Assembly: GCF_003044185.1 (NCBI RefSeq)
Contig: NZ_PYYB01000001.1
Location: 2,500,978-2,564,977 of the forward strand
Source: Paraconexibacter algicola
GTDB lineage: Bacteria; Actinomycetota; Thermoleophilia; Solirubrobacterales; Solirubrobacteraceae
Direction of reading: 5' to 3'
DNA: 64,000 nt
Positions 1-64,000 of the stretch are shown here, one piece after another; position 1 is the first letter of the stretch; every line of letters starts with the position of its first letter. Under the pieces are notes generated by a model. The model saw nothing but the letters and a program-made list of their open reading frames with translations, was not told where the DNA came from and did no database searches. The translations under genes were made by a program, and so were the position numbers.

Positions 1-973
1 CGACACCGGCGAGGACCTCCGTGCCCGTCTCGTGATCACCTGACCGCGCGGCTGCCGCCAGCGATCGCCAGCCTTCAGCGAGCCCGTCCGCCGTGCGAGC
101 CGTATCGGCCAGGGCGGCGTCGTCGAGGAGTGTCGCGGAGTCCGACAGGAACTCGGCGTACAGCGAGCGGAACAGTGCGCCCCCGGTTCCGGCCTTGACG
201 ATGAAGATCGACAGCGCGGACAGGATGGTGGGAAGGTCCTCGCCGAAGGTCTGCGGCCACCGCGCGTAGTCCTCGGCGAACCGGTTCACGCCCTCGAGTC
301 CTGCCGGGGCCTCCATGCCTCCGAGCCGGGCCCCGCCGTCGCGCATGTTCGCGATGCTCCCGCGGATCGAGCGCGTGATCGCCGCGGCGGGATCGGCGAG
401 GCGGTCCGGCCAGTCATAGACGAAGGTGCGGTGCAGATTGGGACCGGGGAAACCACTGGAGGAGCGTGCGCGGGCGAGAGACTCCAGCGAGCACGGCTGC
501 AGGCCGTCACGGTCGTTGTCGGCCACGAGCGCGACACCCGCCTCCTCGTCGACCTCCACGACGACGATCGCGTGTCGGGTGTTGGACATCCGAACCCGCA
601 GGTACTCGAGCTCGGCGATGTCCGTCCACACGATCGAGGGCCGGCCGCGCTCGAGCTCCTCGCGGACCCAGCGCAGCCCGGTCGCCGCACCGTCCGTGTC
701 TCTGATCGAGAGCGGAACGTCGAGGTTCAGGGCAAAGCTCTCCTCGAGCGCCTCGGTCCTGCCCACGACGTAGATCGGCGGCGTCACCTGCGGGACCGGC
801 GCGTACATGAAGCCCAGACCGCTCCCTAGCCCGAAGCACATCCCCTCCGACAGGGGGCCACGGCCGTAGTCGAGCCCATGGAAGGCGAGGACGTCGCGAA
901 GGCTTCCCGACGCACAGTGGCCGGCCCGGACGTGCGTGAACCGGTGTGCGACCGTGGACGCTGTGCCGGTCAT
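1..973 (-). CDS. BtrH-like cysteine acyltransferase (BtrH_N plus DUF4872-type), 3' end outside window
   Basis: The open frame runs from an ATG at 973 off the left edge, giving 324 codons without a stop. The first 25 residues contain HCASGSLRDVLAFHG, the Cys-containing start of the BtrH_N domain (Cys20). About residue 135 follow TRHAIVVVEVD and a nearby ADND, which would supply the His and Asp of a C39-like Cys-His-Asp triad. The later part, with a VYDWPDR segment and helices, resembles DUF4872, the usual partner domain. In butirosin biosynthesis BtrH transfers an acyl group from a carrier protein to an amine; the substrate here is unknown. A GGAGGC ribosome site lies at 978-983. Other reading frames over this stretch are arginine-rich shadows. 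Family call is good, specific role open. Confidence 0.75.
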   Translation of the reverse strand, partial: MTGTASTVAHRFTHVRAGHCASGSLRDVLAFHGLDYGRGPLSEGMCFGLGSGLGFMYAPVPQVTPPIYVVGRTEALEESFALNLDVPLSIRDTDGAATGLRWVREELERGRPSIVWTDIAELEYLRVRMSNTRHAIVVVEVDEEAGVALVADNDRDGLQPCSLESLARARSSSGFPGPNLHRTFVYDWPDRLADPAAAITRSIRGSIANMRDGGARLGGMEAPAGLEGVNRFAEDYARWPQTFGEDLPTILSALSIFIVKAGTGGALFRSLYAEFLSDSATLLDDAALADTARTADGLAEGWRSLAAAARSGDHETGTEVLAGV

Positions 974-1005
974 GCGGGCCTCCGGACTCGCGCGGGGGGT
1001 GTGAC

Positions 1006-1018
1006 GGGGGGGGGGGGG
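1006..1018. repeat. 13-base poly-G tract
   Basis: Thirteen consecutive G residues lie 33 bases upstream of the BtrH-like start, in the intergenic region before the TetR gene. Long homopolymers of this kind are slippage-prone and can alter promoter spacing. It may also be a site of sequencing error. Confidence 0.8.
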
Positions 1019-1163
1019 CGGGGCGGCGCACGGGATCTCCTTGCTGGCTCGGGGTGTCCTGAACGGGCCGACACATAGCCTGACACACTGTAAGAGAAGA
1101 TGTCCAGGCCGTGTCAGACGGCCCCCGGTCGAGACGGCGTAGGGCGCCCCGGTCCGGCGTTCG

Positions 1164-1766
1164 TCAGCTGGCCACGTGCACGACCCAGGCCTGGAACTCG
1201 GCGATCGAGCGTTCGAGGTCTGGGGTGGTGCCGCGGGCCAGCCATTCCAGTGCCAGGCCCTGGATGCCGGCGAGCACCAGGGTCTGGAGGGTCGCGGACG
1301 GGATGCGCAGGGCGCCGCCGCGTGCCTGGTGCTCGGTGATGAGCTGGGCGAAGAGTCCGCGCAGGCGACCCGTTGCGGCGTCGGCGACGGGTTGGAGCTC
1401 GGGGTTGGTGATGGCTTCGGTCTGCAGACCGAACCAGGCGATCATGAGTCCGCGGTCCTGGGTGAGCGCGTCCCAAAGGGCGTGGAAGCCGATGTCGACC
1501 ACGGCGGGGGCGTTGTCGAGGCCGGCGACCGCTTCCTGGACCTGGTCCACGAAGCGGGCGACGATCGCCGGGATGACGTGGGCGAAGAGCTGGTCGCGGC
1601 TGCCGTAGTAGTAGAGGACCGACCGCTTCGGGATCCCGGCCTCGTCGGCGATCCGCTGGATCGAGGCGCCGGCGTAGCCGTCTGTCGCCAGGCATCGCAG
1701 GGTGGCCTCGATGATGAGGCGCGCGCGGGCGTCGCCCTTGGCGGTGAGGTGTGTCGGTGTGCTCAC
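1164..1766 (-). CDS. TetR-family transcriptional regulator
   Basis: A 200-residue protein with the N-terminal TetR helix-turn-helix: ARLIIEATLRCLATDGYAG, then IQRIADEAGIPKRSVLYYYGSRDQLFAHV (about residues 15-65). The C-terminal two thirds are the helical ligand/dimer domain. Its start overlaps the stop of the upstream MMPL gene by 4 bases, so the two are co-transcribed. TetR regulators next to an exporter usually repress it and often the divergent operon too; a candidate dyad lies at 3952-3968 in front of MMPL and the P450 operon. The ligand is unknown, possibly a hydrophobic substrate of the P450. Confidence 0.9.
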   Translation of the reverse strand: MSTPTHLTAKGDARARLIIEATLRCLATDGYAGASIQRIADEAGIPKRSVLYYYGSRDQLFAHVIPAIVARFVDQVQEAVAGLDNAPAVVDIGFHALWDALTQDRGLMIAWFGLQTEAITNPELQPVADAATGRLRGLFAQLITEHQARGGALRIPSATLQTLVLAGIQGLALEWLARGTTPDLERSIAEFQAWVVHVAS

Positions 1767-3916
1767 AGCTGGCGGGCTGTCGCCGGGGCCGGGGGGGTGC
1801 AGATCGTGGGCTGTGACGGGCCCTCAAGGGCCAATCGCGGGAGACGCCTGTCGAGCCATGCGGGCAGCCAGAAGCACCACCGGCCGGCCAGTCGCATCGT
1901 CGCGGGCAGCAGGACGAGTCTGACGAGGGTGGCGTCGATGACGACGGCGGTGACGAGCCCGGCTCCGGGCTGGCGGACGGTCTGCAGCTTGGTCGCCATG
2001 AACGCGAGGAACACGCCTCCCATGATGGCGGCTGCGCCGGTGATGACGCGCCCGGTGGCGTCGATCGACTGGGTGATGGCGAGGTCGAGGCGTCCGGTGT
2101 GGTCGAAGCTCTCGCGCATGCGGGCGAGGATGAAGACCTGGTAGTCGAGCGAGAGCGCGAAGACGATCGCGAACATCCCGAACAGGGCGAGGATGTCGGC
2201 GAAGCCGGCGCCGCCGAGCAGCGGGTCCTCGCCGGTGCTCACGAGTGCCAGGACGCCGAGCGACGCGGTCACGGTGATCAGGTTGAGCACGATGCTGATC
2301 AGGGGGACGACCAGGGCCCGCAGCACGACGATCAGCGCCAGCAGCGCGACGACGCTCAGTGCGGCGATCAACACGGGGAGGCGGGCCGACAGCACGCGAC
2401 GGTAGTCGGCCAGTTGCGCAGCCACACCGCCCACGGACACCTGGCCAGCCTCGGCAGGTGCTTCGCGCGCCCGGGCGCGAAGGGTCCGGAGCAGCGCGTC
2501 CGTCTCGGGGTCGTTCGCGGCGCGCTTCGGGATGACCGTCAGCGCCAGGACGCCGTCGCGGCCGCGTTCGGGGCCGAGCACCGCTTGGACCGCAGGGTCG
2601 CTCCGGAGCTCCTGGCGCAGCTGGTCGACGGCTGGAGGGGACGGCGGGCGACCCTGTGGCCCTGGTGCGGCGAGGATCCGCGCGGGGGCGATCCATCCCG
2701 GTCCGATCGCCCGGGCGGTCGTCTCGGTGTCGAGCCGTGCCCGGGTGTCGGAGGGGAGCGTCCGGACGTCCGGAGGGCCGGTGTCCAGGCCCAGGGCGGC
2801 GGGGGCGAGGGCCAGGAGGACCACGAGGGCTGCCGCCGTTGCCGGGATCGGGCGTCGCTGGACGGCGTCGGCGTAGCGCGCCCACCCGCCGCCGCTGCGG
2901 CTCGGTCCGCCGATGCGCAGCCGGTCGATGTTGGTCCCGAGCAGGACGAGCATCGCGGGGACGGCCAGCAGTGCTCCGTACATGCCCATGATCCCGGCGG
3001 CGGAGACGCCGACCGCGGCCGAGAGCAGGAAGCTCCCGGGGGACAGGAGCATCGCGGTGATCATCGTCAGCAGCAGCGTCGCTCCTGCGAAGACGACGGT
3101 GCGACCCGAGGACTGTCCGGAGCTCAGGGCGGCGTCGGTCACCGACAGGCCGTCGGCGAGGAACTCCCGGAAGCGCGAGACCATCAGCAGGGCGTAGTCG
3201 ACCCCGAGCGCGAGACCGAGCATCGAGGTCAGCGGGGTGGCCACGTCGGTGATGTCCCGCGACCGGGCGACGAGGTCGACCAGGCCGTAGGCGGAGGCGA
3301 CGGTCGCCAGGCCCAGCAGGGCGGGGATCCCGGCCGCGACGGGGGAGCGGAAGACGAGCAGCAGGACGATCAGCAGGATGGGGATCGCGATGAGCTCGGC
3401 ATCGTGCGCGGCGGCGACGGACTCCTCGGAGACCGCGCCGCCGATCGCGGAGAACCCGGTCACCGACGCGACCACGGGAGGGGTCACGGTACGGTCGACG
3501 ACGCGGCGGACCCTCTCGGCCGCCTCCCCGTCGAAGCTCTGCACCGACGGGACGCGGGCCACGACCAGCTGCGACCGCCGTGCGCCGTCGCCGGACCGGG
3601 GCAGATGCCGGCCGGGAACCGCGGATGCGCGGACCACCGGAAGTGCGTCCAGAGCGGCCGTGAGCGCGAGGCGCTGCTTCGCCACCTGCGCCGGAGGCCC
3701 GGTGAGGAGCACCGGGACCTCGCTGCGCGCGCCGAAGGCACGTCGGTCGACCTCCCCGGCCCGGGCACTGCTCGATCCGGGAACCTCGATCGACGTCGAC
3801 GCGAGATGTCCAGGCAGCTGGGAACCGAGCGCGGCCAGGGAGACCGTCACCAGCGCCCAGACGGCAAGGGCACGCCACGGTCGCCGGACCGACCAGGCGG
3901 TGACGCGAATCATCAC
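1763..3916 (-). CDS. MMPL/RND-family membrane transporter
   Basis: A 717-residue protein with MMPL architecture: one N-terminal membrane helix, a periplasmic domain to about residue 170, a block of five to six helices including GLALGVDYALLMVSRFREF, a second periplasmic domain, and a second helical block with ALSLDYQVFILARMRE. The GxDY/SLDY segments are the proton-relay motifs of the family. It likely exports a lipid or hydrophobic compound. The start is GTG 3916 or ATG 3913. The TetR gene follows with a 4-base overlap, and the P450 operon diverges from the shared intergenic region. Confidence 0.9.
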   Translation of the reverse strand: MMIRVTAWSVRRPWRALAVWALVTVSLAALGSQLPGHLASTSIEVPGSSSARAGEVDRRAFGARSEVPVLLTGPPAQVAKQRLALTAALDALPVVRASAVPGRHLPRSGDGARRSQLVVARVPSVQSFDGEAAERVRRVVDRTVTPPVVASVTGFSAIGGAVSEESVAAAHDAELIAIPILLIVLLLVFRSPVAAGIPALLGLATVASAYGLVDLVARSRDITDVATPLTSMLGLALGVDYALLMVSRFREFLADGLSVTDAALSSGQSSGRTVVFAGATLLLTMITAMLLSPGSFLLSAAVGVSAAGIMGMYGALLAVPAMLVLLGTNIDRLRIGGPSRSGGGWARYADAVQRRPIPATAAALVVLLALAPAALGLDTGPPDVRTLPSDTRARLDTETTARAIGPGWIAPARILAAPGPQGRPPSPPAVDQLRQELRSDPAVQAVLGPERGRDGVLALTVIPKRAANDPETDALLRTLRARAREAPAEAGQVSVGGVAAQLADYRRVLSARLPVLIAALSVVALLALIVVLRALVVPLISIVLNLITVTASLGVLALVSTGEDPLLGGAGFADILALFGMFAIVFALSLDYQVFILARMRESFDHTGRLDLAITQSIDATGRVITGAAAIMGGVFLAFMATKLQTVRQPGAGLVTAVVIDATLVRLVLLPATMRLAGRWCFWLPAWLDRRLPRLALEGPSQPTICTPPAPATARQL

Positions 3917-3950
3917 GTCCGGTCTTGCTCGCGCGACATGCTCATCAAAC

Positions 3951-4012
3951 GCACCGTACCGACCGGTGAGAAATTCCGCACCGTACGGATACCTTTCGCT
4001 AGGCTCGACACC
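3951..4012. promoter_or_regulatory. Divergent MMPL/P450 control region with candidate TetR operator
   Basis: An inverted repeat caccg-n7-cggtg lies at 3952-3968, and the nonamer gcaccgtac is repeated directly at 3951-3959 and 3978-3986. A -10 box TAGGCT at 4000-4005 stands 7 bases before the P450 ATG, so that transcript is probably leaderless. Assignment to the neighbouring TetR is inference. Confidence 0.45.
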
Positions 4013-5242
4013 ATGTCAACTCAGGAACGCCGACTTGAGGATCTTCGCGTCGCCGACAACGAGCTGTGGGAGAGCGGACCGCCCCACGAGGTCTTCCGCG
4101 CCCTGCGCGACCGCTGCCCCGTGCACTGGAGCAGCGGCATCAGCCAGACGCCCCAGGACAGCGGCTTCTGGTCGGTGACCAAGGCCGAGCACATCCACGC
4201 GGTCAGCCGCGACTGGCAGACCTACTCCTCGGCGGAGAACTTCCTCCTCACCGACCACGGGGTCCCGCAGGACCTCGTCCGCGGGATGTTCATCGGCATG
4301 GACCCACCGATGCACGACCGCATCAAGGCGCTGTTCCAGCGGGCCTTCACCCCCAAGGCGATCGCCCAGCACGAGCCCGCCATCCGACAGATCACCGCCA
4401 CGGTGATCGAAGGCTTGGACGGCCGCGAGGAGTGCGACCTCGTCCTGGACCTGGCCCAGCCGGTCGTGGCCCGCGTCATCGGCAGCTTCATGGGACTGGA
4501 TCCCGAGGACGACAAGCCGTGGGCGGACGCGATCAACACGCTGCTGGGATTCGGCGACCCGGACATCAACCCGGGCGGGATCGAGCAGCTGGTGGCCGAG
4601 CACCTCCCCCCGATGTACGAGAAGTGCATGGCCCTCATCGCGGACCGGAGGGCGACCCCCACCGACGACATGGTCAGCACGCTCGTGTTCGCCGAGATCG
4701 ACGGCGACACCCTCACCGACCTGGAGATCTTCGCGGGCTTCGTCCTGCTCATGGCCGCCGGCAACGACTCCACCAAGGCGACCTACTCGAGCACGATGCG
4801 GGCGCTCATGGAGCACCCCGACCAGCGCGAGATGCTGCTCGCCGACCTCTCGCTCGTACCCTCGGCCGTCGAGGAGGCGCTGCGCATGTTCCCGGCATTC
4901 GCCCACTTCCGGCGCACGGCGACCAAGGACACCGAGCTCGGCGGCTGCCCGATCAAGAAGGGCGACAAGATCGCGATGTGGTACCCGTCCTCCAACCGCG
5001 ACGAGGACGTCTACGAGAACCCCGACACGTTCGACGTCACACGCAACCCCGAGCACCAGGCCTTCGGGGCTGGTGGCCGGCACTTCTGCCTCGGGACCGC
5101 GCTCGCGCGCCTCGAGCTGCGGATCCTCGTCGAGGAAACGGTCAAGCGCTGGCCGAGGATGACGATCGCCGGCGAGCCGACCTGGGTGGTCTCCCAGTTC
5201 TCCAGCCAGCTCAAGCACCTTCCGGTACGGCTGAACGGATGA
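4013..5242 (+). CDS. Cytochrome P450
   Basis: A 409-residue soluble bacterial P450. The I-helix oxygen-activation motif is AGNDST (about residue 250; usually AGxDT), the K-helix ExxR is EEALR (about 287), and the heme loop is FGAGGRHFCLG with the Cys ligand near residue 357. Overall pattern resembles the CYP125/CYP142/linalool-hydroxylase branch acting on sterol side chains or terpenoids, but substrate cannot be fixed from sequence. Longer upstream readings of this frame cross the antisense MMPL gene and were discarded; ATG 4013 follows a leaderless-type promoter. It forms an operon with a thioesterase and an LLM oxidoreductase through 4- and 8-base overlaps, suggesting catabolism of a CoA-linked lipid or steroid. 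Confidence 0.93.
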   Translation: MSTQERRLEDLRVADNELWESGPPHEVFRALRDRCPVHWSSGISQTPQDSGFWSVTKAEHIHAVSRDWQTYSSAENFLLTDHGVPQDLVRGMFIGMDPPMHDRIKALFQRAFTPKAIAQHEPAIRQITATVIEGLDGREECDLVLDLAQPVVARVIGSFMGLDPEDDKPWADAINTLLGFGDPDINPGGIEQLVAEHLPPMYEKCMALIADRRATPTDDMVSTLVFAEIDGDTLTDLEIFAGFVLLMAAGNDSTKATYSSTMRALMEHPDQREMLLADLSLVPSAVEEALRMFPAFAHFRRTATKDTELGGCPIKKGDKIAMWYPSSNRDEDVYENPDTFDVTRNPEHQAFGAGGRHFCLGTALARLELRILVEETVKRWPRMTIAGEPTWVVSQFSSQLKHLPVRLNG

Positions 5243-5721
5243 GCATGCACAGCGCTCCCGCCCGCACCCACGACCCCATGTGCATGGGCTGCGGCCACGC
5301 CAACCCGGGCAACCTCGGGGTCCGGGTCTGGTTCGAGGGCCAACGCGTCCACGGCGAGGTCCTCCTGGACGAGCGCCACAGCGGCGCGCCCGGCTACGCC
5401 CACGGCGGTGCCATCGCCGCGATCATGGACGACCTCCTCGGCCAGGTCCTCATCCCCCTCGACCGACCCGGAGTGACCGCCACCATCACCGTCGACTTCC
5501 GCGGCCCGGCGCTGCTGGGCCGCACGCTCTCGCTGGAAAGCTGGTGCGAGAAGATCGACGGCCGCAAGCTCCACATGCGCGGCGAGATCCGCGACGGGGA
5601 CACCCTCGTCGCCGAAGCACGCGCACTGTTCATCCACGTCGACGTCTCGCACTGGGAGGCCTCCGGGCAGCCGCTCCCCGAGAGCTGGCAGGGCTGGGGC
5701 GGGGAGGCTCAGAATGCCTGA
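5239..5721 (+). CDS. PaaI-type hot-dog thioesterase
   Basis: A 160-residue protein whose ATG overlaps the P450 stop as ATGA. The N-terminus has CMGCGHANPGNLGV, and GYAHGGAIAAIMDDLLG (about residues 50-67) is the active-site helix region of PaaI/4HBT hot-dog thioesterases, followed by the ATITVDFRGPALLG strand. It would hydrolyse an acyl-CoA made or consumed by the P450/LLM pathway. A second in-frame ATG at 5245 is possible but lacks the coupling overlap. Confidence 0.85.
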   Translation: MSMHSAPARTHDPMCMGCGHANPGNLGVRVWFEGQRVHGEVLLDERHSGAPGYAHGGAIAAIMDDLLGQVLIPLDRPGVTATITVDFRGPALLGRTLSLESWCEKIDGRKLHMRGEIRDGDTLVAEARALFIHVDVSHWEASGQPLPESWQGWGGEAQNA

Positions 5722-6745
5722 GAGGCCCCGCTTCGACACGGCACCGTCGCTGCTGATCACCGGAGGGGGCGGACTCCGCGACATCGCAGAGTCCGCCCGA
5801 CTCGCCGAGGACGCCGGCTTCGCCGGAGCGTGGACCACCGAGTTCTACGACCGCTCCGCCACGGTCTCCCTCGCGGCCATGGCCGCCGCAACCCGCCACA
5901 TCACGCTCGGCAGCGCCATCGCCTACGGCTTCGGACGAACGCCGCTGGTCTGGGCCGCAGAAGCCCGAGACCTCGACGAGCTCACCGACCAGCGCCTGAT
6001 CCTCGGGCTGGGCACCGGAACCCGCCGCATGCAGCAGGACTGGCACGGGCTCGACGGCGAGCACCCCGCCCCACGTATGGAGGAGCTCGTGCCGCTGCTG
6101 CGACGCCTCCTGCGCCTGCACGAAGGACCGATCACCCACGACGGACGGTTCTACCGACTGCACGTCAACCCCACCCTGCCCGTCGCACCGCCCCCGCGGA
6201 CCGACCTTCCGATCTACCTCGCCGGCGTCAACCCCCGCATGATCCGCGCCGCCGGACGGGTCGGCGACGGACTCGTCGGCCACCCGCTCTTCACCGCCGA
6301 GTACGTCCGCGACATCGCCCGCCCCGCACTCGCGGCCGGCGCCGAGCACGCCGGGCGAGACGCCGAGATCCCCATCGCCGGGTACCTCACCTGCAGCGTC
6401 AACGAGGACCGGGACGCCGCACGGCAGGCCGCCCGCGCCACCGTCGCGTTCAACTCCACCGTCAAGACCTACCGCGTCGTGCACCGCCACCACGGCTGGG
6501 AGGACCACGCCGAGCGGATCCGCCAGAAGTGGATCGGCGGCGACTTCGCCGCCGCCGTCCAAGCCGTACCCGACGAGATGGTCGACGCCATCACCCTCGC
6601 CGGCACCCCCGACGAGGTCCGCACGCGCTACGCAGAACGCTGGCAGGGCGTCTACGAGCACACCCTGCTCTGGCCACCCGCCTTCTCCGGCATGGCCGGC
6701 GTCCGCGCCGTCATCGAGACGTTCGCGCACAAGCCGAAGCCCTGA
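5714..6745 (+). CDS. LLM-class (F420-dependent type) oxidoreductase
   Basis: A 343-residue TIM-barrel luciferase-like protein. GFAGAWTTEFYDRSAT, then HITLGSAIAYGFGRTPLVWA, then LILGLGTGTRRMQQDWHG follow the order of strands in LLM family enzymes. In actinobacteria these commonly use F420 and reduce or oxidise lipid-like substrates; F420 versus FMN cannot be decided here. The gene overlaps the thioesterase by 8 bases and ends the operon. Confidence 0.88.
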   Translation: MPERPRFDTAPSLLITGGGGLRDIAESARLAEDAGFAGAWTTEFYDRSATVSLAAMAAATRHITLGSAIAYGFGRTPLVWAAEARDLDELTDQRLILGLGTGTRRMQQDWHGLDGEHPAPRMEELVPLLRRLLRLHEGPITHDGRFYRLHVNPTLPVAPPPRTDLPIYLAGVNPRMIRAAGRVGDGLVGHPLFTAEYVRDIARPALAAGAEHAGRDAEIPIAGYLTCSVNEDRDAARQAARATVAFNSTVKTYRVVHRHHGWEDHAERIRQKWIGGDFAAAVQAVPDEMVDAITLAGTPDEVRTRYAERWQGVYEHTLLWPPAFSGMAGVRAVIETFAHKPKP

Positions 6746-6770
6746 GCGGTCGGCGCCAGTAGGTCGGGCG

Positions 6771-6989
6771 TCAGCAGCGGCGCCCTCGGCGGCGGCCGAG
6801 CAGCACCACGATGCCCGTTAGCAGGACGGCGGCGGCGACGATCGCGATCGGCCCGCCGGAGGAGGCGAGGGCTCCCGCGGCGACGCCGCCGAGGAGCGGG
6901 AGCGCTGCGCAGCAGATGGCCATGAGGAGGGCTGCGCCGCCGAGGGCCTTGTCGGTCCAGGGCATGCGACGGGTGGTGGTGGAGGTCAT
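6771..6989 (-). CDS. Small two-helix membrane protein with CC motif, possibly mercury/metal transport
   Basis: A 72-residue protein with two predicted helices. The first contains [12 protein letters not shown], a vicinal Cys pair inside the membrane like those of MerF/MerT-type mercury transporters, and the protein ends RRGRRC. It diverges from a MerR gene, and a 16-bp palindrome lies between them, placed as a MerR operator for this gene. Function as a metal transporter is inferred from the Cys pair and the regulator, with no clear family match. Confidence 0.6.
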
Positions 6990-7005
6990 GCGCGGATGGT
7001 GGATG

Positions 7006-7021
7006 CTCGACCCGGGTCGAG
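7006..7021 (-). promoter_or_regulatory. Perfect 16-bp dyad, candidate MerR operator
   Basis: CTCGACCCGGGTCGAG is perfectly palindromic. On the minus strand a TTGACC -35 hexamer (7026-7021) abuts it, so the dyad fills the spacer towards the -10 of the 6989 gene, which is the classical MerR arrangement. A possible -10 for the MerR gene itself, TACCGT, is at 7035-7040 on the plus strand. Confidence 0.55.
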
Positions 7022-7090
7022 GTCAAGCGTGCGGTACCGTCGCGGTTCTTGAAGTCAGCTCGAAGAACCGGGACCGGAGGGGACGTCGAC

Positions 7091-7531
7091 GTGCAGGAGT
7101 CGTGGAGGATCGGCGAGCTCGCCGCGCAGGCCGGCGTGAAGCCGTCGCTCATCCGCTACTACGAGGGGGTCGGACTGCTTCCGGAGCCCGAGCGGCTCAG
7201 CGGCCAGCGTCGCTACGACCGCTCGACGCTGCGGCGGCTGGCGGTGATCGACGTCGCGCAGCGCGCCGGTCTACGATTGGACGAGATCAAGCTCCTCGTC
7301 GGCCACGGCAGCGCCCCGATGTCCGAACAGCTGCGGGACCTGGCGACCCGCAAGCTTCCGGAGATCGACGCGCTGATCGAGCGCGCGACCCGCGTCCGCG
7401 CGTGGCTGCAGACCGCGGGCACCTGCGACTGCAGCACCATCGACGAGTGCGCGCTCTTCGACGACGCGCCCCGGCAGGTCCACGCCTCGCCGTTCCGGCT
7501 GCCCGTCAAACGCGTCGGGCCCTCGGCATGA
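7091..7531 (+). CDS. MerR-family metal-responsive regulator
   Basis: A 146-residue protein. [29 protein letters not shown] is the winged helix-turn-helix of MerR, followed by the dimerisation helix. Near the C-terminus [13 protein letters not shown] provides three Cys; the first and last are spaced C-x7-C as in CueR/ZntR-type metal loops. GTG 7091 is chosen because a GGAGGGG site precedes it by 8 bases and the HTH begins directly; an upstream in-frame start at 7049 would add residues with no HTH homology. It overlaps the YnfA-like gene as ATGA. The metal (Hg, Cd, Zn or Cu) is not determinable. Confidence 0.85.
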
Positions 7532-7860
7532 TCGCTCGATCCCTGCTGCTGTTCGCACTCGCCGCGGTCGCCGAGATCGGCGGCGCCTACCTGATGTGGC
7601 AGGCGATCAAGGAAGGGCGCGGGGTGCTGTTCGCCGTCGCCGGCGCGGTCGCGTTGATCGGCTACGGCGCGGTCGCCGCGCTGCAGCCCGACGACGACTT
7701 CGGCCGCGTCCTCGCCGCGTACGGCGGGGTCTTTATCGTCGGCTCCCTGGCGTGGGGGATGGCGTTCGACGGGTTCCGGCCCGATCGCTACGACCTGACC
7801 GGCGCCGGGATATGTCTCGTCGGGGTCCTGCTGATCATGTACGCGCCGCGCTCCGCCTGA
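7528..7860 (+). CDS. YnfA/UPF0060 family membrane protein
   Basis: A 110-residue protein with four predicted helices. [18 protein letters not shown] and the final [17 protein letters not shown] match the conserved ends of the UPF0060 (YnfA) family, small proteins of SMR-like topology. The ATG overlaps the MerR stop, so the pair is translationally coupled and metal or cation export is a fair guess. Confidence 0.85.
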
Positions 7861-7870
7861 CGCTCGGTCC

Positions 7871-8845
7871 TCAGCCGATGACGACCGGGGTGCCGACGCG
7901 CACGCGACGGTAGAGCCTGACCACGTCGCGCACGCGCATGCGCACGCATCCGTGCGACGCCCGGCTCCCGATGGAGCCGTCATCCGAAGTCCCGTGGATT
8001 CCGATCCCGCCGGCCAGGCCCATCCAACGCGCCTTCAACGGGTTGCCGGGGGCCCCGCCTGGGACCACCGAGCCTCCGAGCTCGCCAGCCCACGGGGCGT
8101 TGGGGACGTACCAGTTGGGGTTGACCTGCTTGGAGCGGATGCGGAAGCGGCGGCTGGGGGTGGGGTAAGCCGGCTGCCCGTGGGCGATCCGGTAGCTGGT
8201 GACCCGCCGCAGCCCGACGAACAGCCGCAAGGTGAAGGTTCGCTTGTCGACGGTCAGGATCGACGGATACCGGTCCCGAAGTTCCGCATCGGTGGTCCGC
8301 GGAGCGACGCGCCGAACCGCGACCACGAGCTGGCGGCTCGCGGGGTTCGCCGCGGCGCCCGCGAGCGACTTCGCGAGGGCCTCCTGGTCGATCGCGATCC
8401 CGGCTCGGGCCCGCTGCCAGCGCACCTCGCGACTGGTGATCCGAATGAGGCGGGCGACGCGCGCCGGGCGGGCGCCGGAGCGCGCAAGCTCAGCCGCCTG
8501 GCGCGCGAGGCCCGAAGCGTCCGTCGTCACCGCGACCCCGACGTCGACGGGCATGGTCGGTGCGCCCGCGTCGGCGGCGCGCGTCGCGGTCGCCTGGGCG
8601 TCGAAGACCATCCCGAGGTCGCGCGGCAGGACCTCGAACCGGCGCCCGCCCAGCCGGACGACGAGTGGGGCCGAGAGCCCGGGTCTGAGTCGTTGCTCGA
8701 GCCTGGTCGTGGCTGCCTCGACGGTGAGACCCGAGAGATCGACGCCGCCGGCGCCCACGCCGGGGGAGATGACACGTCCGTCGGCAAGGGCTGCGGCAGG
8801 CAGCGCGACGAGCAACGCGAGGCTGAGGAGGATGACGCGGAGCAC
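7871..8845 (-). CDS. L,D-transpeptidase (YkuD) with N-terminal peptidoglycan-binding-type domain
   Basis: A 324-residue exported protein with signal peptide VILLSLALLVALPAAALA. The middle (about 30-190) resembles PG_binding_4-type domains that precede YkuD. The catalytic region has IHGTSDDGSIGSRASHGCVRM, the HG...SHGCxR signature with the active Cys near residue 297. It forms 3-3 peptide cross-links or anchors proteins in the wall. The start is GTG. It is followed on the same strand (upstream) by Lgt with a 22-base gap, so this is the last gene of an envelope operon. Confidence 0.9.
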   Translation of the reverse strand: MLRVILLSLALLVALPAAALADGRVISPGVGAGGVDLSGLTVEAATTRLEQRLRPGLSAPLVVRLGGRRFEVLPRDLGMVFDAQATATRAADAGAPTMPVDVGVAVTTDASGLARQAAELARSGARPARVARLIRITSREVRWQRARAGIAIDQEALAKSLAGAAANPASRQLVVAVRRVAPRTTDAELRDRYPSILTVDKRTFTLRLFVGLRRVTSYRIAHGQPAYPTPSRRFRIRSKQVNPNWYVPNAPWAGELGGSVVPGGAPGNPLKARWMGLAGGIGIHGTSDDGSIGSRASHGCVRMRVRDVVRLYRRVRVGTPVVIG

Positions 8846-8867
8846 GTGCTGAACCGTAGCACTGCTC

Positions 8868-9701
8868 CTACGTCATGTCGGAGAGGTGCGCGGAGTGGGG
8901 TGCCCGTCCGCTTGCATCCGGTCTGTCTCGAGCGGCGGCTCGCAGTAGCACTCCGACGCCGAAGAGGCTCGCCGCTATGAGGACGAGACTCGTCCACTGC
9001 GCCTGTCGCAGGCCCAACGCGACCACAGGGCTGTCGCGGATGACGAAGAAGATGACGAACCGCGAAGCCGCGTATCCGGCGACGACGGTGCAGGTGAGGA
9101 CCCCCGGGAAGCTGAACCGCGTGCGACTTTGCCAGACGATTGCGAAAAGCAGGGCGGCGGCGAGGATCTCGTAGAGCGCGCCCGAGTGATAGGCGACGTC
9201 ACGAAGCGGCGTCTCGGAGTCCGGGTTGGGATAGGCGATGCCCCAGGGCGCCCCGGTCGCAGGCCCGTAGTGCTCGCCCGCGATGAGGTCGCCGATGCGA
9301 CCCACTGCCATGCCGAGCGGGAAGACGAGCGCGTAGAGGTCGAGGTACTCGGAGACGCGACGGGTGCCGCGGAGCACGACCCATGTCGCGAGGGGCGCCG
9401 CGATCATCGCTCCGTAGAACGCGAACCCGCGCGTGTCGATCCACGACGCGGGCTGGAGCAGGTCGGACGGCGCACCCTGCGCGAGGAAGAACAGTCGAGC
9501 GCCGACGATCCCTGCCAGCGCGACAGCGACCATGCCGTCCATCGCGCGCTCGGGTTCGAGTCCACGGCGACCAGCGAGTCGCGTGCACAGGAGCACACCA
9601 ACCAGCATGCCGACGGCGATCATCACGCCATGCCATGCGAGTTCGACGGGGCCGATGTCAAAGGATGGGGCGACGTCGAGCGTGATGGCGGCCGTGAGCA
9701 T
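8868..9701 (-). CDS. lgt: Prolipoprotein diacylglyceryl transferase (Lgt)
   Basis: A 277-residue multi-helix membrane protein. ELAWHGVMIAVG near the N-terminus and MAVGRIGDLIAGEHYG (about residues 130-145) match the Lgt signature, with Asp in place of the usual Asn after GRIG. It transfers diacylglycerol to the lipobox Cys of prolipoproteins; the window encodes at least six lipoproteins. The neighbouring M15-like gene ends 4 bases upstream, so they share a transcript. It could be a second, accessory copy, because the housekeeping lgt normally lies elsewhere. Confidence 0.88.
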   Translation of the reverse strand: MLTAAITLDVAPSFDIGPVELAWHGVMIAVGMLVGVLLCTRLAGRRGLEPERAMDGMVAVALAGIVGARLFFLAQGAPSDLLQPASWIDTRGFAFYGAMIAAPLATWVVLRGTRRVSEYLDLYALVFPLGMAVGRIGDLIAGEHYGPATGAPWGIAYPNPDSETPLRDVAYHSGALYEILAAALLFAIVWQSRTRFSFPGVLTCTVVAGYAASRFVIFFVIRDSPVVALGLRQAQWTSLVLIAASLFGVGVLLRAAARDRPDASGRAPHSAHLSDMT

Positions 9702-9704
9702 CGC

Positions 9705-10688
9705 TCAGGGGGACGCCGCGGCTTGTTGGAGGTGCAGATGGTCCCGGTGCACGACATCGGTGAAGGACGCGCGGCCAGGGCCGTCGAAGTCCCACGGGCT
9801 GCCGAGTTGCCGGACGCCGCTCGCTGCGAAGCTCTTCGCCAGCTCGTACGCCGGCGTCCCGGCCTTCGGCTGGCGCACGACCAGTCGTCCATCGACGGCG
9901 TAGAGGTCCGCGGCGTATCCGCTCGAGTGCGCGCTGCGTCGGTCGGTCTGCCAGACGTTGCGAGGGTGCCCGGAGCTCAAGACCGCGACCGAGAACCGGT
10001 GACGCTCCGCCGCACGAGCGAGTGCATCAAGCAGGCGTGTGTCGACTGCGCCGCGGTAGATGTCCCAGCGAGCGGAGTCGGTGAACGTGATCCTGGAGCT
10101 GTCCAGCACGCGACGTGCGCTTGCGGAAAGGTCAGCTGGACGCTTGGTGGGGGACCCGCCGATCGAGGCGATCTGCTCGACCGACCACGGCCCGGTGGTA
10201 CGCCGCAGACGGATGTCGACCGTTCTCGTCACGGCGCTTCGGCGGCCGGCCGCGTCCTGGAGGATCTGACGTACGACGACCATCGCTCCGTAGGTCGTCT
10301 CGGTCGTCCCCGCCATCTGCGGGTAGATGACCTCCGCGACCGATGCCGTCTTCGGCGGGACTGCGGGTGCGACGCTCTCGGTGAGCTGCTGCGTCGCCGA
10401 CGGCGACAGACCAACTCGACCGGCGACGTCTGCGGGCGTTGCGCCTCGCTCGTAGGTCAGGAGTTGCTGGACTGCCTGGCCGGCGACGCGTTTGGCGTTG
10501 GGGAACGGCTCCTCCGGTCCCGGCTCGTACTGCGGGAAGGTCGGGAGTGGCTCGATAACCGGGGTCGCGGGAGGGACAAGGGATGCGCGTTGTGGCTTCG
10601 CCGCGACGGTTCCCTCTCTCGGACGGTCGTCGGACGCGCATCCGGCGACAGCGAGTAGTGCGACCACCAAGCCGGTCGCGAGCTTCAC
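9705..10688 (-). CDS. Lipoprotein with M15-type D,D-carboxypeptidase-like domain
   Basis: A 327-residue protein beginning with a signal ending LLAVAGC, a lipobox. The C-terminal domain has RSAHSSGYAADLY (about 250-262), matching the SxHxxGxAxD zinc motif of M15 peptidases, and HRDHLHLQ near the end, the second metal/catalytic element. The middle is a probable SH3-like or assembly domain. GTG 10688 is chosen: it overlaps the GNAT stop (GTGA) and gives a complete signal peptide. It likely trims peptidoglycan outside the membrane. Confidence 0.78.
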   Translation of the reverse strand: MKLATGLVVALLAVAGCASDDRPREGTVAAKPQRASLVPPATPVIEPLPTFPQYEPGPEEPFPNAKRVAGQAVQQLLTYERGATPADVAGRVGLSPSATQQLTESVAPAVPPKTASVAEVIYPQMAGTTETTYGAMVVVRQILQDAAGRRSAVTRTVDIRLRRTTGPWSVEQIASIGGSPTKRPADLSASARRVLDSSRITFTDSARWDIYRGAVDTRLLDALARAAERHRFSVAVLSSGHPRNVWQTDRRSAHSSGYAADLYAVDGRLVVRQPKAGTPAYELAKSFAASGVRQLGSPWDFDGPGRASFTDVVHRDHLHLQQAAASP

Positions 10689-11605
10689 GACACCGACCTC
10701 GGGGTCAAGGTCTTGGTCCACTCCTGCATCGCGAGACCGTCGGGCGTCAAATGCGAAGGTCCGCCTCGCCAGCCGCATCGCTCGTAGAACGGACCTGCGC
10801 CCTCGGCTCCCACAAGCGTCGTCAGGAAGGCGACGCTCGTCCCGGCCTCGCGCGCAGCCTCCTCGAAAGCCGCGACCAGCAGCGTGCCCGCCCCGGTGTG
10901 GCGTGCGCCTTCGAGCACCGCGACATGGCTGAGAACTGCCACGTCCCGCGCAATCGTCTGCGTGCCACCGGAGGGTGCTGTGGGGGTCCGCCGCAACGCC
11001 TCGCGGTATCGCCGGAGTCTTGTCCGTGCGAACCGGACGGCGAGCGCCGGGCGGACGCTGAGTGCGGCGGCCGCGCTCGTCGCCAGCCGGACGCCCCGGT
11101 TCTTGAGAACCCACTGGCGGTGCGCTCGCGCGCGCACGCACCCGACGAGATAGCCGACCGGATGGCCGTCGACGGTGGCCACCATCGCCACAGCGTGAGG
11201 CGAGTCGGCGAAGGCCCGGTAGTACTGGGACAAGAACCGGTCGCCCAGCGTGACGAAGAATCCGTGGGACAGGGCCGCCGCGTGCAAGCTTGCGCAGAAC
11301 TCTGCCTCGGAGCTCTCGAGCGCGGTGATCGTCGGCGGGCCTCCGCGGAGGACGATGACGCTCGCGGTCGGCGGCTTCGGGGTCACGGTGGCACCCAGAG
11401 CGGCCGCAGCCAGCGCCGTCAGCGTGAGCGCCAGCAGCGCCAACATCGGCGCGTGCTGGTCCAGCGGGCCGAGATGGTGGAGTCCGTAGCTCGCGAAGGC
11501 TGCCGATCCCGCGGTCACAGCGAGCGTGCCGATCCATGCTCCGCCAGGGAGGTGAGAGCGGCCCGCTGATCTGGGGTGGAGGGGGTGAATCCGTCGTACG
11601 TGCAT
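10685..11605 (-). CDS. Membrane-anchored GNAT acetyltransferase
   Basis: A 306-residue protein with two N-terminal hydrophobic helices (about 20-75) and a C-terminal GNAT fold. VAVLSHVAVLEGARHTGAGTLLVAAFEEAAREAG (about 225-260) contains the acetyl-CoA loop in the form ARHTGAG, followed by FYERCGW. Operator O1 sits 4 bases upstream of the ATG. It heads an operon with the M15-like lipoprotein, Lgt and the L,D-transpeptidase, so a cell-envelope or protein substrate is plausible. Confidence 0.8.
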   Translation of the reverse strand: MHVRRIHPLHPRSAGRSHLPGGAWIGTLAVTAGSAAFASYGLHHLGPLDQHAPMLALLALTLTALAAAALGATVTPKPPTASVIVLRGGPPTITALESSEAEFCASLHAAALSHGFFVTLGDRFLSQYYRAFADSPHAVAMVATVDGHPVGYLVGCVRARAHRQWVLKNRGVRLATSAAAALSVRPALAVRFARTRLRRYREALRRTPTAPSGGTQTIARDVAVLSHVAVLEGARHTGAGTLLVAAFEEAAREAGTSVAFLTTLVGAEGAGPFYERCGWRGGPSHLTPDGLAMQEWTKTLTPRSVS

Positions 11606-11609
11606 CGCC

Positions 11610-11626
11610 TCCTACGAAGTGTAGGA
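11610..11626. promoter_or_regulatory. Operator O1 of the 17-bp CTAC-n5-GTAG dyad
   Basis: tcctac-gaagt-gtagga, with arms perfectly complementary. It lies between the -10-like TACACT and the ATG of the minus-strand GNAT gene. O2 is 48 bp away centre to centre and serves the divergent gene. Confidence 0.8.
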
Positions 11627-11657
11627 TATTGGCGCGGCCAAAGGTCACGGGTCGGAA

Positions 11658-11674
11658 TCCTACGCGCTGTAGTA
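11658..11674. promoter_or_regulatory. Operator O2
   Basis: tcctac-gcgct-gtagta; 11 bases before GTG 11686 of the HGSNAT-like gene. With O1 it brackets a divergent promoter. Confidence 0.8.
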
Positions 11675-11685
11675 GCGTCGCCAAG

Positions 11686-12516
11686 GTGGCTGCGAATCAT
11701 CGAGACGGCACGACGCGGACGAGCGGCGAGTCGCCGCCGTCTCCGGCCGCGCAGCACGGCCGACTCTGGGAGATCGATGCGCTTCGGACGCTCGCGATCG
11801 TCTTGATGGTCGTCTACCACGCGGCCTACGACGTCAACCTGCTCACGCCGAGCATCGGCATCGATCCGTACAACGGCATCTGGAGAGCGGTGCAGGTGGT
11901 CTGCGGCTCGCTGTTCCTCGGCATCGTCGGAGTGAGCTTCTGGGTGTCTCACGCCCGTGCGGCGTCGCACGGTCTTCGTGGGCTCGCCTTGTGGTCCGCT
12001 CACGCGCGCAGAGGCCTGCAGGTCCTCGCCGCGGCGGCGCTCGTCTCGGTGGCGACGCGCGTCGCGCTGGGCGCCGACGATGCGGTCCGCTTCGGCATCC
12101 TGCACCTCATCGGCGTGCTGCTGCTGATGGTCCTTCCGGCAGCGGTGCGCTTCGGTCCCTGGAACGTGCTGCTCGGCATCGCGGTCGTCGCGGTCGGGGT
12201 CGCGATGGACGTGACCAGCGACGCTCCGGGGGCGCTGGTGCTGGGGTTCGTCCCGACCGAGAACGGTGTGGACTGGTATCCCCTCTTGCCGTGGGCCGGC
12301 GCCGCGCTCATCGGACTCTCGGTGGGATCCGTCCTCTATCCGGACGGCCATCGCGGAGCGGTACTGCGGGCGCTACCCGTCGCGTCACAGCGTGGAACCC
12401 GGTTCGGCGCGGCCGGCCGGCGATCGCTGCTGATCTACCTCGTCCACCAGCCGATCCTGGTCGCCTCGATCGCCTTGGCGTTGACCGTCGCCGGCATCGA
12501 TCTCCAGCCGTCCTGA
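11686..12516 (+). CDS. HGSNAT/DUF1624-type membrane acyltransferase
   Basis: A 276-residue multi-helix protein. LWEIDALRTLAIVLMVVYHAAYD (about residues 25-50) is the R-x-L-A-I...VxYH start of the DUF1624/heparan-alpha-glucosaminide acetyltransferase-like family, which moves acetyl groups across the membrane onto sugars. GTG 11686 follows operator O2; longer upstream readings would run through the operators. A last segment SLLIYLVHQPIL is also typical. Substrate unknown. Confidence 0.78.
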   Translation: MAANHRDGTTRTSGESPPSPAAQHGRLWEIDALRTLAIVLMVVYHAAYDVNLLTPSIGIDPYNGIWRAVQVVCGSLFLGIVGVSFWVSHARAASHGLRGLALWSAHARRGLQVLAAAALVSVATRVALGADDAVRFGILHLIGVLLLMVLPAAVRFGPWNVLLGIAVVAVGVAMDVTSDAPGALVLGFVPTENGVDWYPLLPWAGAALIGLSVGSVLYPDGHRGAVLRALPVASQRGTRFGAAGRRSLLIYLVHQPILVASIALALTVAGIDLQPS

Positions 12517-12663
12517 GACCGGGCTGCCTCAAGACGGTGCGGCCATTCGTGGCGAACCTCCGGCCGCAACTCGGAGCGCGGGGCCTGACACGCTCCCCGT
12601 TCGCGTTCGCGGGCGCGCCACCCCTCCGAAGGACCCACCGCAGGTGCCATACTCCGGCGTCCG

Positions 12664-13044
12664 ATGAGCGCGATCGCACCCTTGCAGGGTGACCTCCAAG
12701 TGCAGGTGATGGCCGTCATGTGGCGCCTGGACGAGGCGGCGGTTGACGACGTTCGCCAGGGTCTCCCGCCCCGGTACCGTGGCGCCTACACAACCGTTCA
12801 GACTGTCCTCAACCGGCTCGTCGAGCGCGGGCTCCTGAAGCGACGCAAGCAGGGCAAGCTCGTGCTGTACCGCGCAGCCCTCAGCGAGACGACCTACGTC
12901 GCGTCGACGGTCGAGCATGCGCTCGCCGGGGCATCCTCCGGTGCCCGCGACGCCGTCCTGGCGCACCTGCTCGGCTCCATCGACGACGCGCAGATCGACG
13001 AGCTCCGCCGGCTCCGCGACGACCTCGACGCCAAGCGCTCGTAG
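12664..13044 (+). CDS. BlaI/MecI/CopY-family repressor (BlaI-1)
   Basis: A 126-residue protein. LQVQVMAVMWRLDEAAVDDVR and AYTTVQTVLNRLVERGLLKRRKQGK form the winged helix of the BlaI family, with the TTV...NRL recognition helix. The C-terminal part is the dimerisation and protease-sensitive region. It is followed after 3 bases by an M56 protease, the BlaI-BlaR1 arrangement. No copy of the 17-bp dyad is visible directly upstream, but O1, O2 and O3 lie within 1.5 kb. It is the best candidate binder of the TCCTAC-type operators. Effector unknown; the target genes do not suggest beta-lactams. Confidence 0.9.
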   Translation: MSAIAPLQGDLQVQVMAVMWRLDEAAVDDVRQGLPPRYRGAYTTVQTVLNRLVERGLLKRRKQGKLVLYRAALSETTYVASTVEHALAGASSGARDAVLAHLLGSIDDAQIDELRRLRDDLDAKRS

Positions 13045-13047
13045 CTC

Positions 13048-13995
13048 ATGCTGGTCCCGCTCGCCGCGCTCCTGCTCGCCGCCAGCCTTGCGATACCGCA
13101 TCGCATGTCCCTGGGTCGCGCACGCCCGGAGCTGGCGATCGCCGTCTGGGGCGCCGCCCTCGTCCTGCGTGCCGCGCTGGCTCTGGGCGCGGCCGTGTTC
13201 GTGTTCCGGTTCATGCCCGCCACCGAGCTCTTCGGCGCTTTGACCCACTGGTGCTGGCATACCGCGCTGCCTGGCCTGAGCACCCACCTGGGGCTCAACG
13301 GTCACGCCGTCGGGGATATCGCCGTCCTGATACCGATCGCCGTCCTCGCCTTCTCGCTCCTCACGGTCGGGCACGGGATCGTCCGCGCTGCTCGCGCGGT
13401 GACGCGGTTCGTCCGCCGCACCGCCGTGGGCCCCGGGCCCGGCGGATCGGTCATCGTCGAACAGCCCGGCGTTCTGGTCGCTGCAGCAGGGTTGACCCGG
13501 CCGAGGATCATCGTCAGCCCCCTGGCCCTCACGGTGCTCGACGAGCCCGAGCTCCGGGTCAGCCTGGAGCATGAACGCGGCCACGTGGTCCGTCGGCACC
13601 GCTACGTGTTGCTCCTCGCCGAGCTCCTGCGTGCCCTCGGCCGTGTCGTCCCCGGATCGCGGCATGCAGTCCACGAGATCCAGTTTCACCTCGAACGTGA
13701 CGCCGACCGCTGGGCCCTGCGGCGCGGCGGTGACCGGCTCGCCCTCGCCTCGGCGATCTGCAAGGCAGCTGAACTGCGATGCGCGACCGGGCCGGCGCTC
13801 ACCGCGCTCTCCGGCTCCTCGGTCGCTACGCGCGTGCGCGAGCTGATCGATGGCGACTCCGAACGACCTGATCGGGGCCCGCTGCTGCTGGCCATCTGGC
13901 TCTCTGCGCTGGCGCTGGTCTTCGTCGCGCTGCTGCCGGCGGCCGCGCTGTCGCCCGCGTCGGCCGCCGTGATCGTCGAGCACTGCGCGTTCTAG
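13048..13995 (+). CDS. M56 (BlaR1-like) membrane zinc protease without sensor domain
   Basis: A 315-residue protein with N-terminal helices, the zinc motif SLEHERGHVVRRHR (HExxH form HERGH, about residues 174-178), a downstream FHLERDADRWA Glu motif, and a final helix. BlaR1 proper carries an extracellular penicillin-binding domain at the C-terminus, which is absent here. It probably cleaves BlaI-1 in response to a membrane or metal signal. The gene begins 3 bases after blaI. Confidence 0.88.
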   Translation: MLVPLAALLLAASLAIPHRMSLGRARPELAIAVWGAALVLRAALALGAAVFVFRFMPATELFGALTHWCWHTALPGLSTHLGLNGHAVGDIAVLIPIAVLAFSLLTVGHGIVRAARAVTRFVRRTAVGPGPGGSVIVEQPGVLVAAAGLTRPRIIVSPLALTVLDEPELRVSLEHERGHVVRRHRYVLLLAELLRALGRVVPGSRHAVHEIQFHLERDADRWALRRGGDRLALASAICKAAELRCATGPALTALSGSSVATRVRELIDGDSERPDRGPLLLAIWLSALALVFVALLPAAALSPASAAVIVEHCAF

Positions 13996-14067
13996 CCTGA
14001 CCTGCGTCAGCCGGCGCTCCGCGCAGCGTCCGTTGGCGCCGCTGCCCCCGGTGTTCGCCGATCGAAC

Positions 14068-14084
14068 TCCCACGGTCTGTAGGA
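14068..14084. promoter_or_regulatory. Operator O3
   Basis: tcccac-ggtct-gtagga, one arm mismatch. A -10 box TAGGAT (14080-14085) overlaps the right arm and lies 9 bases before the ATG at 14095. Confidence 0.65.
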
Positions 14085-14094
14085 TGGGCGAGGC

Positions 14095-14436
14095 ATGTCC
14101 GTCTCGATCAACAGATTCCTGCGCCGCTCGCGACGTCGTCTGTTGCTCGTTGCCTCGTTGCTGTTCATCTGCTTCGCGGTCGTCTCGGCACACTCCGCCT
14201 TCGGCGGCGGGCAGATGGACCACGACGGGCAGATGGCGGGGGCGCTAGCGGTCTGCCTCGCCATCGGTGAGACCGCCGCCGCGATGTTCGTCGCGGCTGC
14301 GCTGGGCCGTCTGGCCGTTCGCCCCGCGCGACTGACTGCGTTGCCAGCGACCCTCGAAGGTACTCCGCGACTCTTCGGCGTCCCGCAAGGGACGAAAGCC
14401 AGGGCCGGGCCTGAACTCCAGGTGTTCTTGACGTGA
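14095..14436 (+). CDS. Small membrane protein with Met/His loop
   Basis: A 113-residue protein not recognised as a known family. A basic start (FLRRSRRR) precedes one helix, then the loop HSAFGGGQMDHDGQM and a second helix, and a basic tail. The Met/His/Asp loop could bind copper. It follows operator O3 with a probable leaderless start, and the copper-linked DUF305 gene follows 94 bases later. Confidence 0.6.
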   Translation: MSVSINRFLRRSRRRLLLVASLLFICFAVVSAHSAFGGGQMDHDGQMAGALAVCLAIGETAAAMFVAAALGRLAVRPARLTALPATLEGTPRLFGVPQGTKARAGPELQVFLT

Positions 14437-14530
14437 TCGGCGGCGCCGCAGCGCTGATGAGCGTTCACGGCGCTCCCGCGAGAGCGGGCTGATTCAGGTT
14501 CAGATCACTCGAATGAACAGGAGATTTCCC

Positions 14531-15202
14531 ATGCAGTCCACCTTCCGCCGGCGCAGGCCGCTGATGTTGGTCTTTGCGATCGTCGCCATCTTCGGCGCCC
14601 TTGTCGTGTCCGGCTGCGGATCCGACGACGAACCGACGTCGTCCTCGTCCGGCAACGCTGTCGACCTGGCCTTCGTGCAGGAGATGGTGACCCACCACAA
14701 CTCGGCTGTCGCGATGGCGACGGTCGCGCAGGAGCGCACCACCCGCAAGGAGATTAAGCGTCTCGCCGACGACATCGTCGAGAGCCAGACCGCGGAGATC
14801 AAGCAGATGCAGGGGATCGCCAAGCGCCTCGAGGCAGACGGCGTGAAAGCCGGCGAACTGGGCGTCCCCGAGGCGATGATGGGGATGTCCGGAGACGAGA
14901 CGATGCTGGAGATGGCGGACCCGTTTGACCGCGAGTTCATCGACATGATGGTGCCCCACCACCAAGGTGCGATCGTCATGGCCCGTGCGGTCCTCAAGAA
15001 CGGTGAGAGCGCCGAGGTCAAGGAGCTCGCGCAGGCAATCGTCACCGCGCAATCGCGGGAGATCGGCGAGATGAACAGCTGGCGCACGACCTGGTACGGC
15101 GCCGCCTCGCCGGCGGGCGGCGTCCCCGAGGACACCGGTGAAACGGGCGGCAGCATGAAGGATGGCGGGACGGAAGGGTCCTCCGGCGGCCACTCGATGT
15201 AA
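14531..15202 (+). CDS. DUF305 lipoprotein
   Basis: A 223-residue protein with a lipoprotein signal ending VVSGC. Two related halves contain FVQEMVTHHNSAVAMA (about 48-63) and FIDMMVPHHQGAIVMA (about 138-155), the paired HH motifs of DUF305, a ferritin-like helical domain often linked to copper handling. ATG 14531 has an AGGAG site 6 bases upstream; an ATG at 14513 in frame would lengthen the protein without a ribosome site. The tail is Gly/Ser rich and ends HSM. Confidence 0.88.
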   Translation: MQSTFRRRRPLMLVFAIVAIFGALVVSGCGSDDEPTSSSSGNAVDLAFVQEMVTHHNSAVAMATVAQERTTRKEIKRLADDIVESQTAEIKQMQGIAKRLEADGVKAGELGVPEAMMGMSGDETMLEMADPFDREFIDMMVPHHQGAIVMARAVLKNGESAEVKELAQAIVTAQSREIGEMNSWRTTWYGAASPAGGVPEDTGETGGSMKDGGTEGSSGGHSM

Positions 15203-15217
15203 TCGTCCCACGGCCGG

Positions 15218-15909
15218 ATGCACGGAGAGCGCAGCAGCAGGGGGCTCGACGGCGACGCGGTGCCCCCCGCGCCGGCCACCTTCGTGTTCGCCGACTTGGT
15301 CGGCTCCACCGCAATGACGGAACACCATGGTGACGACGTCGCTGCAGAGGTCGCAGTCGGGCTGGAGAACCTCGTTCGCCCGAGGTCGGGACCGACGCCC
15401 GAGTGGTCAAGACGATGGGCGACGCTGTGATGCTCTGCGTCGAGGATGCGCCCTCCGCAGTGGTGTTGGGGCTGCGGCTCTGCACGCGCGTCTGCTCCAG
15501 GGATGGGTGGCCGCAGCTCTCGCTCGGGATCGCCCACGGACCGGCTGTGAACCGGGGAGCGGACTACTTCGGGTCGACGGTCAACCGCGCTGCGCGCATC
15601 TGCGCGTTCGCCAGAGCGGGCGAGGTCCTCGCGGACCACGAGGTGTTCCAGCGCTCTGCCACGCTGGTCGGTGTCGGATGGATCGAGGTCGGAGAGGTGG
15701 CGCTGCGAAACATCGCCAGTCCGGTTCGTCTGCACCGGGCGCTGCCTGTTGCCCGCCAGCCCGCCGTCGGCATGCTCGACCCGGTCTGTCGCATGACCGT
15801 CGATCCGCGGCAGTCTGTTCTGCTCGAGCACGACGGTAATTCGATCGGCTTCTGTTCCGGTGAGTGCGCCGGGAAGTACGTCGTCGAGCCGCAGCGTTAC
15901 GGAGGCTGA
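15218..15909 (+). pseudogene. Class III cyclase-YHS fusion, frameshifted
   Basis: Two overlapping frames encode one protein. The first (from ATG 15218) gives ATFVFADLVGSTAMTEHHGDD, the metal-binding start of a class III cyclase; the second resumes at about 15382 with PEVGTDARVVKTMGDAVML and continues to a C-terminal YHS domain, DPVCRMTV...FCSGECAGKY. The intact paralogue at 22570-23244 has the same order in one frame. Joining needs a one-base insertion (or a -1 slip) in the C run at 15379-15381. It is either a disabled copy, a programmed frameshift or a sequencing error. Domain fusion is discussed under the paralogue. Confidence 0.75.
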
Positions 15910-15915
15910 GCCTTC

Positions 15916-15932
15916 TCCTATGACCAGTAGGA
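15916..15932. promoter_or_regulatory. Operator O4
   Basis: tcctat-gacca-gtagga, one arm mismatch. It lies 64 bases upstream of the GlsB/YeaQ-like gene, the longest leader among the 19 copies except the riboswitch genes and the O8 operon. Confidence 0.65.
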
Positions 15933-15996
15933 ATCGGCGGACCGGCGGCTGGGCACGCACAACGTCGCCCAGCGGTCGTACGACTGCAGCTCGACG

Positions 15997-16272
15997 ATGC
16001 TGAGCGGGCTGATCTACGCGCTGCTCGCCGGGCTGGTCGCGCGGTCGGTGTTTCGCGCGCCGCGCCCACCGTTCGCGCTGGCGCTCGCCGCTGGGGTTGC
16101 CGGCACGGTCGTGGGCGCTCCGATCGCTCATCGCATCAGCGGTGAGCACGAGTTCCACGCGTTCCAGCCCGAAAGCTTCATCGCAGGGATCATCGGAGCC
16201 TTCGTGGTTCTCTCGATCGTTCGGCTCGTCGCGCGCCGCGTCTCGTCGAGTGACGACCGTCTGTTCTCCTGA
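15997..16272 (+). CDS. GlsB/YeaQ/YmgE-type stress membrane protein
   Basis: A 91-residue protein with three helices. The ending SFIAGIIGAFVVLSIVRLV resembles the C-terminal helix of the transglycosylase-associated (YeaQ/YmgE) family; the His-containing loop HRISGEHEFHAFQ is unusual. Start ATG 15997. Role in envelope stress is inferred from family only. Confidence 0.6.
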   Translation: MLSGLIYALLAGLVARSVFRAPRPPFALALAAGVAGTVVGAPIAHRISGEHEFHAFQPESFIAGIIGAFVVLSIVRLVARRVSSSDDRLFS

Positions 16273-16343
16273 GCGGATTGGACGACTCGCCGGACTGCCA
16301 TCGACATCGGCTTCGGAAGACGCGGGAAGCTGCTGCCCGTTTC

Positions 16344-16360
16344 TCCTACACTCGGTCGGA
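16344..16360. promoter_or_regulatory. Operator O5
   Basis: tcctac-actcg-gtcgga, one arm mismatch. The -10 TACACT (16347-16352) is inside it, 9 bases before ATG 16362. Confidence 0.7.
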
Positions 16361-16361
16361 T

Positions 16362-17219
16362 ATGAAGATGTCTTCAAAGGGAGAAGCTGCCTTCCGGGTG
16401 CGAGCCGCCGTACGGCGCCTGAACCGCATCCGGTGGCATGCGAAGGCTCGAAGCATCCGTGCCTACGGCGCGAACAGCGCCTCGCTCACCGAGCGCGCGA
16501 GGTATGTGCTGTGGGACCCAGAGGTCGGAGATTTCTCATTCCACCTGGCAGATCTCGACGCGGCAGCGAGGTTCCTCGCGGAGGGATTCGACGTCACTCC
16601 CGCGCAGGCCCGCGCGCTGCTCGACGAGCCTGCCGCCGACCAGCAGCTGGCCGCAGACTACGCAGATCTCCGCCGCTGGACGCTGCTGCGCGCCGAGATG
16701 GCGCTCGGCCACCGGCCGCTGCTCTGGGCGCTCATCCGGCTGCGTCGTCCGAGCCTCGTGGTCGAGACCGGGCTTTGGTACGGGCTCGGTGCGATGGTCA
16801 TGCTCCGAGCACTCGAACGCAATGCGCTCGACGGTCACGAACACGGCAAGCTGATCTCCTTCGACCCAGACCCGACCGCGGGCTGGATGGTGCCCGAGCG
16901 TCACTCCCCGCACTGGACCTGGGTGAGAGCAACGACGCAGGACGCGCTCGAGGCGAACCTCAGGGGGCGTCGCCTCGACCTGTTCGTCCACGATACGCCG
17001 TCGGAGCCCGACCTGGAGCGGTACGAGCTACGAACTGCGGCGGAAGCGGCCGCCCCCGGCGCGATCCTGTGTTCGGGCAACGGGACGAACACTCCGGCCC
17101 TGCGAGAGCTCTGCTCCAACCGCCCCGTGTCGCTGCTGCACCACGACTACAGCGCGCGAGGCCACTTCTATCGCGGAAACGGCATCAGCTTCGCCGTCAC
17201 CCCCGACGAGGTCAGCTGA
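16362..17219 (+). CDS. Class I SAM-dependent methyltransferase-like protein
   Basis: A 285-residue protein. LVVETGLWYGLGAMVMLRALE (about 138-158) resembles motif I of class I methyltransferases (Methyltransf_24 type), followed by LISFDPDPTAGW and LDLFVHDTPSE at the positions of motifs II and IV. The N-terminal 130 residues are basic and helical. An upstream in-frame ATG at 16278 is rejected because the operator-promoter O5 ends one base before ATG 16362. The last 8 bases overlap the end of the convergent M23 gene. Substrate unknown. Confidence 0.7.
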   Translation: MKMSSKGEAAFRVRAAVRRLNRIRWHAKARSIRAYGANSASLTERARYVLWDPEVGDFSFHLADLDAAARFLAEGFDVTPAQARALLDEPAADQQLAADYADLRRWTLLRAEMALGHRPLLWALIRLRRPSLVVETGLWYGLGAMVMLRALERNALDGHEHGKLISFDPDPTAGWMVPERHSPHWTWVRATTQDALEANLRGRRLDLFVHDTPSEPDLERYELRTAAEAAAPGAILCSGNGTNTPALRELCSNRPVSLLHHDYSARGHFYRGNGISFAVTPDEVS

Positions 17220-18315
17220 AGGAGTCCCAGCGCTTGAGCTCCGGGAGCGGATCAATGGCGTCGCCACCGGTGTACCAGCCCGGTGCGGTCCAGAGCTCGA
17301 AGTGCAAGTGGCAGCCGGAGGCGCGTCCGGTCTCGCCGATATATCCGATCCGCTGCCCGGCGCGGACGCGGTCGCCCTTCTCCACCAGTGCCCGGTCGCG
17401 CATGTGCATGTAGGCGTAGGACTGCCCGGTCGCGTCCCGGAGGACGAGGTAGTTGCCGGCGCGATCCTGGGTCGCCTCGAACTGCACGACGCCAGGACGT
17501 ACTGCGACGAGCGGCGTGCCACAGGCGGCGAACATGTCCTGACCGCCGTGGCCCCGCGCGCCGCCGAAGTCGTTGGTCGCCGACTGACCGAGGTCGTGCC
17601 GGCCCCGGATGGGAAAGATCGCGTCATGGACGATGACGGTCGGGGTGCTCGCCTGCGTTGCGGTGGCCTGGCCTCGGAGGCGCAGCTCGTAGCGACCGTC
17701 CGGGACCACGGCCCTCTCGACCGTCCCGTCCCAGCGGATCGCGCCGGTGCCAGCGGCGACCGGCCAGGACCGGACCGTCGCTCCGTCGCTGAGCCGGACG
17801 GCGTCGACCGTCGCGGGTGCGGCCGTCGTGTACTCGAGCACGGCGCGCTTGCGCGAGCCCGCGATCAGGGCCTCCCCGGGGCGGAGGTCCACGGCCGGCC
17901 CGCCGACGTCGGCCTGCGGCACCGGGCCGCTGAGGATCCGCAGGCGCGCTCGGGGGCGTCCGTCTCCGCCGGCGGGGCTCTTCAGCAGCAGGCGTCCGCT
18001 GCGCGCGCCGCGCGGGACCGTGACCGTGAGCGTACCGACTGCCTGGGTGCTGGGGGTCGCACGCCGGTCGTCCTTACGCCCCTTCGAACCGAGGAAGATG
18101 ACGCGCTCGACGCCGTTCAGGCCGGTGCCGGTGAGCGTGAGCGCCTGTCCGGCCCGGCAGGCCCAGGCCTCACCGGTGGCGCACGTCGCGCTCGTCGCTG
18201 CGGCGGGGTCCGGGACCGAAGCACCACCGGTCTTGGTCGCCCCCGAAGCGGTGCCGGAGGCGATGCAGGTCAGCACGACGGGTACGACGACAGGCAGCAG
18301 CTTGCGGCAGGACAA
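17212..18315 (-). CDS. Secreted M23 metallopeptidase with IPT-like N-terminus (copy 1)
   Basis: A 367-residue exported protein. After the signal, an IPT/TIG-like domain holds a Cys pair (CATGEAWACRAGQ), then an Ig-like middle with RYELRLRG. The C-terminal M23 domain has DFGGARGHGGQDMFA (HGGQD about 250) and HLHFELW (about 333), the lysostaphin-type zinc ligands. It would cut peptide cross-bridges. It starts with TTG, as its paralogue at 39872-40972 does, in the same AGAGA-n-TC-n-CG TTG context. A probable c-di-AMP riboswitch and operator O6 precede it. Confidence 0.9.
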   Translation of the reverse strand: MSCRKLLPVVVPVVLTCIASGTASGATKTGGASVPDPAAATSATCATGEAWACRAGQALTLTGTGLNGVERVIFLGSKGRKDDRRATPSTQAVGTLTVTVPRGARSGRLLLKSPAGGDGRPRARLRILSGPVPQADVGGPAVDLRPGEALIAGSRKRAVLEYTTAAPATVDAVRLSDGATVRSWPVAAGTGAIRWDGTVERAVVPDGRYELRLRGQATATQASTPTVIVHDAIFPIRGRHDLGQSATNDFGGARGHGGQDMFAACGTPLVAVRPGVVQFEATQDRAGNYLVLRDATGQSYAYMHMRDRALVEKGDRVRAGQRIGYIGETGRASGCHLHFELWTAPGWYTGGDAIDPLPELKRWDSFS

Positions 18316-18321
18316 CGGGAC

Positions 18322-18448
18322 TCTCTTTCGTCGGCCTACGGGGTTAGCTGACGGGCTCGCGCTGAAAGAGTCGCGCTACGACCAGCATCGGTCGATTCGC
18401 CCCGTGAGTGGGTCCCCCGCTCCCCGTCTCCCGACGGGAACTCGGCGC
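18322..18448 (-). ncRNA. Probable c-di-AMP (ydaO/yuaA) riboswitch, copy 1
   Basis: On the minus strand the leader contains a GGGGGACCCAC segment, then GGGGCGAATCGACC, a variable hairpin, and CCCGTCAGCTAACCCCGTAG followed by GC. These are, in order, the conserved blocks of the ydaO motif, which senses c-di-AMP and in actinobacteria usually precedes wall hydrolases. It ends about 10 bases before the TTG of an M23 peptidase. A highly similar element precedes the paralogue at 40972. Boundaries are approximate. Confidence 0.8.
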
Positions 18449-18465
18449 TCCTATGGCGCGTAGGA
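18449..18465. promoter_or_regulatory. Operator O6
   Basis: tcctat-ggcgc-gtagga. A minus-strand -10 box TATTCT (18470-18465) abuts it, so the dyad would cover the start of the riboswitch transcript. Confidence 0.75.
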
Positions 18466-18515
18466 GAATAGAGGACCGTTCGGATCGATGCGAGCCCGCG
18501 AGCGCTCGTCCGGTG

Positions 18516-18532
18516 TCCTACGTCGCGTAGTA
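18516..18532. promoter_or_regulatory. Operator O7
   Basis: tcctac-gtcgc-gtagta. Its last base is the A of the ATG at 18532, so a bound repressor would sit on the start of a leaderless message. Confidence 0.8.
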
Positions 18533-19392
18533 TGGTCTGGGAGATGCAACTGCGGACGCTTCGCGCGCTGGTCTCCTTCCTGGCGCTCGCCGCGCTCGCC
18601 GGTTGTGGCCAGGCGGAACGCAAGTCCGGTCTCGTGGCGGTCGATCCGGTCGGTCACGTCCACGCCGTCGGCTTCGATCCGCAGGACCGGTCGATCCTCG
18701 TCGCCGCGCACCGCGGACTCTTCCGGGCCGCCTCAGATGCCACCAGCGCGACGCCGGTGGGGGACGAGCGGCGCGACGTGATGGGCTTCTCGGTCGAGAA
18801 GCCGGGGCGCTACGTCGGTTCGGGGCATCCGGACCTCCGGCAGGGTGGGCCTACCTCGGTCGGCTTCATCCGCTCGAGCGACGGTGGTGCTGCGTGGGAG
18901 ACCGTCTCGCTCGAGGGCCGGGCGGACCTCCATGCGATCGAGGTCGCCGGGAATCGCGTCTACGCGTTTGACGCCCTCAGCGGCAAGCTGCTGCGTAGTC
19001 GGGACTCCGGAGCGACGTGGAGCAGCACGACGGTCCCGCCCGTCCTCGACCTCGCAGTCGACCCGGTCGACGCCGATCGGCTGGTCGCGTCGACCGAGCA
19101 AGGCGTTCTGGTGTCGACCGACGGGGGGCGTGGGTTCCGGCCGGTCGTCGACCTGCCCCTGAGCCATCTCACCTGGGGTTCGGACGGCATCACCGCCGTA
19201 GGTGGCGACCAGGTTGTCCAGCGGATCAGCGGCGACCTGCGCACGATCAACCAGCACGGGCGGGCGCCGATCGTTCCCGCCGCGACGACGGAGACGGACT
19301 TCGGGCTGCTCGTCGCAGGGGACGACGGCAGCGTCTACACCAGCCGCGACGGGGGCCGTACCTGGGATCTGACCCTCGAACCGATCCGGTAG
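18532..19392 (+). CDS. Lipoprotein with BNR/sortilin-like beta-propeller repeats
   Basis: A 286-residue protein with a lipoprotein signal ending ALAGC. Repeated blades contain [34 protein letters not shown] and [13 protein letters not shown], which are Asp-box (BNR) motifs of a propeller. The N-terminal [16 protein letters not shown] matches the F510_1955-type family. Start is ATG 18532 or ATG 18544. The last 58 bases overlap the convergent copper-type ATPase gene. A copper-related sensor or chaperone role is only a guess from location. Confidence 0.8.
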
Positions 19393-21479
19393 CGCAGCCA
19401 CGGCGCCGACGGGTCGGCTCCGGGCAGGCGCAGGCGCTTCAGCGACACCGCGTTCACCGCGACGATGATGCTCGAACCGGCCATCGAGATAGCAGCGACC
19501 TCGGGAGCCAGGACGAGCCCGATGGGCTCGAGCACCCCGGCAGCGATCGGAAGGGCCATCGAGTTGTAGCCCACCGCCCACCAGAGGTTCTGTCGCATCT
19601 TCCGCACGGTGCCGCGGCTGATCGCGATCGCAACGGCCACGTCCAACGGGTCCGAGCGCATCAGCACGACGTCGGCCGTCTCCACGGCGACGTCGGTGCC
19701 CGCGCCGATCGCGATCCCGACGTCGGCCTGCGCCAGCGCCGGGGCGTCGTTCACCCCGTCCCCGACCATCGCGACGCGGTGACCCCCGGCCTGGAGACCG
19801 GCGACGGTCGCCGCCTTGTCGGCGGGCAGGACCTCGGCGAGGACGTCGTCGATGCCGACTTCCGATGCGATACGCGTGGCCGTCGCATGGCTGTCGCCGG
19901 AGAGCATCACCGGTCGGACACCCAGTACCTGCAGCGCCCGGATCGCTGCAGCCGCGGTCGGGCGGGTCGCGTCAGCGATCGCGATCACCGCGACCGCCCG
20001 GCCGTCGATGCCCACGATGACGCTCGTGCGGCCCTGACCGGTGAGCTCGGCGAACCGCTCGGCCAGCGCATCGAGCACGATGCCCTCATGGTCGAGCAGC
20101 CGTCGGTTGCCGATGACCAGCCGGTGTCCCTCGACCACGGCCACGGCACCGTGGCCGGGGACCGCGTCGAACGCCTCGACCTGCGGGAGCGGGATACCAC
20201 GCGCCTTCGCTGCCGCCACGACCGCATCCGCCAGCGGGTGCTCGCTCTCGCGCTCAGCCGCCGCGACGAGACGCAGCAGCGTGTCCTCGCTCATGCCCGA
20301 TGCAAGCGCGATCTCGACCACCTCGGGCTCGCCGCGGGTCAGCGTGCCGGTCTTGTCCAACACCACCGTGTCCAGCCCGGCAGCCTGCTCCAGCGCTATG
20401 GCGTGCTTGAACAGGACGCCGCGACCGGCGCCGAGCCCCGTGCCGACCATGATCGCTGTCGGCGTCGCGAGGCCGAGCGCATCGGGGCAGGTGACGACGA
20501 CCACGGTGATCGCGAAGAGCAGCGACTCCTCGACGTCGCGCCCGATCACGAAGTACCAGGCGACAAAGGTTCCAACGCCTCCGACCAGTGCCACGAGCAC
20601 GAGCCAGAACGCGGCACGGTCGGCCAGTCGTTGGCCCGGAGCCTTGGAGCTCTGCGCCTCCTGCACGAGGCGGACGATCTGCGCGAGGGCGGTGTCCGCG
20701 CCGATGGCGACCGCGCGGGCGCGGAGCGTCCCGTTCTTGTTGATCGTCGCACCGATCAGCGCGTCACCTGACCGCTTGTGCACCGGGAGGCTCTCCCCGG
20801 TGACGGTGGACTCGTCCACCTCGCTCTCACCGTCTTCGACGATCCCGTCGACGGGCAGCTTGGAACCGGGGCGGACGAGCAGGAGGTCACCCACGACGAC
20901 GTCGGCAGTCGGGACCTCGACGGGTTCGCCGTCGCGCAGGATCGTCGCCTTCGCCGGCGCGAGATCCAGCAGCGTCCGGATCGCGTCGTTCGCCCCGCCG
21001 CGGGCACGCATCTCGAACCAGTGACCGAGCAGGACGAACGTCGCGAGCATCGCCGCGGCGTCGTAGAAGACGTCGCCGGAGATGACGAAGGTCGCCGCCA
21101 CGGAGTAGATCCACGCCGTACCGATCGCAACCGCGACCAGGACCATCATGTCGAGCGTTCGCGCGCGCAGCGCGGCGACCGCACCGACGAAGAAGATCGA
21201 CGACGCGTAGAGCACGATCGGCCCGCTCAACGCCAGCAACCAGATGTCGCGGTCCACTCCGAGCGGCGTGGCGACCTCTTGACCGAGCAGCTTCGTGCCG
21301 ACCATCGACCAGACCAGCGTCGGGATCGTGAAGACGAGGGAGATCAAGAACCGGTTGCGCATGTCCCGGCCCATCGCGGCCATTGACATGCTGCCGTGGT
21401 CATGCATCGGCGGTGTTGGCTCCAAGTTCGCGCCGTCGGCCGCGGGGGCCGACGGCGGGGAGGCCTCAGCGGTCGTCAC
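19335..21479 (-). CDS. P1B-type (copper-like) ATPase with CPD motif
   Basis: A 714-residue cation pump. No HMA domain is present; the N-terminus has [12 protein letters not shown], a Met/His metal-binding stretch as in CopB pumps. The membrane metal site reads [15 protein letters not shown] (about 327-341): CPD instead of CPC, CPH or SPC. Phosphorylation loop DKTGTLT (about 375), SEHPLAD, and [11 protein letters not shown] (about 578) are intact. The last helices have NLWWAVGYN and [15 protein letters not shown], resembling Cu+ pumps. GTG 21479 overlaps the small upstream gene by 14 bases. Probable copper or silver exporter under operator O8. Confidence 0.88.
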
Positions 21480-21639
21480 GGTCGCGCTCGCTCGGCCGCA
21501 TCATCAGCCACATCATTCCGCCCATCATCGCCATGCAGAGCAGCAGCGGCAGGAACGCAAGTGTCCCCGCCCCGGTGGAGACGAGGATCGCGCCGGTCAC
21601 GAGCAGCAGCGCGCAGATCAGGACATGGTGGGTCTTCAT
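21466..21639 (-). CDS. Small Met-rich membrane protein (DUF2933-like)
   Basis: A 57-residue protein from ATG 21639; an upstream GTG at 21669 is possible. After one helix ([17 protein letters not shown]) comes [16 protein letters not shown], a Met-rich second helix typical of DUF2933-like proteins that travel with copper ATPases. It overlaps the ATPase start by 14 bases and is probably the first gene of that operon. Confidence 0.65.
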
Positions 21640-21729
21640 GGGAGCTTTCTCGGTCGGAGGGGTGGTCACCGACGCTAGGTGCTCCGCTTGGCCATGACTT
21701 CCGTACCACTCGGCACGCAGACTGCGGCT

Positions 21730-21746
21730 TCCTACGGACTGTCGGA
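21730..21746. promoter_or_regulatory. Operator O8
   Basis: tcctac-ggact-gtcgga, one arm mismatch. It lies 90 bases upstream of ATG 21639 and 109 bases beyond the end of the methyltransferase gene on the same strand. Confidence 0.6.
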
Positions 21747-21855
21747 GAAAAGCCGATGCGGTGTGGGAGGCGCGAGAAGCCCGGGCGACTGCGATGACTG
21801 GCCGCTGCGCGGCTTCGATGTGCAGCGGGGCCGATCGTCAAACTGCGATGGCGCC

Positions 21856-22491
21856 TCAGTTCGTTCGTCGACGAGCCACGATCCAGTTGAAGGGCTGTGG
21901 GGTTCCTCTTGGGGTCTGGTGGGACGTCGTCCACGTTGCGACGTTCTCGAACGCGTCGCCGAGGAGGTTCTCGAGATCCTCATGTGAGCTGCGGCGAACT
22001 GGCAGCCCGGAGCAGCGATCGGGGCCGTCGGGTGCGAACGTGGAGATCGCCGCGTGGCCGCCTGGGCGAACGCGACGGGCGAGGAGTTCGGCATACCGGG
22101 AGCGCTGGACGGGGTCGGTGAAGAAGTGCAGCACGGCGCGGTCGTGCCAGAAGCCGTACTCGCGCTCGGGCACCGAGTCGAGGAGGTCGCCCTGGACCCA
22201 GACGATGCGCTCTGCTGACTTCCCGAGTCGGCGCTGCGCGAGTTGCAGCGCCGAGGATGAGAGGTCGAGGACGGTGATGTCTGAGAAGCCGTCAGCGAGC
22301 AGCCTGCCGGCCAGCGTCGACGCCCCGCCACCGACGTCGATGACGGGGTCGGCGGGCTCGGGCAGTGCGACGGCGATCGCCTTGAGCGAGTCGACTGGCT
22401 CGAGCTGTGTCCAGCTGCGGTCGGCGTCTCCGCCTGCGTAGGCGTCTTCCCAGACGCTCGACGGGTCCGATTTAGGCTCGTCACTGCTCAC
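21856..22491 (-). CDS. Class I SAM-dependent methyltransferase
   Basis: A 211-residue protein. VIDVGGGASTLAGRLLADG (about 50-68) is motif I, VLDLSSSALQLAQRR motif II, and WVQGDLLDSVPE plus FWHDRAVLHFF motif IV. The N-terminal SSVWEDAYAGGDADRSWTQ and the C-terminal FNWIVARR are typical of small-molecule or metalloid methyltransferases of this size. GTG 22491 is chosen because upstream residues are arginine-rich shadow sequence. It is the last gene of the ArsR-led operon, 78 bases after the cyclase-YHS gene. Confidence 0.8.
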   Translation of the reverse strand: MSSDEPKSDPSSVWEDAYAGGDADRSWTQLEPVDSLKAIAVALPEPADPVIDVGGGASTLAGRLLADGFSDITVLDLSSSALQLAQRRLGKSAERIVWVQGDLLDSVPEREYGFWHDRAVLHFFTDPVQRSRYAELLARRVRPGGHAAISTFAPDGPDRCSGLPVRRSSHEDLENLLGDAFENVATWTTSHQTPRGTPQPFNWIVARRRTN

Positions 22492-22569
22492 GCGGGTTCT
22501 TCTCCGTTGTCGTCGGTCGAACTCGAGCCGGAGCCATGGACGGGGTCGGCTGCGGCGCAACTCCGGTCG

Positions 22570-23240
22570 TCACGGTACGTGCCCGGCGTAGTGCCGCGGG
22601 TTGCGCGCGAAGACGGTCGCGCAGTGGGTGCTGCAGAAGTGCAGGGTGCGATCGGCGTGCCGCAGCGTGGTTGCCGCGGCGTCCGGGTGCACGGCCATCC
22701 GGCAGACCGGGTCGAGGGCGAGGCCTGCGTCGTGGCTGGTGCGGACGCGCAGGGCGTGAAGGAGGACCGGGTCGGGGACGTTGCGCAGCGGGCGCCATCC
22801 GAGCCGGTCGATCCGCCATTGCGGCGGAGGAGCGGACGTCAGCAGCGTGTCCTCGGTGAGGAGCACCTCGTCGGGTTCGGCGAGCGCCGCGACCCTGGCG
22901 GCGATGTTGACCGTCATGCCGAACCAGTCGTCACCGCGACGTACTGCGGGACCGGTGTGCAGGCCGACGCGGATCCCGAGGGCGCCGTGTCGGGTGCCCA
23001 GCTCGCCGACCGCGCATTCTGCGAGGCAGAGCGCACGGTGGGCGTCGGAGACATGGACGAGGACCGCGTCGCCCATGGTCTTGACCTCGCGGGCTTCGTG
23101 ATCGTCGAGCATCTCGCGGACGCCGGCGACGAATGCGGCGGCGACGTCGGCGGCTGCGTCGTCTCCGTGCGCAGCCGTGAGGGCGGTGAAGCCGGCGAGG
23201 TCGGCGAGGACGAAGGTGTGCTGCGTGTCCTGGGCGTTCG

Positions 23241-23244
<4 letters not shown>
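22570..23244 (-). CDS. Class III nucleotidyl cyclase fused to a YHS metal domain
   Basis: A 224-residue protein, GTG overlapping the ATPase stop (GTGA). HTFVLADLAGFTALTAAHGDD (residues 8-28) holds the first metal Asp of class III cyclases and VKTMGDAVLVHV the second. VGLHTGPAVRRGDDWFGMTVNIAARVA supplies the N...R transition-state segment. From about 178, LDPVCRMAVHP...LHFCSTHCATVFARNP is a YHS domain with DPVC and CxxxC. The YHS domain is common in or beside heavy-metal ATPases, but its covalent union with a cyclase is not one I know. It sits directly after a Zn/Cd ATPase, so the cyclase may report metal status, or be a degenerate cyclase acting as metal chaperone. Confidence 0.82.
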
Positions 23245-25534
<2,290 letters not shown>

Positions 25535-25538
<4 letters not shown>

Positions 25539-25888
25539 GCCTGCACGACGTCCGTGAGTGTGGCGTCCAGCAACGCGCGGCCGGCCGCGGTCAGCGAGTA
25601 CATGACCATCTTTCCGTCGCGCCGCGACACGACGAGCTTGGCGGTCTTGAGCGAGCGGACGTGGTGGGACACGAGCGTGTCGGAGCGCTCGACGATCCAG
25701 GCGAGATCGCACACGCAGAGCTCTCCGTCCGCGTCGCGGAGCGCAGACGCGATCAGGAGGCGGGTCGGGTCGGCAAGCCCTTTGGCGCGCTCGGCCGCTG
25801 CCTCGGCGTCCGCGGCCGAGGGCCGCGTCGCGCGGAGGGCCTCGGCGCGCTCAAGGTCGAGGCACAGCAGATCGCACGAATCGCTCAT
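25535..25888 (-). CDS. ArsR/SmtB-family metal sensor, CadC-like
   Basis: A 117-residue protein. The winged helix includes LADPTRLLIASALRDADGELCVCDLA, where ELCVCDL is the alpha-3 Cys site of CadC-type sensors, and SDTLVSHHVRSLKTAKLV the recognition helix. N-terminal CDLLCLD adds two Cys in the CadC arrangement. It should repress its own operon until Cd, Pb or Zn binds. ATG 25888 with the palindrome at 25901-25912 just upstream. Confidence 0.9.
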
Positions 25889-25900
25889 AGGGACATACTA

Positions 25901-25912
25901 ACGCACATGCGT
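25901..25912. promoter_or_regulatory. Candidate ArsR operator
   Basis: acgca-ca-tgcgt is a perfect 12-bp dyad 12 bases upstream of the arsR start, placed to block its promoter. The core is short, so the call is tentative. Confidence 0.45.
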
Positions 25913-25978
25913 CTGTTCGGTCGGCCGGAAAACTAGGCCGGGTAGTAGACGCGTGATGTTGTCGCTAGAGTGCGCGCC

Positions 25979-26689
25979 GTGTCTAGCCGTCAGGAGCAGA
26001 GGGCCGCGCGTCGCCGAGAGCGCGAGGAGCGGGCCGCCGCGGAAGCGGCCGAGCAGGCCAAGCGTCAGCGGCTGCGGCAGGCTGCAGGCGTCGTCTTCGC
26101 GGTCGTGGCTGTTGGCGGCATCGCCGCTGCGGTCGTCGTCGGCGGCAGCAGCGGGTCCGGCCCGCAAGCGACCGGAAGCGGCGGTGCGGCTGTCCCCATC
26201 CCGCAGCAGAAGATCACCGATCTGGCCGAAGCGGCGAAGGCCGCCGACTGCGAGCTTCGCGAGCAACTTCCCAACGAAGGCAGCGACCACGTTGAGGGAG
26301 AGGTCGACGGCTACAAGACCAACCCGCCGACCTCGGGTCCTCACAGCGTGACGCCGGCCGAGGACGGCGAGTACTCCCCGGGCAACGAGCCCGCCAAGGA
26401 GAACGTGGTCCACACGCTCGAGCATGGCCGGATCGTCTTCCAGTTCGCGCCCGGCACCACGAGGGCCGACCAGGGCAGGCTGTCGAGTCTGTACTCGGAG
26501 GACTTCAGCGGCGGCAACGGCTATCACCAGGCGGTGATGCAGAACAACACCGACATGCCGTTCAAGTTCGCGGCCGCGGCCTGGACCAACTACGTCGGGT
26601 GCCCCGGGCCGCTGAACTCGGCGACGATCGACACGCTGCGCGCCTTCCGCGCGAAGTATGTGGACAAGGGACCGGAGCTGGTCCCCTGA
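25979..26689 (+). CDS. DUF3105 membrane-anchored protein
   Basis: A 236-residue protein with a basic N-terminus (QEQRAARRREREERAAAEAA), one helix near 35-58, and an extracytoplasmic domain. YKTNPPTSGPHSVTPAEDGEY and NVVHTLEHGRIVFQF are the conserved DUF3105 blocks, with His and Cys (NYVGCPG) that could bind metal. GTG 25979 is preferred over GTG 25970. DUF3105 proteins often neighbour DsbA/VKOR or DUF305 genes. Function unknown. Confidence 0.8.
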   Translation: MSSRQEQRAARRREREERAAAEAAEQAKRQRLRQAAGVVFAVVAVGGIAAAVVVGGSSGSGPQATGSGGAAVPIPQQKITDLAEAAKAADCELREQLPNEGSDHVEGEVDGYKTNPPTSGPHSVTPAEDGEYSPGNEPAKENVVHTLEHGRIVFQFAPGTTRADQGRLSSLYSEDFSGGNGYHQAVMQNNTDMPFKFAAAAWTNYVGCPGPLNSATIDTLRAFRAKYVDKGPELVP

Positions 26690-26693
26690 GCGG

Positions 26694-27293
26694 TCAGGGC
26701 CGGATGGTTCCGATCCCGGGCAGAAAGCGGCCGGCTCTCGCCGCGTACGCGCGGTAGTCATCGCCGTGCAGGGCGAGCAGGTGTGGCTCCTCGACGACGC
26801 GCACCTGCAGCTCGACAGCGACGACCAGCAGGACGAGCGCCGCGAGCGCCGGTACACCGGGCACCATCAGCGCCAAGCCCGAAGCGCTGAGCAGCAGCGT
26901 GCTGAAGAACGGGTTGCGCACCCTGGCGAAGACGCCGTCGCCGACCAGGGCGGTCTGCTCGTCTGCCGCGACACCCACCCTCCATGCGGCGCCCATGGCC
27001 CGCTGCGCCACGACTGAGCCGACCGACCCCGCGGCGAACAGTCCGACTCCAAAGGCTTGGACGACCGGAGCGTTGAACAGGTTCGAGAGGCCGAGCAGTC
27101 CCGCGACCGGTGCGAGGAGTCCGAGCGCGAGAGCGACGGCGAACAGCACGCCGCCGAACCACGCCGCCGAGCCCGGGCGACCCGTGATGCCGCGCCAGCC
27201 GGCGGTCCCGGTTTGCCGCTTGAGCAGGAGCGCGCGACCGGCGAACACCACGAGCAGGTAGAGGAGGAAGAGGCCAAGGGCCAGCGCGTTCAT
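26694..27293 (-). CDS. ICMT/PEMT-type membrane methyltransferase (copy 1)
   Basis: A 199-residue protein with five or so helices. VFARVRNPFFSTLLL (about 130-145) and VEEPHLLALHGDDYRAYAARAGRFLP at the end are the SAM-binding signature of isoprenylcysteine carboxyl methyltransferase-like proteins. Bacterial members act on unknown lipids or thiols. It starts within the last 4 bases of the upstream lipoprotein gene. Confidence 0.82.
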   Translation of the reverse strand: MNALALGLFLLYLLVVFAGRALLLKRQTGTAGWRGITGRPGSAAWFGGVLFAVALALGLLAPVAGLLGLSNLFNAPVVQAFGVGLFAAGSVGSVVAQRAMGAAWRVGVAADEQTALVGDGVFARVRNPFFSTLLLSASGLALMVPGVPALAALVLLVVAVELQVRVVEEPHLLALHGDDYRAYAARAGRFLPGIGTIRP

Positions 27294-27736
27294 CCCGCCA
27301 CCTTGGCCCCGTCCCGCGGGACGCGCACATTGCCCTTCTGGGGATACACGACCTCGAGCAGGCGTCCGTCGTAGATTGCGCCGACGTGCGCGTCGGTACC
27401 GAGCGCCAGGAGTCGTCTGCGGACCGACGAAGTGAAACGAAGCTCCTCCTGGTCGCCGACGTCGACGACCTCACGGACGTCTCTGCCGGTGGCCACGGGG
27501 TCGGTGCCGACGATCGCGATCCAGCAGGCGCGGCCGGGAGGGTGGTCCTCTGTTCGAACCGCCATGCGCCCGGGCGCTTCCCGAGCCGCCTCCTCCGACT
27601 GGCAGAGCGCCCGTGGCGCGGCGCGCTGCCAGTTGACGATGGTGAGCTTGCTCGAGCGCAGGTCGCGCTGCGGCTCGTCGCCACCGCAGCCGGCGATTGC
27701 GGATGACGCTGCGAGGACGGGGAGGATGTACCGCAT
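27290..27736 (-). CDS. Putative lipoprotein of unknown function
   Basis: A 148-residue protein with signal YILPVLAASSAIAGC and a lipobox Cys at 17. The mature part contains two further Cys (RALCQSEE and PGRACWIAIVG) that may pair. No family recognised. It is coupled to the ICMT-like gene by a 4-base overlap. Confidence 0.6.
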   Translation of the reverse strand: MRYILPVLAASSAIAGCGGDEPQRDLRSSKLTIVNWQRAAPRALCQSEEAAREAPGRMAVRTEDHPPGRACWIAIVGTDPVATGRDVREVVDVGDQEELRFTSSVRRRLLALGTDAHVGAIYDGRLLEVVYPQKGNVRVPRDGAKVAG

Positions 27737-27782
27737 GCCTCGTAGGTATATCGCAATGAACGTTGGAATGTTATCGGGTGCG

Positions 27783-28244
27783 TCATTGCACGACGAGATC
27801 GGTGAACAGCACGGCTTCGACCTTCACGTCTGTCGCGCGGTTGATCGTCGCGCAGAGTCTGCGCTTCAGGCGCGCACGACCTCGTGTAGTCGCTAGCCGC
27901 CTCGCCGGCATGTCGGTGAGGGTTTCCGTGATGATCGCCCGTACCACCGCCTCCTGCTCGAGCGTTCCGAAACCCGGGGGTGGCTTGGCTGGCGCGCCCT
28001 TCGGAGTCGTGCGGGGGGCACTGACGAAGTCGTGCTCCAGCACGAGTGCGACGCCAAGTTTCGCGAACCTGCCCTCTTCCAAGGCGATCAGGAACTCGCG
28101 CGGGAGCACATAGACCTCGCCTTCGACCTTCGGCGGAGGGCCTGCCGCCGCCGGTTTGCCAGGCGCGAACTTGTACCCGGCGCCCGCAAGCAGCAGGACT
28201 ATCGGGAGTGCGATCTTCAGGACGTTCACCGTATGCCGTGACAT
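27783..28244 (-). CDS. FliL-like protein
   Basis: A 153-residue protein with one N-terminal helix (LKIALPIVLLLAGAGYKFAP), a Pro/Ala linker, and a domain with VYVLPREFLIALEEGRFAKLGVALVLE and the ending VKVEAVLFTDLVVQ. That closing segment is the hallmark of FliL, the stator-associated flagellar protein. No other flagellar gene is in the window, so it is either a dispersed flagellar gene or a FliL/SPFH-like stress scaffold. Confidence 0.75.
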   Translation of the reverse strand: MSRHTVNVLKIALPIVLLLAGAGYKFAPGKPAAAGPPPKVEGEVYVLPREFLIALEEGRFAKLGVALVLEHDFVSAPRTTPKGAPAKPPPGFGTLEQEAVVRAIITETLTDMPARRLATTRGRARLKRRLCATINRATDVKVEAVLFTDLVVQ

Positions 28245-28284
28245 CGGGCCACCCGTCGATGGTTGTATCGGGGCTGGACGGATC

Positions 28285-28301
28285 TCCTAGACTGCGTAGT
28301 A
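28285..28301. promoter_or_regulatory. Operator O9
   Basis: tcctag-actgc-gtagta. The -10 TAGACT (28288-28293) overlaps the left arm; ATG 28303 begins one base after the dyad. Confidence 0.8.
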
Positions 28302-28302
28302 G

Positions 28303-29043
28303 ATGAAGGTCGGCGTCGAGATCGAGCGGGCGTTGGAGATTGATCGCTCCCTCGAGGCCCCCGGCCAGTCGTGGGCCGCGTATGCCTGGCTCCTCGGGGC
28401 AGCCCATCGACTCGGGTGCTACGAAGTCAACGTCCTGGTTTCGAGCTTCCGGGTATTCCGGCGCCTCGGACCGGCTATCGGATCGGTCGAGGCCCGCGCA
28501 CTGTTCGACCTGCCCCACCGCTATGCGTTTGGGGGTGTCGTCGTCCGCGGGGTGTCGTGGCGCGGCGGGTGGCAGGTGCGTGGTCCGGCGCTGGTTGTGG
28601 GTGCGGACACGGCTCGAATCACGGCTGTCGAGGACGCCGGAGTACCAGCGGTTGTGGCGGTCACCTCCGATCCGGGTGCGCTCGATCTGTGGATCCATGT
28701 ACATCGGCCGCTCGCCCTGGGCAGGACGCGCCAGTCGGTCAAGGTCTCGCGCGAGCCGCTGCCCGAGGTTGTCGTCGCGGCGCTCCGTGCGGCCACGGAC
28801 CTCGTGAACATCAGGGACCGGCTGCTCGCCGAGGCTCATGCGCGCCGACTGGCCGGCGCGCTGGTCGCACTCCGGGCCGAAGGGCACCGGGTGCCCCCGG
28901 GAGATCTCGCCAGCTTCTTCCTGACGGTGGGATGGGGGAGTCGCCTCGCGCTCGACGGCGCCGCGGTGGGGCGCCGGGTCTGGGACGGCGAGACGCCGCG
29001 CCACGATCCGTGGCGGCTGGGTCGCGACTCCGCCCGACGCTGA
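28303..29043 (+). CDS. Hypothetical protein under operator O9
   Basis: A 246-residue protein I do not recognise. No signal peptide or membrane helix is evident. The N-terminal half is mixed alpha/beta (VNVLVSSFRVFRRL, ARITAVEDAGVPAVVAVTSDPG) and the C-terminal half is helical and Arg-rich. It contains a single Cys (LGCYEV). The promoter dyad puts it in the same regulon as its neighbours; base use is normal for the region. Confidence 0.7.
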   Translation: MKVGVEIERALEIDRSLEAPGQSWAAYAWLLGAAHRLGCYEVNVLVSSFRVFRRLGPAIGSVEARALFDLPHRYAFGGVVVRGVSWRGGWQVRGPALVVGADTARITAVEDAGVPAVVAVTSDPGALDLWIHVHRPLALGRTRQSVKVSREPLPEVVVAALRAATDLVNIRDRLLAEAHARRLAGALVALRAEGHRVPPGDLASFFLTVGWGSRLALDGAAVGRRVWDGETPRHDPWRLGRDSARR

Positions 29044-29066
29044 CCGAGACGCTGGCACGGCGCATC

Positions 29067-29083
29067 TCCTATGCTGCGTAGTA
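29067..29083. promoter_or_regulatory. Operator O10
   Basis: tcctat-gctgc-gtagta. The -10 TATGCT (29070-29075) overlaps the left arm; an ATG at 29085 follows one base after the dyad. Confidence 0.78.
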
Positions 29084-29084
29084 C

Positions 29085-29114
29085 ATGGGCATCCGGCCGA
29101 CAGCACTCCGATGA
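29085..29114 (+). CDS. Possible leaderless 9-codon leader peptide
   Basis: ATG 29085 stands 9 bases after a TATGCT -10 box and reads MGIRPTALR before a TGA that overlaps the next ATG as ATGA (29111-29114). Ribosomes loading on the leaderless start would terminate at, and could re-initiate on, the downstream gene. Evidence is positional only. Confidence 0.35.
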   Translation: MGIRPTALR

Positions 29115-29698
29115 TCGGCATCGGTCTGGGCATCGTCGTCTATGTGGTCCTGGCGACGTTCGTGCTCTGGCTTCGCCGGCGCGGGACCGACGACGGGTCG
29201 GTGAGTTTCGCCGCAGTCATCGCGACGTGGCTCACCTATCTCGTGCACGCCGACACCGTCGTCGCAGCCGCCTTCCTCGATCCGTGGCGGATCCCGGTCA
29301 ACGAGGACGCGGCCCTCGTGGCGGGGGTCATGACCGGCTGCGTCGGCCTGACGGCGTTCGTGCTCTCGAGCAGGACGCTGCTGTCCGGGGCACAGATCTC
29401 CGAGCTGCGTCCTAGGCGGCTCGTGACGACGGGCCCATACGAGCGCTGCCGCCATCCGCAGGATCAGTCCTGGATCCTGCTGCTGCTCGCGGTCTCGATC
29501 ATCGGTCGCTCGCCGCTCGCCCTCGTGGTCGTGCTCATCTTCTTCTGGTTCCTCACGCGCTTGTGGCAGCAGGAGGAGCAGCAGCTCGAGGGGTGGTTCG
29601 AGGAGGAGTGGGTCGCCTACCGGGCGCAGACCCCGGGCTTCGTCGTTCCGGGCCGAGGGTCCCTGGCTGGTGTGGTGACGCACCCCGATCCCCGATGA
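29111..29698 (+). CDS. ICMT/PEMT-type membrane methyltransferase (copy 2)
   Basis: A 195-residue protein with about five helices. VTTGPYERCRHPQDQSWILLL (about 105-125) and the QQEEQQLEGWFEEEWVAYRAQTPGFV ending are the ICMT signature; the RHP motif is intact. It overlaps the following thioredoxin-like lipoprotein gene (ATGA), and operator O10 precedes the transcript. Confidence 0.8.
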   Translation: MIGIGLGIVVYVVLATFVLWLRRRGTDDGSVSFAAVIATWLTYLVHADTVVAAAFLDPWRIPVNEDAALVAGVMTGCVGLTAFVLSSRTLLSGAQISELRPRRLVTTGPYERCRHPQDQSWILLLLAVSIIGRSPLALVVVLIFFWFLTRLWQQEEQQLEGWFEEEWVAYRAQTPGFVVPGRGSLAGVVTHPDPR

Positions 29699-30207
29699 GC
29701 GCTGCGGGCGCAGTGCACCGTCGGGCGACCGTCTCGGTCGCCGTGCTGACCGCGCTGCTGCTGTCGGCGTGCGGTGGTGGGACGCCGGAGGGCGGCAACG
29801 GCATCCGCGGGGGAGGAGCGGCGGCCTTCAAGGCGCATCTGGCGAGCCTCGACGGGACCCCCGTCGTCGTCAACCAGTGGGCCTCGTGGTGCGCGCCATG
29901 CAGACAGGAGTTCCCCTATTTCCGCGACCAGGCCCGCGAGCGCGCCGGGAAGGTCGCCTTCGTCGGCGTCAACTCCATGGACAGCACCGACGACGCGGCC
30001 GACTTCCTGCGGGAGAGCCCGTTGCCGTTCCCGCAGTTCGCGGATCCCGACGCCGACGTCGCCCGGATCTTCCGTGGCGGTCGGGCCTGGCCCACCACGG
30101 CGTTCTACAACGCCGGCGGCGAGCTCGTCTTCACCCACCAGGGCGCGTACCGAAGCGAGGCCGACCTCGCCGCGGACATCGAGCGCTACGCGGTCGACGG
30201 TGGTTGA
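29695..30207 (+). CDS. TlpA/ResA-like thioredoxin lipoprotein
   Basis: A 170-residue protein with a lipoprotein signal ending LLLSAC. The thioredoxin fold carries VVNQWASWCAPCRQEFPYF, the WCxxC site at about 65-69, and a cis-Pro segment AWPTTAFYN. It should reduce extracytoplasmic disulfides, for example apocytochrome c Cys pairs, drawing electrons from the CcdA encoded next, whose GTG lies inside this gene's last 8 bases. Confidence 0.88.
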   Translation: MSAAGAVHRRATVSVAVLTALLLSACGGGTPEGGNGIRGGGAAAFKAHLASLDGTPVVVNQWASWCAPCRQEFPYFRDQARERAGKVAFVGVNSMDSTDDAADFLRESPLPFPQFADPDADVARIFRGGRAWPTTAFYNAGGELVFTHQGAYRSEADLAADIERYAVDGG

Positions 30208-30928
30208 CTCCCCGAGCATCGCGCTCGCGTTCCTGGCCGGCCTGGCGTCGTTCCTCTCTCCGTGTTGCCTGCCGCTGGTGCCGGGGTATCTCGCGGCGGT
30301 GTGCGGGCAGGGACCCCAGGACCGCCGTCCCACCGCCGCGGCGATGTGGAACAGCCTGCTCTTCGTCGGGACCTTCTCGTTCGTGTTCATCGCGTTCGGC
30401 CTGAGCGCGACCGCGCTGGGCGGCTTCCTGTTCGACAATCAACCGCTCCTCAACAAGCTCGGTGGCGGCGCGATGATCGTCATGGGCGCCTTCTTCATGG
30501 CGACCCCGTTCGTGACCAGGTTGAACCGCCAGTGGATCGTCCAGGGACTGGCGGTCCGGGCGAGTGGGAGCGGGCCGGTCGTCGCCGGAGCTGCGTTCGC
30601 CGTCGCGTGGACGCCGTGCGTCGGACCGACGCTCGGCGCCATCCTCGGGCTTGCCGCCACGACCAGCGGGACGGCGGACGGCGCCGGGCTGCTGGCGGTC
30701 TACTCAGCGGGTCTCGGAGTGCCGTTCCTGCTCTCCACGCTCGCCTACGAGAGGCTCTCGCGGACCTTCGCCTGGTTCGCTCGACACCACCGCGAAGTCC
30801 AGGTGCTCTCGGGTGCGGCGCTGGTGGCGATGGGTGCGCTGGTGTTCTCTGGTGAGCTCTTCCGGCTGAACATCGAGATCCAGCAGGCGCTCGACGGGCT
30901 GGGTCTCAACTTCTGGAAGAGCATTTGA
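30200..30928 (+). CDS. ccdA: CcdA-type thiol-disulfide transporter
   Basis: A 242-residue membrane protein with six helices. FLSPCCLPLVPGYL (about 18-31) and AVAWTPCVGPTLGAILG (about 134-150) carry the two membrane Cys that shuttle electrons from cytoplasmic thioredoxin outward in CcdA/DsbD. GTG 30200 is selected because it gives the complete first helix and overlaps the TlpA stop. Partner: TlpA-like proteins here and ResA/CcmG at 31544-32113. Confidence 0.9.
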   Translation: MVDSPSIALAFLAGLASFLSPCCLPLVPGYLAAVCGQGPQDRRPTAAAMWNSLLFVGTFSFVFIAFGLSATALGGFLFDNQPLLNKLGGGAMIVMGAFFMATPFVTRLNRQWIVQGLAVRASGSGPVVAGAAFAVAWTPCVGPTLGAILGLAATTSGTADGAGLLAVYSAGLGVPFLLSTLAYERLSRTFAWFARHHREVQVLSGAALVAMGALVFSGELFRLNIEIQQALDGLGLNFWKSI

Positions 30929-30932
30929 GCGC

Positions 30933-31544
30933 TCAGCTCCCGGCCTGCAATCGGCGGATGTCGGCGGCGATCCCAGCGCTGCTGGTGTTGGCGAGGGTGT
31001 ATCCGACGCGCTGGAAGCCGCGCCGGTCGATGAGCACGAGGCGTGCGTGATGCTCGGTCTCGGCCGTCTGCGGCTGGACGAAGAAACCCTTGTAGACCGG
31101 ACTCATCGCGTCGGCATCGCCGAGGAGGAACCGCGTGCGGCCGAGCATCCGCTGCTCGAGCAGGAACCGCCGGGCGCGGGCAGCCGTGTCGGTCCGCGGG
31201 TCGGCCGAGATGGCGAGCGTCGGGATGTCCCGGCCGAGCTCGTCGAGTGCTCGGCGGATCAGCTGCAGCTGCGGTCCGCAGCTCTCGTCGCAGGTGGAGT
31301 ACACGAAGGTGGCGAGGACCACCTCGCCTCGCAGTCCGGCCATGGTCACGGGGGCGCCGTCCTCGTCGCGCAGGCGGAAGTCCGGTGCGCGGATGCCGGC
31401 GGGCAGCATGGCGCCGCTGAACACGCTCTCCGAGGCGGCGGTCTCGTCGGGATCCTTGCGGTCACCCAGGAGCAGGGACCCCAAGAGCACGAAGTTGAAC
31501 ACGACGAGCAGCAGGACGAGGACGAGCCGCAGGCGGGGGGGCAT
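30933..31544 (-). CDS. Sco1/SenC-family copper chaperone
   Basis: A 203-residue protein anchored by one N-terminal helix. LATFVYSTCDESCGPQLQLI contains the CxxxC copper site (about 83-88), and TEHHARLVLIDRRG supplies the downstream His. Sco proteins deliver copper to, or reduce, the CuA site of cytochrome oxidase. ATG 31544 overlaps the stop of the ResA/CcmG gene, so both respond to O11. Confidence 0.9.
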   Translation of the reverse strand: MPPRLRLVLVLLLVVFNFVLLGSLLLGDRKDPDETAASESVFSGAMLPAGIRAPDFRLRDEDGAPVTMAGLRGEVVLATFVYSTCDESCGPQLQLIRRALDELGRDIPTLAISADPRTDTAARARRFLLEQRMLGRTRFLLGDADAMSPVYKGFFVQPQTAETEHHARLVLIDRRGFQRVGYTLANTSSAGIAADIRRLQAGS

Positions 31545-32113
31545 CACGTGCCGCCCCCGGCACGCCGGACCGCATCCCGAAGGAAGCGGTCGTCGGTCTG
31601 GCCGCGGCTGATCGCCACCACCCGCCCCTGCGGGTCGATCACGAAGGTCTCCGGGAGGTTGCGGGTGCCGAACTGCGCGGCGAGCTTCGTGTCGACGTCG
31701 CGGACGATCGGGAAGCTGAGACCGAGACGCTGCACGAAGCGCTCGGAGTCGGTGATCGCGTCCTGGAAGCTCGGGGCCAGAACGGTCCCCCGCCCGGTGG
31801 CGACGAGCTGCTCGTGGATGCGCTGGAGCGCTGGAGCCTCGACCTCGCACGGAGCGCACCACGAGGCCCAGAAGTTCAACACCACCACCTTGCCGCGGTA
31901 GTCCTCCAGCGACCTGGTGCCCGGGCCCTCGAGACGCGGAAGGTCGAGAGAGCTGCCGGGGGCCGCGGGGCGTTCGCCGCGCTGGACCGCGTCGTCCAGT
32001 GTGGTGTTCGGCGACTGGAGGACCAGCCCGTATGCGAGCAGCGCGAGAAATGCGGCCGCGAGCCCCAGGCCCAGCACGGAGAAGAGCGGTCGCCGACGAA
32101 CGATCATGCGCAT
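31544..32113 (-). CDS. ResA/CcmG-type thioredoxin
   Basis: A 189-residue protein with a helix at about 13-33 and a thioredoxin domain: VVVLNFWASWCAPCEVEAPALQ (WCAPC about 84-88) and NLPETFVIDPQGRVV with the cis-Pro. It reduces the heme-binding Cys pair of apocytochrome c before heme attachment, fitting the divergent ccmF gene. The start is ATG 32113, 7 bases from O11; ATG 32107 is an alternative. Confidence 0.88.
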   Translation of the reverse strand: MRMIVRRRPLFSVLGLGLAAAFLALLAYGLVLQSPNTTLDDAVQRGERPAAPGSSLDLPRLEGPGTRSLEDYRGKVVVLNFWASWCAPCEVEAPALQRIHEQLVATGRGTVLAPSFQDAITDSERFVQRLGLSFPIVRDVDTKLAAQFGTRNLPETFVIDPQGRVVAISRGQTDDRFLRDAVRRAGGGT

Positions 32114-32120
32114 GACAACG

Positions 32121-32137
32121 TACTACGCAGCGTAGGA
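32121..32137. promoter_or_regulatory. Operator O11
   Basis: tactac-gcagc-gtagga. Minus-strand -10 candidate TACGCT lies inside it. With O12, 61 bp away centre to centre, it flanks the divergent resA/ccmF promoters. Confidence 0.8.
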
Positions 32138-32181
32138 TCAGGTCCCATCGCGGTCGCGGGTCGGCGCGATGACGCGCTGGA

Positions 32182-32198
32182 TACTACGCTGCGTAGTG
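32182..32198. promoter_or_regulatory. Operator O12
   Basis: tactac-gctgc-gtagtg. The -10 TACGCT (32185-32190) is inside, and the last three bases form a GTG (32196) in frame with ccmF. Confidence 0.8.
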
Positions 32199-34309
32199 CA
32201 TACTCCGGGCGTGCTCCTCGGCCGTGCCCTGATGATCCTCGGCCTGCTTGCCGCACTCGTCGGGATCGCGGTCGCCGTCCGCGCGCACCGCACATCCGAC
32301 TTCCGGATGCTCCAGGTCGCCCGGCGGTCGGTGCTGGCGGTCATGGGCCTCGCTCTCGGAGCAATGCTGCTGCTGGAGATCGCCTACGTCCGGGACGACT
32401 TCTCCTACGCGCTGGTCGCCGGGAACTCCAGCGCGACCACGCCGCTCTACTACAAGCTGACCGCCGTGTGGTCGACGCAGGCAGGGTCGTTGCTGCTCTG
32501 GCTCTGCGTGCTGTCGGTCATGAGCGCCTTCGTGGTTCGCGGGGCCACCGTTGCTCATCGGCACCTCGAGCCGATCGTCCTCGGCGTGCTGCTGTCGGTC
32601 TGCGCGTTCTTCGCCTTCCTGATGGTCGTGTACGCCAGCCCGTTCGAGGCGAGCCCGCAGGGCACGACGGTGGGCGCCGGTCTGCAGCCGCTGCTTCGCT
32701 ACCCCCTGATGGCGCTGCATCCGATCGCGCTCTACATCGGCTACGCCGGGGCGACCGTGCCCTTCGCGTTCGCGGTCGCGGCGCTCGTCACGGGCCGTCT
32801 CGGCCCCAGCTGGCTCGTCGCCGTCCGGCGTTACGGGATGGTCGCCTGGGCGTTTCTCGCCGCCGGGCTGGTCCTCGGGTCTCGGTGGTCCTACGCGGAG
32901 CTCGGGTGGGGCGGGTTCTGGGGCTGGGACCCGGTCGAGAACGCCGCGCTGCTGCCCTGGCTGACGGCGACGGCCTTCATCCACAGCTCCGTCATCCAGG
33001 AGCGCCGCGGCATGCTGAAGGTCTGGAACGTGTCGCTGGTGGCCGCGACGTTCATCCTGTCGCTCGTCGGGACGTTCCTGGTGCGCTCGGGGATCCTGGA
33101 CTCCATCCATGCCTTCGGTGCCTCGACGCTCGGCGTGCCCTTCCTCCTGCTCATCACGATCGTGCTCGGAGGGTCGGTCGCGCTGATCGTGTGGCGTCGG
33201 CCGCTGCTGCGCAGCGACCACCGCCTGGACGGTCTGCTGTCGCGGGAGATGGTCTTCCTGCTGAACAACGTGCTCCTGGTCGGGCTCGCGTTCGTGGTGT
33301 TCTGGGGCACGTTCTTCCCGTTGATCAGCGAAGCCGTCACCGGCACGAAGTCCGCGCTGGGTCCGCCATGGTTCGAGATCTACACGGCGCCGCTCGGCAT
33401 CGGTCTGGTCCTGCTGCTGGCGATCGGCCCGAGCCTGGCATGGCAGGCCACCGCGTGGCGTCTGTGGCTCCGGGCGCTCAGGGCGCCGGTCGCGCTCGGG
33501 CTGGTCGTGGCGGCGGTCGCCGTCGTCGCCGGGGTGAGCACCGCGAGCACCGTGGTCGTGGTCCTGGGCGCCACGGTCGTCCTGGCGACGAGCGCGCAGG
33601 AGCTGCTGCGTGCCGGACGGGCGCGATCGACGGCGACCGGACACCGGGTGCCGGCCGCCGTGCTCGCCGTCGTGTCCCGCAACCGCCGGCGCTACGGGGG
33701 CTACCTGACGCACATCGGGTTCGTGGTCATGCTCGCCGGCGTCGCGGTCGCCGGTGCGTCGTCGACGGGGAAGGACGTGCGGATGCGTCCCGGCGACAGC
33801 GTCAGCGTCGCCGGCTACCGCGTGAACTACGAGCGACCCGTCGCCCAAGTGCGCAGCGAGAAGATCACGTTCGGGGCACGTCTCGGGGTCTGGGAGAACG
33901 GCCGCCGGCTGGCGACCCTGTCCCCGGCGCGCGAGTACTACCCCTCGCTGGACGTCGGGTCCAAGGGGGTCTTCGGACGGTTCTTCGACGGCGAGGCCAC
34001 CAGCGAGATCGGCATCCGCGCATCCCTGGGCCGGGACCTCTGGGTCGCGGCGTCTCCGGACCTCCAGACGCTCCGCTCCCCGATCGACGAGGCCAACCGA
34101 CGCTTCGCCACGGTGCCGCCCGCGGCGCAGGCGCTCATCATCACGGCGATCGCGGAACGCTACGTCGTGCGAGCCCCTGCGGTGACGTTCCGGGTCATCG
34201 TGCGATCCGGGGTCTCCTGGATCTGGATCGGTGCGTGCCTGATGGGCGCCGGGGCCTTCCTCGCCCTGCGCCTCCCGCGCCGCGTACGCGCCCGCGGCGG
34301 CCGTCTGCG

Positions 34310-34328
<19 letters not shown>
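32196..34328 (+). CDS. ccmF: CcmF-type cytochrome c heme lyase
   Basis: About 710 residues and 13-15 helices. ELGWGGFWGWDPVENAALLPWL (about 235-256) is the WWD-type heme-handling domain, followed by FIHSSVIQERRGMLKVWN and FLVRSGILDSIHAF, all diagnostic of CcmF. A large extracytoplasmic domain precedes the last helix. It ligates heme to apocytochrome c. Start is GTG 32196 or GTG 32211; ATG 32169 is unlikely because it lies upstream of the operator. Its last 19 bases overlap the convergent ATPase. Confidence 0.92.
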
Positions 34329-36304
<1,976 letters not shown>

Positions 36305-36319
36305 GGCGCCAGCCTAGAC

Positions 36320-36336
36320 TACTACGACGCATAGTA
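36320..36336. promoter_or_regulatory. Operator O13
   Basis: tactac-gacgc-atagta, one arm mismatch. On the minus strand it lies between the -35 region and the -10 TAGGCT (36316-36311) of the P1B-4 ATPase. Confidence 0.75.
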
Positions 36337-36343
36337 ATGAGTC

Positions 36344-37720
36344 TCAGCATCGACTGAGCAGTAGCCAGGATCCGGTCCGTCCGACGATCGTGTCCGTGGG
36401 GGCGCCGGTCCGTGAGGTGGGGCGGACGGAGCGGTCGAGCGCCGCGAGCCGCCGGATGCGGTCGGTGGCGGCCACGACGGAGAGACCCGCCACCTGCCCG
36501 CGGTACAGCCGGACCGAGGCGGCGCGGACGTCGAGCTCCCGGGCGATCACCGGCACCTGTCGATGGCCCTCGACCGTGATCGGCCGGCATCTGCCCGACC
36601 GCCGGGCTGCGTGCGCGGTCGCCTCGAGGTCCCGCTCGATCGTCGTCTGAGCGCGCAACGACGATCGCAGTCCGGACAGGCGGTCGAGCTGCGCCGGCGC
36701 GACGGCGATGGTGATGGCGGCCAGCGCGACCGTGGCGACCAGCACGGCGGGCCGGTCTTTCAGCCGGACCCGTCCGGCCGCGCCACCGACGAGAACGATC
36801 AGCACGACCGACGGCAGCAGCAGGTATCGCCCGATGACGGGTGAGCCCGCCAGGACCAGGCCGGCGAACGACAGGAGGCTCAGCAGCCCCAGGGCGGCGA
36901 GCACCGCGGTCTGGCGATCCGGGCGCCGTGCCAGGACGAGGATCGCGAGGACGCTCCCGGCGAGGACCGGTTCCCGGACGATCTCGCCGATGCGTCGCGG
37001 AGCCGTCGTCAGCAGCGCTCCGAGGCCGGTGTCCCGCCCGAGCGCCTCGACGTTGGCACGGGTGCCGGTGAGCGACCACAGCGGATCACCGGTCACCAGC
37101 AGGTCGCACAGGGTCCAGATGACGACAGGAGCCGCGGCGATCGCGACGAGCGCGCGCGGGAGTCGGCGGTCGAGCCGCCACACCCAGGCGACGTGCACCG
37201 CGGAGAGCAGCCACGCCTCCGGCCGCACCAGGCCACCGGCGGCCAGCAGCCCCGCCACGTGGTGCGCGGGCGCGTCGCGCGCCAGGGCACGCGCGGCGCC
37301 GAGTGCCAGCGCGACGAACAGGACGTCCAGGTACCCGCGCGTGCCGAAGGAGAGCAGCGGCACCGAGGAGAGGACCAGGGCGACGGCGACGGCGCCCGCC
37401 ATCCGGCCACCGATCGCTCGCGCGCACGAGAACGCCACGACCGCGAGCGCGCCCAGGGTGAGGAACGACAGCACCCTGAGGCCGGTCGTCGCCTCGTCTC
37501 CCAGCGGGGAGAGGACGAGCCCGAGCAGCATGGCCAGGGGCTTGGGCGTCGGCGCGAGCGGGACGACGAACTCCGGGTTCATGCCACGGGCGACCTGCTC
37601 GCCCCAGAGCAGCCCGTAGGCGGCGTCGTAGTTGACGAAACCGCCGTCGAAGAGGGACCACAGCGCTCCGGCGACGAGCGCGACGGCCGCCGTCGCGCGG
37701 GCGATGGGGCGGGCGTCCAC
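36344..37720 (-). CDS. Polytopic membrane glycosyltransferase-like protein (GT-C type)
   Basis: A 458-residue protein with about ten helices. After the first helix, LFDGGFVNYDAAYGLLWGEQVARG places an acidic NYD/AYG motif in the first loop, as the catalytic Asp of GT-C glycosyltransferases (ArnT/mannosyltransferase type). FGTRGYLDVLFVALALGAAR and LAAGGLVRPEAWLLS match the conserved helices. The soluble C-terminal part is about 100 residues. It would use a polyprenyl-phosphate sugar; acceptor unknown. GTG 37720 stands 8 bases after a TAGATT box. Confidence 0.75.
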   Translation of the reverse strand: MDARPIARATAAVALVAGALWSLFDGGFVNYDAAYGLLWGEQVARGMNPEFVVPLAPTPKPLAMLLGLVLSPLGDEATTGLRVLSFLTLGALAVVAFSCARAIGGRMAGAVAVALVLSSVPLLSFGTRGYLDVLFVALALGAARALARDAPAHHVAGLLAAGGLVRPEAWLLSAVHVAWVWRLDRRLPRALVAIAAAPVVIWTLCDLLVTGDPLWSLTGTRANVEALGRDTGLGALLTTAPRRIGEIVREPVLAGSVLAILVLARRPDRQTAVLAALGLLSLLSFAGLVLAGSPVIGRYLLLPSVVLIVLVGGAAGRVRLKDRPAVLVATVALAAITIAVAPAQLDRLSGLRSSLRAQTTIERDLEATAHAARRSGRCRPITVEGHRQVPVIARELDVRAASVRLYRGQVAGLSVVAATDRIRRLAALDRSVRPTSRTGAPTDTIVGRTGSWLLLSRC

Positions 37721-37732
37721 GGCGCGGCAATC

Positions 37733-37749
37733 TACTACGCTGTGTCAGA
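37733..37749. promoter_or_regulatory. Operator O14 (degenerate right arm)
   Basis: tactac-gctgt-gtcaga; the left arm is perfect, the right arm has two mismatches. It lies between the divergent GT-C and dsbA genes and overlaps the minus-strand -10 TAGATT (37734-37729). Confidence 0.6.
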
Positions 37750-37782
37750 GGTCGCGCGCTCACACCCCCGCACAAGGATCCC

Positions 37783-38448
37783 ATGAGCACCAATCTGAAG
37801 ATCAGCGGCGCGCTCGTCGTCGTCGCTCTCGCCGTCGTCCTCGGTCTCGTCATCGCCGGCGGACAGTCCGACGAGCCCACAGCCGCCAAGCCCTCGCCCG
37901 ACACCGTCGCGTCGACGCCCGTCGTCCGCGCGGACACGCACAAGCTCGACGTCGCCGCCGACGGGAAGGTCACGCTCGTCGAGTTCCTCGACTTCGAGTG
38001 CGAGGCCTGCGCCGCGGTCTATCCGCTGATCGAGGAGCTCCGCCAGCAGTTCGCCGGCCGGATGACCTTCGCGATCCGCTACTTCCCGCTGCCGGGCCAT
38101 CGCAACGGCAAGATCGCCGCGCAGGCCGTCGAGGCGGCGTCCAAGCAGGGCAAGCTCGAGCCGATGTACAAGCGCATGTACGAGACGCAGAAGGAGTGGG
38201 GGGAGTCCGAGGACTCCAAGAAGGACGTCTTCCTCGGGTACGCCGAGGACCTCGGGCTGGACATGACGAAGTTCCGGGCGGACCTCGAGTCTCCGGCCAC
38301 CATCGCGCGGATCGAGAAGGACATGCAGGACGGCGCGAACCTCGGTGTCGTCAGCACTCCGACGCTCTTCCTCGACGGGGAGATGATGAACCTCCAGTCC
38401 GCCGAGCAGCTGCGGGCCGACATCGAAGCTGCGTTCAGCGCCCGGTGA
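37783..38448 (+). CDS. DsbA-type extracytoplasmic thiol oxidoreductase
   Basis: A 221-residue protein with one N-terminal helix and a DsbA fold. LVEFLDFECEACAAVYPLIEEL holds the active CEAC (about 73-76), AIRYFPLPGHRNG follows, and VVSTPTLFLDGEMM carries the cis-Pro. It introduces disulfides into exported proteins and is re-oxidised by the VKOR encoded next. An AAGGAT site lies 5-10 bases before the ATG. Confidence 0.92.
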   Translation: MSTNLKISGALVVVALAVVLGLVIAGGQSDEPTAAKPSPDTVASTPVVRADTHKLDVAADGKVTLVEFLDFECEACAAVYPLIEELRQQFAGRMTFAIRYFPLPGHRNGKIAAQAVEAASKQGKLEPMYKRMYETQKEWGESEDSKKDVFLGYAEDLGLDMTKFRADLESPATIARIEKDMQDGANLGVVSTPTLFLDGEMMNLQSAEQLRADIEAAFSAR

Positions 38449-39062
38449 GCATCGACCCGATCAGGAATGCCCCCGCGTTCCTCGACCGGGTCGTCGGCTG
38501 GGTCCTCCTTGTCCCGGGGGCGATCGCACTCGTCGCCGCGATCGTCCTCATGGTCGAGAAGGTGCGGGTGCTGGAGGACCCCACGCACGTCCCCGCCTGC
38601 ACGATCGACGCCGTCCTGGCCTGTGGCTCGGTGCTGTCGTCGGACCAGGCCGAGGCGTTCGGCTTCCCCAACCCGCTGATCGGGATCGCCGGGTTCGGTG
38701 CGATCACCGCATTCGGACTGGTGCTGGTCGCGGGCGGCAGACTCCCGCGCTCGGTGTGGCTGATCACCCAGGCCGGAGCCACATTCGCGGTGGTGTTCGT
38801 GCACTGGCTGATCTTCCAGAGCGTGTACCGCATCGAGGCGCTGTGTCCCTACTGCATGGTCGTCTGGGCCATGACCATCCCGATCTTCGTCTACCTGACC
38901 CTGGCGAACGCCACGTCCGGGCGCCTTGCGGTACCGGACCGGCTGCAGGGGGCCGTCGCTCGTCTCGCCGGGCTGCACGGGGTGGTGCTCACGGTCTGGC
39001 TGCTGGCCGTCGCGGCCGTCATCGCGCAGGGGTTCTGGGACTACTGGATGGACAAGCTCTGA
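38445..39062 (+). CDS. VKOR-family DsbA reoxidase
   Basis: A 205-residue protein with five helices. CTIDAVLACGSVLSSDQA supplies the loop Cys pair and IEALCPYCMVVWAM the quinone-proximal CPYC (about 134-137), typical of bacterial vitamin K epoxide reductase homologues that re-oxidise DsbA. GTG 38445 overlaps the dsbA stop (GTGA). Confidence 0.93.
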   Translation: MSIDPIRNAPAFLDRVVGWVLLVPGAIALVAAIVLMVEKVRVLEDPTHVPACTIDAVLACGSVLSSDQAEAFGFPNPLIGIAGFGAITAFGLVLVAGGRLPRSVWLITQAGATFAVVFVHWLIFQSVYRIEALCPYCMVVWAMTIPIFVYLTLANATSGRLAVPDRLQGAVARLAGLHGVVLTVWLLAVAAVIAQGFWDYWMDKL

Positions 39063-39065
39063 GGC

Positions 39066-39890
39066 TCAGACGCCGTGGCGCTCCGCGCGCTCGTCGGCCC
39101 GGTCGGCCTCGCCCAGGGCCCGGATGAAGAGGTACGCCAGGGCGATCCCCATCACCACCGACTGCTCGATGGCCATGATCGCGCCGGCGAGGGTCTGGTC
39201 GTCGAGCGCGCTGAGGCCCCAGTACCGCGGCCCCTCGGCGTACACGTCGTACAGCGGTCGTGGTGCGAACGTCAGGAAGATGCCGAGGATCCCGACCAGG
39301 ACCTTCGTCACGACCATGTAGACCACCGGGCCCAGCCCGCCGAGCGCGTGCCGCGATCGGATGGGGGACAGCAGATGCCACCAGTAGAGGGCACCGCCGA
39401 ACGTGAATGACAGGTGCTCGAGGATGTGGACGGTCGACGACTCGACCGCGGCGTCATAGAGGGCCGGGATGTGCCAGATCCACATCACCCCGATGTAGAG
39501 CAGGATCGCGAACACCGGTCCCGCCCACCATCCGGCCTGTCGTTCCAACGGCTGGAGCAGGCGGGTGACCGGCCGGAGGAGGACCTTGGTCAGGCCGAGA
39601 ATCAGCAGGATCGGGACGACGTCCAGGAGCAGGACGTGCTGCACCATGTGCATCGCGAACAGCTGCTCCCCGAGCGGGTCCAGCGGGGAGAACAGCGCGG
39701 CCGCGAGCGCGGCGACGCCGGTCAGGAACACCAGCAGGCGCCAGACCGGGGCGTCGCGACTGCCCGAGGCGGTGCGACGGACGGCGCGCCAGCGCCACCC
39801 GTAGGCCCCGAGCAGCAGGAGGACGAGCAGCAGCGGGCCGGGCGCGACCGACCAGGAGGCGTCCGGTGTCGTCAGCTGAAGCTGTCCCAA
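39066..39890 (-). CDS. ctaG: CtaG (Caa3-type) cytochrome oxidase assembly protein
   Basis: About 274 residues with seven helices. MHMVQHVLLLDVVPILLILGL (about 80-100) is the His-rich core of CtaG_Caa3, followed by GVMWIWHIPALYDAAVES and HILEHLSFTFGGALYWWHLL. It helps insert copper into caa3-type oxidase. No ATG is suitable; TTG 39890, 8 bases after a GGAG, is proposed, which overlaps the M23 gene by 19 bases. A CTG at 39877 is an alternative. It shares the transcript of the upstream M23 gene and so probably the c-di-AMP riboswitch. Confidence 0.85.
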   Translation of the reverse strand: MGQLQLTTPDASWSVAPGPLLLVLLLLGAYGWRWRAVRRTASGSRDAPVWRLLVFLTGVAALAAALFSPLDPLGEQLFAMHMVQHVLLLDVVPILLILGLTKVLLRPVTRLLQPLERQAGWWAGPVFAILLYIGVMWIWHIPALYDAAVESSTVHILEHLSFTFGGALYWWHLLSPIRSRHALGGLGPVVYMVVTKVLVGILGIFLTFAPRPLYDVYAEGPRYWGLSALDDQTLAGAIMAIEQSVVMGIALAYLFIRALGEADRADERAERHGV

Positions 39891-40972
39891 CGGCGCAGCT
39901 CCGGAAGCGGATCCACGCCCTCGCCGCCCGTGTACCACCCCGGGGCCGTCCACAGCTCGAAGTGCAGGTGACAGCCCGAGGCGCGCCCGGTCTGCCCGAC
40001 ATAGCCGATCCGCTGACCCGCCCGGACCCGCTGGCCCTTCTTCACGAGCGCGCGATCACGCATGTGCATGTACGTGTAGGAGCGGCCGGTCTTGTCCTGC
40101 AGCACGACGTAGTTTCCTGCGCGCGACTGGACCGCCTCGAACTGCACCGTGCCGGGCCTGGCCGCCACCAGTGGGACCCCGCAGCGCGCGAACATGTCCT
40201 GGCCGCCGTGACCACGTCCGCCGCCGAAGTCGTTGGTCGCGGACTGGCCGAGATCGTGCTTTCCGCGGATCGGAAAGATCGCGTCGTGGATCTGGACGGC
40301 GGCGGAGCTCGCCTGTGAGGCGGTCGGCTGACCCGCGAGACGCAGCACGTACCGGCCGGCCGTGACGACCTCACCCCCGACGGTCCCGTCCCAGCGCAGC
40401 TCGCCGCTTCCGGCCGCGACCGGCCACGACCGCATCACCTGCCCGGAGTCGAGGCGGACCGCCTCGACCGTTCCTGCGACGGCCGCCGTGTACTGCAGCA
40501 GCATCCGCTTCCGCGAGCCGGCGATCAGCGCTTCGCCGGGCGTGAGGTCGGTGGTCGTGCCGGTGACGTCCGCCTGCGGGACCGGGGTCGTGAGGATCCG
40601 CAGGCGCCGGGTACGGCTCGAGCCCCCGGCGGGACTCACGAGGCGCAGGGCGCCGGTGCGGGCGCCCCTCGGGACGGCGACCGTCAGTGACGTCGCGGCG
40701 GCGAAGCTGGGCGTGGCGGACCGGTCGTCCTTCGTCCCGTTGGCGCCCTGGAACACCACGCGCGTCACGCCGTCCATCCCGGTGCCGGCGATCGTCAGGG
40801 TCTGGCCACGGCGGCAGGCCCAGCTCTCGCCGGACTCGCACGTCGCCGCGGCGGCGGTTGCCGGGTCCGGGATCGCAGCACCCCCGGGGCCGGCCGCGCC
40901 GAGCGCGACGGTGGGCGACAGGAGCGCCACGGTGGGGGCCAGGACGGCGAGGGACAGCCTGCTGTAGGTCAA
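39872..40972 (-). CDS. Secreted M23 metallopeptidase with IPT-like N-terminus (copy 2)
   Basis: A 366-residue paralogue of the 17212-18315 protein, nearly collinear over its whole length: IPT-like domain with CESGESWACRRGQ, Ig-like middle, then DFGGGRGHGGQDMFA (about 250) and HLHFELW (about 333). It also starts with TTG. The ctaG gene follows in overlap, an unexpected pairing of a wall hydrolase with an oxidase assembly factor. Expression is probably set by the riboswitch at 40981-41108. Confidence 0.9.
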   Translation of the reverse strand: MTYSRLSLAVLAPTVALLSPTVALGAAGPGGAAIPDPATAAAATCESGESWACRRGQTLTIAGTGMDGVTRVVFQGANGTKDDRSATPSFAAATSLTVAVPRGARTGALRLVSPAGGSSRTRRLRILTTPVPQADVTGTTTDLTPGEALIAGSRKRMLLQYTAAVAGTVEAVRLDSGQVMRSWPVAAGSGELRWDGTVGGEVVTAGRYVLRLAGQPTASQASSAAVQIHDAIFPIRGKHDLGQSATNDFGGGRGHGGQDMFARCGVPLVAARPGTVQFEAVQSRAGNYVVLQDKTGRSYTYMHMRDRALVKKGQRVRAGQRIGYVGQTGRASGCHLHFELWTAPGWYTGGEGVDPLPELRRWDSFS

Positions 40973-40980
40973 CGCGAATC

Positions 40981-41108
40981 TCTTTTCGTCTGCCTACGGG
41001 GTTAGCTGACGGACTCGCGCGGAAAAGTCGCGCTACGACACCTGGTCGATTCGCCCCTGGAGTGGGTCCCCCGCTCGTCCGGACCGTGGCCCGGACGACT
41101 CGGCGCTG
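40981..41108 (-). ncRNA. Probable c-di-AMP (ydaO/yuaA) riboswitch, copy 2
   Basis: Same ordered blocks as copy 1 on the minus strand: GGGGGACCCAC, GGGGCGAATCGACC, a variable stem, then TCCGTCAGCTAACCCCGTAG followed by GC. A GC-rich hairpin (GTCCGG...CCGGAC) differs from copy 1 in sequence while keeping pairing, which supports a conserved RNA fold. Boundaries approximate. Confidence 0.8.
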
Positions 41109-41126
41109 CTATGACGGCGCACACCA

Positions 41127-41143
41127 TACTACGATGCGTCGTA
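41127..41143. promoter_or_regulatory. Operator O15
   Basis: tactac-gatgc-gtcgta, one mismatch. It contains TACGAT (41130-41135) for the plus-strand gene, and its left end forms TAGTAT (41131-41126) on the minus strand as a -10 for the riboswitch transcript, so one dyad covers both divergent promoters. Confidence 0.75.
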
Positions 41144-41147
41144 GATC

Positions 41148-42161
41148 ATGCGCCGACACCTCCTGATCCTCGGCCTCTGCGCCGCGACCTTCGCCGGCTG
41201 TGGCGGGAACTCGCCCTCCGACGGGGCGTCCGTCGAGCCGCGCGGACCGTCGTCAGCAGCGCTGCGGGCGAAGCTGGCCGAGGCGACGTCGGTCGACCTC
41301 GCCCGGTTCCCGAAGCCGGGCAAGATGACGCTGGACGAGCTCAGCCAGGCGCTCGACGGGACCGGCCCGCAGGTCGCCCTGGGCACCAGCATCTTCCCGT
41401 CCGCACGCACGCGGCTTGCGTTCGGGCTGATCGACGAGCAGACCGGGTTCGTCTACGCGCCGTCGGTCGTGTATCTGGCCAAGGGCAAGTCCGCGCGGGT
41501 GCTCGGCCCGTTCGCCGCCCCGGCGGACCTCCTCGTCACCGATCCGCCGTTCCGCTCCCGACAGGCGGCCAGCGAGAAGGATCCGTTCGCCGCGATCTAC
41601 GACGCCCGCGTCGACGTCGACGGTCCCGGGACCTACAACGTCCTGGTCGCCAGCGACATCAACGGCAAGCTCATCGGGTCAGGGACGCAGATCAAGGTCG
41701 TCGACGCCAAGGCCGACGCCGTCCCGGACGTCGGAGAGCGGGCCCCGCGCGTGGCGACGGACACGGTGGAGTCCTCCGGCGGCGACCTTGCCGCGATCGA
41801 CACCCGTCTACCGCCCGACGACCAGCACGAAGAGAGCCTCGATGCGGTGCTGGGCAAGAAGCCGGTCGCCATCGTCTTCGCGACCCCGCAGCTCTGCGAG
41901 TCGCGCGTGTGCGGGCCGGTCGTCGACATCGCCGAGCAGCTCAAGGCCACCTACGGCGACCGCATGACCTTCATCCATCAGGAGGTCTACGTCGAGAACG
42001 CGTTCGACAAGGGGCTCCGCGCGCCGCTGAAGGCGTTCAACCTCCCGTCGGAGCCGTGGCTCTTCACAATCGATGCGCGCGGCCGCGTCGCAGAGCGGCT
42101 CGAGGGATCCTTCGGCTTCCGCAGCTTCGAGGCCGCGATCAAAAGGGCACTCGACGCCTGA
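41148..42161 (+). CDS. Thioredoxin-fold lipoprotein with CESRVC motif
   Basis: A 337-residue lipoprotein (lipobox TFAGC). An N-terminal Ig-like/cupredoxin-like half (residues 60-190: FGLIDEQTGFVYAPSVVYLAK, DGPGTYNVLVAS) is followed by a redoxin-like domain with VAIVFATPQLCESRVCGPVVDI (CxxxxC about 249-254) and LPSEPWLFTIDARGRVAERLEG with the cis-Pro. The active Cys are spaced by four residues rather than two, closer to Sco-like copper sites than to thioredoxin. Probable extracytoplasmic redox or copper carrier under O15. Confidence 0.78.
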   Translation: MRRHLLILGLCAATFAGCGGNSPSDGASVEPRGPSSAALRAKLAEATSVDLARFPKPGKMTLDELSQALDGTGPQVALGTSIFPSARTRLAFGLIDEQTGFVYAPSVVYLAKGKSARVLGPFAAPADLLVTDPPFRSRQAASEKDPFAAIYDARVDVDGPGTYNVLVASDINGKLIGSGTQIKVVDAKADAVPDVGERAPRVATDTVESSGGDLAAIDTRLPPDDQHEESLDAVLGKKPVAIVFATPQLCESRVCGPVVDIAEQLKATYGDRMTFIHQEVYVENAFDKGLRAPLKAFNLPSEPWLFTIDARGRVAERLEGSFGFRSFEAAIKRALDA

Positions 42162-42274
42162 CCGGCGCCCGCTTCGATCTCGGGTCCGGCTCGATCGAGC
42201 GGGCGAGATGGATCGAGACCATGTCGCCGCACGGTTAAAAGGTTTCACTCCTGCGGTGAGGCGCTCCGCGAACG

Positions 42275-42291
42275 TACTACGTATCGTAGTA
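42275..42291. promoter_or_regulatory. Operator O16
   Basis: tactac-gtatc-gtagta: perfect arms, extended by cg on each side to a 21-bp dyad. It is the most symmetric copy; GTG 42293 and ATG 42296 follow at once. Confidence 0.85.
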
Positions 42292-42292
42292 C

Positions 42293-42730
42293 GTGATGTC
42301 GCCTTCGCCGGACGTCCGACTGGTCGCCGTTTTCGGGGCGCTCTCCCTGCTCGCCTTGTGGCACGTCCTCGCCGTTCCGCCGTCGGAGCGTTCTGCCAGG
42401 CGAGATGGGCCGCACGTCGTCGGGGACGCCGGGCCTCCGGTGCGCGTCAAGCGGCCCGGTTTGATTCGGGTACGGGACTTCCGACCTGTCGGCGGCATCC
42501 GACGAATCCGTGTACTCCAAGGTGACCGTGTCGAGCTGCGTGTTCGGAGCGACCGCACGGAGGCGGCGCATCTCGACGGCTACGACCTTCGAACGAGGCT
42601 CAGCCCGGGGCGCGCCACCCGTCTCAGCTTCGACGCGGAGCGACGTGGGAGTTTCGCGCTGGAGCTGGAGGGCTCCGCCGAGCAGCTCGCCGAACTCCGG
42701 GTCGAAACACGGCCGGGGCCACGGCGCTGA
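42293..42730 (+). CDS. Membrane-anchored cupredoxin-like protein (copy 1)
   Basis: A 145-residue protein (GTG 42293 or ATG 42296) with one N-terminal helix and a beta-rich domain: GDRVELRVRSDRTEAAHLDGYDLRTRLSPGRATRLSFDAERRGSFALELEG, split here into its motifs VRSD, HLDGYD and FALELE. It parallels the 48800-49258 protein, where the motif is HLHGYD. The layout is a cupredoxin fold lacking the classical Cys ligand, so copper binding would be through His, or structural only. CtaG-like gene follows after 12 bases. Confidence 0.65.
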   Translation: MMSPSPDVRLVAVFGALSLLALWHVLAVPPSERSARRDGPHVVGDAGPPVRVKRPGLIRVRDFRPVGGIRRIRVLQGDRVELRVRSDRTEAAHLDGYDLRTRLSPGRATRLSFDAERRGSFALELEGSAEQLAELRVETRPGPRR

Positions 42731-42742
42731 GGTACTCGGACG

Positions 42743-43366
42743 GTGACGATCGACGCAAGATCCAGCGGTATGTGGGCTGCGCTCCTCGCCGGACTCATGG
42801 TCGGCTTGACCCCGATGACGACGTCAGTGGCTCCCCATGTGCTGCAGCACGTCGTTCTGATGTTCTTCGTCCCGCCGATCCTGGTCCGCGTGGTCCCTGG
42901 CCTCGCGGGAGGTCGACAGCTCGGGGTCGGCGCGGGCGTCGCGCTGGTCCTTGTCGGGATTCTGGCGATCTACGCGCTGCACGCGCCGCCGTCGTTCGAG
43001 CTCGACCTTCGCAACGCCGGCGCGGGACTCGCAGTCCACAGCGGCTTGATCGCGGCAGGACTCGTCCTGGTCCTGCCGGTCACCGGCACCTGGTCGGTGC
43101 GAGGGATGGCTGCCGTAGGGCTCGTCGCCCTCGCGGAACTCGGCGTGGGGGCGCTCGGAATGTGGCTCGCCTGGATCCCGAAGCTCGTGTACGACGTCCC
43201 AGGCGACGACCGGGCTTTTGGTCTCGACCCGCAGTCAGACCAGGCAGCCGCCGGAGCGATCATCCTGGTTGTCGCCGAACCGCTGCTGGCCGTCGAAGTC
43301 GCGAAGCTGTTCTTTCGAGCGCTGCGGGAAGGGGAGGCCGAAGACCTCGCCTCGGATTCGAGTTGA
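42743..43366 (+). CDS. Divergent CtaG-like membrane protein
   Basis: A 207-residue, six-helix protein. TTSVAPHVLQHVVLMFFVPPILV (about 27-48) matches the H-x3-H...P core of CtaG_Caa3, and MWLAWIPKLVYDVPGDDRAFGLDPQSDQAAAGAI resembles the last CtaG loop with the D-Q-A-G-AI motif. It is shorter than ctaG at 39066-39890 by about two helices. A copper-delivery or cytochrome-assembly role alongside the cupredoxin-like protein is inferred. Confidence 0.7.
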   Translation: MTIDARSSGMWAALLAGLMVGLTPMTTSVAPHVLQHVVLMFFVPPILVRVVPGLAGGRQLGVGAGVALVLVGILAIYALHAPPSFELDLRNAGAGLAVHSGLIAAGLVLVLPVTGTWSVRGMAAVGLVALAELGVGALGMWLAWIPKLVYDVPGDDRAFGLDPQSDQAAAGAIILVVAEPLLAVEVAKLFFRALREGEAEDLASDSS

Positions 43367-43605
43367 TCGATGACCCGCCGGCTAGACTTGGGCGAGGTCG
43401 GATCGGCGGGGGCTCGGCTGCAGGCTGCCGTTTGATATCAGCCGTCTTCTGGGGCGGTTGTGAACGTGGGCTTGGTGTTCGAGGAACCGATTCGCGGGTC
43501 CCGGGACACGATCCGTGAATTGCTTGAGATGTTTTGCGCAACGGTGATCCTCAGGCTGCCGGCTGTGGGACGCGTGAGGCCTGCTGCATCTGACAGCGTG
43601 TGCCA

Positions 43606-43998
43606 TCAGCTCTTGGGCTTCTTGCCTGCGAGGCGACGAAGCTCGCGGCGCCGCTCCGGGTCCAGCTGCTGGATCGACCGCGCGAAGTGGACCAGGACCT
43701 TATCGCCGTACTCGTCGATCAGATCGGCGACCTCGCCGGCTGCGCGCCGCTCGTGGTAGTCGGCTCGTGAAAGCGCGGCCGTGTAGTGGTCGGTCTTGCC
43801 GGAGCGGCGGCGAACGAGCAGGTCCTTTTCCGCGAGACGGCTCATGACGGTCATGACGGTCGTGTACGCGCGCGTCTTCTCCGCACGGGCGTTCAGCCCG
43901 TCGAGGACCTCACGAACGGTGGACTCACCGCGAGACCAGACCTCAGACATCACCTCGCGCTCGAGCTCGTGCAGTTCGGGTAGTCGCTCCTGTGGCAC
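43606..43998 (-). CDS. BlaI/MecI/CopY-family repressor (BlaI-2)
   Basis: A 130-residue protein: LHELEREVMSEVWSRGESTVREVL and RAYTTVMTVMSRLAEKDLLVRRRSGKT form the BlaI winged helix. GTG 43998 stands 6 bases after a TAGACT -10 box (44010-44005), a leaderless start. Operator O17 lies 28 bases upstream in the spacer shared with the divergent 12-TM gene, consistent with autoregulation. Its nearest M56 protease is at 46520-47380. It is the best candidate binder for the TACTAC-type operators. Confidence 0.9.
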   Translation of the reverse strand: MPQERLPELHELEREVMSEVWSRGESTVREVLDGLNARAEKTRAYTTVMTVMSRLAEKDLLVRRRSGKTDHYTAALSRADYHERRAAGEVADLIDEYGDKVLVHFARSIQQLDPERRRELRRLAGKKPKS

Positions 43999-44026
43999 GC
44001 GCGCAGTCTACCGCGGAGCCCGCGAG

Positions 44027-44043
44027 CACTACGCAGCGTAGTA
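44027..44043. promoter_or_regulatory. Operator O17
   Basis: cactac-gcagc-gtagta. The -10 TAGTAT (44039-44044) overlaps its right arm, 6 bases before GTG 44051; BlaI-2 diverges on the other side. Confidence 0.82.
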
Positions 44044-44050
44044 TTGGCGG

Positions 44051-45490
44051 GTGTCTGTCGCCTCTTCCCTGCGGGTCCCCGTTCTCCTCGCGGCCGCGCT
44101 GGTGCTGACGCTGGTGCTGCCCGCTTCAGCGGCCGCCCATGGTCTGGTGATTCGTGCGGACCTCCCGATCCCCGAGTGGCTGTTCGGGTTCGGTGCGGCG
44201 GCGGTCGTGATCGTCACGTTCGTCCTGCTCGCGGTCGCCTGGAAGGAGCCGCGACTAGAGGAGCCCGAGACACGCTGGCTGCCCGATGCCGTCGGTCGCC
44301 TCGTCACGAGCCGGAGCCTCGAGGTACTCGCCGGTTCCGTCGGCGTCGTCGCTCTCGGTGGGGTGATCTGGGCCGGGTACACCGGGACCGAGTCGCCGAA
44401 CGCCAACCTCGCTCCGACGCTCGTCTACATCCTCTTCTGGCTGGGGTTCGTCCCCCTGAGCATCGTGCTCGGCGACGTCTTTCGCCTCTTCAACCCGTGG
44501 CGGGCGCTCGGCCGGGCCGTCGGCGGGATGCTCGCCCGCTTCGAGATGCCGGAGCCGCTTGCGTACCCGGCGCGCCTCGGCAACTGGCCCGCCGCGGCGG
44601 GACTGCTCGCGTTCGCATGGCTCGAGCTCGTGGCCACCGACGGCGACCTGCCGGTCAACGTGGCCACCGCGACGTGCATCTACACCGTGGTCCAGTTCGT
44701 CGGGATGTCGTTGTTCGGCGTGCAGAGGTGGTGCGAGCAGGCCGAGGCGTTCGGCGTCTACTTCAACCTGCTGTCACGCATCTCGCCTTGGACCCGCGAC
44801 GACCGGCGTATCGGTCTGCGCCCCCCGCTGGCCGGGCTCGCCGCGGTCGAGGTACGTGCCGGGACGGTCGCGTTGCTGGCGGTCATCATCGGCTCGACCT
44901 CGTTCGACGGCTTCAGCGGCGGCGCGACGTGGCAGGACTGGACCCGGACCCTGCTCGACCTCTTCGGGGGTCTCGGGCTCAGCGCCCGCTACGAGCTGGA
45001 ACTGGCCTACGCCGTCGGCCTCGCCGGTGCCGTGCTCCTCGTCGGCGGGTTCTTCCTCCTGGGCGCGGCGCTGACCCGGCGCGCCGCCGGGGATCCACGC
45101 AGTGTCAAGGAGACCGCACGCCGCTTCATCCACGGTCTCGTGCCGATCGGGGCGGCGTATGTCGCTGCGCACTACGTCACCCTCCTCCTGCTTCAAGGGC
45201 AGTCACTTGCCTACCTGCTGAGCGATCCGCGGGGCGACGGGTCCGACCTCCTCGGGACCGCGGACTGGACCATCGACTACGGCTGGCTCAGTCCGGAGCT
45301 CATCTGGTATCTGCAGGTCGGCGCCGTCATCCTCGGGCATGCGGCGGCACTCGCCGTCGCGCACGACCGCGCCCTGGTGCTCTACGGCGACGGCCGTCGG
45401 GCGACGCGCTCTCAGGTGGGGATGCTCGTCGTGATGGTCGGCTTCACCGTCCTCGCGCTCTGGTTGCTCTCGGAAGCCGCGAAGGGCTGA
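44051..45490 (+). CDS. 12-TM membrane protein of unknown function (copy 1)
   Basis: A 479-residue protein with about 12 helices and a short N-terminal signal ending ASAAAHG. It is a paralogue of the 47400-48803 protein: both begin AAAHGLV...DLP.P.WLF, share LVYILFW-type, LGDVFRLFNPWR and STSFDGFSGG motifs, and end with GHAAALAVAHDRAL (H-x7-H in a helix). Those His and the mature N-terminal His suggest heme or copper binding. I recall such proteins being labelled fenitrothion hydrolase in databases but see no hydrolase motif. A 57-residue gene follows. Confidence 0.75.
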   Translation: MSVASSLRVPVLLAAALVLTLVLPASAAAHGLVIRADLPIPEWLFGFGAAAVVIVTFVLLAVAWKEPRLEEPETRWLPDAVGRLVTSRSLEVLAGSVGVVALGGVIWAGYTGTESPNANLAPTLVYILFWLGFVPLSIVLGDVFRLFNPWRALGRAVGGMLARFEMPEPLAYPARLGNWPAAAGLLAFAWLELVATDGDLPVNVATATCIYTVVQFVGMSLFGVQRWCEQAEAFGVYFNLLSRISPWTRDDRRIGLRPPLAGLAAVEVRAGTVALLAVIIGSTSFDGFSGGATWQDWTRTLLDLFGGLGLSARYELELAYAVGLAGAVLLVGGFFLLGAALTRRAAGDPRSVKETARRFIHGLVPIGAAYVAAHYVTLLLLQGQSLAYLLSDPRGDGSDLLGTADWTIDYGWLSPELIWYLQVGAVILGHAAALAVAHDRALVLYGDGRRATRSQVGMLVVMVGFTVLALWLLSEAAKG

Positions 45491-45497
45491 CGCGCTC

Positions 45498-45671
45498 ATG
45501 TTCGTTCTCGCGCATGCCGGCGACTGGCTGCTCTCCATGATCTACATGGCCCCGGTCGTGATCCTCGTAGGCGCACTGCTCGTCGCGCGCCGGCGTGACC
45601 CCGGCGACGAGTTGCGGGAGTGGGAGGACGAGGACGAAGACCTGCTGGACCTCGGCGACGATCAGCCCTGA
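45498..45671 (+). CDS. 57-residue single-helix protein with acidic tail
   Basis: ATG 45498, 7 bases after the 12-TM gene stop, encodes MFVLAHAGDWLLSMIYMAPV, continues through one membrane helix, ARRRD, and a tail rich in Glu/Asp (EWEDEDEDLLDLGDDQ). The His-Ala-Gly start, the helix, the positive-inside ARRR and the acidic tail are coherent, and the base composition is that of coding DNA. Probable small partner subunit of the 12-TM protein. It overlaps the convergent CPBP gene by 10 bases. Confidence 0.65.
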   Translation: MFVLAHAGDWLLSMIYMAPVVILVGALLVARRRDPGDELREWEDEDEDLLDLGDDQP

Positions 45672-46486
45672 GCGCCGGTCAGGAGCGGGCGCTCCTCATC
45701 GCGGCCCGGGGCCCTGGCCCCGCGCGTCGTAAGGAGGTAGACGGCCAGCAACATGGCCGCGCCGAGGGGGAGACCGACCGCTCCCGGGTTGTCGAGGTCC
45801 GTCGCCGAGCTGAAGGCCAGGGCGTTGTTCAGGACGTGCAGCGCGATCGGTGCGGCGAGCGAGCCCGTCCGCTCGTACAGCACGCACATCAGCGCCCCGA
45901 GGAATGCGAGAAGCGGGATGAGCGGAAGGACGTCCGGATCCCCGAGGTGAACCGCACCGAACAGCACGCCGACGAAGAGCGCGGCTCCAGCAGGTCCCAG
46001 TCCGTTGCGGGCGGCGCGATAGACGAAGCCGCGGAAGAAGAACTCCTCGACGACCGGAGCGATCACGACGACCATCACCGCCGCGGCGATCAGGCCGGCC
46101 CCTCCGCGGTCGGCGCCGAGCCGCTCGAGCGTGTCCTGGCTGCCGCCGTCGCTGACGACGAGGCTGTACAGCCAGCTGACGCCATAGAACATCATGGCTG
46201 CGATCACGACGGCGCCGACGAGCCGGCCGCGGGTGATACGCACGAGACCGAAGTCCGCCGGCCGCGGGGCGGGATGCCGGAGTGACACCGCGAGGGCGAG
46301 CGGGACGACGATGAGGAGCACGTCCTGCCAGAGCGTGGCGAGCAGCGCACCGTTCGCCGAGAGCTCGCGTCCCGGCTCCCCCGCGCCGGTGGCCACGACG
46401 ACGATCGCGCCCCCGGCGCCCGCGAGAGCAAAGGTCGCAAAGGGTGCGATCACGCACCACCAGGGGGGCCACGAGTCCCGGTTCAC
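45662..46486 (-). CDS. CPBP-family intramembrane metalloprotease
   Basis: A 274-residue protein with eight or so helices. VVEEFFFRGFVYRAARN (about 143-159) is the EExxxR motif, FVGVLFGAVHLGD supplies the second-motif His and APIALHVLNNALAF the HxxxN of CPBP (Rce1-like/abortive infection) proteases. GTG 46486 stands 7 bases after a TACGCT box, under O18. It could process peptides or regulated membrane proteins such as anti-sigma factors. Confidence 0.88.
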   Translation of the reverse strand: MNRDSWPPWWCVIAPFATFALAGAGGAIVVVATGAGEPGRELSANGALLATLWQDVLLIVVPLALAVSLRHPAPRPADFGLVRITRGRLVGAVVIAAMMFYGVSWLYSLVVSDGGSQDTLERLGADRGGAGLIAAAVMVVVIAPVVEEFFFRGFVYRAARNGLGPAGAALFVGVLFGAVHLGDPDVLPLIPLLAFLGALMCVLYERTGSLAAPIALHVLNNALAFSSATDLDNPGAVGLPLGAAMLLAVYLLTTRGARAPGRDEERPLLTGAQG

Positions 46487-46500
46487 CGGGTCCAGCGTAC

Positions 46501-46517
46501 TACTACGGGGGATAGGA
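46501..46517. promoter_or_regulatory. Operator O18
   Basis: tactac-ggggg-atagga, one mismatch. It fills the short gap between the end of the M56 gene (46520) and the CPBP start, giving the CPBP gene its own control. Confidence 0.7.
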
Positions 46518-46519
46518 GA

Positions 46520-47380
46520 TCAGCTGGTGGCCGGTCGTGCCCTTCGTGGACGAGGCCACAGAGCGACGACGGCGATGGCGCCGGCGATGCCGGCGATGAC
46601 GGTCGGATGAAGGTGGCCGTCGCAGCCCACGCCGGGCGCACAGGTCGTGCTCGACGTGATGAGGATCGAGGCGGCGATGAGGCTCGCGACCGCCACGGCG
46701 ATCGCGGGGATCTCCGTCGCCGGCAGGACGCGGCGGTCGCGCCCGAGCAGCCCGTCGACACGGGCCGCGTGAATGCCGCCGTCGGGCCAGGTCTCGCCCT
46801 CGAGCAGAGCCCCGGCGAGCGCCTGCGGGCTCGCGGTGAGCAACGCCGCCCGGTCGGCCGCGAGCTCGCGGCGGATCTCGCAGGCATCGGCCAGACGCCG
46901 GGCGCTGCCGAGGTCGAAGCCCTCGGCCAGCGCCCGAGCGAGCATCGCGCGGGCCGGGTCGCGCCGCCGCGCGTGGTGGCGCTCGTGCTCGAGCACTGCG
47001 ACCAGTTCCTGCGGAGAGAGGGCCTGCACGGTCCCGGTCGAGAGGAGGACGGTCGGGCGGAGGACCCCGACGCAGCCGACCACTTGGCGCGGGTCGTCGA
47101 TGAGACGGACAGAATGGCCTCCGACGACCTGCGCCCGGGACCCGCGTTCTACGGCTCGCCGCAGCGCTCGGGTCTCGAGCGCGCAGCGGATGAGTTCCCG
47201 GCCGGTGCGAATCAGGACCACGCCGCCTGCGGTGGCGAGCCCGGCGGCAAGGATGCGCACCGCCGTCGAGGGGTGATGGAACGCGACCGCGTCCAACGCG
47301 AAGGCCACGGCCGCGCAGAACGACGCGAGCAGGACGACCGCGGCGACGCCGGGACCAAGGAGGACGCGCGATCCACGCAC
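46520..47380 (-). CDS. M56-family membrane zinc protease (second BlaR1-like)
   Basis: A 286-residue protein with N-terminal helices, VAVLEHERHHARRRDPARAML (HExxH form HERHH, about 130-134), CEIRRELAADRAAL with the downstream Glu/Asp, and two C-terminal helices flanking TTCAPGVGCDGHLHP, an extracytoplasmic loop with two Cys and two His that might bind metal. No penicillin-binding sensor is present. It follows the second 12-TM gene by 19 bases. Probable protease for BlaI-2. Confidence 0.87.
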   Translation of the reverse strand: MRGSRVLLGPGVAAVVLLASFCAAVAFALDAVAFHHPSTAVRILAAGLATAGGVVLIRTGRELIRCALETRALRRAVERGSRAQVVGGHSVRLIDDPRQVVGCVGVLRPTVLLSTGTVQALSPQELVAVLEHERHHARRRDPARAMLARALAEGFDLGSARRLADACEIRRELAADRAALLTASPQALAGALLEGETWPDGGIHAARVDGLLGRDRRVLPATEIPAIAVAVASLIAASILITSSTTCAPGVGCDGHLHPTVIAGIAGAIAVVALWPRPRRARPATS

Positions 47381-47399
47381 CTCACGAACTCTACGCGGT

Positions 47400-48803
47400 C
47401 TACGTGCCGATCGCCGACAGCAGCCAGAGACCGAGGCAGGTGTATCCGACCATCACCGCCAGCATCCAGTACTGGGAGCGCACGGCATCCCGATGGTTGC
47501 GGAAGACGGCGAGAGAGCGGTCGTGGGCGAGGACCAGACCGGCGACGTGCCCGACGACGAGCGCGCCGACCTGGACGTACCAGATGACCGAGGTCGAGAC
47601 CGCGGTCAGGTCGACGCCGGCATCGGCGGTGCCGAAGAGATCGGAGCCCGTGGCGAAGGGGTCGGAGATCATGAAGCCGAGCGCCTGGCCCTGGAACACG
47701 ACCAGGCTGAAGTAGTGCGCCAGGACGTACGCCAGCGCGATCGGCACGAGGGAGTGCGCGAAGCGCTCGGCCAGCTTCGCTCGGTCGACGCCCGGTCGCA
47801 TCGTCGCCATCCCCGAGATCGCGAGCCGGTACAGCACGAGGATCAGCGCGATGCAGAAGGCGATCCCGAGCGTGTCCACGATCGCTCGCGTTGTCGCTTC
47901 CCCGAGCCCGAGATCGCTCATCCACGACACGACGTCCGGCGCGAAGCTCGTCCACAGACCGCCCTGCGACGCTCCGTCGAAGCTCGTCGTCCCGATCATC
48001 GCCGCAAGCACGGCGAGCGTTCCCCGAGGAGTCGCGGCGGCCGCGAGCCCGACCAGGGGAGGGCGGATCCCGAGGCGCCCGTCCCGCCAATGGACAGGGG
48101 CCATGGAACCGATGAGCGAGAAGGCCACTGCGAAGCCGTCGGCCCTCCTGGTCCATGGCTCGACCCCGTACCGGCGCATCCCCCAGAGCTGCGTCACGAA
48201 GTACCCGAGTGCGAGGAGCGCTACGACACGCGGCTCGTCGCCGAATGGTGCGGCCAGCTCGATCCAGGCGAACACCACGACGGTCGCGGCAGCCGGGTAG
48301 CGGCCGACCTTCGCGGGGTACGCGCGCGCCGTGCCGGATTCGTCGAAACGCAGCGCCCGGGCGACGGTGCGCCAGGGATTGAACGCGTTGAAGACGTCAC
48401 CCAGAAGGAGCGAGATCAGGGGAATCCCGACCCAGAACACGACGTAGACGAACGTCGGCGCCAGATTGCGCGTCGGATCCTGCTCGCCGAACACTCCGGC
48501 CGCGACGACCACCACGAACGTCAGGACGCCCACGGCCCCCGCGGCGTTCCTCAGCCAGCGAGGGGCACGATCCTCCGTCGTCTCCGTCGACCGGTCCCGT
48601 TCGAGACGAGGCTCGTTCCATCCGACCGACAGACCGATGAACGAGACGACCAAGACGACGGCCGCCGTCCACGCGAAGAGCCACTGGGGCACCGGCAGGT
48701 CGAGCCGACCCACGAGACCGTGCGCAGCGGCCGAGCCAGGAAGCAGCAGGAGCGCGGTGCAGAAGAGCACCGCGGTCGCGATGACACGGCGCCGTCGTGT
48801 CAC
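47400..48803 (-). CDS. 12-TM membrane protein of unknown function (copy 2)
   Basis: A 467-residue paralogue of the 44051-45490 protein: AAAHGLVGRLDLPVPQWLFAW, LVYVVFWVGIP-type helix, LGDVFNAFNPWRTVARA, TTSFDGASQGGLW, and VGHVAGLVLAHDRSL with the H-x7-H pair. It overlaps the cupredoxin-like gene by 4 bases (GTGA), so both are made together, and is followed by the M56 protease. The pairing with a cupredoxin-like protein supports a role in metal or redox handling. Confidence 0.75.
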   Translation of the reverse strand: MTRRRRVIATAVLFCTALLLLPGSAAAHGLVGRLDLPVPQWLFAWTAAVVLVVSFIGLSVGWNEPRLERDRSTETTEDRAPRWLRNAAGAVGVLTFVVVVAAGVFGEQDPTRNLAPTFVYVVFWVGIPLISLLLGDVFNAFNPWRTVARALRFDESGTARAYPAKVGRYPAAATVVVFAWIELAAPFGDEPRVVALLALGYFVTQLWGMRRYGVEPWTRRADGFAVAFSLIGSMAPVHWRDGRLGIRPPLVGLAAAATPRGTLAVLAAMIGTTSFDGASQGGLWTSFAPDVVSWMSDLGLGEATTRAIVDTLGIAFCIALILVLYRLAISGMATMRPGVDRAKLAERFAHSLVPIALAYVLAHYFSLVVFQGQALGFMISDPFATGSDLFGTADAGVDLTAVSTSVIWYVQVGALVVGHVAGLVLAHDRSLAVFRNHRDAVRSQYWMLAVMVGYTCLGLWLLSAIGT

Positions 48804-49258
48804 GGGTCCACGCGCAGCTCAGCGATCGGCACGGCCGAGTTCTCGAGCTCGAGCTCGAAGATCCCCGTGATCTTCGCCTCGAACGCGAAACGCGCGTCGC
48901 GTCCCGGCCCTACGGGCGTCTCGATGTCGTAGCCGTGCAGGTGGGCGTTCTCGCCGCGGTCGCTTCGGACGACGAAGCGCACGTCTTCCCCCTGCTTCGC
49001 CCTGAGCCTCTGCACACCGCCGACCGGCTCCAGGCCCTTGACCTCGACGATCTCGGGCGCCGGGGTCGGCTCCGGGGTCGCCGCAGGCGCGGCGGTCGCG
49101 CCCGGCGAGCCGTCGGAGGGCGGTTCAGGCGCCGTCGTGACGGCTTGGGTCACGACCGGGGTGGACGTATCTTCGTCAGTGGGCCGAAGCGCGACGAACG
49201 TCGCGGCGAGCGCGATGACAGCAACCAGGATGAGGCTGAGACGTGCGACGCGGGGCAC
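48800..49258 (-). CDS. Membrane-anchored cupredoxin-like protein (copy 2)
   Basis: A 152-residue protein with one N-terminal helix, a Pro/Thr/Ala linker (about 30-70), and a beta domain: VRFVVRSDRGENAHLHGYDI, then FEAKITGIFELELEN. The HLHGYD motif adds a His compared with copy 1. An AAAGGA site precedes GTG 49258 by 7 bases. It heads the operon of the second 12-TM protein and M56 protease under O19. Confidence 0.72.
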   Translation of the reverse strand: MPRVARLSLILVAVIALAATFVALRPTDEDTSTPVVTQAVTTAPEPPSDGSPGATAAPAATPEPTPAPEIVEVKGLEPVGGVQRLRAKQGEDVRFVVRSDRGENAHLHGYDIETPVGPGRDARFAFEAKITGIFELELENSAVPIAELRVDP

Positions 49259-49286
49259 GGGAGGGTCCTTTGCTCAGGAGGCGATG

Positions 49287-49303
49287 TACTACGCAGCGTA
49301 GAA
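49287..49303. promoter_or_regulatory. Operator O19
   Basis: tactac-gcagc-gtagaa, one mismatch; 28 bases upstream of the cupredoxin-like start. It is the last copy seen in the window. Confidence 0.75.
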
Positions 49304-49324
49304 GAACCCGCGCTGCGTTGGCAT

Positions 49325-50632
49325 TCACCCTGGCGGAATGCCTTCTGCTTGCCACTGGACGGCGGCGATGGTGACCGCGAGCGCGCACACGACGCCAAGG
49401 GCGATCGCGACCGCCCCGACACCAAACGCGACGCCGAGCGCTCCGGCGACGGGGTAGGTGATGAGCCAGCACGCGTGTGAGAGGGCGAACTGGGCGGCGA
49501 AGAGCGGCGCGAGGTCCTCGCGGTTGCCGGAGCGCCGGAGGAGCCGTCCGGCCGGCGTCTGCACCAGCCCGAGCCCGGCTCCGAGGACCACCCACAGGAC
49601 GAGCAGGCCTGCGTAGCTCCCGAGCGCGGCGACGACGGGGAGCGCGCCGGCGAGCAGGGCACCCCCGAGGAGCATGAGCGTGCGGTCCGAGACCCAGGTC
49701 AGGAGACGGGGGACGAGGGCCGCCGCGAAGACGGAGCCGGCCGCCGTCGCGCAGAGGGCCAGCGCGACGGCGCTGGCCCCGAGCTCGAGGTCGTCGCGGA
49801 CCAGGACGACGGTGTTGACGATCGTCATCGCGCTCGCGGAGGCCACGGCGAGGTTCAGCGCCAGGAGCGCGCGGAGGCGTGGGACGGTGGTGAACCGCCT
49901 GATGCCCAGCGTGATGCGCTCGCGGCTGCGGTCGGAGACGACGCTGCTGCGGGCCGGGAGCGCGAGTCCCGCGATGAGCGCGGCGGAGAGGACGAAGGTG
50001 ACGCCGTTGACCGCGAAGAGCGCATCGAAGTCCACGAGCAGCAGCAGCGCTCCGGCGAGCGCGGGGCTCAGCAGCTCACCCAGGTCGTAGGCGACGCGGG
50101 AGAGCGACAGCGCGCGGGTGTAGTCGGCCTCGTCGGGGAGCACCTCCGGGATCGTGGTCTGGAACGCCGGGGTGAATCCGGCTGCGCAGGCGTTGACCAC
50201 GAAGATCAGGACGAACACCTGCCAGACCTCCGTGACGAACGGCAGGACGAAGAGCACCATCGCCCGAACGACGTCGAGCGTGATCAGCATCCGCCGACGG
50301 TCGAAGCGGTGGGCGACGGCGGCCACGACCGGCGCCAGGCCGACGTAGGCGATCATCTTCAGCGCGAGCGCGGCGCCCAGCACGCTGCCCGCGTTCGGGC
50401 CCGCGAGGTCGTAGGCCAGGAGCCCGAGCGCGACGGTTGTGACGCCCGTGCCGACGAGCGCGACGACCTGCGCGGCGAACAGCCGTCGATAGACCGGGTC
50501 GGTGAGCGGACCCGTCGCCTGCCCCGACCGTCGCGGGTGACGCAGGTGACGATGCGGTCCGCGGTGCGGGTGCGTGTGCAGATGGCCGCCGTGCGCGTGT
50601 GGCGCGGAGATCGTGAAGGGGCTCGTCGGCAT
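49325..50632 (-). CDS. MFS transporter with His-rich N-terminus
   Basis: A 435-residue, 12-helix major facilitator. The first 35 residues include HAHGGHLHTHPHRGPHRHLRH, then RRLFAAQVVALVGTGVTTVALGLL opens the first helix, and HRFDRRRMLITLDVVRA is the conserved loop 2-3. It resembles the enterobactin-exporter/NreB-like group (MFS_3 type). The His stretch suggests a Ni, Co or Zn substrate or sensor. ATG 50632 is chosen so that the His region begins the protein; longer readings add unlikely sequence. Confidence 0.82.
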   Translation of the reverse strand: MPTSPFTISAPHAHGGHLHTHPHRGPHRHLRHPRRSGQATGPLTDPVYRRLFAAQVVALVGTGVTTVALGLLAYDLAGPNAGSVLGAALALKMIAYVGLAPVVAAVAHRFDRRRMLITLDVVRAMVLFVLPFVTEVWQVFVLIFVVNACAAGFTPAFQTTIPEVLPDEADYTRALSLSRVAYDLGELLSPALAGALLLLVDFDALFAVNGVTFVLSAALIAGLALPARSSVVSDRSRERITLGIRRFTTVPRLRALLALNLAVASASAMTIVNTVVLVRDDLELGASAVALALCATAAGSVFAAALVPRLLTWVSDRTLMLLGGALLAGALPVVAALGSYAGLLVLWVVLGAGLGLVQTPAGRLLRRSGNREDLAPLFAAQFALSHACWLITYPVAGALGVAFGVGAVAIALGVVCALAVTIAAVQWQAEGIPPG

Positions 50633-50936
50633 GTGTTCCACGGATCGTGCACCATCGGTGCGCCGACGCTGCGCCACGTCACCCACAGCAGATCCCATGG
50701 AGCGGGGACGTTCTGGGAAGCAGTTCCTTGGGCGTTCCTGGGGCACGCGCTCCGGTCCAGGGGAGACGCCTGGCCCAACAGTGAGTCGGATGGCAGCCGT
50801 CCGGCGTTCTTTCGAGTTCAACCTCGCGGTCCTCTCGCCGCAGGCCAGCTCGATCCAACCTCGGCGACCACGCGTCGCGTCGACCAGACGTTCTCGCAAT
50901 TAGCCGCGGTCTTCCAGGACCGAGATCTTCAGACGG
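50633..50936. other. 304-base intergenic region with a repeated motif
   Basis: No gene is supported; frames here are Arg/Ser-rich shadows. At 50721-50759 is a 39-base segment similar to 58230-58268, sharing the exact core ggggcacgcgctc (50740-50752 and 58250-58262). A small inverted repeat gcacc-atc-ggtgc lies near 50648. Confidence 0.4.
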
Positions 50937-51320
50937 CTACCGGAGCTCGGTCTGGTTCGCGCGCCTGAGGACGTCTAGACCGATGATCGCGCCAGACGCG
51001 GCGGCCGCCATCAGCGTCGTACGGCGCGGCAACTCGCCGCGAGAGTACGCCCACCACCACGCCGCCTTGTCGAGGACCTGGACGGGGAGGAACAGGTCGC
51101 GCGCGGTGGCGTTCCCGCGAGCGGCGAGGGCGCTGATCGCGGCGGTGCGCGCGGCCATCAGACGCCAGCCCAGCACGGCGCCCGGGGTCGCCTGCTCGGT
51201 GGGCAGGCCGAAGACGCGAAAGAACAGACGAGGAGCGAGGGTGCTCGAGACGGAGACGCTCCCGCCGATCGCCGCCATGCCCTTGGTGTATCCGTCGACC
51301 GATGTCACCGGATTCCTCAT
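50937..51320 (-). CDS. DUF4267-like small membrane protein
   Basis: A 127-residue protein from ATG 51320. GSVSVSSTLAPRLFFRVFGLP, GAVLGWRLMAARTAAISALAARGN and DKAAWWWAYSRGELPRRTTLMAAAASGAIIGLD look like the DUF4267 family of four-helix proteins. A TATTCT -10 box is 6 bases before the ATG, so the mRNA is probably leaderless, and a 17-bp dyad lies just upstream. Confidence 0.65.
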   Translation of the reverse strand: MRNPVTSVDGYTKGMAAIGGSVSVSSTLAPRLFFRVFGLPTEQATPGAVLGWRLMAARTAAISALAARGNATARDLFLPVQVLDKAAWWWAYSRGELPRRTTLMAAAASGAIIGLDVLRRANQTELR

Positions 51321-51331
51321 AAAACCAGAAT

Positions 51332-51348
51332 ACATACTGGCTGTATGT
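51332..51348. promoter_or_regulatory. Perfect 17-bp dyad ACATAC-n5-GTATGT
   Basis: acatac-tggct-gtatgt overlaps the promoter of the DUF4267-like gene. It has the same 6-5-6 geometry as O1-O19 but different arms; the regulator is unknown. Confidence 0.6.
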
Positions 51349-51596
51349 TCTAGCGGTCTGCCCCTCCGACGAGGGCCGACGAACAACGTGCTCAGGAGCT
51401 CCAGCTAGCCATCGAGTGCAGCAAGGTTGAGGACGGTCATCTCACTCCGGCGGGCGAATCTCGCGACCAGGCGACGCCCTTCGCGGTCGGGAGCAATGCA
51501 CCAACGGGACTCCCTCGGCGTCGCCGAAGACGGGTGACACTCCTTGGACCTCAAGAAGATCGCGCGCGTGCCGATCTAGTGAACGTGAGCCGTAGG

Positions 51597-53684
51597 ATGT
51601 CGACGGACGTTCGCGAGGAGCCGCATCCGTTGCAGACGACACAGGCGACGCTGGTTCGTAGCTTTCCGCGAGCAGGCGTGCTCACGTGTGACGCCGAGCT
51701 GAAGGTCACGCTCGTCGAGGGTGAGCTCTACCGTGCGCGCGAGACCGACATCGTCCGCCCGGCGGGGCAGTGCCTGCGCGCGGTCTTGGAGACGTTCGAG
51801 ATGGTCGAGCACCTGGCGCTTTATGAGACAGCGCTGGACGGCGAGCAACGCGAGCTCGTACAGCCGTGGGTCGACGGCGCGACCGTTCTCCTGCGGTTCG
51901 GGCCCCTGCGCGACGGTGACGGCGTTGTGACCGGTGCGGTGAGCGTCGCGACCGACATCACGGCGCAGTGTCGAACGCAGGTCGCGCGCGACGAGACGCT
52001 CGACCGGCTGCGGGCTGAGCGCACCCGGTTCAGGACGGCGTTTCAGAGCGCAGCAGCGGGTTCAGCGATTGCGACCCCGGACGGGACGCTGGTCGAGGTC
52101 AACGCGACCTATGCGAGGATCGTCGGGCGGTCCATCGACGAACTCGTGGGAACGAAGGTCGCGGCGCTGACCCATCCAGACGACCTCGCAGAGACGGCGG
52201 CCTACTTCCGCGCGTGCATCGAAGGTGGGGAGGCCTCGGCTCAGCTCGAGAAACGCTTCGTACGCCCCGACGGCACGGCTGTTCCGGCACTGGTCTCCGC
52301 CGCTCTGGTCCGCGACGCGGACGGCGCGCCGGCGTACGTCACCGCGCAGGTCATCGACCTCTCCGCCCGTCAGGCAGCCGAGCGCGATGCCCGGGTCGCA
52401 CGTCAGCGTCAGCGGTTGATCCTTGAAAGTCTGCCCGGAACGGTCGTCGCGCTGTACGACCACGCCCTGCAGGTCGTCGACGTCGAAGGCCTGGGACCGG
52501 ACGATCCGGACGGTCATACGGACGCGTCCGTCCGCGGTGCCCACCTCAGCGACTTCTTCAATCCGGGCGACTTCGCCGTCGTCGAACCGCAGATGCGCGC
52601 AGCGCTGGCGGGCGGCCACGGGCACGCGGAACTGCACAGCCCGGGAGCGGATTTCGAGATGGAGGCCGCTCCGTTCGTGGAGGACGGGCGGATCACCGGC
52701 GTGCTGGCCGTCTGGCGCAACGTTACGGCGCGCAACGAGGCCGACCGCGCCCGACGCGACGCCGACCGACAGCTACGTGCTGCATTCGACAACGCCCCGA
52801 TCGGCATGGTCATGGTTGGGCTGGACGGTCGATTCACCCGCTGCAACGCCGCGATCTGCCAGATCACCGGGCACACCGCCGCCGAGCTCTCCGCGCTCGA
52901 GCCGTTCGCGTTCGTCCACCCGGATGACGTCCAACACGTGGCCTCGCAGTTCCTGGCCCTCGGCGAAACAACAGACTCGATCTCCGTGGAGCACCGCATC
53001 ATCCACGCCCACGGAGCCACCGTGTGGGTTCAGGCCCAAGTCACCCTTATGCGCGACGACGACGAGCAGCCGCTGTACGCCCTCGCGCAGGTCGCCGACA
53101 TCTCCGAATTCAGAATCTTCGAGGACCGGCTCCGCCACATGGCCGATCACGACTCGCTCACGGGGCTGCTCAACCGTCGGAGTTTCGAGAGCGCGCTCGC
53201 TGCCCACCTCGCCACTCGCCGGGGTGCGACGAACCGCGGGGCGCTCATGGTCCTTGACATCGACCAGTTCAAGACGGTCAACGACACTCTTGGACACCGG
53301 GCCGGTGACGGGCTCATTCAACGGGTAGCGACCGTGCTGGCCTCTAACACTCGCCAAGACGACACTCTCGCGCGTCTTGGGGGCGACGAGTTCGCCGTAC
53401 TCCTGCCAAACGCCGACAGGGCCGACGCCGACGTGGTCGCCGGCAAGCTTCTGCATGCAATCCGCGAGGACCCCGCGCTGACCCACGGCCCTGGCCGCCG
53501 GCGCGTGACCCTCAGCATCGGCGTCTGCGTCCTCGCAGAAGCCGGCTCCGACGGTGCAGAGGACCTTCTCGCCCGCGCCGACCTCGCGATGTACGAAGCG
53601 AAAGACGGCGGTCGCGACCGCCACAGGGTCTCGACCCGGACGCCGACCCAAGCCGGGCCGACTTCCCGCCCGGCCTGGTCGTGA
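51597..53684 (+). CDS. Diguanylate cyclase with multiple PAS domains
   Basis: About 695 residues, soluble. Three or four PAS-like domains are in series: one near 20-130 (RAVLETFEMVEHL), RTAFQSAAAGSAIATPDG (about 145-265), LESLPGTVVALYDHAL (about 280-380) and LRAAFDNAPIGMVMVGLDG (about 395-510). A GGDEF domain follows: DSLTGLLNRRSFESAL, LARLGGDEFAVLLP (about 594-599) with an intact catalytic motif. The RxxD inhibitory site is not obvious. It makes c-di-GMP. GTG 51585 or GTG 51534 could also be the start. The kinase-GGDEF-HD-GYP gene lies convergent 560 bases on. Confidence 0.9.
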   Translation: MSTDVREEPHPLQTTQATLVRSFPRAGVLTCDAELKVTLVEGELYRARETDIVRPAGQCLRAVLETFEMVEHLALYETALDGEQRELVQPWVDGATVLLRFGPLRDGDGVVTGAVSVATDITAQCRTQVARDETLDRLRAERTRFRTAFQSAAAGSAIATPDGTLVEVNATYARIVGRSIDELVGTKVAALTHPDDLAETAAYFRACIEGGEASAQLEKRFVRPDGTAVPALVSAALVRDADGAPAYVTAQVIDLSARQAAERDARVARQRQRLILESLPGTVVALYDHALQVVDVEGLGPDDPDGHTDASVRGAHLSDFFNPGDFAVVEPQMRAALAGGHGHAELHSPGADFEMEAAPFVEDGRITGVLAVWRNVTARNEADRARRDADRQLRAAFDNAPIGMVMVGLDGRFTRCNAAICQITGHTAAELSALEPFAFVHPDDVQHVASQFLALGETTDSISVEHRIIHAHGATVWVQAQVTLMRDDDEQPLYALAQVADISEFRIFEDRLRHMADHDSLTGLLNRRSFESALAAHLATRRGATNRGALMVLDIDQFKTVNDTLGHRAGDGLIQRVATVLASNTRQDDTLARLGGDEFAVLLPNADRADADVVAGKLLHAIREDPALTHGPGRRRVTLSIGVCVLAEAGSDGAEDLLARADLAMYEAKDGGRDRHRVSTRTPTQAGPTSRPAWS

Positions 53685-54243
53685 GGCCTGCGCACGGCCC
53701 GTCGACGGAGGAACGCTCGCGCTGCAGGTGCCGCCGAGCGCTACCTACCTGCCATGTCGACCCGGTCCTGCCCAGCAGTACGCACGCGGCTCGCGTCGGT
53801 TGCGGAAGCACTACCGCGAGCTCACACGTGATCAGCGTTCGTCGCGGTTCTCCGTGTTCGAGCACAGCTCGCTAGCTCATTGCTACGCAGGTCGCACAGG
53901 CGAGCCGCTACGCGATGGACGCTCGCCGTCGCGTGAGATCCGCGCCGCCGCTGTTCGCTGTCTCCTGCCACCCGCACGTGCACTTGAACCCGCGTTTCAC
54001 GGCCGGTCCGAGCAAAGGGTCAGCGGTTCGAATCACTGCAAAAGGCATGCGTTTCGCGTTTCCCGGGACGAGCCGGGTTGGCGGCAATCTGGGGAGGGGT
54101 CGTGACCCACAAACGCCCAGGCGAGTCAGTCGCGCCGGGGCACATCGCACGGTTGCTGACGATCTGACCGGGGCCCTTCTCGCCGGAGAAAAGGGGCACG
54201 ACCGAGAGCGTTTGCCTGTCGCCTAGCCGTTCCGCCCGCTGGT
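53685..54243. other. 559-base region without a supported gene
   Basis: Frames here lack domain patterns and codon bias is weak. A segment at 54017-54034 contains ggttcgaatca, like a tRNA T-loop, but no tRNA fold can be drawn. A possible terminator hairpin is near 54174-54195. Confidence 0.4.
54174..54195. terminator. Weak hairpin between convergent c-di-GMP genes
   Basis: cccttctc-gccg-gagaaaaggg pairs with a two-A bulge. It is placed between the ends of the PAS-GGDEF gene and the kinase fusion gene. Confidence 0.3.
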
Positions 54244-57200
54244 TCACACCGCTGGCGGCTGCGCAGTCGGATCGACCGCAGCCGCCGTCGTGCGATCCGG
54301 GTGCCGCTCGCCGATCGAGACCTCCACTGACTGCGCCTTCATGTCTGGTCTGGCGAGCACCGTGCCGAGCGCTTCGACGACCTGCGGGTCAAACTGGGAG
54401 CCGGCGTGGCGCCGGAGCTCCTCCAGCGCAGCGGCGGGTGTCCGGCGTGGTTGGTGGGGCAGGTCGGTGGTCATCGCCTCGTAGGCGTTACACACCTGGA
54501 TGATCCGGCTGGCGAGTGGGATGCTCGTCCCGACAAGGCCGTCGGGGTACCCGTGGCCGTCCCAGCGCTCGTGAGTGTGTTGCACGATGTTCGCGATCGG
54601 TGCGAGTTCCGGGGACGCGCGGAGGATGTCCGCTCCGGTCCCAGGGTGTCGTGCAATCACCTCGCGTTCGGCCTCGGTGAGCGCACAGCGCTTGCCGAGC
54701 GTTGCGGCAGGGATGACGAGCTTTCCGATGTCGTGCAGGTCGGCGGCGAGAACGAGTTCGTCGAGGCGGGCGGTCTGGCCGAGCTGTCTGGCGACTCGCA
54801 GCGAGAGATCTGTGACGCGGCGCATGCGGTCACCGAGCTCCGGATGCTGATGTTCGAGCGCTCGCAGGAGCAGCGCGGCCGCCTGGCGTCGCGTAGACGA
54901 CGGGAGCGCGTTTTTGCGTTCATACATGCGGCGGTCGGCTACCCGCAGCGCTTCGGTCGGGGTTCGTGCTTCCAGTGGGCACGCGACAAGACCGAAGCTG
55001 GCGCTGACCGCGTGCTCCTCCGTGGTGGTCGAGAGCGCACGCAGCGCCACGAGGGCACGAGGGTCGAGCGAGCTCGGCGTGGCCGTGGCGTCCGCCTGCC
55101 ACAGGACGCAGAACTCGTCGCCGCCCAAGCGGTACACCTTGCCAGTCTGCCCCACGGCGCGGTGAAGGCGACCCGCGAGGGTGCGCAGGAGCTCGTCGCC
55201 TGCGACGTGTCCGTAGGTGTCGTTGAAGCGCTTGAAGCCGTCGAGGTCGAAGATCGCGAGGCCGAACTCGAGGTCCTCCGCCAGCCAGGCGTTCAGGTCG
55301 CGCATCAGGCGTCGGCGGTTGCCGAGCAGGGTCAGCTCGTCGGTAAGCGCAGCGGCTCGGGTCTCGTCAAGCGACCGAGTGTCACGGAACGCTCGTGCGG
55401 TGCGGACGCCGCTCACCATAACGGCGGCCGCGGCGAGGCCCACACTCACCGGGCTGACGTCTTTGATGGTCGCAGCGACGAGACTTACCAGCGCGATGGC
55501 GGTGAAGGCGAGGGGTACTAGCGCGACACGCCACCCGTCCCTCTGCATCGGCGGTGGCTCTCTCGGCGGCAGACAGGCCGCCATGGCCAGACCGGCGAGG
55601 CCAAGTGCCCACAAGCCGTCGAGCACGGTCCCGGGTTGGTAGGTGTCGGTCGTGAGGCGGTAGAGGTAGACGCAGTCGGCAACCGCCAGGAGCGCGAGGC
55701 CGACAGCAATCAGCAACAGGTCTCTGCCAGGCCTCCACCGTGTCGCGGTCGCCGCCGTGACGATGATCGCGAGCAGCGCGAGGTCGCCGATGGGATAGGC
55801 CACGTTGGTGAGGACGACCCCGAGGTCGCCGCCGACGCGATCGAGGATCGGTCCGACCAGGAAGGCGACCGCAACGGAGGACAGGGCCAGGACGCCGAGC
55901 GCCCCGTCGAGCGCGATGTTGAGGTCCGTCTTCTCCCCGCGTCGACGGGTCGCCTCCAGTAGGGCCATGAACGCGAGCGGATAGAGCAGCAGCCAGAAGC
56001 CGTCGGCAGGTGAGGGGAACGGCGGATCGGCGGCGTCTACGAGGACCAGCGTCCAGTAGGCCTGGCCGAAGGCGTAGCACGACAACGCCAACGCAAGCCA
56101 GCGCCAGGCCAGTCGCATGCCGGTCGTCTCGATGCGCACGCGGCGCCACGCGGCAGCTGCTGCCAAGAGGTAAATGGCGACGTAGACAACCTTGTCCCAC
56201 ACGAGGTCTACAGTTCCGTCGCCGGCCGACAGGGTCGCCTGCAGGGTGTAGGCCAGTGCGAGTGCTGCTGTGGCGATAGCGATGACGCCGAGCGGTCGGT
56301 CTCGTCGCCGCGACACGACGACGGCCGACGTCGACCCAGGGGGGTTCATCTCGCGCGGCGGTCGCTGGGACCCGCTGGCAGGATGCCGGCCGGGCAGGGA
56401 AACGCTGATCCTCGTCCCGCCCGTGGCCGGGGACGAGACCTCAAGGGTCCCCCCCGCGGCGTGGACTCGCTCGAGGGCGACGGACATCCCGATGTGTCCC
56501 GAGGCGATTGCATCGGACAGCGCGTCGGGAGACATGCCGATCCCGTCGTCGGAAACGTCAAGGTGTGTGTCGGGACCGACGGAGCGGACGGTGACCTCGA
56601 CCGTCGAGGCGCGCGCGTGTTTGGACGCGTTGACGACGAATTCGCGAGAGAGGGCGTAGATGAGGTCCGCATGGACTCCGACGGCCTCCGGCGCCAGGTC
56701 GATGCGTAGGTCGAATCCGCCGCGTCTTGCCGCGTCAGCGGTCTCCTGGCGAATGGCGTCGGCCACGGTGGCCGGTGTGTGCTGTGGGGTCTCGACGCCT
56801 CGCATCACGCCCCGGAGCTCGACCATCACCCGGTCGAGTGCTCGTTGCGCGTAACCGAGCGCGTGCACGTCTCCGCGAATCGCGTCGGCAAGGTCCTGCC
56901 TGGCCGAGAGCACGGACTGGAGGGTCTCGTCGTGAAGGCGCCGGCGGGCGGTCTCCTGCGCGTCGCGAAGGATCTCGCGCTGAATCCGAAGCGCTCGACG
57001 TTCGCGTTCGAGCCGTCGCCGGTCAAGCGTGGCAACCACTTGATGGGCGACGATCGCAGCCACCGAGAGCGCCAGAAAGACGCGGGCCGTGGGTGCCAGG
57101 GGCTCGAAGATGGACCACGTCAGAAGCCCCAGCAGGACGACCGCGCACAGCGCGGTGACACGGTGCTCGAGCCATACCGAGCCGACCGGCGACGCTTCGG

Positions 57201-57993
57201 GGCTCGGCATCCACGACGCCGCGGCAATCCAGAGGACCGCGAGCGGCCAGGCAAGGTCCACGACCCCGCCCTCTTCGTAGGTATCCCGAGCCACCTGGAC
57301 GAGGAAGGTGACGTCGGCGAGGGTGAGCAGCAGGAAGCTGGCCGACAGGACGAGGTACGGAACGCCGAGCCTGCTGCCCTTGAGGATCGCTCCGCCGGTG
57401 ACCAACGCCAGCAGCACGACGTCAAGTGACGGATAGAGCACGTTGGTGATGAGCTCCGAAGTCGCTACGTCGTCGACCTGCAGCACTCCAGGCGACAGAG
57501 CCACCGCCGCGATCAGCGCGGCGATCGCCAAGGCACCGGCGAGCGCTTCCAGCAGTGTCGTCACGGGCCGGGCAGGAGCGTCCGTGCGCACGAGCAGCAC
57601 GAGCCCGACATAGAGGACCGCGTAGGACGCGAAGAAGAGGAGGTCGGAAGGCGACGGATGCGGCGGCTCGGCGACGCCCGAGAGCAGGACGACGTAGTAG
57701 ATGCTCGCCGCCGCGTACAGGGCGAGGCCAGTCGCGATGAAGCCCCACGCGCGGCGCTGCCGTGGCACCGCGACGGCGCGCCACCCCGTGAGCATGACGG
57801 CGAGGAGGAGGATGGACTCGTAGACCCAGTGGTTCCAGAAGTCTGCGGGTCCGTCGACGAGGCCTGCGATGAACGCCGAGTAGGCGGCGAGCAACGTCCC
57901 CGCCACGACCCAGGCGGCGACGAGCGACCGCCGCTGCCACACGAAAAGGGAACCCACCGCGGTGCGCTGAACCGCTGACCGTTCATCGTTCAC
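54244..57993 (-). CDS. Histidine kinase - GGDEF - HD-GYP fusion with two membrane domains
   Basis: A 1249-residue protein. Order: membrane domain 1 (about 20-320, eight or so helices), NarL-type kinase with TARRRLHDETLQSVL (phospho-His about 350) and ATPase motifs FVVNASKHA and VSDDGIGMS (about 480); membrane domain 2 (about 565-880), homologous in pattern to domain 1 (FPSPADGFWLLLYP against HPSPSDLLFFASYA); GGDEF with RLGGDEFCVLW (about 955); and HD-GYP with AADLHDIGKLVIP (about 1083) and HERWDGHGYPDG (about 1135). GTG 57993 has GAGG 6 bases before it. It could make and degrade c-di-GMP and phosphorylate a response regulator not encoded here. Confidence 0.88.
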   Translation of the reverse strand: MNDERSAVQRTAVGSLFVWQRRSLVAAWVVAGTLLAAYSAFIAGLVDGPADFWNHWVYESILLLAVMLTGWRAVAVPRQRRAWGFIATGLALYAAASIYYVVLLSGVAEPPHPSPSDLLFFASYAVLYVGLVLLVRTDAPARPVTTLLEALAGALAIAALIAAVALSPGVLQVDDVATSELITNVLYPSLDVVLLALVTGGAILKGSRLGVPYLVLSASFLLLTLADVTFLVQVARDTYEEGGVVDLAWPLAVLWIAAASWMPSPEASPVGSVWLEHRVTALCAVVLLGLLTWSIFEPLAPTARVFLALSVAAIVAHQVVATLDRRRLERERRALRIQREILRDAQETARRRLHDETLQSVLSARQDLADAIRGDVHALGYAQRALDRVMVELRGVMRGVETPQHTPATVADAIRQETADAARRGGFDLRIDLAPEAVGVHADLIYALSREFVVNASKHARASTVEVTVRSVGPDTHLDVSDDGIGMSPDALSDAIASGHIGMSVALERVHAAGGTLEVSSPATGGTRISVSLPGRHPASGSQRPPREMNPPGSTSAVVVSRRRDRPLGVIAIATAALALAYTLQATLSAGDGTVDLVWDKVVYVAIYLLAAAAAWRRVRIETTGMRLAWRWLALALSCYAFGQAYWTLVLVDAADPPFPSPADGFWLLLYPLAFMALLEATRRRGEKTDLNIALDGALGVLALSSVAVAFLVGPILDRVGGDLGVVLTNVAYPIGDLALLAIIVTAATATRWRPGRDLLLIAVGLALLAVADCVYLYRLTTDTYQPGTVLDGLWALGLAGLAMAACLPPREPPPMQRDGWRVALVPLAFTAIALVSLVAATIKDVSPVSVGLAAAAVMVSGVRTARAFRDTRSLDETRAAALTDELTLLGNRRRLMRDLNAWLAEDLEFGLAIFDLDGFKRFNDTYGHVAGDELLRTLAGRLHRAVGQTGKVYRLGGDEFCVLWQADATATPSSLDPRALVALRALSTTTEEHAVSASFGLVACPLEARTPTEALRVADRRMYERKNALPSSTRRQAAALLLRALEHQHPELGDRMRRVTDLSLRVARQLGQTARLDELVLAADLHDIGKLVIPAATLGKRCALTEAEREVIARHPGTGADILRASPELAPIANIVQHTHERWDGHGYPDGLVGTSIPLASRIIQVCNAYEAMTTDLPHQPRRTPAAALEELRRHAGSQFDPQVVEALGTVLARPDMKAQSVEVSIGERHPDRTTAAAVDPTAQPPAV

Positions 57994-58083
57994 GTCACGC
58001 CTCGCTCGCCTGACCTCGATCTGGAGCAACCGGGCAGCGGCCCAGCTTAGCCTCGATCCATCGTCTTGTCTCGGTCGGCCGCG

Positions 58084-58305
58084 TCAGCGGCCGAGTCCGT
58101 TGAGGTCGTCGGCGCCGATGTCGATCGTCGAGGGGTCGGCGGTGCCGTCGTCGGTGTCGTCGAGTGGCCGAACGCGAGTCGAGGAAGTCGGTGGCCCAGG
58201 GCCAGCGGGCGGGCATCCGCAACCGGGTCCAGTTTTCTGAGGCATTTCCGGGGCACGCGCTCGGGTCCGAGAAGTACCAACAGGATCGTCAGTTCCGGCA
58301 TTCAT
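58084..58305 (-). CDS. Possible small acidic, Pro-rich protein
   Basis: A 73-residue frame containing EMPQKTGPGCGCPPAGPGPP and ending DIGADDLNGLGR. The Asp-rich second half looks protein-like and other frames here do not, but no family is recognised and no ribosome site is clear. It lies between the integrase and the kinase gene; the region 58030-58403 holds nothing else I can support. Confidence 0.35.
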   Translation of the reverse strand: MNAGTDDPVGTSRTRARAPEMPQKTGPGCGCPPAGPGPPTSSTRVRPLDDTDDGTADPSTIDIGADDLNGLGR

Positions 58306-58403
58306 CAGCCTCCTGAACCGTGAGGGACCTGCCGACCCGCACCTCGAAAGGTGGTAAGGAAGGGGTCAACGGGCTTACTGTCGGGGGCCCGCTCAGGGTG
58401 TCC

Positions 58404-59594
58404 TCAGCAGCGGGCGTCCTGCACTGCCAATCCGCTCGCGTGCGGGTTGGCAAAAGCTCGCTCCATCATCTGTCGTTCCTGCGACCGCGGGGCATAGTCG
58501 GCGTAAATCAGCGTGGTCTTGTAGTCGCGGTGGCCCATCCACTCCTGCAACGTCCGGAGGGGTACGCCGGCCGCCGCGGCCTGTGTCCCAAAGGTGTGTC
58601 GGAGATCGTGGAATCGGATTGCTCGAACTCCTGCGTCGTCGAGCGCTTTCTTGAAGCGCTTGCGGAGCTTGGAGGCGTCGAGGACGGAGCCCAGCTCGGG
58701 GTGGCCGAAGACGAGGTCGTCGTCCTCTCGGTAGCGGGACTGCTGGTGGAGCCGGTCGAGCGCCCCTTCCGTGCGATCGATCATCGGGACCGCCCGGCTG
58801 GAGCGGCGGGATTTCGGGGTGCCCCAGTTCCCGCGTGTGTAGTTGCGCCGAACGCGGATGACGCCGGCGGTCCAGTCGACGTCGCGCCAGCGAAGTGCGA
58901 CGAGTTCGCCCTGGCGCAGACCGCAGGTCGCAGCGACCAAGAAGAGCGGGTAGTCGACCTGCGCGAACTCCGGGTCATCCACTGCCCGGAGGAGCGCTTC
59001 GAGTTCCTCGTGGGTCAGGAATCGGATGTCCGGGTCGGTCACGTCCTCCCGCGGTCGATCGACGGCGGCGACCGGGTTGGCGCTGGCCCAGCCTTTCTTC
59101 ATGGCGTGGCGGAAGACGCCGTGGAGGAACGTGAGCTGGTTGCCGACGGTTTTGCTTGCGAGCCCGTCGAGCTGCTTGGCGACGAGGTAGTCGGCGACGA
59201 GCTGGGTGTCGACGTTCTCAAGCGACCTGCCCTTGAAGAACGGGACGAGATGCTTGCGGAGCATGATCTCGTAGTCCTGGATCGTGGTCGGCTTGCGCTT
59301 CATCACCTGCTCGAGGTGCACGAGGTAGCGCTCACCGGCGACCTGCAGATTGATTCGCTCCGAGACGGGCGTGAGGCGTGCGTAGGCCTCGATGAGCTTC
59401 TGCAGGGCCCGCTCCGCCTCGGCCTTGGTCATTCCGGTCGACTCGCCGGCCCGCCGTTTCAGCCCGAGCTTGCGGCGGATCTGTCGGCCGCCGGCGCGGA
59501 AGCGGCCGTAGTAGACCTCACGCCCGTGCTTGTTGACCCTGGTCTCGAGGGTGCCGACGCCGTACGCGCGACGCGGCTTCTGCTTGGCGCTCAT
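58404..59594 (-). CDS. Tyrosine recombinase (phage/ICE-type integrase)
   Basis: A 396-residue protein. The N-terminal AP2-like arm-binding part (YGVGTLETRVNKHGREVYYGRFRAGG) is followed by a core-binding SAM-like domain, and the catalytic domain has TCGLRQGELVALRW (Arg), FHDLRHTFGTQAAAAG (HxxR about 327-331), WMGHRDYKTTLIYADY (His and Tyr nucleophile about 360). ATG 59594 overlaps the excisionase stop (ATGA). It would act at the tRNA-Met site 400 bases away. Confidence 0.93.
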   Translation of the reverse strand: MSAKQKPRRAYGVGTLETRVNKHGREVYYGRFRAGGRQIRRKLGLKRRAGESTGMTKAEAERALQKLIEAYARLTPVSERINLQVAGERYLVHLEQVMKRKPTTIQDYEIMLRKHLVPFFKGRSLENVDTQLVADYLVAKQLDGLASKTVGNQLTFLHGVFRHAMKKGWASANPVAAVDRPREDVTDPDIRFLTHEELEALLRAVDDPEFAQVDYPLFLVAATCGLRQGELVALRWRDVDWTAGVIRVRRNYTRGNWGTPKSRRSSRAVPMIDRTEGALDRLHQQSRYREDDDLVFGHPELGSVLDASKLRKRFKKALDDAGVRAIRFHDLRHTFGTQAAAAGVPLRTLQEWMGHRDYKTTLIYADYAPRSQERQMMERAFANPHASGLAVQDARC

Positions 59595-59809
59595 CGCCGT
59601 GGCCCCCGTTCCTGGGAGGCGATCCACTCCTCGAGCGTGCCGCGGCGGAAGCGGCGATAACGACCGACCCGGACGTGGGGGAGACGTCCTGCTCGGGCTT
59701 CCGCGTATACCCAGCTGGTGGGGACGTGGAGGAGCTTGGCGGCTTCTGCTGCGTCGAGCAGAGCGTCGTCAGGCGATGGGAGATGACGCTGGCTGTTGAG
59801 AGGTGTCAT
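59591..59809 (-). CDS. Excisionase-like helix-turn-helix protein
   Basis: A 72-residue protein. LLDAAEAAKLLHVPTSWVYAEARAGRLPHVRVGRYRRFRRGTLEEWIA is a MerR-like/HTH_17 winged helix, the usual excisionase (AlpA/Xis) type. It is coupled to the integrase by ATGA. An upstream in-frame start at 59887 would extend it into the att region and is not preferred. Confidence 0.85.
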   Translation of the reverse strand: MTPLNSQRHLPSPDDALLDAAEAAKLLHVPTSWVYAEARAGRLPHVRVGRYRRFRRGTLEEWIASQERGPRR

Positions 59810-59894
59810 ACCTACCCAGTCGCGTGAGTCGCCAACTACCTCCCCCTGAGTTTCGTGCGGGTGAGGTCTCAATCTAGGTCGCAACATGAGCGAA

Positions 59895-59913
59895 GGTCTC
59901 CTGATTGGAGACC
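59895..59913. repeat. 19-bp inverted repeat GGTCTCC-n5-GGAGACC
   Basis: Perfect 7-bp arms around tgatt, between the excisionase and the tRNA fragment. It could be an integrase or Xis arm site, or a hairpin in the leader. Confidence 0.5.
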
Positions 59914-59967
59914 CGGCCGGCGCCCATGAACGCTGCTCACAAGCCTGAGCTGACCTCGTAGGTCGCG

Positions 59968-60009
59968 CTCATAACCCGAAGGTCGCAGGTTCGAATCCTG
60001 CCCCCGCTA
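59968..60009 (+). other. 3' half of tRNA-Met (CAT): attachment-site remnant
   Basis: The anticodon loop CTCATAA (CAT at 59970-59972), anticodon 3' stem, variable loop, a T-arm GCAGG-TTCGAAT-CCTGC (59985-60001) and acceptor strand CCCCGCT plus discriminator A (60002-60009) are canonical. The bases before 59968 do not form a D-arm, and the 5' anticodon stem is mismatched, so only the 3' half is present. Integrases of this type recombine in tRNA 3' ends, leaving such a copy at the far end of the element. The complete tRNA should be beyond the other end. Confidence 0.75.
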
Positions 60010-60011
60010 CT

Positions 60012-60035
60012 TGGTTCGTTCCTCAGAACGAACCA
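60012..60035 (+). terminator. Hairpin after the tRNA fragment
   Basis: tggttcgttc-ctca-gaacgaacca is a perfect 10-bp stem directly after the tRNA end, probably part of the original tRNA terminator or processing region. Confidence 0.55.
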
Positions 60036-60041
60036 GCACGG

Positions 60042-60067
60042 AAGCCGCCTCTCGCCGGGCGGCTTTC
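60042..60067 (+). terminator. Rho-independent-type terminator
   Basis: aagccgcc (60042-60049) pairs with ggcggctt (60058-60065) around an 8-base loop and is followed by a short T run, typical of a tRNA terminator. Confidence 0.65.
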
Positions 60068-60071
60068 GCCG

Positions 60072-60287
60072 TTGTACAGCGGGTTTCGGCTCCCGCGATC
60101 GCGATGGCTGCGCTACGAGGTCGGCTGCAGCGGCGCATCGGCGGCGCTCGGGAGGCCGCAGGTCTGCCGGCACCACGTCGGTCTCTCCTGCGTCGCTCAC
60201 CAGCCGCGGTATGCGAGGTGTCCACGCTGCCAGGCGGTGCGCGCTCCACACGCCGGGCACGGTCGGGCGTCAGCCCCGCGGGGCTGA
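60072..60287 (+). CDS. Possible Cys/His-rich zinc-ribbon ORF, interrupted
   Basis: A 71-codon frame contains VCRHHVGLSCVAHQPRYARC followed by PRCQAV, a Cys/His spacing suited to zinc binding. It stops inside the 24-bp palindrome at 60267-60290; the same frame resumes at 60303 with RCRCGEASPAGPTCSPCG, again Cys-rich. It might be a broken small gene. No ribosome site is evident. Confidence 0.3.
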   Translation: MYSGFRLPRSRWLRYEVGCSGASAALGRPQVCRHHVGLSCVAHQPRYARCPRCQAVRAPHAGHGRASAPRG

Positions 60288-60290
60288 CGC
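60267..60290. repeat. 24-bp perfect palindrome
   Basis: GCGTCAGCCCCG and CGGGGCTGACGC abut with no loop. Could be a cruciform-forming or mobile palindromic insertion, or a terminator. Confidence 0.6.
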
Positions 60291-60471
60291 GGTCCCGGGT
60301 CCTTGCGGTGCCGCTGCGGCGAAGCGTCCCCAGCCGGTCCTACGTGCTCGCCGTGCGGGGTAGCGGCGACCGTGAGGCCGTCGCCGCCGCCGCGACTTCC
60401 CGCGTGCCCGCATCACCCGGACGCGGCCGATGAAGAGGCTCGTCGGCCGTCCCCGCGCGCTCCGGGAGTGC

Positions 60472-60520
60472 GCGCCGAGTGTCCGCGCCCGCGGGTAGCG
60501 GGCGCGGACACGCTCGGCGC
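60472..60520 (-). terminator. Long hairpin terminator of the Ig-repeat gene
   Basis: gcgccgag plus tgtccgcgcccgc pairs with gcgggcgcggaca plus ctcggcgc around a five-base loop with a two-base bulge. It lies 27 bases past the stop of the surface-protein gene. Confidence 0.7.
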
Positions 60521-60546
60521 GGCTGGTGCGTGCACCAGGTCCCGGC

Positions 60547-63500
60547 TCAGCGCTTGCGCGGAGCCAGCACCCAGAACTTCGCCGAGACGGTCGCCGACTC
60601 GGCCCCGCCGGCGTCGCGGGCGACGGCCATCAGCACATAGGTGCCGGGCCGGAGCTTCGCGGCGTCGATGAGCTTCTCGGTGGCGGCGGCGCGGGCGCGC
60701 CGCAGGGCCGGCCGGGTCGTGGCGACCGTCTGGACCCGGTCGCCGCCGTCGAACGGGATGCTGCCGCGGCCGATCGTCGTCACCGGGGTGCGGTCCTCGC
60801 GCCGGGCGTTGCTGACGCTGGGGCAGCTGCGCCAGGCCGGCGAGCGGCGGCGCAGCAGGACGAACCGCACCTCGGCGTCCTCACTGAGCGTGAACGTGGC
60901 ACTGCGTGTCGTCGATCGTGAGCACCTGGCGCGGACCTTGAGCCCCGAGAGCACGGGCGGGACGTTGGTCGGCGCGGGGACCGCGGGCGACGGTGCCGAG
61001 ACCGCCGTCACCGGAGCCGCTGTCGCCGGCGCGAGGACGGTGAATCGCGACACGGCAGGGCTGGCGTCGAGAAGGCCGGCCGCGTCGCGGGCGCGGACCT
61101 CGAGCTCGTAGGAGCCGGGCTCCAGCGGCCCGAGCTTCAACGGCGAGGGGCAGGTCGCGAACGGGGCGGGGGTGATCCGGCACTCGAACGTCGCGTTCTC
61201 GGAGGCTGCGAACCCGAAGTCCGCGACCACCGAGGTCGAGGACGTCGGCGGCGCGCTGGTCAGCGTCGTCTCGGGCGCGGTGGTGTCGACGCGGAACGTC
61301 GAGGTCGCGGGCGTCGGGTCGGCGTTCCCGAGCGCGTCGACCGCCGTCACCGTGATCGTGCGGGACCCGTCCGACAGTGCGGGCGTGGTGAACGGCGAGG
61401 TGCAAGCCTCCGCTGCGCCGCCGTCGACGGCGCAGCGGAACGCTGCTCCGGGCTCGGACGCCGTGAAGGCGAGCGACGGGTTCGGGTCGCTGATCAGCGC
61501 GCCGGGTGCGGCGGTGATCGTCGTGTCCGGACCCGTGGTGTCGACCGTGAAGCTCCGGGCTGCCGCGGGCTCCTCGACGTTGCCTGCCGCGTCGAGTGCG
61601 CGGACCTGGAACGTGTACTCGCCGTCCGCGAGGTCCGTGAACGTCGCGGAGTCGGTGCAGGGCGCGAAGTCCCGGCCGACAAGACGGCACTCGAAGGACG
61701 CGGCGTCCGGCGCGGCGAACGCGAACGTCGCCGTCGTCTGCGTGGTCGGGCCCTCCGGCCCGCTGGTGATCGTCGTCGTCGACGGTGCGCTGTCGATCGT
61801 GAACGCGTACGTCGCCGGCGTCGGATCGACGTTGCCGAGGTCATCACGCGCCGCGACCGCGAACGTGTGCTCACCCTCCGCCAGCATCGCGGTCGTTCGC
61901 GGTGAGGAGCAGGTGTCGTAGCTGCCACCGTCGAGCGCGCAGACGAAGGTCGCGCCCGCCTCGCTGGCCGAGAACCCGAAGGTCGGCGTGGTGTCCGACG
62001 AGACCGCCGCCGGGACGAGCGTCAACGTCGTGTCCGGAGCGGAGACGTCGACGGTCCAGGTGCGGCGGACCGGCGCCTCCACGTTGCCCGCCGCGTCGCG
62101 AGAGCGGACGTCGAGCGTGTGCGTGCCCTCCGCCAGGCCGGTGGACGACACCGGCGACACGCACGCGCCGAAGGCCGCGCCGTCGAGGCTGCACTCGGTG
62201 AGCGTCGGGCCACCGGTCACCGAGAACGTGAAGGCCGCCGTCGTGGAGGCGACGCGGCCCGACGGTCCGCTGTCGATCGTCGTGCGCGGCGCCGTCGTAT
62301 CCACCGTGAACGCGAACGACGCGGGTGTCGCGTCGGCATTGCCGACGTCGTCGACTGCCCGCACCTGGAACGCGTACGCCCCGTCATCGAGCGACGGCAG
62401 CGTCAGCGGGGACGCGCACGTCTCGAACGGCCCCGATGTTCCGACACGGCAGCGGAACGTCGCCCCCGCCGCGCTCGTGAACGCGAACGTCGGCGTCGTG
62501 TTCGACGAGAGCGCGGCCGGGGTCGCCGTGAGTGTCGTGTCGGGCGGGGTCGTATCGACGGTGAAGGAGCGGCTCTCGACGGGCGAGCGGTTGCCGGCCA
62601 CGTCGGTCGCGAACACGTCGAACGTGTATGCACCGTCGGTGAGCGCGGGGAACGATGCAGTCGGGCCGCAGGACTCGTACCCGCCGATCGGCTGGAGCCG
62701 GCATTGGTACGTGACGCCCTGTTCGTCCGCCCTGTAGGTGAACGTCGCGGAGGCCGTCGCCTGGCGGCCGGTCGGCCCGCTCGTGATCTCGGCGGTCGGC
62801 GCGTCGGTGTCGATGGTGAAGGCGCGCGAGGCGGGGCTCTCGTCGACGACGAGGGTCGCGGCGCGTCGCGCCCTGACGTCAAGCCGGTAGTCGCCGTCGG
62901 CGAGCGCATGGAGCCCGACTCCCGGCGCGCACGGCGTGAAGCCGGTCTGCACCGGATGCACGCGGCACTCGAACGTCACCGGCCCGAGGGACCCGGTGAA
63001 GGTGAACGCCGGGGTGGTGTCGTTCGTCGTGCCCGGACCCGCGGTGACCGTCGTGTCGGGCTCGCGGGCGTCCCAGTTGCGGACGCGGGCACGCTCCCTG
63101 GCGCTCATCCCCGCCCACAGCTCGTCCGAGGCACGGTAGACGCCGTCGGCGTCGAGCTGGAACGGGAGCGCCTCGTCGCGCTGACCGGCGAACTGAACGA
63201 ACTCGACCGTCTCGTCGGGCGCGATCGTCACGGCCCCGTAGTCCCAGGTGACCGCTTCGGGGTCGGGTGTGAGCGGGAACGTGAGCGTGTCGTAGCGGTC
63301 GGCCGGCGCGCCGAACCCGTCGACGAGGAGCAGCGTCCCCGCGTCGATCAGCACGCCGTCCGGGTTCGTCATGTCGAACGCGAGCCAGCGGTCGTCGCCG
63401 GTGAGGTCCGTGTCGACGACGCCGGGTGCCTCGCCCGTGCCGCGTAGCACGAAGGCGTCGTCGGCATTGGAGTCGAACTCACCGTCGAAGCGGACGTCGA

Positions 63501-63969
63501 CCGTGACCGGCGCGGCGGTCGTGTTCGTGAGCGCCGTGCGAAGGCGGGCGACCGCGGGGCCGGTTCTCGGCACGTACACGGCGCGCTGCGCGACGACCCC
63601 GGGGGTCACGCCGGCGGGTTCCACGGGGGTCGTCACCTCGCGACCGGCGAGGGCGCGACCGCACCCCGCGTTCTGCGGAAACCAGGTGTCCCCGTCGACC
63701 TCGAGTTCCGGGAACTCGTCGAACGCGCCGTCGTAGAGGCCGCTGACCGGCTCGTCGACACTGTCGCCGCCGCCGTTGCCGATCGTGCCGTCCTGCCGGA
63801 CGTCCCACAGCCAGCCGAGGCTGTCGGTGCGGTCGACGTAGCAGTCGAGCGTGCCGGTGGGGAACGCGGCGGCGTGCGCGGCCGGCGCGGCGAGCGCCGT
63901 GGTGGTGAGCAGCGCCGCGAGCGGCAGCGTCAGGACCGCGGCGAGCGGCCTCCTGGTGGTCGTGCGCAT
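60547..63969 (-). CDS. Secreted protein with eight Ig-like repeats
   Basis: A 1140-residue protein with a signal peptide ending AAPAAHA. Residues 35-300 are a beta-rich N-terminal domain (DSLGWLWDVRQDGTIGNGGG). From about 303 to 985 come eight tandem Ig-like repeats of about 85 residues, each with two Cys (FECR...FAPC pattern), LADGEYTFQVRALDAAGN and SFTVDTTGPDT. The C-terminal 155 residues are Arg/Pro-rich, with a final beta domain. Likely a cell-surface or secreted adhesion/structural protein; no anchor motif such as LPxTG is present. Confidence 0.85.
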   Translation of the reverse strand: MRTTTRRPLAAVLTLPLAALLTTTALAAPAAHAAAFPTGTLDCYVDRTDSLGWLWDVRQDGTIGNGGGDSVDEPVSGLYDGAFDEFPELEVDGDTWFPQNAGCGRALAGREVTTPVEPAGVTPGVVAQRAVYVPRTGPAVARLRTALTNTTAAPVTVDVRFDGEFDSNADDAFVLRGTGEAPGVVDTDLTGDDRWLAFDMTNPDGVLIDAGTLLLVDGFGAPADRYDTLTFPLTPDPEAVTWDYGAVTIAPDETVEFVQFAGQRDEALPFQLDADGVYRASDELWAGMSARERARVRNWDAREPDTTVTAGPGTTNDTTPAFTFTGSLGPVTFECRVHPVQTGFTPCAPGVGLHALADGDYRLDVRARRAATLVVDESPASRAFTIDTDAPTAEITSGPTGRQATASATFTYRADEQGVTYQCRLQPIGGYESCGPTASFPALTDGAYTFDVFATDVAGNRSPVESRSFTVDTTPPDTTLTATPAALSSNTTPTFAFTSAAGATFRCRVGTSGPFETCASPLTLPSLDDGAYAFQVRAVDDVGNADATPASFAFTVDTTAPRTTIDSGPSGRVASTTAAFTFSVTGGPTLTECSLDGAAFGACVSPVSSTGLAEGTHTLDVRSRDAAGNVEAPVRRTWTVDVSAPDTTLTLVPAAVSSDTTPTFGFSASEAGATFVCALDGGSYDTCSSPRTTAMLAEGEHTFAVAARDDLGNVDPTPATYAFTIDSAPSTTTITSGPEGPTTQTTATFAFAAPDAASFECRLVGRDFAPCTDSATFTDLADGEYTFQVRALDAAGNVEEPAAARSFTVDTTGPDTTITAAPGALISDPNPSLAFTASEPGAAFRCAVDGGAAEACTSPFTTPALSDGSRTITVTAVDALGNADPTPATSTFRVDTTAPETTLTSAPPTSSTSVVADFGFAASENATFECRITPAPFATCPSPLKLGPLEPGSYELEVRARDAAGLLDASPAVSRFTVLAPATAAPVTAVSAPSPAVPAPTNVPPVLSGLKVRARCSRSTTRSATFTLSEDAEVRFVLLRRRSPAWRSCPSVSNARREDRTPVTTIGRGSIPFDGGDRVQTVATTRPALRRARAAATEKLIDAAKLRPGTYVLMAVARDAGGAESATVSAKFWVLAPRKR

Positions 63970-64000
63970 GGTGGGGTGGTCCCTCTCGTGGTCGGTGTCG

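What the first reader, a model, noticed from the sequence alone, without database searches (positions are those of the whole stretch)
41148..49258. Duplicated 12-TM / cupredoxin-like module with M56 and small partner
Two 12-TM paralogues (44051-45490, 47400-48803) each have an H-x7-H helix and mature N-terminal His; two cupredoxin-like proteins (42293-42730, 48800-49258) share the HL(D/H)GYD motif; CtaG-like, CPBP, M56 and a 57-residue acidic protein accompany them. All are under the dyad. It looks like a copper- or heme-handling complex without a name.
Basis: partly seen in the sequence, partly recalled or inferred. Interest (0 to 1): 0.7.

Follow-up and report, generated by a model that had tools for sequence, protein, structure and literature searches.

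The report
Unnamed cupredoxin–membrane copper-handling pair
Two sets of genes in a soil actinobacterium encode a copper-protein-like membrane-anchored domain and an unnamed ten-helix membrane protein that are kept together in many bacteria next to copper genes, so they are probably an undescribed way of handling copper at the cell membrane for respiratory enzymes.

Summary
The genes are real and at the stated coordinates. The two polytopic paralogues (47% identical) match no Pfam or NCBIfam family and no PDB sequence, and no PDB fold convincingly; the model shows about 10, not 12, membrane helices. The two partners belong to a family with the cupredoxin fold (nearest: CuA domain, EfeO, nitrosocyanin) but lack the blue-copper ligand set. 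Cupredoxin and membrane protein form a conserved pair: in 49 of 77 loci in 396 Actinomycetota genomes the first gene is immediately upstream of the second. Relatives elsewhere lie beside copper genes (copper monooxygenase, CopC, CtaG, DUF305, PCuAC). In this genome all six exact copies of the dyad CTACGNNNCGTAG lie in this window; three precede these genes. Best explanation: a cupredoxin-like receptor outside the membrane passes copper to the membrane protein, for uptake or oxidase assembly, under a BlaI-type repressor probably controlled by an M56 protease. Copper involvement is well supported by context; metal, direction and mechanism are inferred. One further copy sits in a zinc-type cluster, so a broader metal range is possible. 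Corrected: copies A and B are not a local duplication, and a mature N-terminal His is not general (8 of 34 relatives have 5–11-residue leaders).

The parts
41126..41144 (.). weaker dyad ATACTACGATGCGTCGTAG just before 41148
   Evidence: PWM score 23.7; the PWM was made from eight other window sites
41148..42161 (+). thioredoxin-like lipoprotein with CESRVC
   Evidence: no Pfam/NCBIfam hit, so 'thioredoxin-like' is by eye; homologues next to relatives of the membrane protein in L073 and L088
42274..42292 (.). dyad GTACTACGTATCGTAGTAC before cup_A
   Evidence: exact CTACGNNNCGTAG, 1 of 6 in the genome
42293..42730 (+). cup_A, cupredoxin-like protein, HLDGYD variant
   Evidence: missed by the codon-based gene caller, recovered by the family profile at E 1.3e-33 (the profile includes it)
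42743..43366 (+). Caa3_CtaG-family membrane protein
   Evidence: PF09678 E 7.5e-11, 42.3 bits against cut-off 27.7
43606..43998 (-). BlaI/MecI/CopY-family repressor with no cysteine
   Evidence: PF03965 E 4.7e-23; sequence
44026..44044 (.). dyad GCACTACGCAGCGTAGTAT between the repressor and membrane protein A
44051..45490 (+). polytopic membrane protein A (about 10 TM)
   Evidence: no family
45498..45671 (+). 57-aa small membrane protein, AHAGDW variant of AHxGHW
   Evidence: relatives, most of them directly after the membrane-protein gene
45662..46486 (-). CPBP (Rce1-like) membrane protease
   Evidence: PF02517 E 2.7e-21
46520..47380 (-). M56/M48-type metalloprotease (HERHH), no sensor domain found
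   Evidence: PF05569 E 2.6e-6 (under cut-off), PF01435 over cut-off
47400..48803 (-). polytopic membrane protein B
   Evidence: weak sub-threshold CopD match over residues 11-104
48800..49258 (-). cup_B, cupredoxin-like protein, HLHGYD; overlaps the start of membrane protein B by 4 bases
   Evidence: AF2 pLDDT 89.4; Foldseek CuA E 2.4e-5
49286..49304 (.). dyad GTACTACGCAGCGTAGAAG before the cup_B to CPBP gene series

Best explanation
An undescribed two-component membrane module for copper, present twice. The cupredoxin-like protein, anchored by one N-terminal helix outside the cytoplasmic membrane, binds a copper ion with HxHG(Y/F)D and acidic/His residues on a neighbouring strand (E137, E/H139) and hands it to the polytopic protein, whose His374, His430, His438 and Gln455 lie in membrane helices and whose His30 faces outside. 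The ion is taken up or passed on to oxidase assembly (SCO1-like and CtaG neighbours). Here the genes are part of a BlaI-type regulon confined to this region: the repressor at 43606 sits on the dyads and is probably removed by proteolysis (M56), because it has no cysteine with which to sense copper as CopY does. Shown: gene order, conserved pairing, cupredoxin fold of cup (model and profile), the dyads, copper-gene neighbourhoods in relatives from other lineages. Inferred: copper binding, receptor-to-permease transfer, direction, protease signalling, and that this repressor is the one that binds the dyads.
For: Pairing: 49 of 77 loci with cup directly upstream, 53 of 69 genomes have both (Fisher p 2e-46, not corrected for phylogeny). 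Cupredoxin fold: profile match to nitrosocyanin E 3.4e-5 and CuA subunit II about 1e-3; Foldseek CuA 2.4e-5, EfeO 3e-5, a copper-bound B. anthracis Cupredoxin_1 chain 3e-5. Copper neighbours in other lineages: hmoCAB in M. dioxanotrophicus and M. chubuense, CopC, a metal-sensitive regulator, CtaG, DUF305, M56, BlaI and TlpA in M. gallinarum, CopC in M. rufum, PCuAC in Sulfitobacter, a heavy-metal ATPase in Haloarcula, CopC-CopD in L088. H374, H430, H438 and Q455 invariant from bacteria to haloarchaea in 17 sequences. Dyads all in this region, which also holds SCO1, CcmF, CcdA, a second CtaG and metal ATPases. A SigC-type sigma gene lies just upstream of the pair in both hmo-bearing mycobacterial plasmids; SigC supports copper acquisition in M. 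tuberculosis (PMC7924339).
Against: No biochemical data. One copy lies between an ABC-3 metal importer and a CDF/Fur pair (L040) and another near ZIP and Fur (L052), which points to zinc or a wider range. cup lacks the Cys/Met ligands of blue copper sites, and cup_A has lost one His. The genome has genuine CopC and CopD genes elsewhere. The SigC-type gene in M. chubuense has been read as a likely regulator of the neighbouring soluble monooxygenase (PMC8784404). The operator is not seen at the relatives' pairs scanned. In the haloarchaeal and alphaproteobacterial loci read, the membrane protein stands without a recognisable cup. Neighbourhoods were read, not tested against random genes.
Confidence: 0.5

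Rival explanations
1. A general transition-metal (zinc or mixed) module; copper specificity is only local, set by which regulator each copy comes under.
For: Copy in L040 lies with ABC-3 permeases, CDF and Fur; L052 copy with ZIP and Fur. His/Asp/Glu/Gln ligands suit Zn as well as Cu. A cupredoxin-like domain with zinc bound is among the nearest folds (4hcg).
Against: Most informative neighbourhoods elsewhere are copper ones.
Confidence: 0.25
2. A membrane redox protein: bis-His heme b (or quinone) in the polytopic protein, with cup as electron partner, linked to cytochrome assembly.
For: Invariant His in two membrane helices with H-x7-H; the region also holds CcmF, CcdA, DsbA and VKOR.
Against: cup lacks the Cys of electron-transfer copper sites; no similarity to any known heme membrane family found; pairs beside CopC or PCuAC do not need heme.
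Confidence: 0.12
3. Copper resistance: export or periplasmic sequestration under copper stress.
For: Metal P-type ATPases, DUF305 and CopC-type genes are common in resistance clusters.
Against: hmoCAB and SCO1/CtaG neighbours point to copper use; copper export could already be covered by the metal P-type ATPases in the region.
Confidence: 0.13

Closest known systems
CopC-CopD / YcnJ and CtiP (CopD-Caa3_CtaG fusion)
   Same: extracytoplasmic copper-binding domain paired with a polytopic membrane protein, near CtaG/SCO1; proposed copper importer (PMC8424229, PMC9145763)
   Different: membrane protein is not CopD (sub-threshold at one end only, no profile match); partner is cupredoxin-like, not CopC; the genome has CopC and CopD as well
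EfeUOB iron importer (EfeO cupredoxin domain)
   Same: cupredoxin-like receptor with a membrane permease; EfeO among the best fold matches
   Different: no FTR1 or peptidase M75 domain found; different membrane protein
PCuAC / SCO1 copper chaperones for CuA
   Same: periplasmic copper delivery context; PCuAC lies beside a relative in Sulfitobacter
   Different: cup gives no PCuAC Pfam match and carries an N-terminal membrane anchor
YcnI (DUF1775) monohistidine brace
   Same: N-terminal His after a leader as a possible copper ligand in a copper-uptake operon (PMC8424229)
   Different: His30 here starts a polytopic protein, and short-leader relatives argue against a free N-terminus being required
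BlaI/M56 regulons (BlaR1-BlaI, MecR1-MecI)
   Same: BlaI-family repressor plus M56-type protease and a palindromic operator
   Different: M56 protein lacks a sensor domain; targets are copper and cytochrome genes, not beta-lactamase

Membership tests
CopD (PF05425) | score over the curated cut-off | tested here: not met
   16.9 and 21.9 bits against 32.1 for protein B; none for A; hhalign of the family with a CopC-CopD protein E 0.11 over 16 residues
Caa3_CtaG (PF09678), for the polytopic proteins | profile similarity | tested here: not met
   no hit; hhalign with five CtaG proteins E 0.18 over 22 columns
Cupredoxin fold | cupredoxin beta-barrel | tested here: met
   AF2 model pLDDT 89.4; Foldseek CuA, EfeO, nitrosocyanin E about 1e-5 to 1e-4
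Type 1 (blue) copper protein | His, Cys, His and axial Met | tested here: not met
   no conserved Cys or Met in the domain of 27 relatives
CopY copper repressor | C-terminal CxC-type copper/zinc motif; TIGR02698 cut-off | tested here: not met
   no cysteine in the protein; 43.6 bits against 121.95
BlaI/MecI family (PF03965) | domain over the cut-off | tested here: met
   82.2 bits against 22.6
BlaR1-type sensor protease | M56 domain plus extracellular sensor domain | tested here: not met
   286 aa; M56 27.3 bits against 31, no sensor domain found; HERHH present
EfeUOB importer | FTR1 permease and EfeO M75 domain | tested here: not met
   no such Pfam hit in either protein family
Histidine-brace copper protein | free N-terminal His as ligand | tested here: inconclusive
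   AxA-His in most relatives, but 8 of 34 have leaders of 5-11 residues
Known membrane-protein fold for the polytopic protein | confident match to a solved structure | tested here: inconclusive
   Foldseek best E 0.027, none at 0.001 or below; VIA best Z 7.9 with rmsd 9.8 over 161 residues

The most novel reading that the evidence does not exclude
The polytopic protein founds a new family of membrane copper transporters with a fold not seen in solved structures, fed by a cupredoxin-like receptor with a non-blue copper site, and used from Actinomycetota to haloarchaea, including for copper monooxygenases.
Probability: 0.35. Interest if true: 0.78.

Novelty: new variant of a known kind. Interest (0 to 1): 0.58.

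Why it matters
How bacteria bring copper across or into the membrane for oxidases and copper monooxygenases is still poorly known; CopD is the main suspect. A second, unnamed, widely spread candidate with a conserved receptor partner would make the question directly testable, and the region supplies a compact operator-defined set of genes to test with it.

Tried and rejected
A recalled label 'fenitrothion hydrolase' for this family: two paper searches found nothing tying it to these proteins, and no annotated homologue listed bears the name, so it was dropped. CopD and CtaG homology. Local duplication of A and B. A general link to copper monooxygenases: only 3 of 396 genomes have one and one of those has the membrane protein, so the link is seen only on the mycobacterial plasmids. 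Search for the same operator in relatives' loci: no hit above threshold at the pair. Foldseek and VIA found no solved relative of the polytopic protein's fold. Anti-phage library: no hit. One-mismatch genome scan for the dyad was uninformative: the list was cut and the reversed control pattern gave more hits. Paper searches for a description of this module found none.

Full report
What is there. The window lies in a 70% G+C genome of 4.74 Mb; its nearest relatives by this protein family are Solirubrobacterales. All genes named in the finding are present. On the plus strand: a thioredoxin-like lipoprotein (41148), cup_A (42293), CtaG (42743), then a BlaI-family repressor on the minus strand (43606), polytopic protein A (44051) and a 57-residue protein (45498). 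On the minus strand, reading from 49258 down: cup_B, polytopic protein B (overlapping by 4 bases), an M56/M48-type protease and a CPBP protease, with gaps of 19 and 33 bases, so probably one transcript. My codon-based gene caller picks nearly all of these, some with a later start, but not cup_A. cup_A is supported instead by 44% identity to cup_B and by recovery with the family profile at E 1.3e-33 (the profile includes it).

The polytopic family. A and B are 47% identical and the genome holds three more members at other loci. No member tested gives a Pfam or NCBIfam hit over a cut-off, including mycobacterial, proteobacterial and haloarchaeal relatives, and no PDB sequence matches the family profile. 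Foldseek finds no match at E 0.001 or better and VIA's best rows are at Z below 8 with high rmsd; this does not prove a new fold. By the distribution of Lys/Arg His30 and the conserved 392-414 loop face outside. Residues H374, H430, H438 and Q455 are invariant in 17 sequences from Actinomycetota to haloarchaea. I could not read model coordinates, so clustering of these residues is not shown.

The cupredoxin-like partner. In this family HxHG(Y/F)D and E137, with E or H at 139, are conserved; Cys and Met are not. The profile matches nitrosocyanin (E 3.4e-5) and the CuA domain (about 1e-3) in the PDB, and the cup_B model matches CuA, EfeO and a copper- or zinc-bound B. anthracis cupredoxin. So the fold is cupredoxin but the site is not a blue-copper site. 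cup_A reads HLDGYD.

A conserved module. In 396 Actinomycetota genomes, 49 of 77 loci of the polytopic gene have cup directly upstream on the same strand; 53 of 69 genomes with it have cup as well, against 4 of 327 without it (relatedness not corrected for). In Thermoleophilia a small membrane protein with AHxGHW often follows (17 relatives found; the window copy reads AHAGDW), and an unnamed protein with HELRY often precedes (11 relatives). The pair is not a local duplication: A and B sit in different supported clades (SH-aLRT 95 and 96, quick search).

Company kept elsewhere. hmoCAB copper monooxygenase in two mycobacterial plasmids; CopC, metal-sensitive regulator, oxidase subunit III, CtaG, TlpA, DUF305, M56, BlaI and M23 in M. 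gallinarum, which is close to the gene set of this window; CopC in M. rufum; PCuAC in Sulfitobacter; a metal ATPase in Haloarcula; CopC-CopD in L088 and CcdA/TlpA/CtaG-type genes in L060, L085, L094. Against copper alone: the L040 copy lies with two ABC-3 permeases, CDF and Fur, and L052 with ZIP and Fur. These neighbourhoods were picked by reading loci, not by a counted test against random genes.

Regulation. CTACGNNNCGTAG occurs exactly six times in the genome, all in this window: before cup_A, between the repressor and A, before cup_B, and at 18518, 32123 and 32184. Weaker forms precede 41148 and others. The repressor has no cysteine, so it cannot sense copper as CopY does; proteolysis by an M56 protein is the likely route, as in BlaI/MecI systems. 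That this repressor rather than the second one (12700) binds the dyads is inferred.

N-terminal His. In A and B and most relatives His30 follows AxA, as a signal peptidase site would leave it; but 8 of 34 relatives have leaders of 5-11 residues, some with starts overlapping the cup stop codon, so a histidine brace is possible but not general. Start codons were not verified experimentally.

Judgement. Copper handling is likely; receptor-to-membrane transfer is the simplest mechanism; direction and metal range are open. CtaG co-occurrence is moderate (54 of 70 against 143 of 326) and one family has the pair without CtaG, so a caa3-only role is unlikely.

Noticed in passing
window 11609-49304: Nine weaker dyads besides the six exact ones mark a copper and cytochrome c maturation region: CcmF, CcdA, SCO1, TlpA, VKOR, DsbA, two CtaG, metal P-type ATPases, DUF305, two BlaI-type repressors.
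   Followed up: partly
window 58404-59594: Tyrosine integrase (PF00589) downstream of the region, which could mean it is an integrated element.
   Followed up: no
L069 2482-2952: AHLGHW small membrane peptide fused to a weak STAS-like domain.
   Followed up: partly
L041 8218-8796: Unnamed HELRY membrane protein upstream of cup in many Thermoleophilia, relatives often ending near AGRAPP; no Pfam hit.
   Followed up: partly
L040 7928-9331: Copy of the polytopic gene in the same genome inside a zinc-type ABC-3/CDF/Fur neighbourhood.
   Followed up: partly
window 54244-57942: 1232-aa protein with histidine kinase-type ATPase, GGDEF and HD domains.
   Followed up: no
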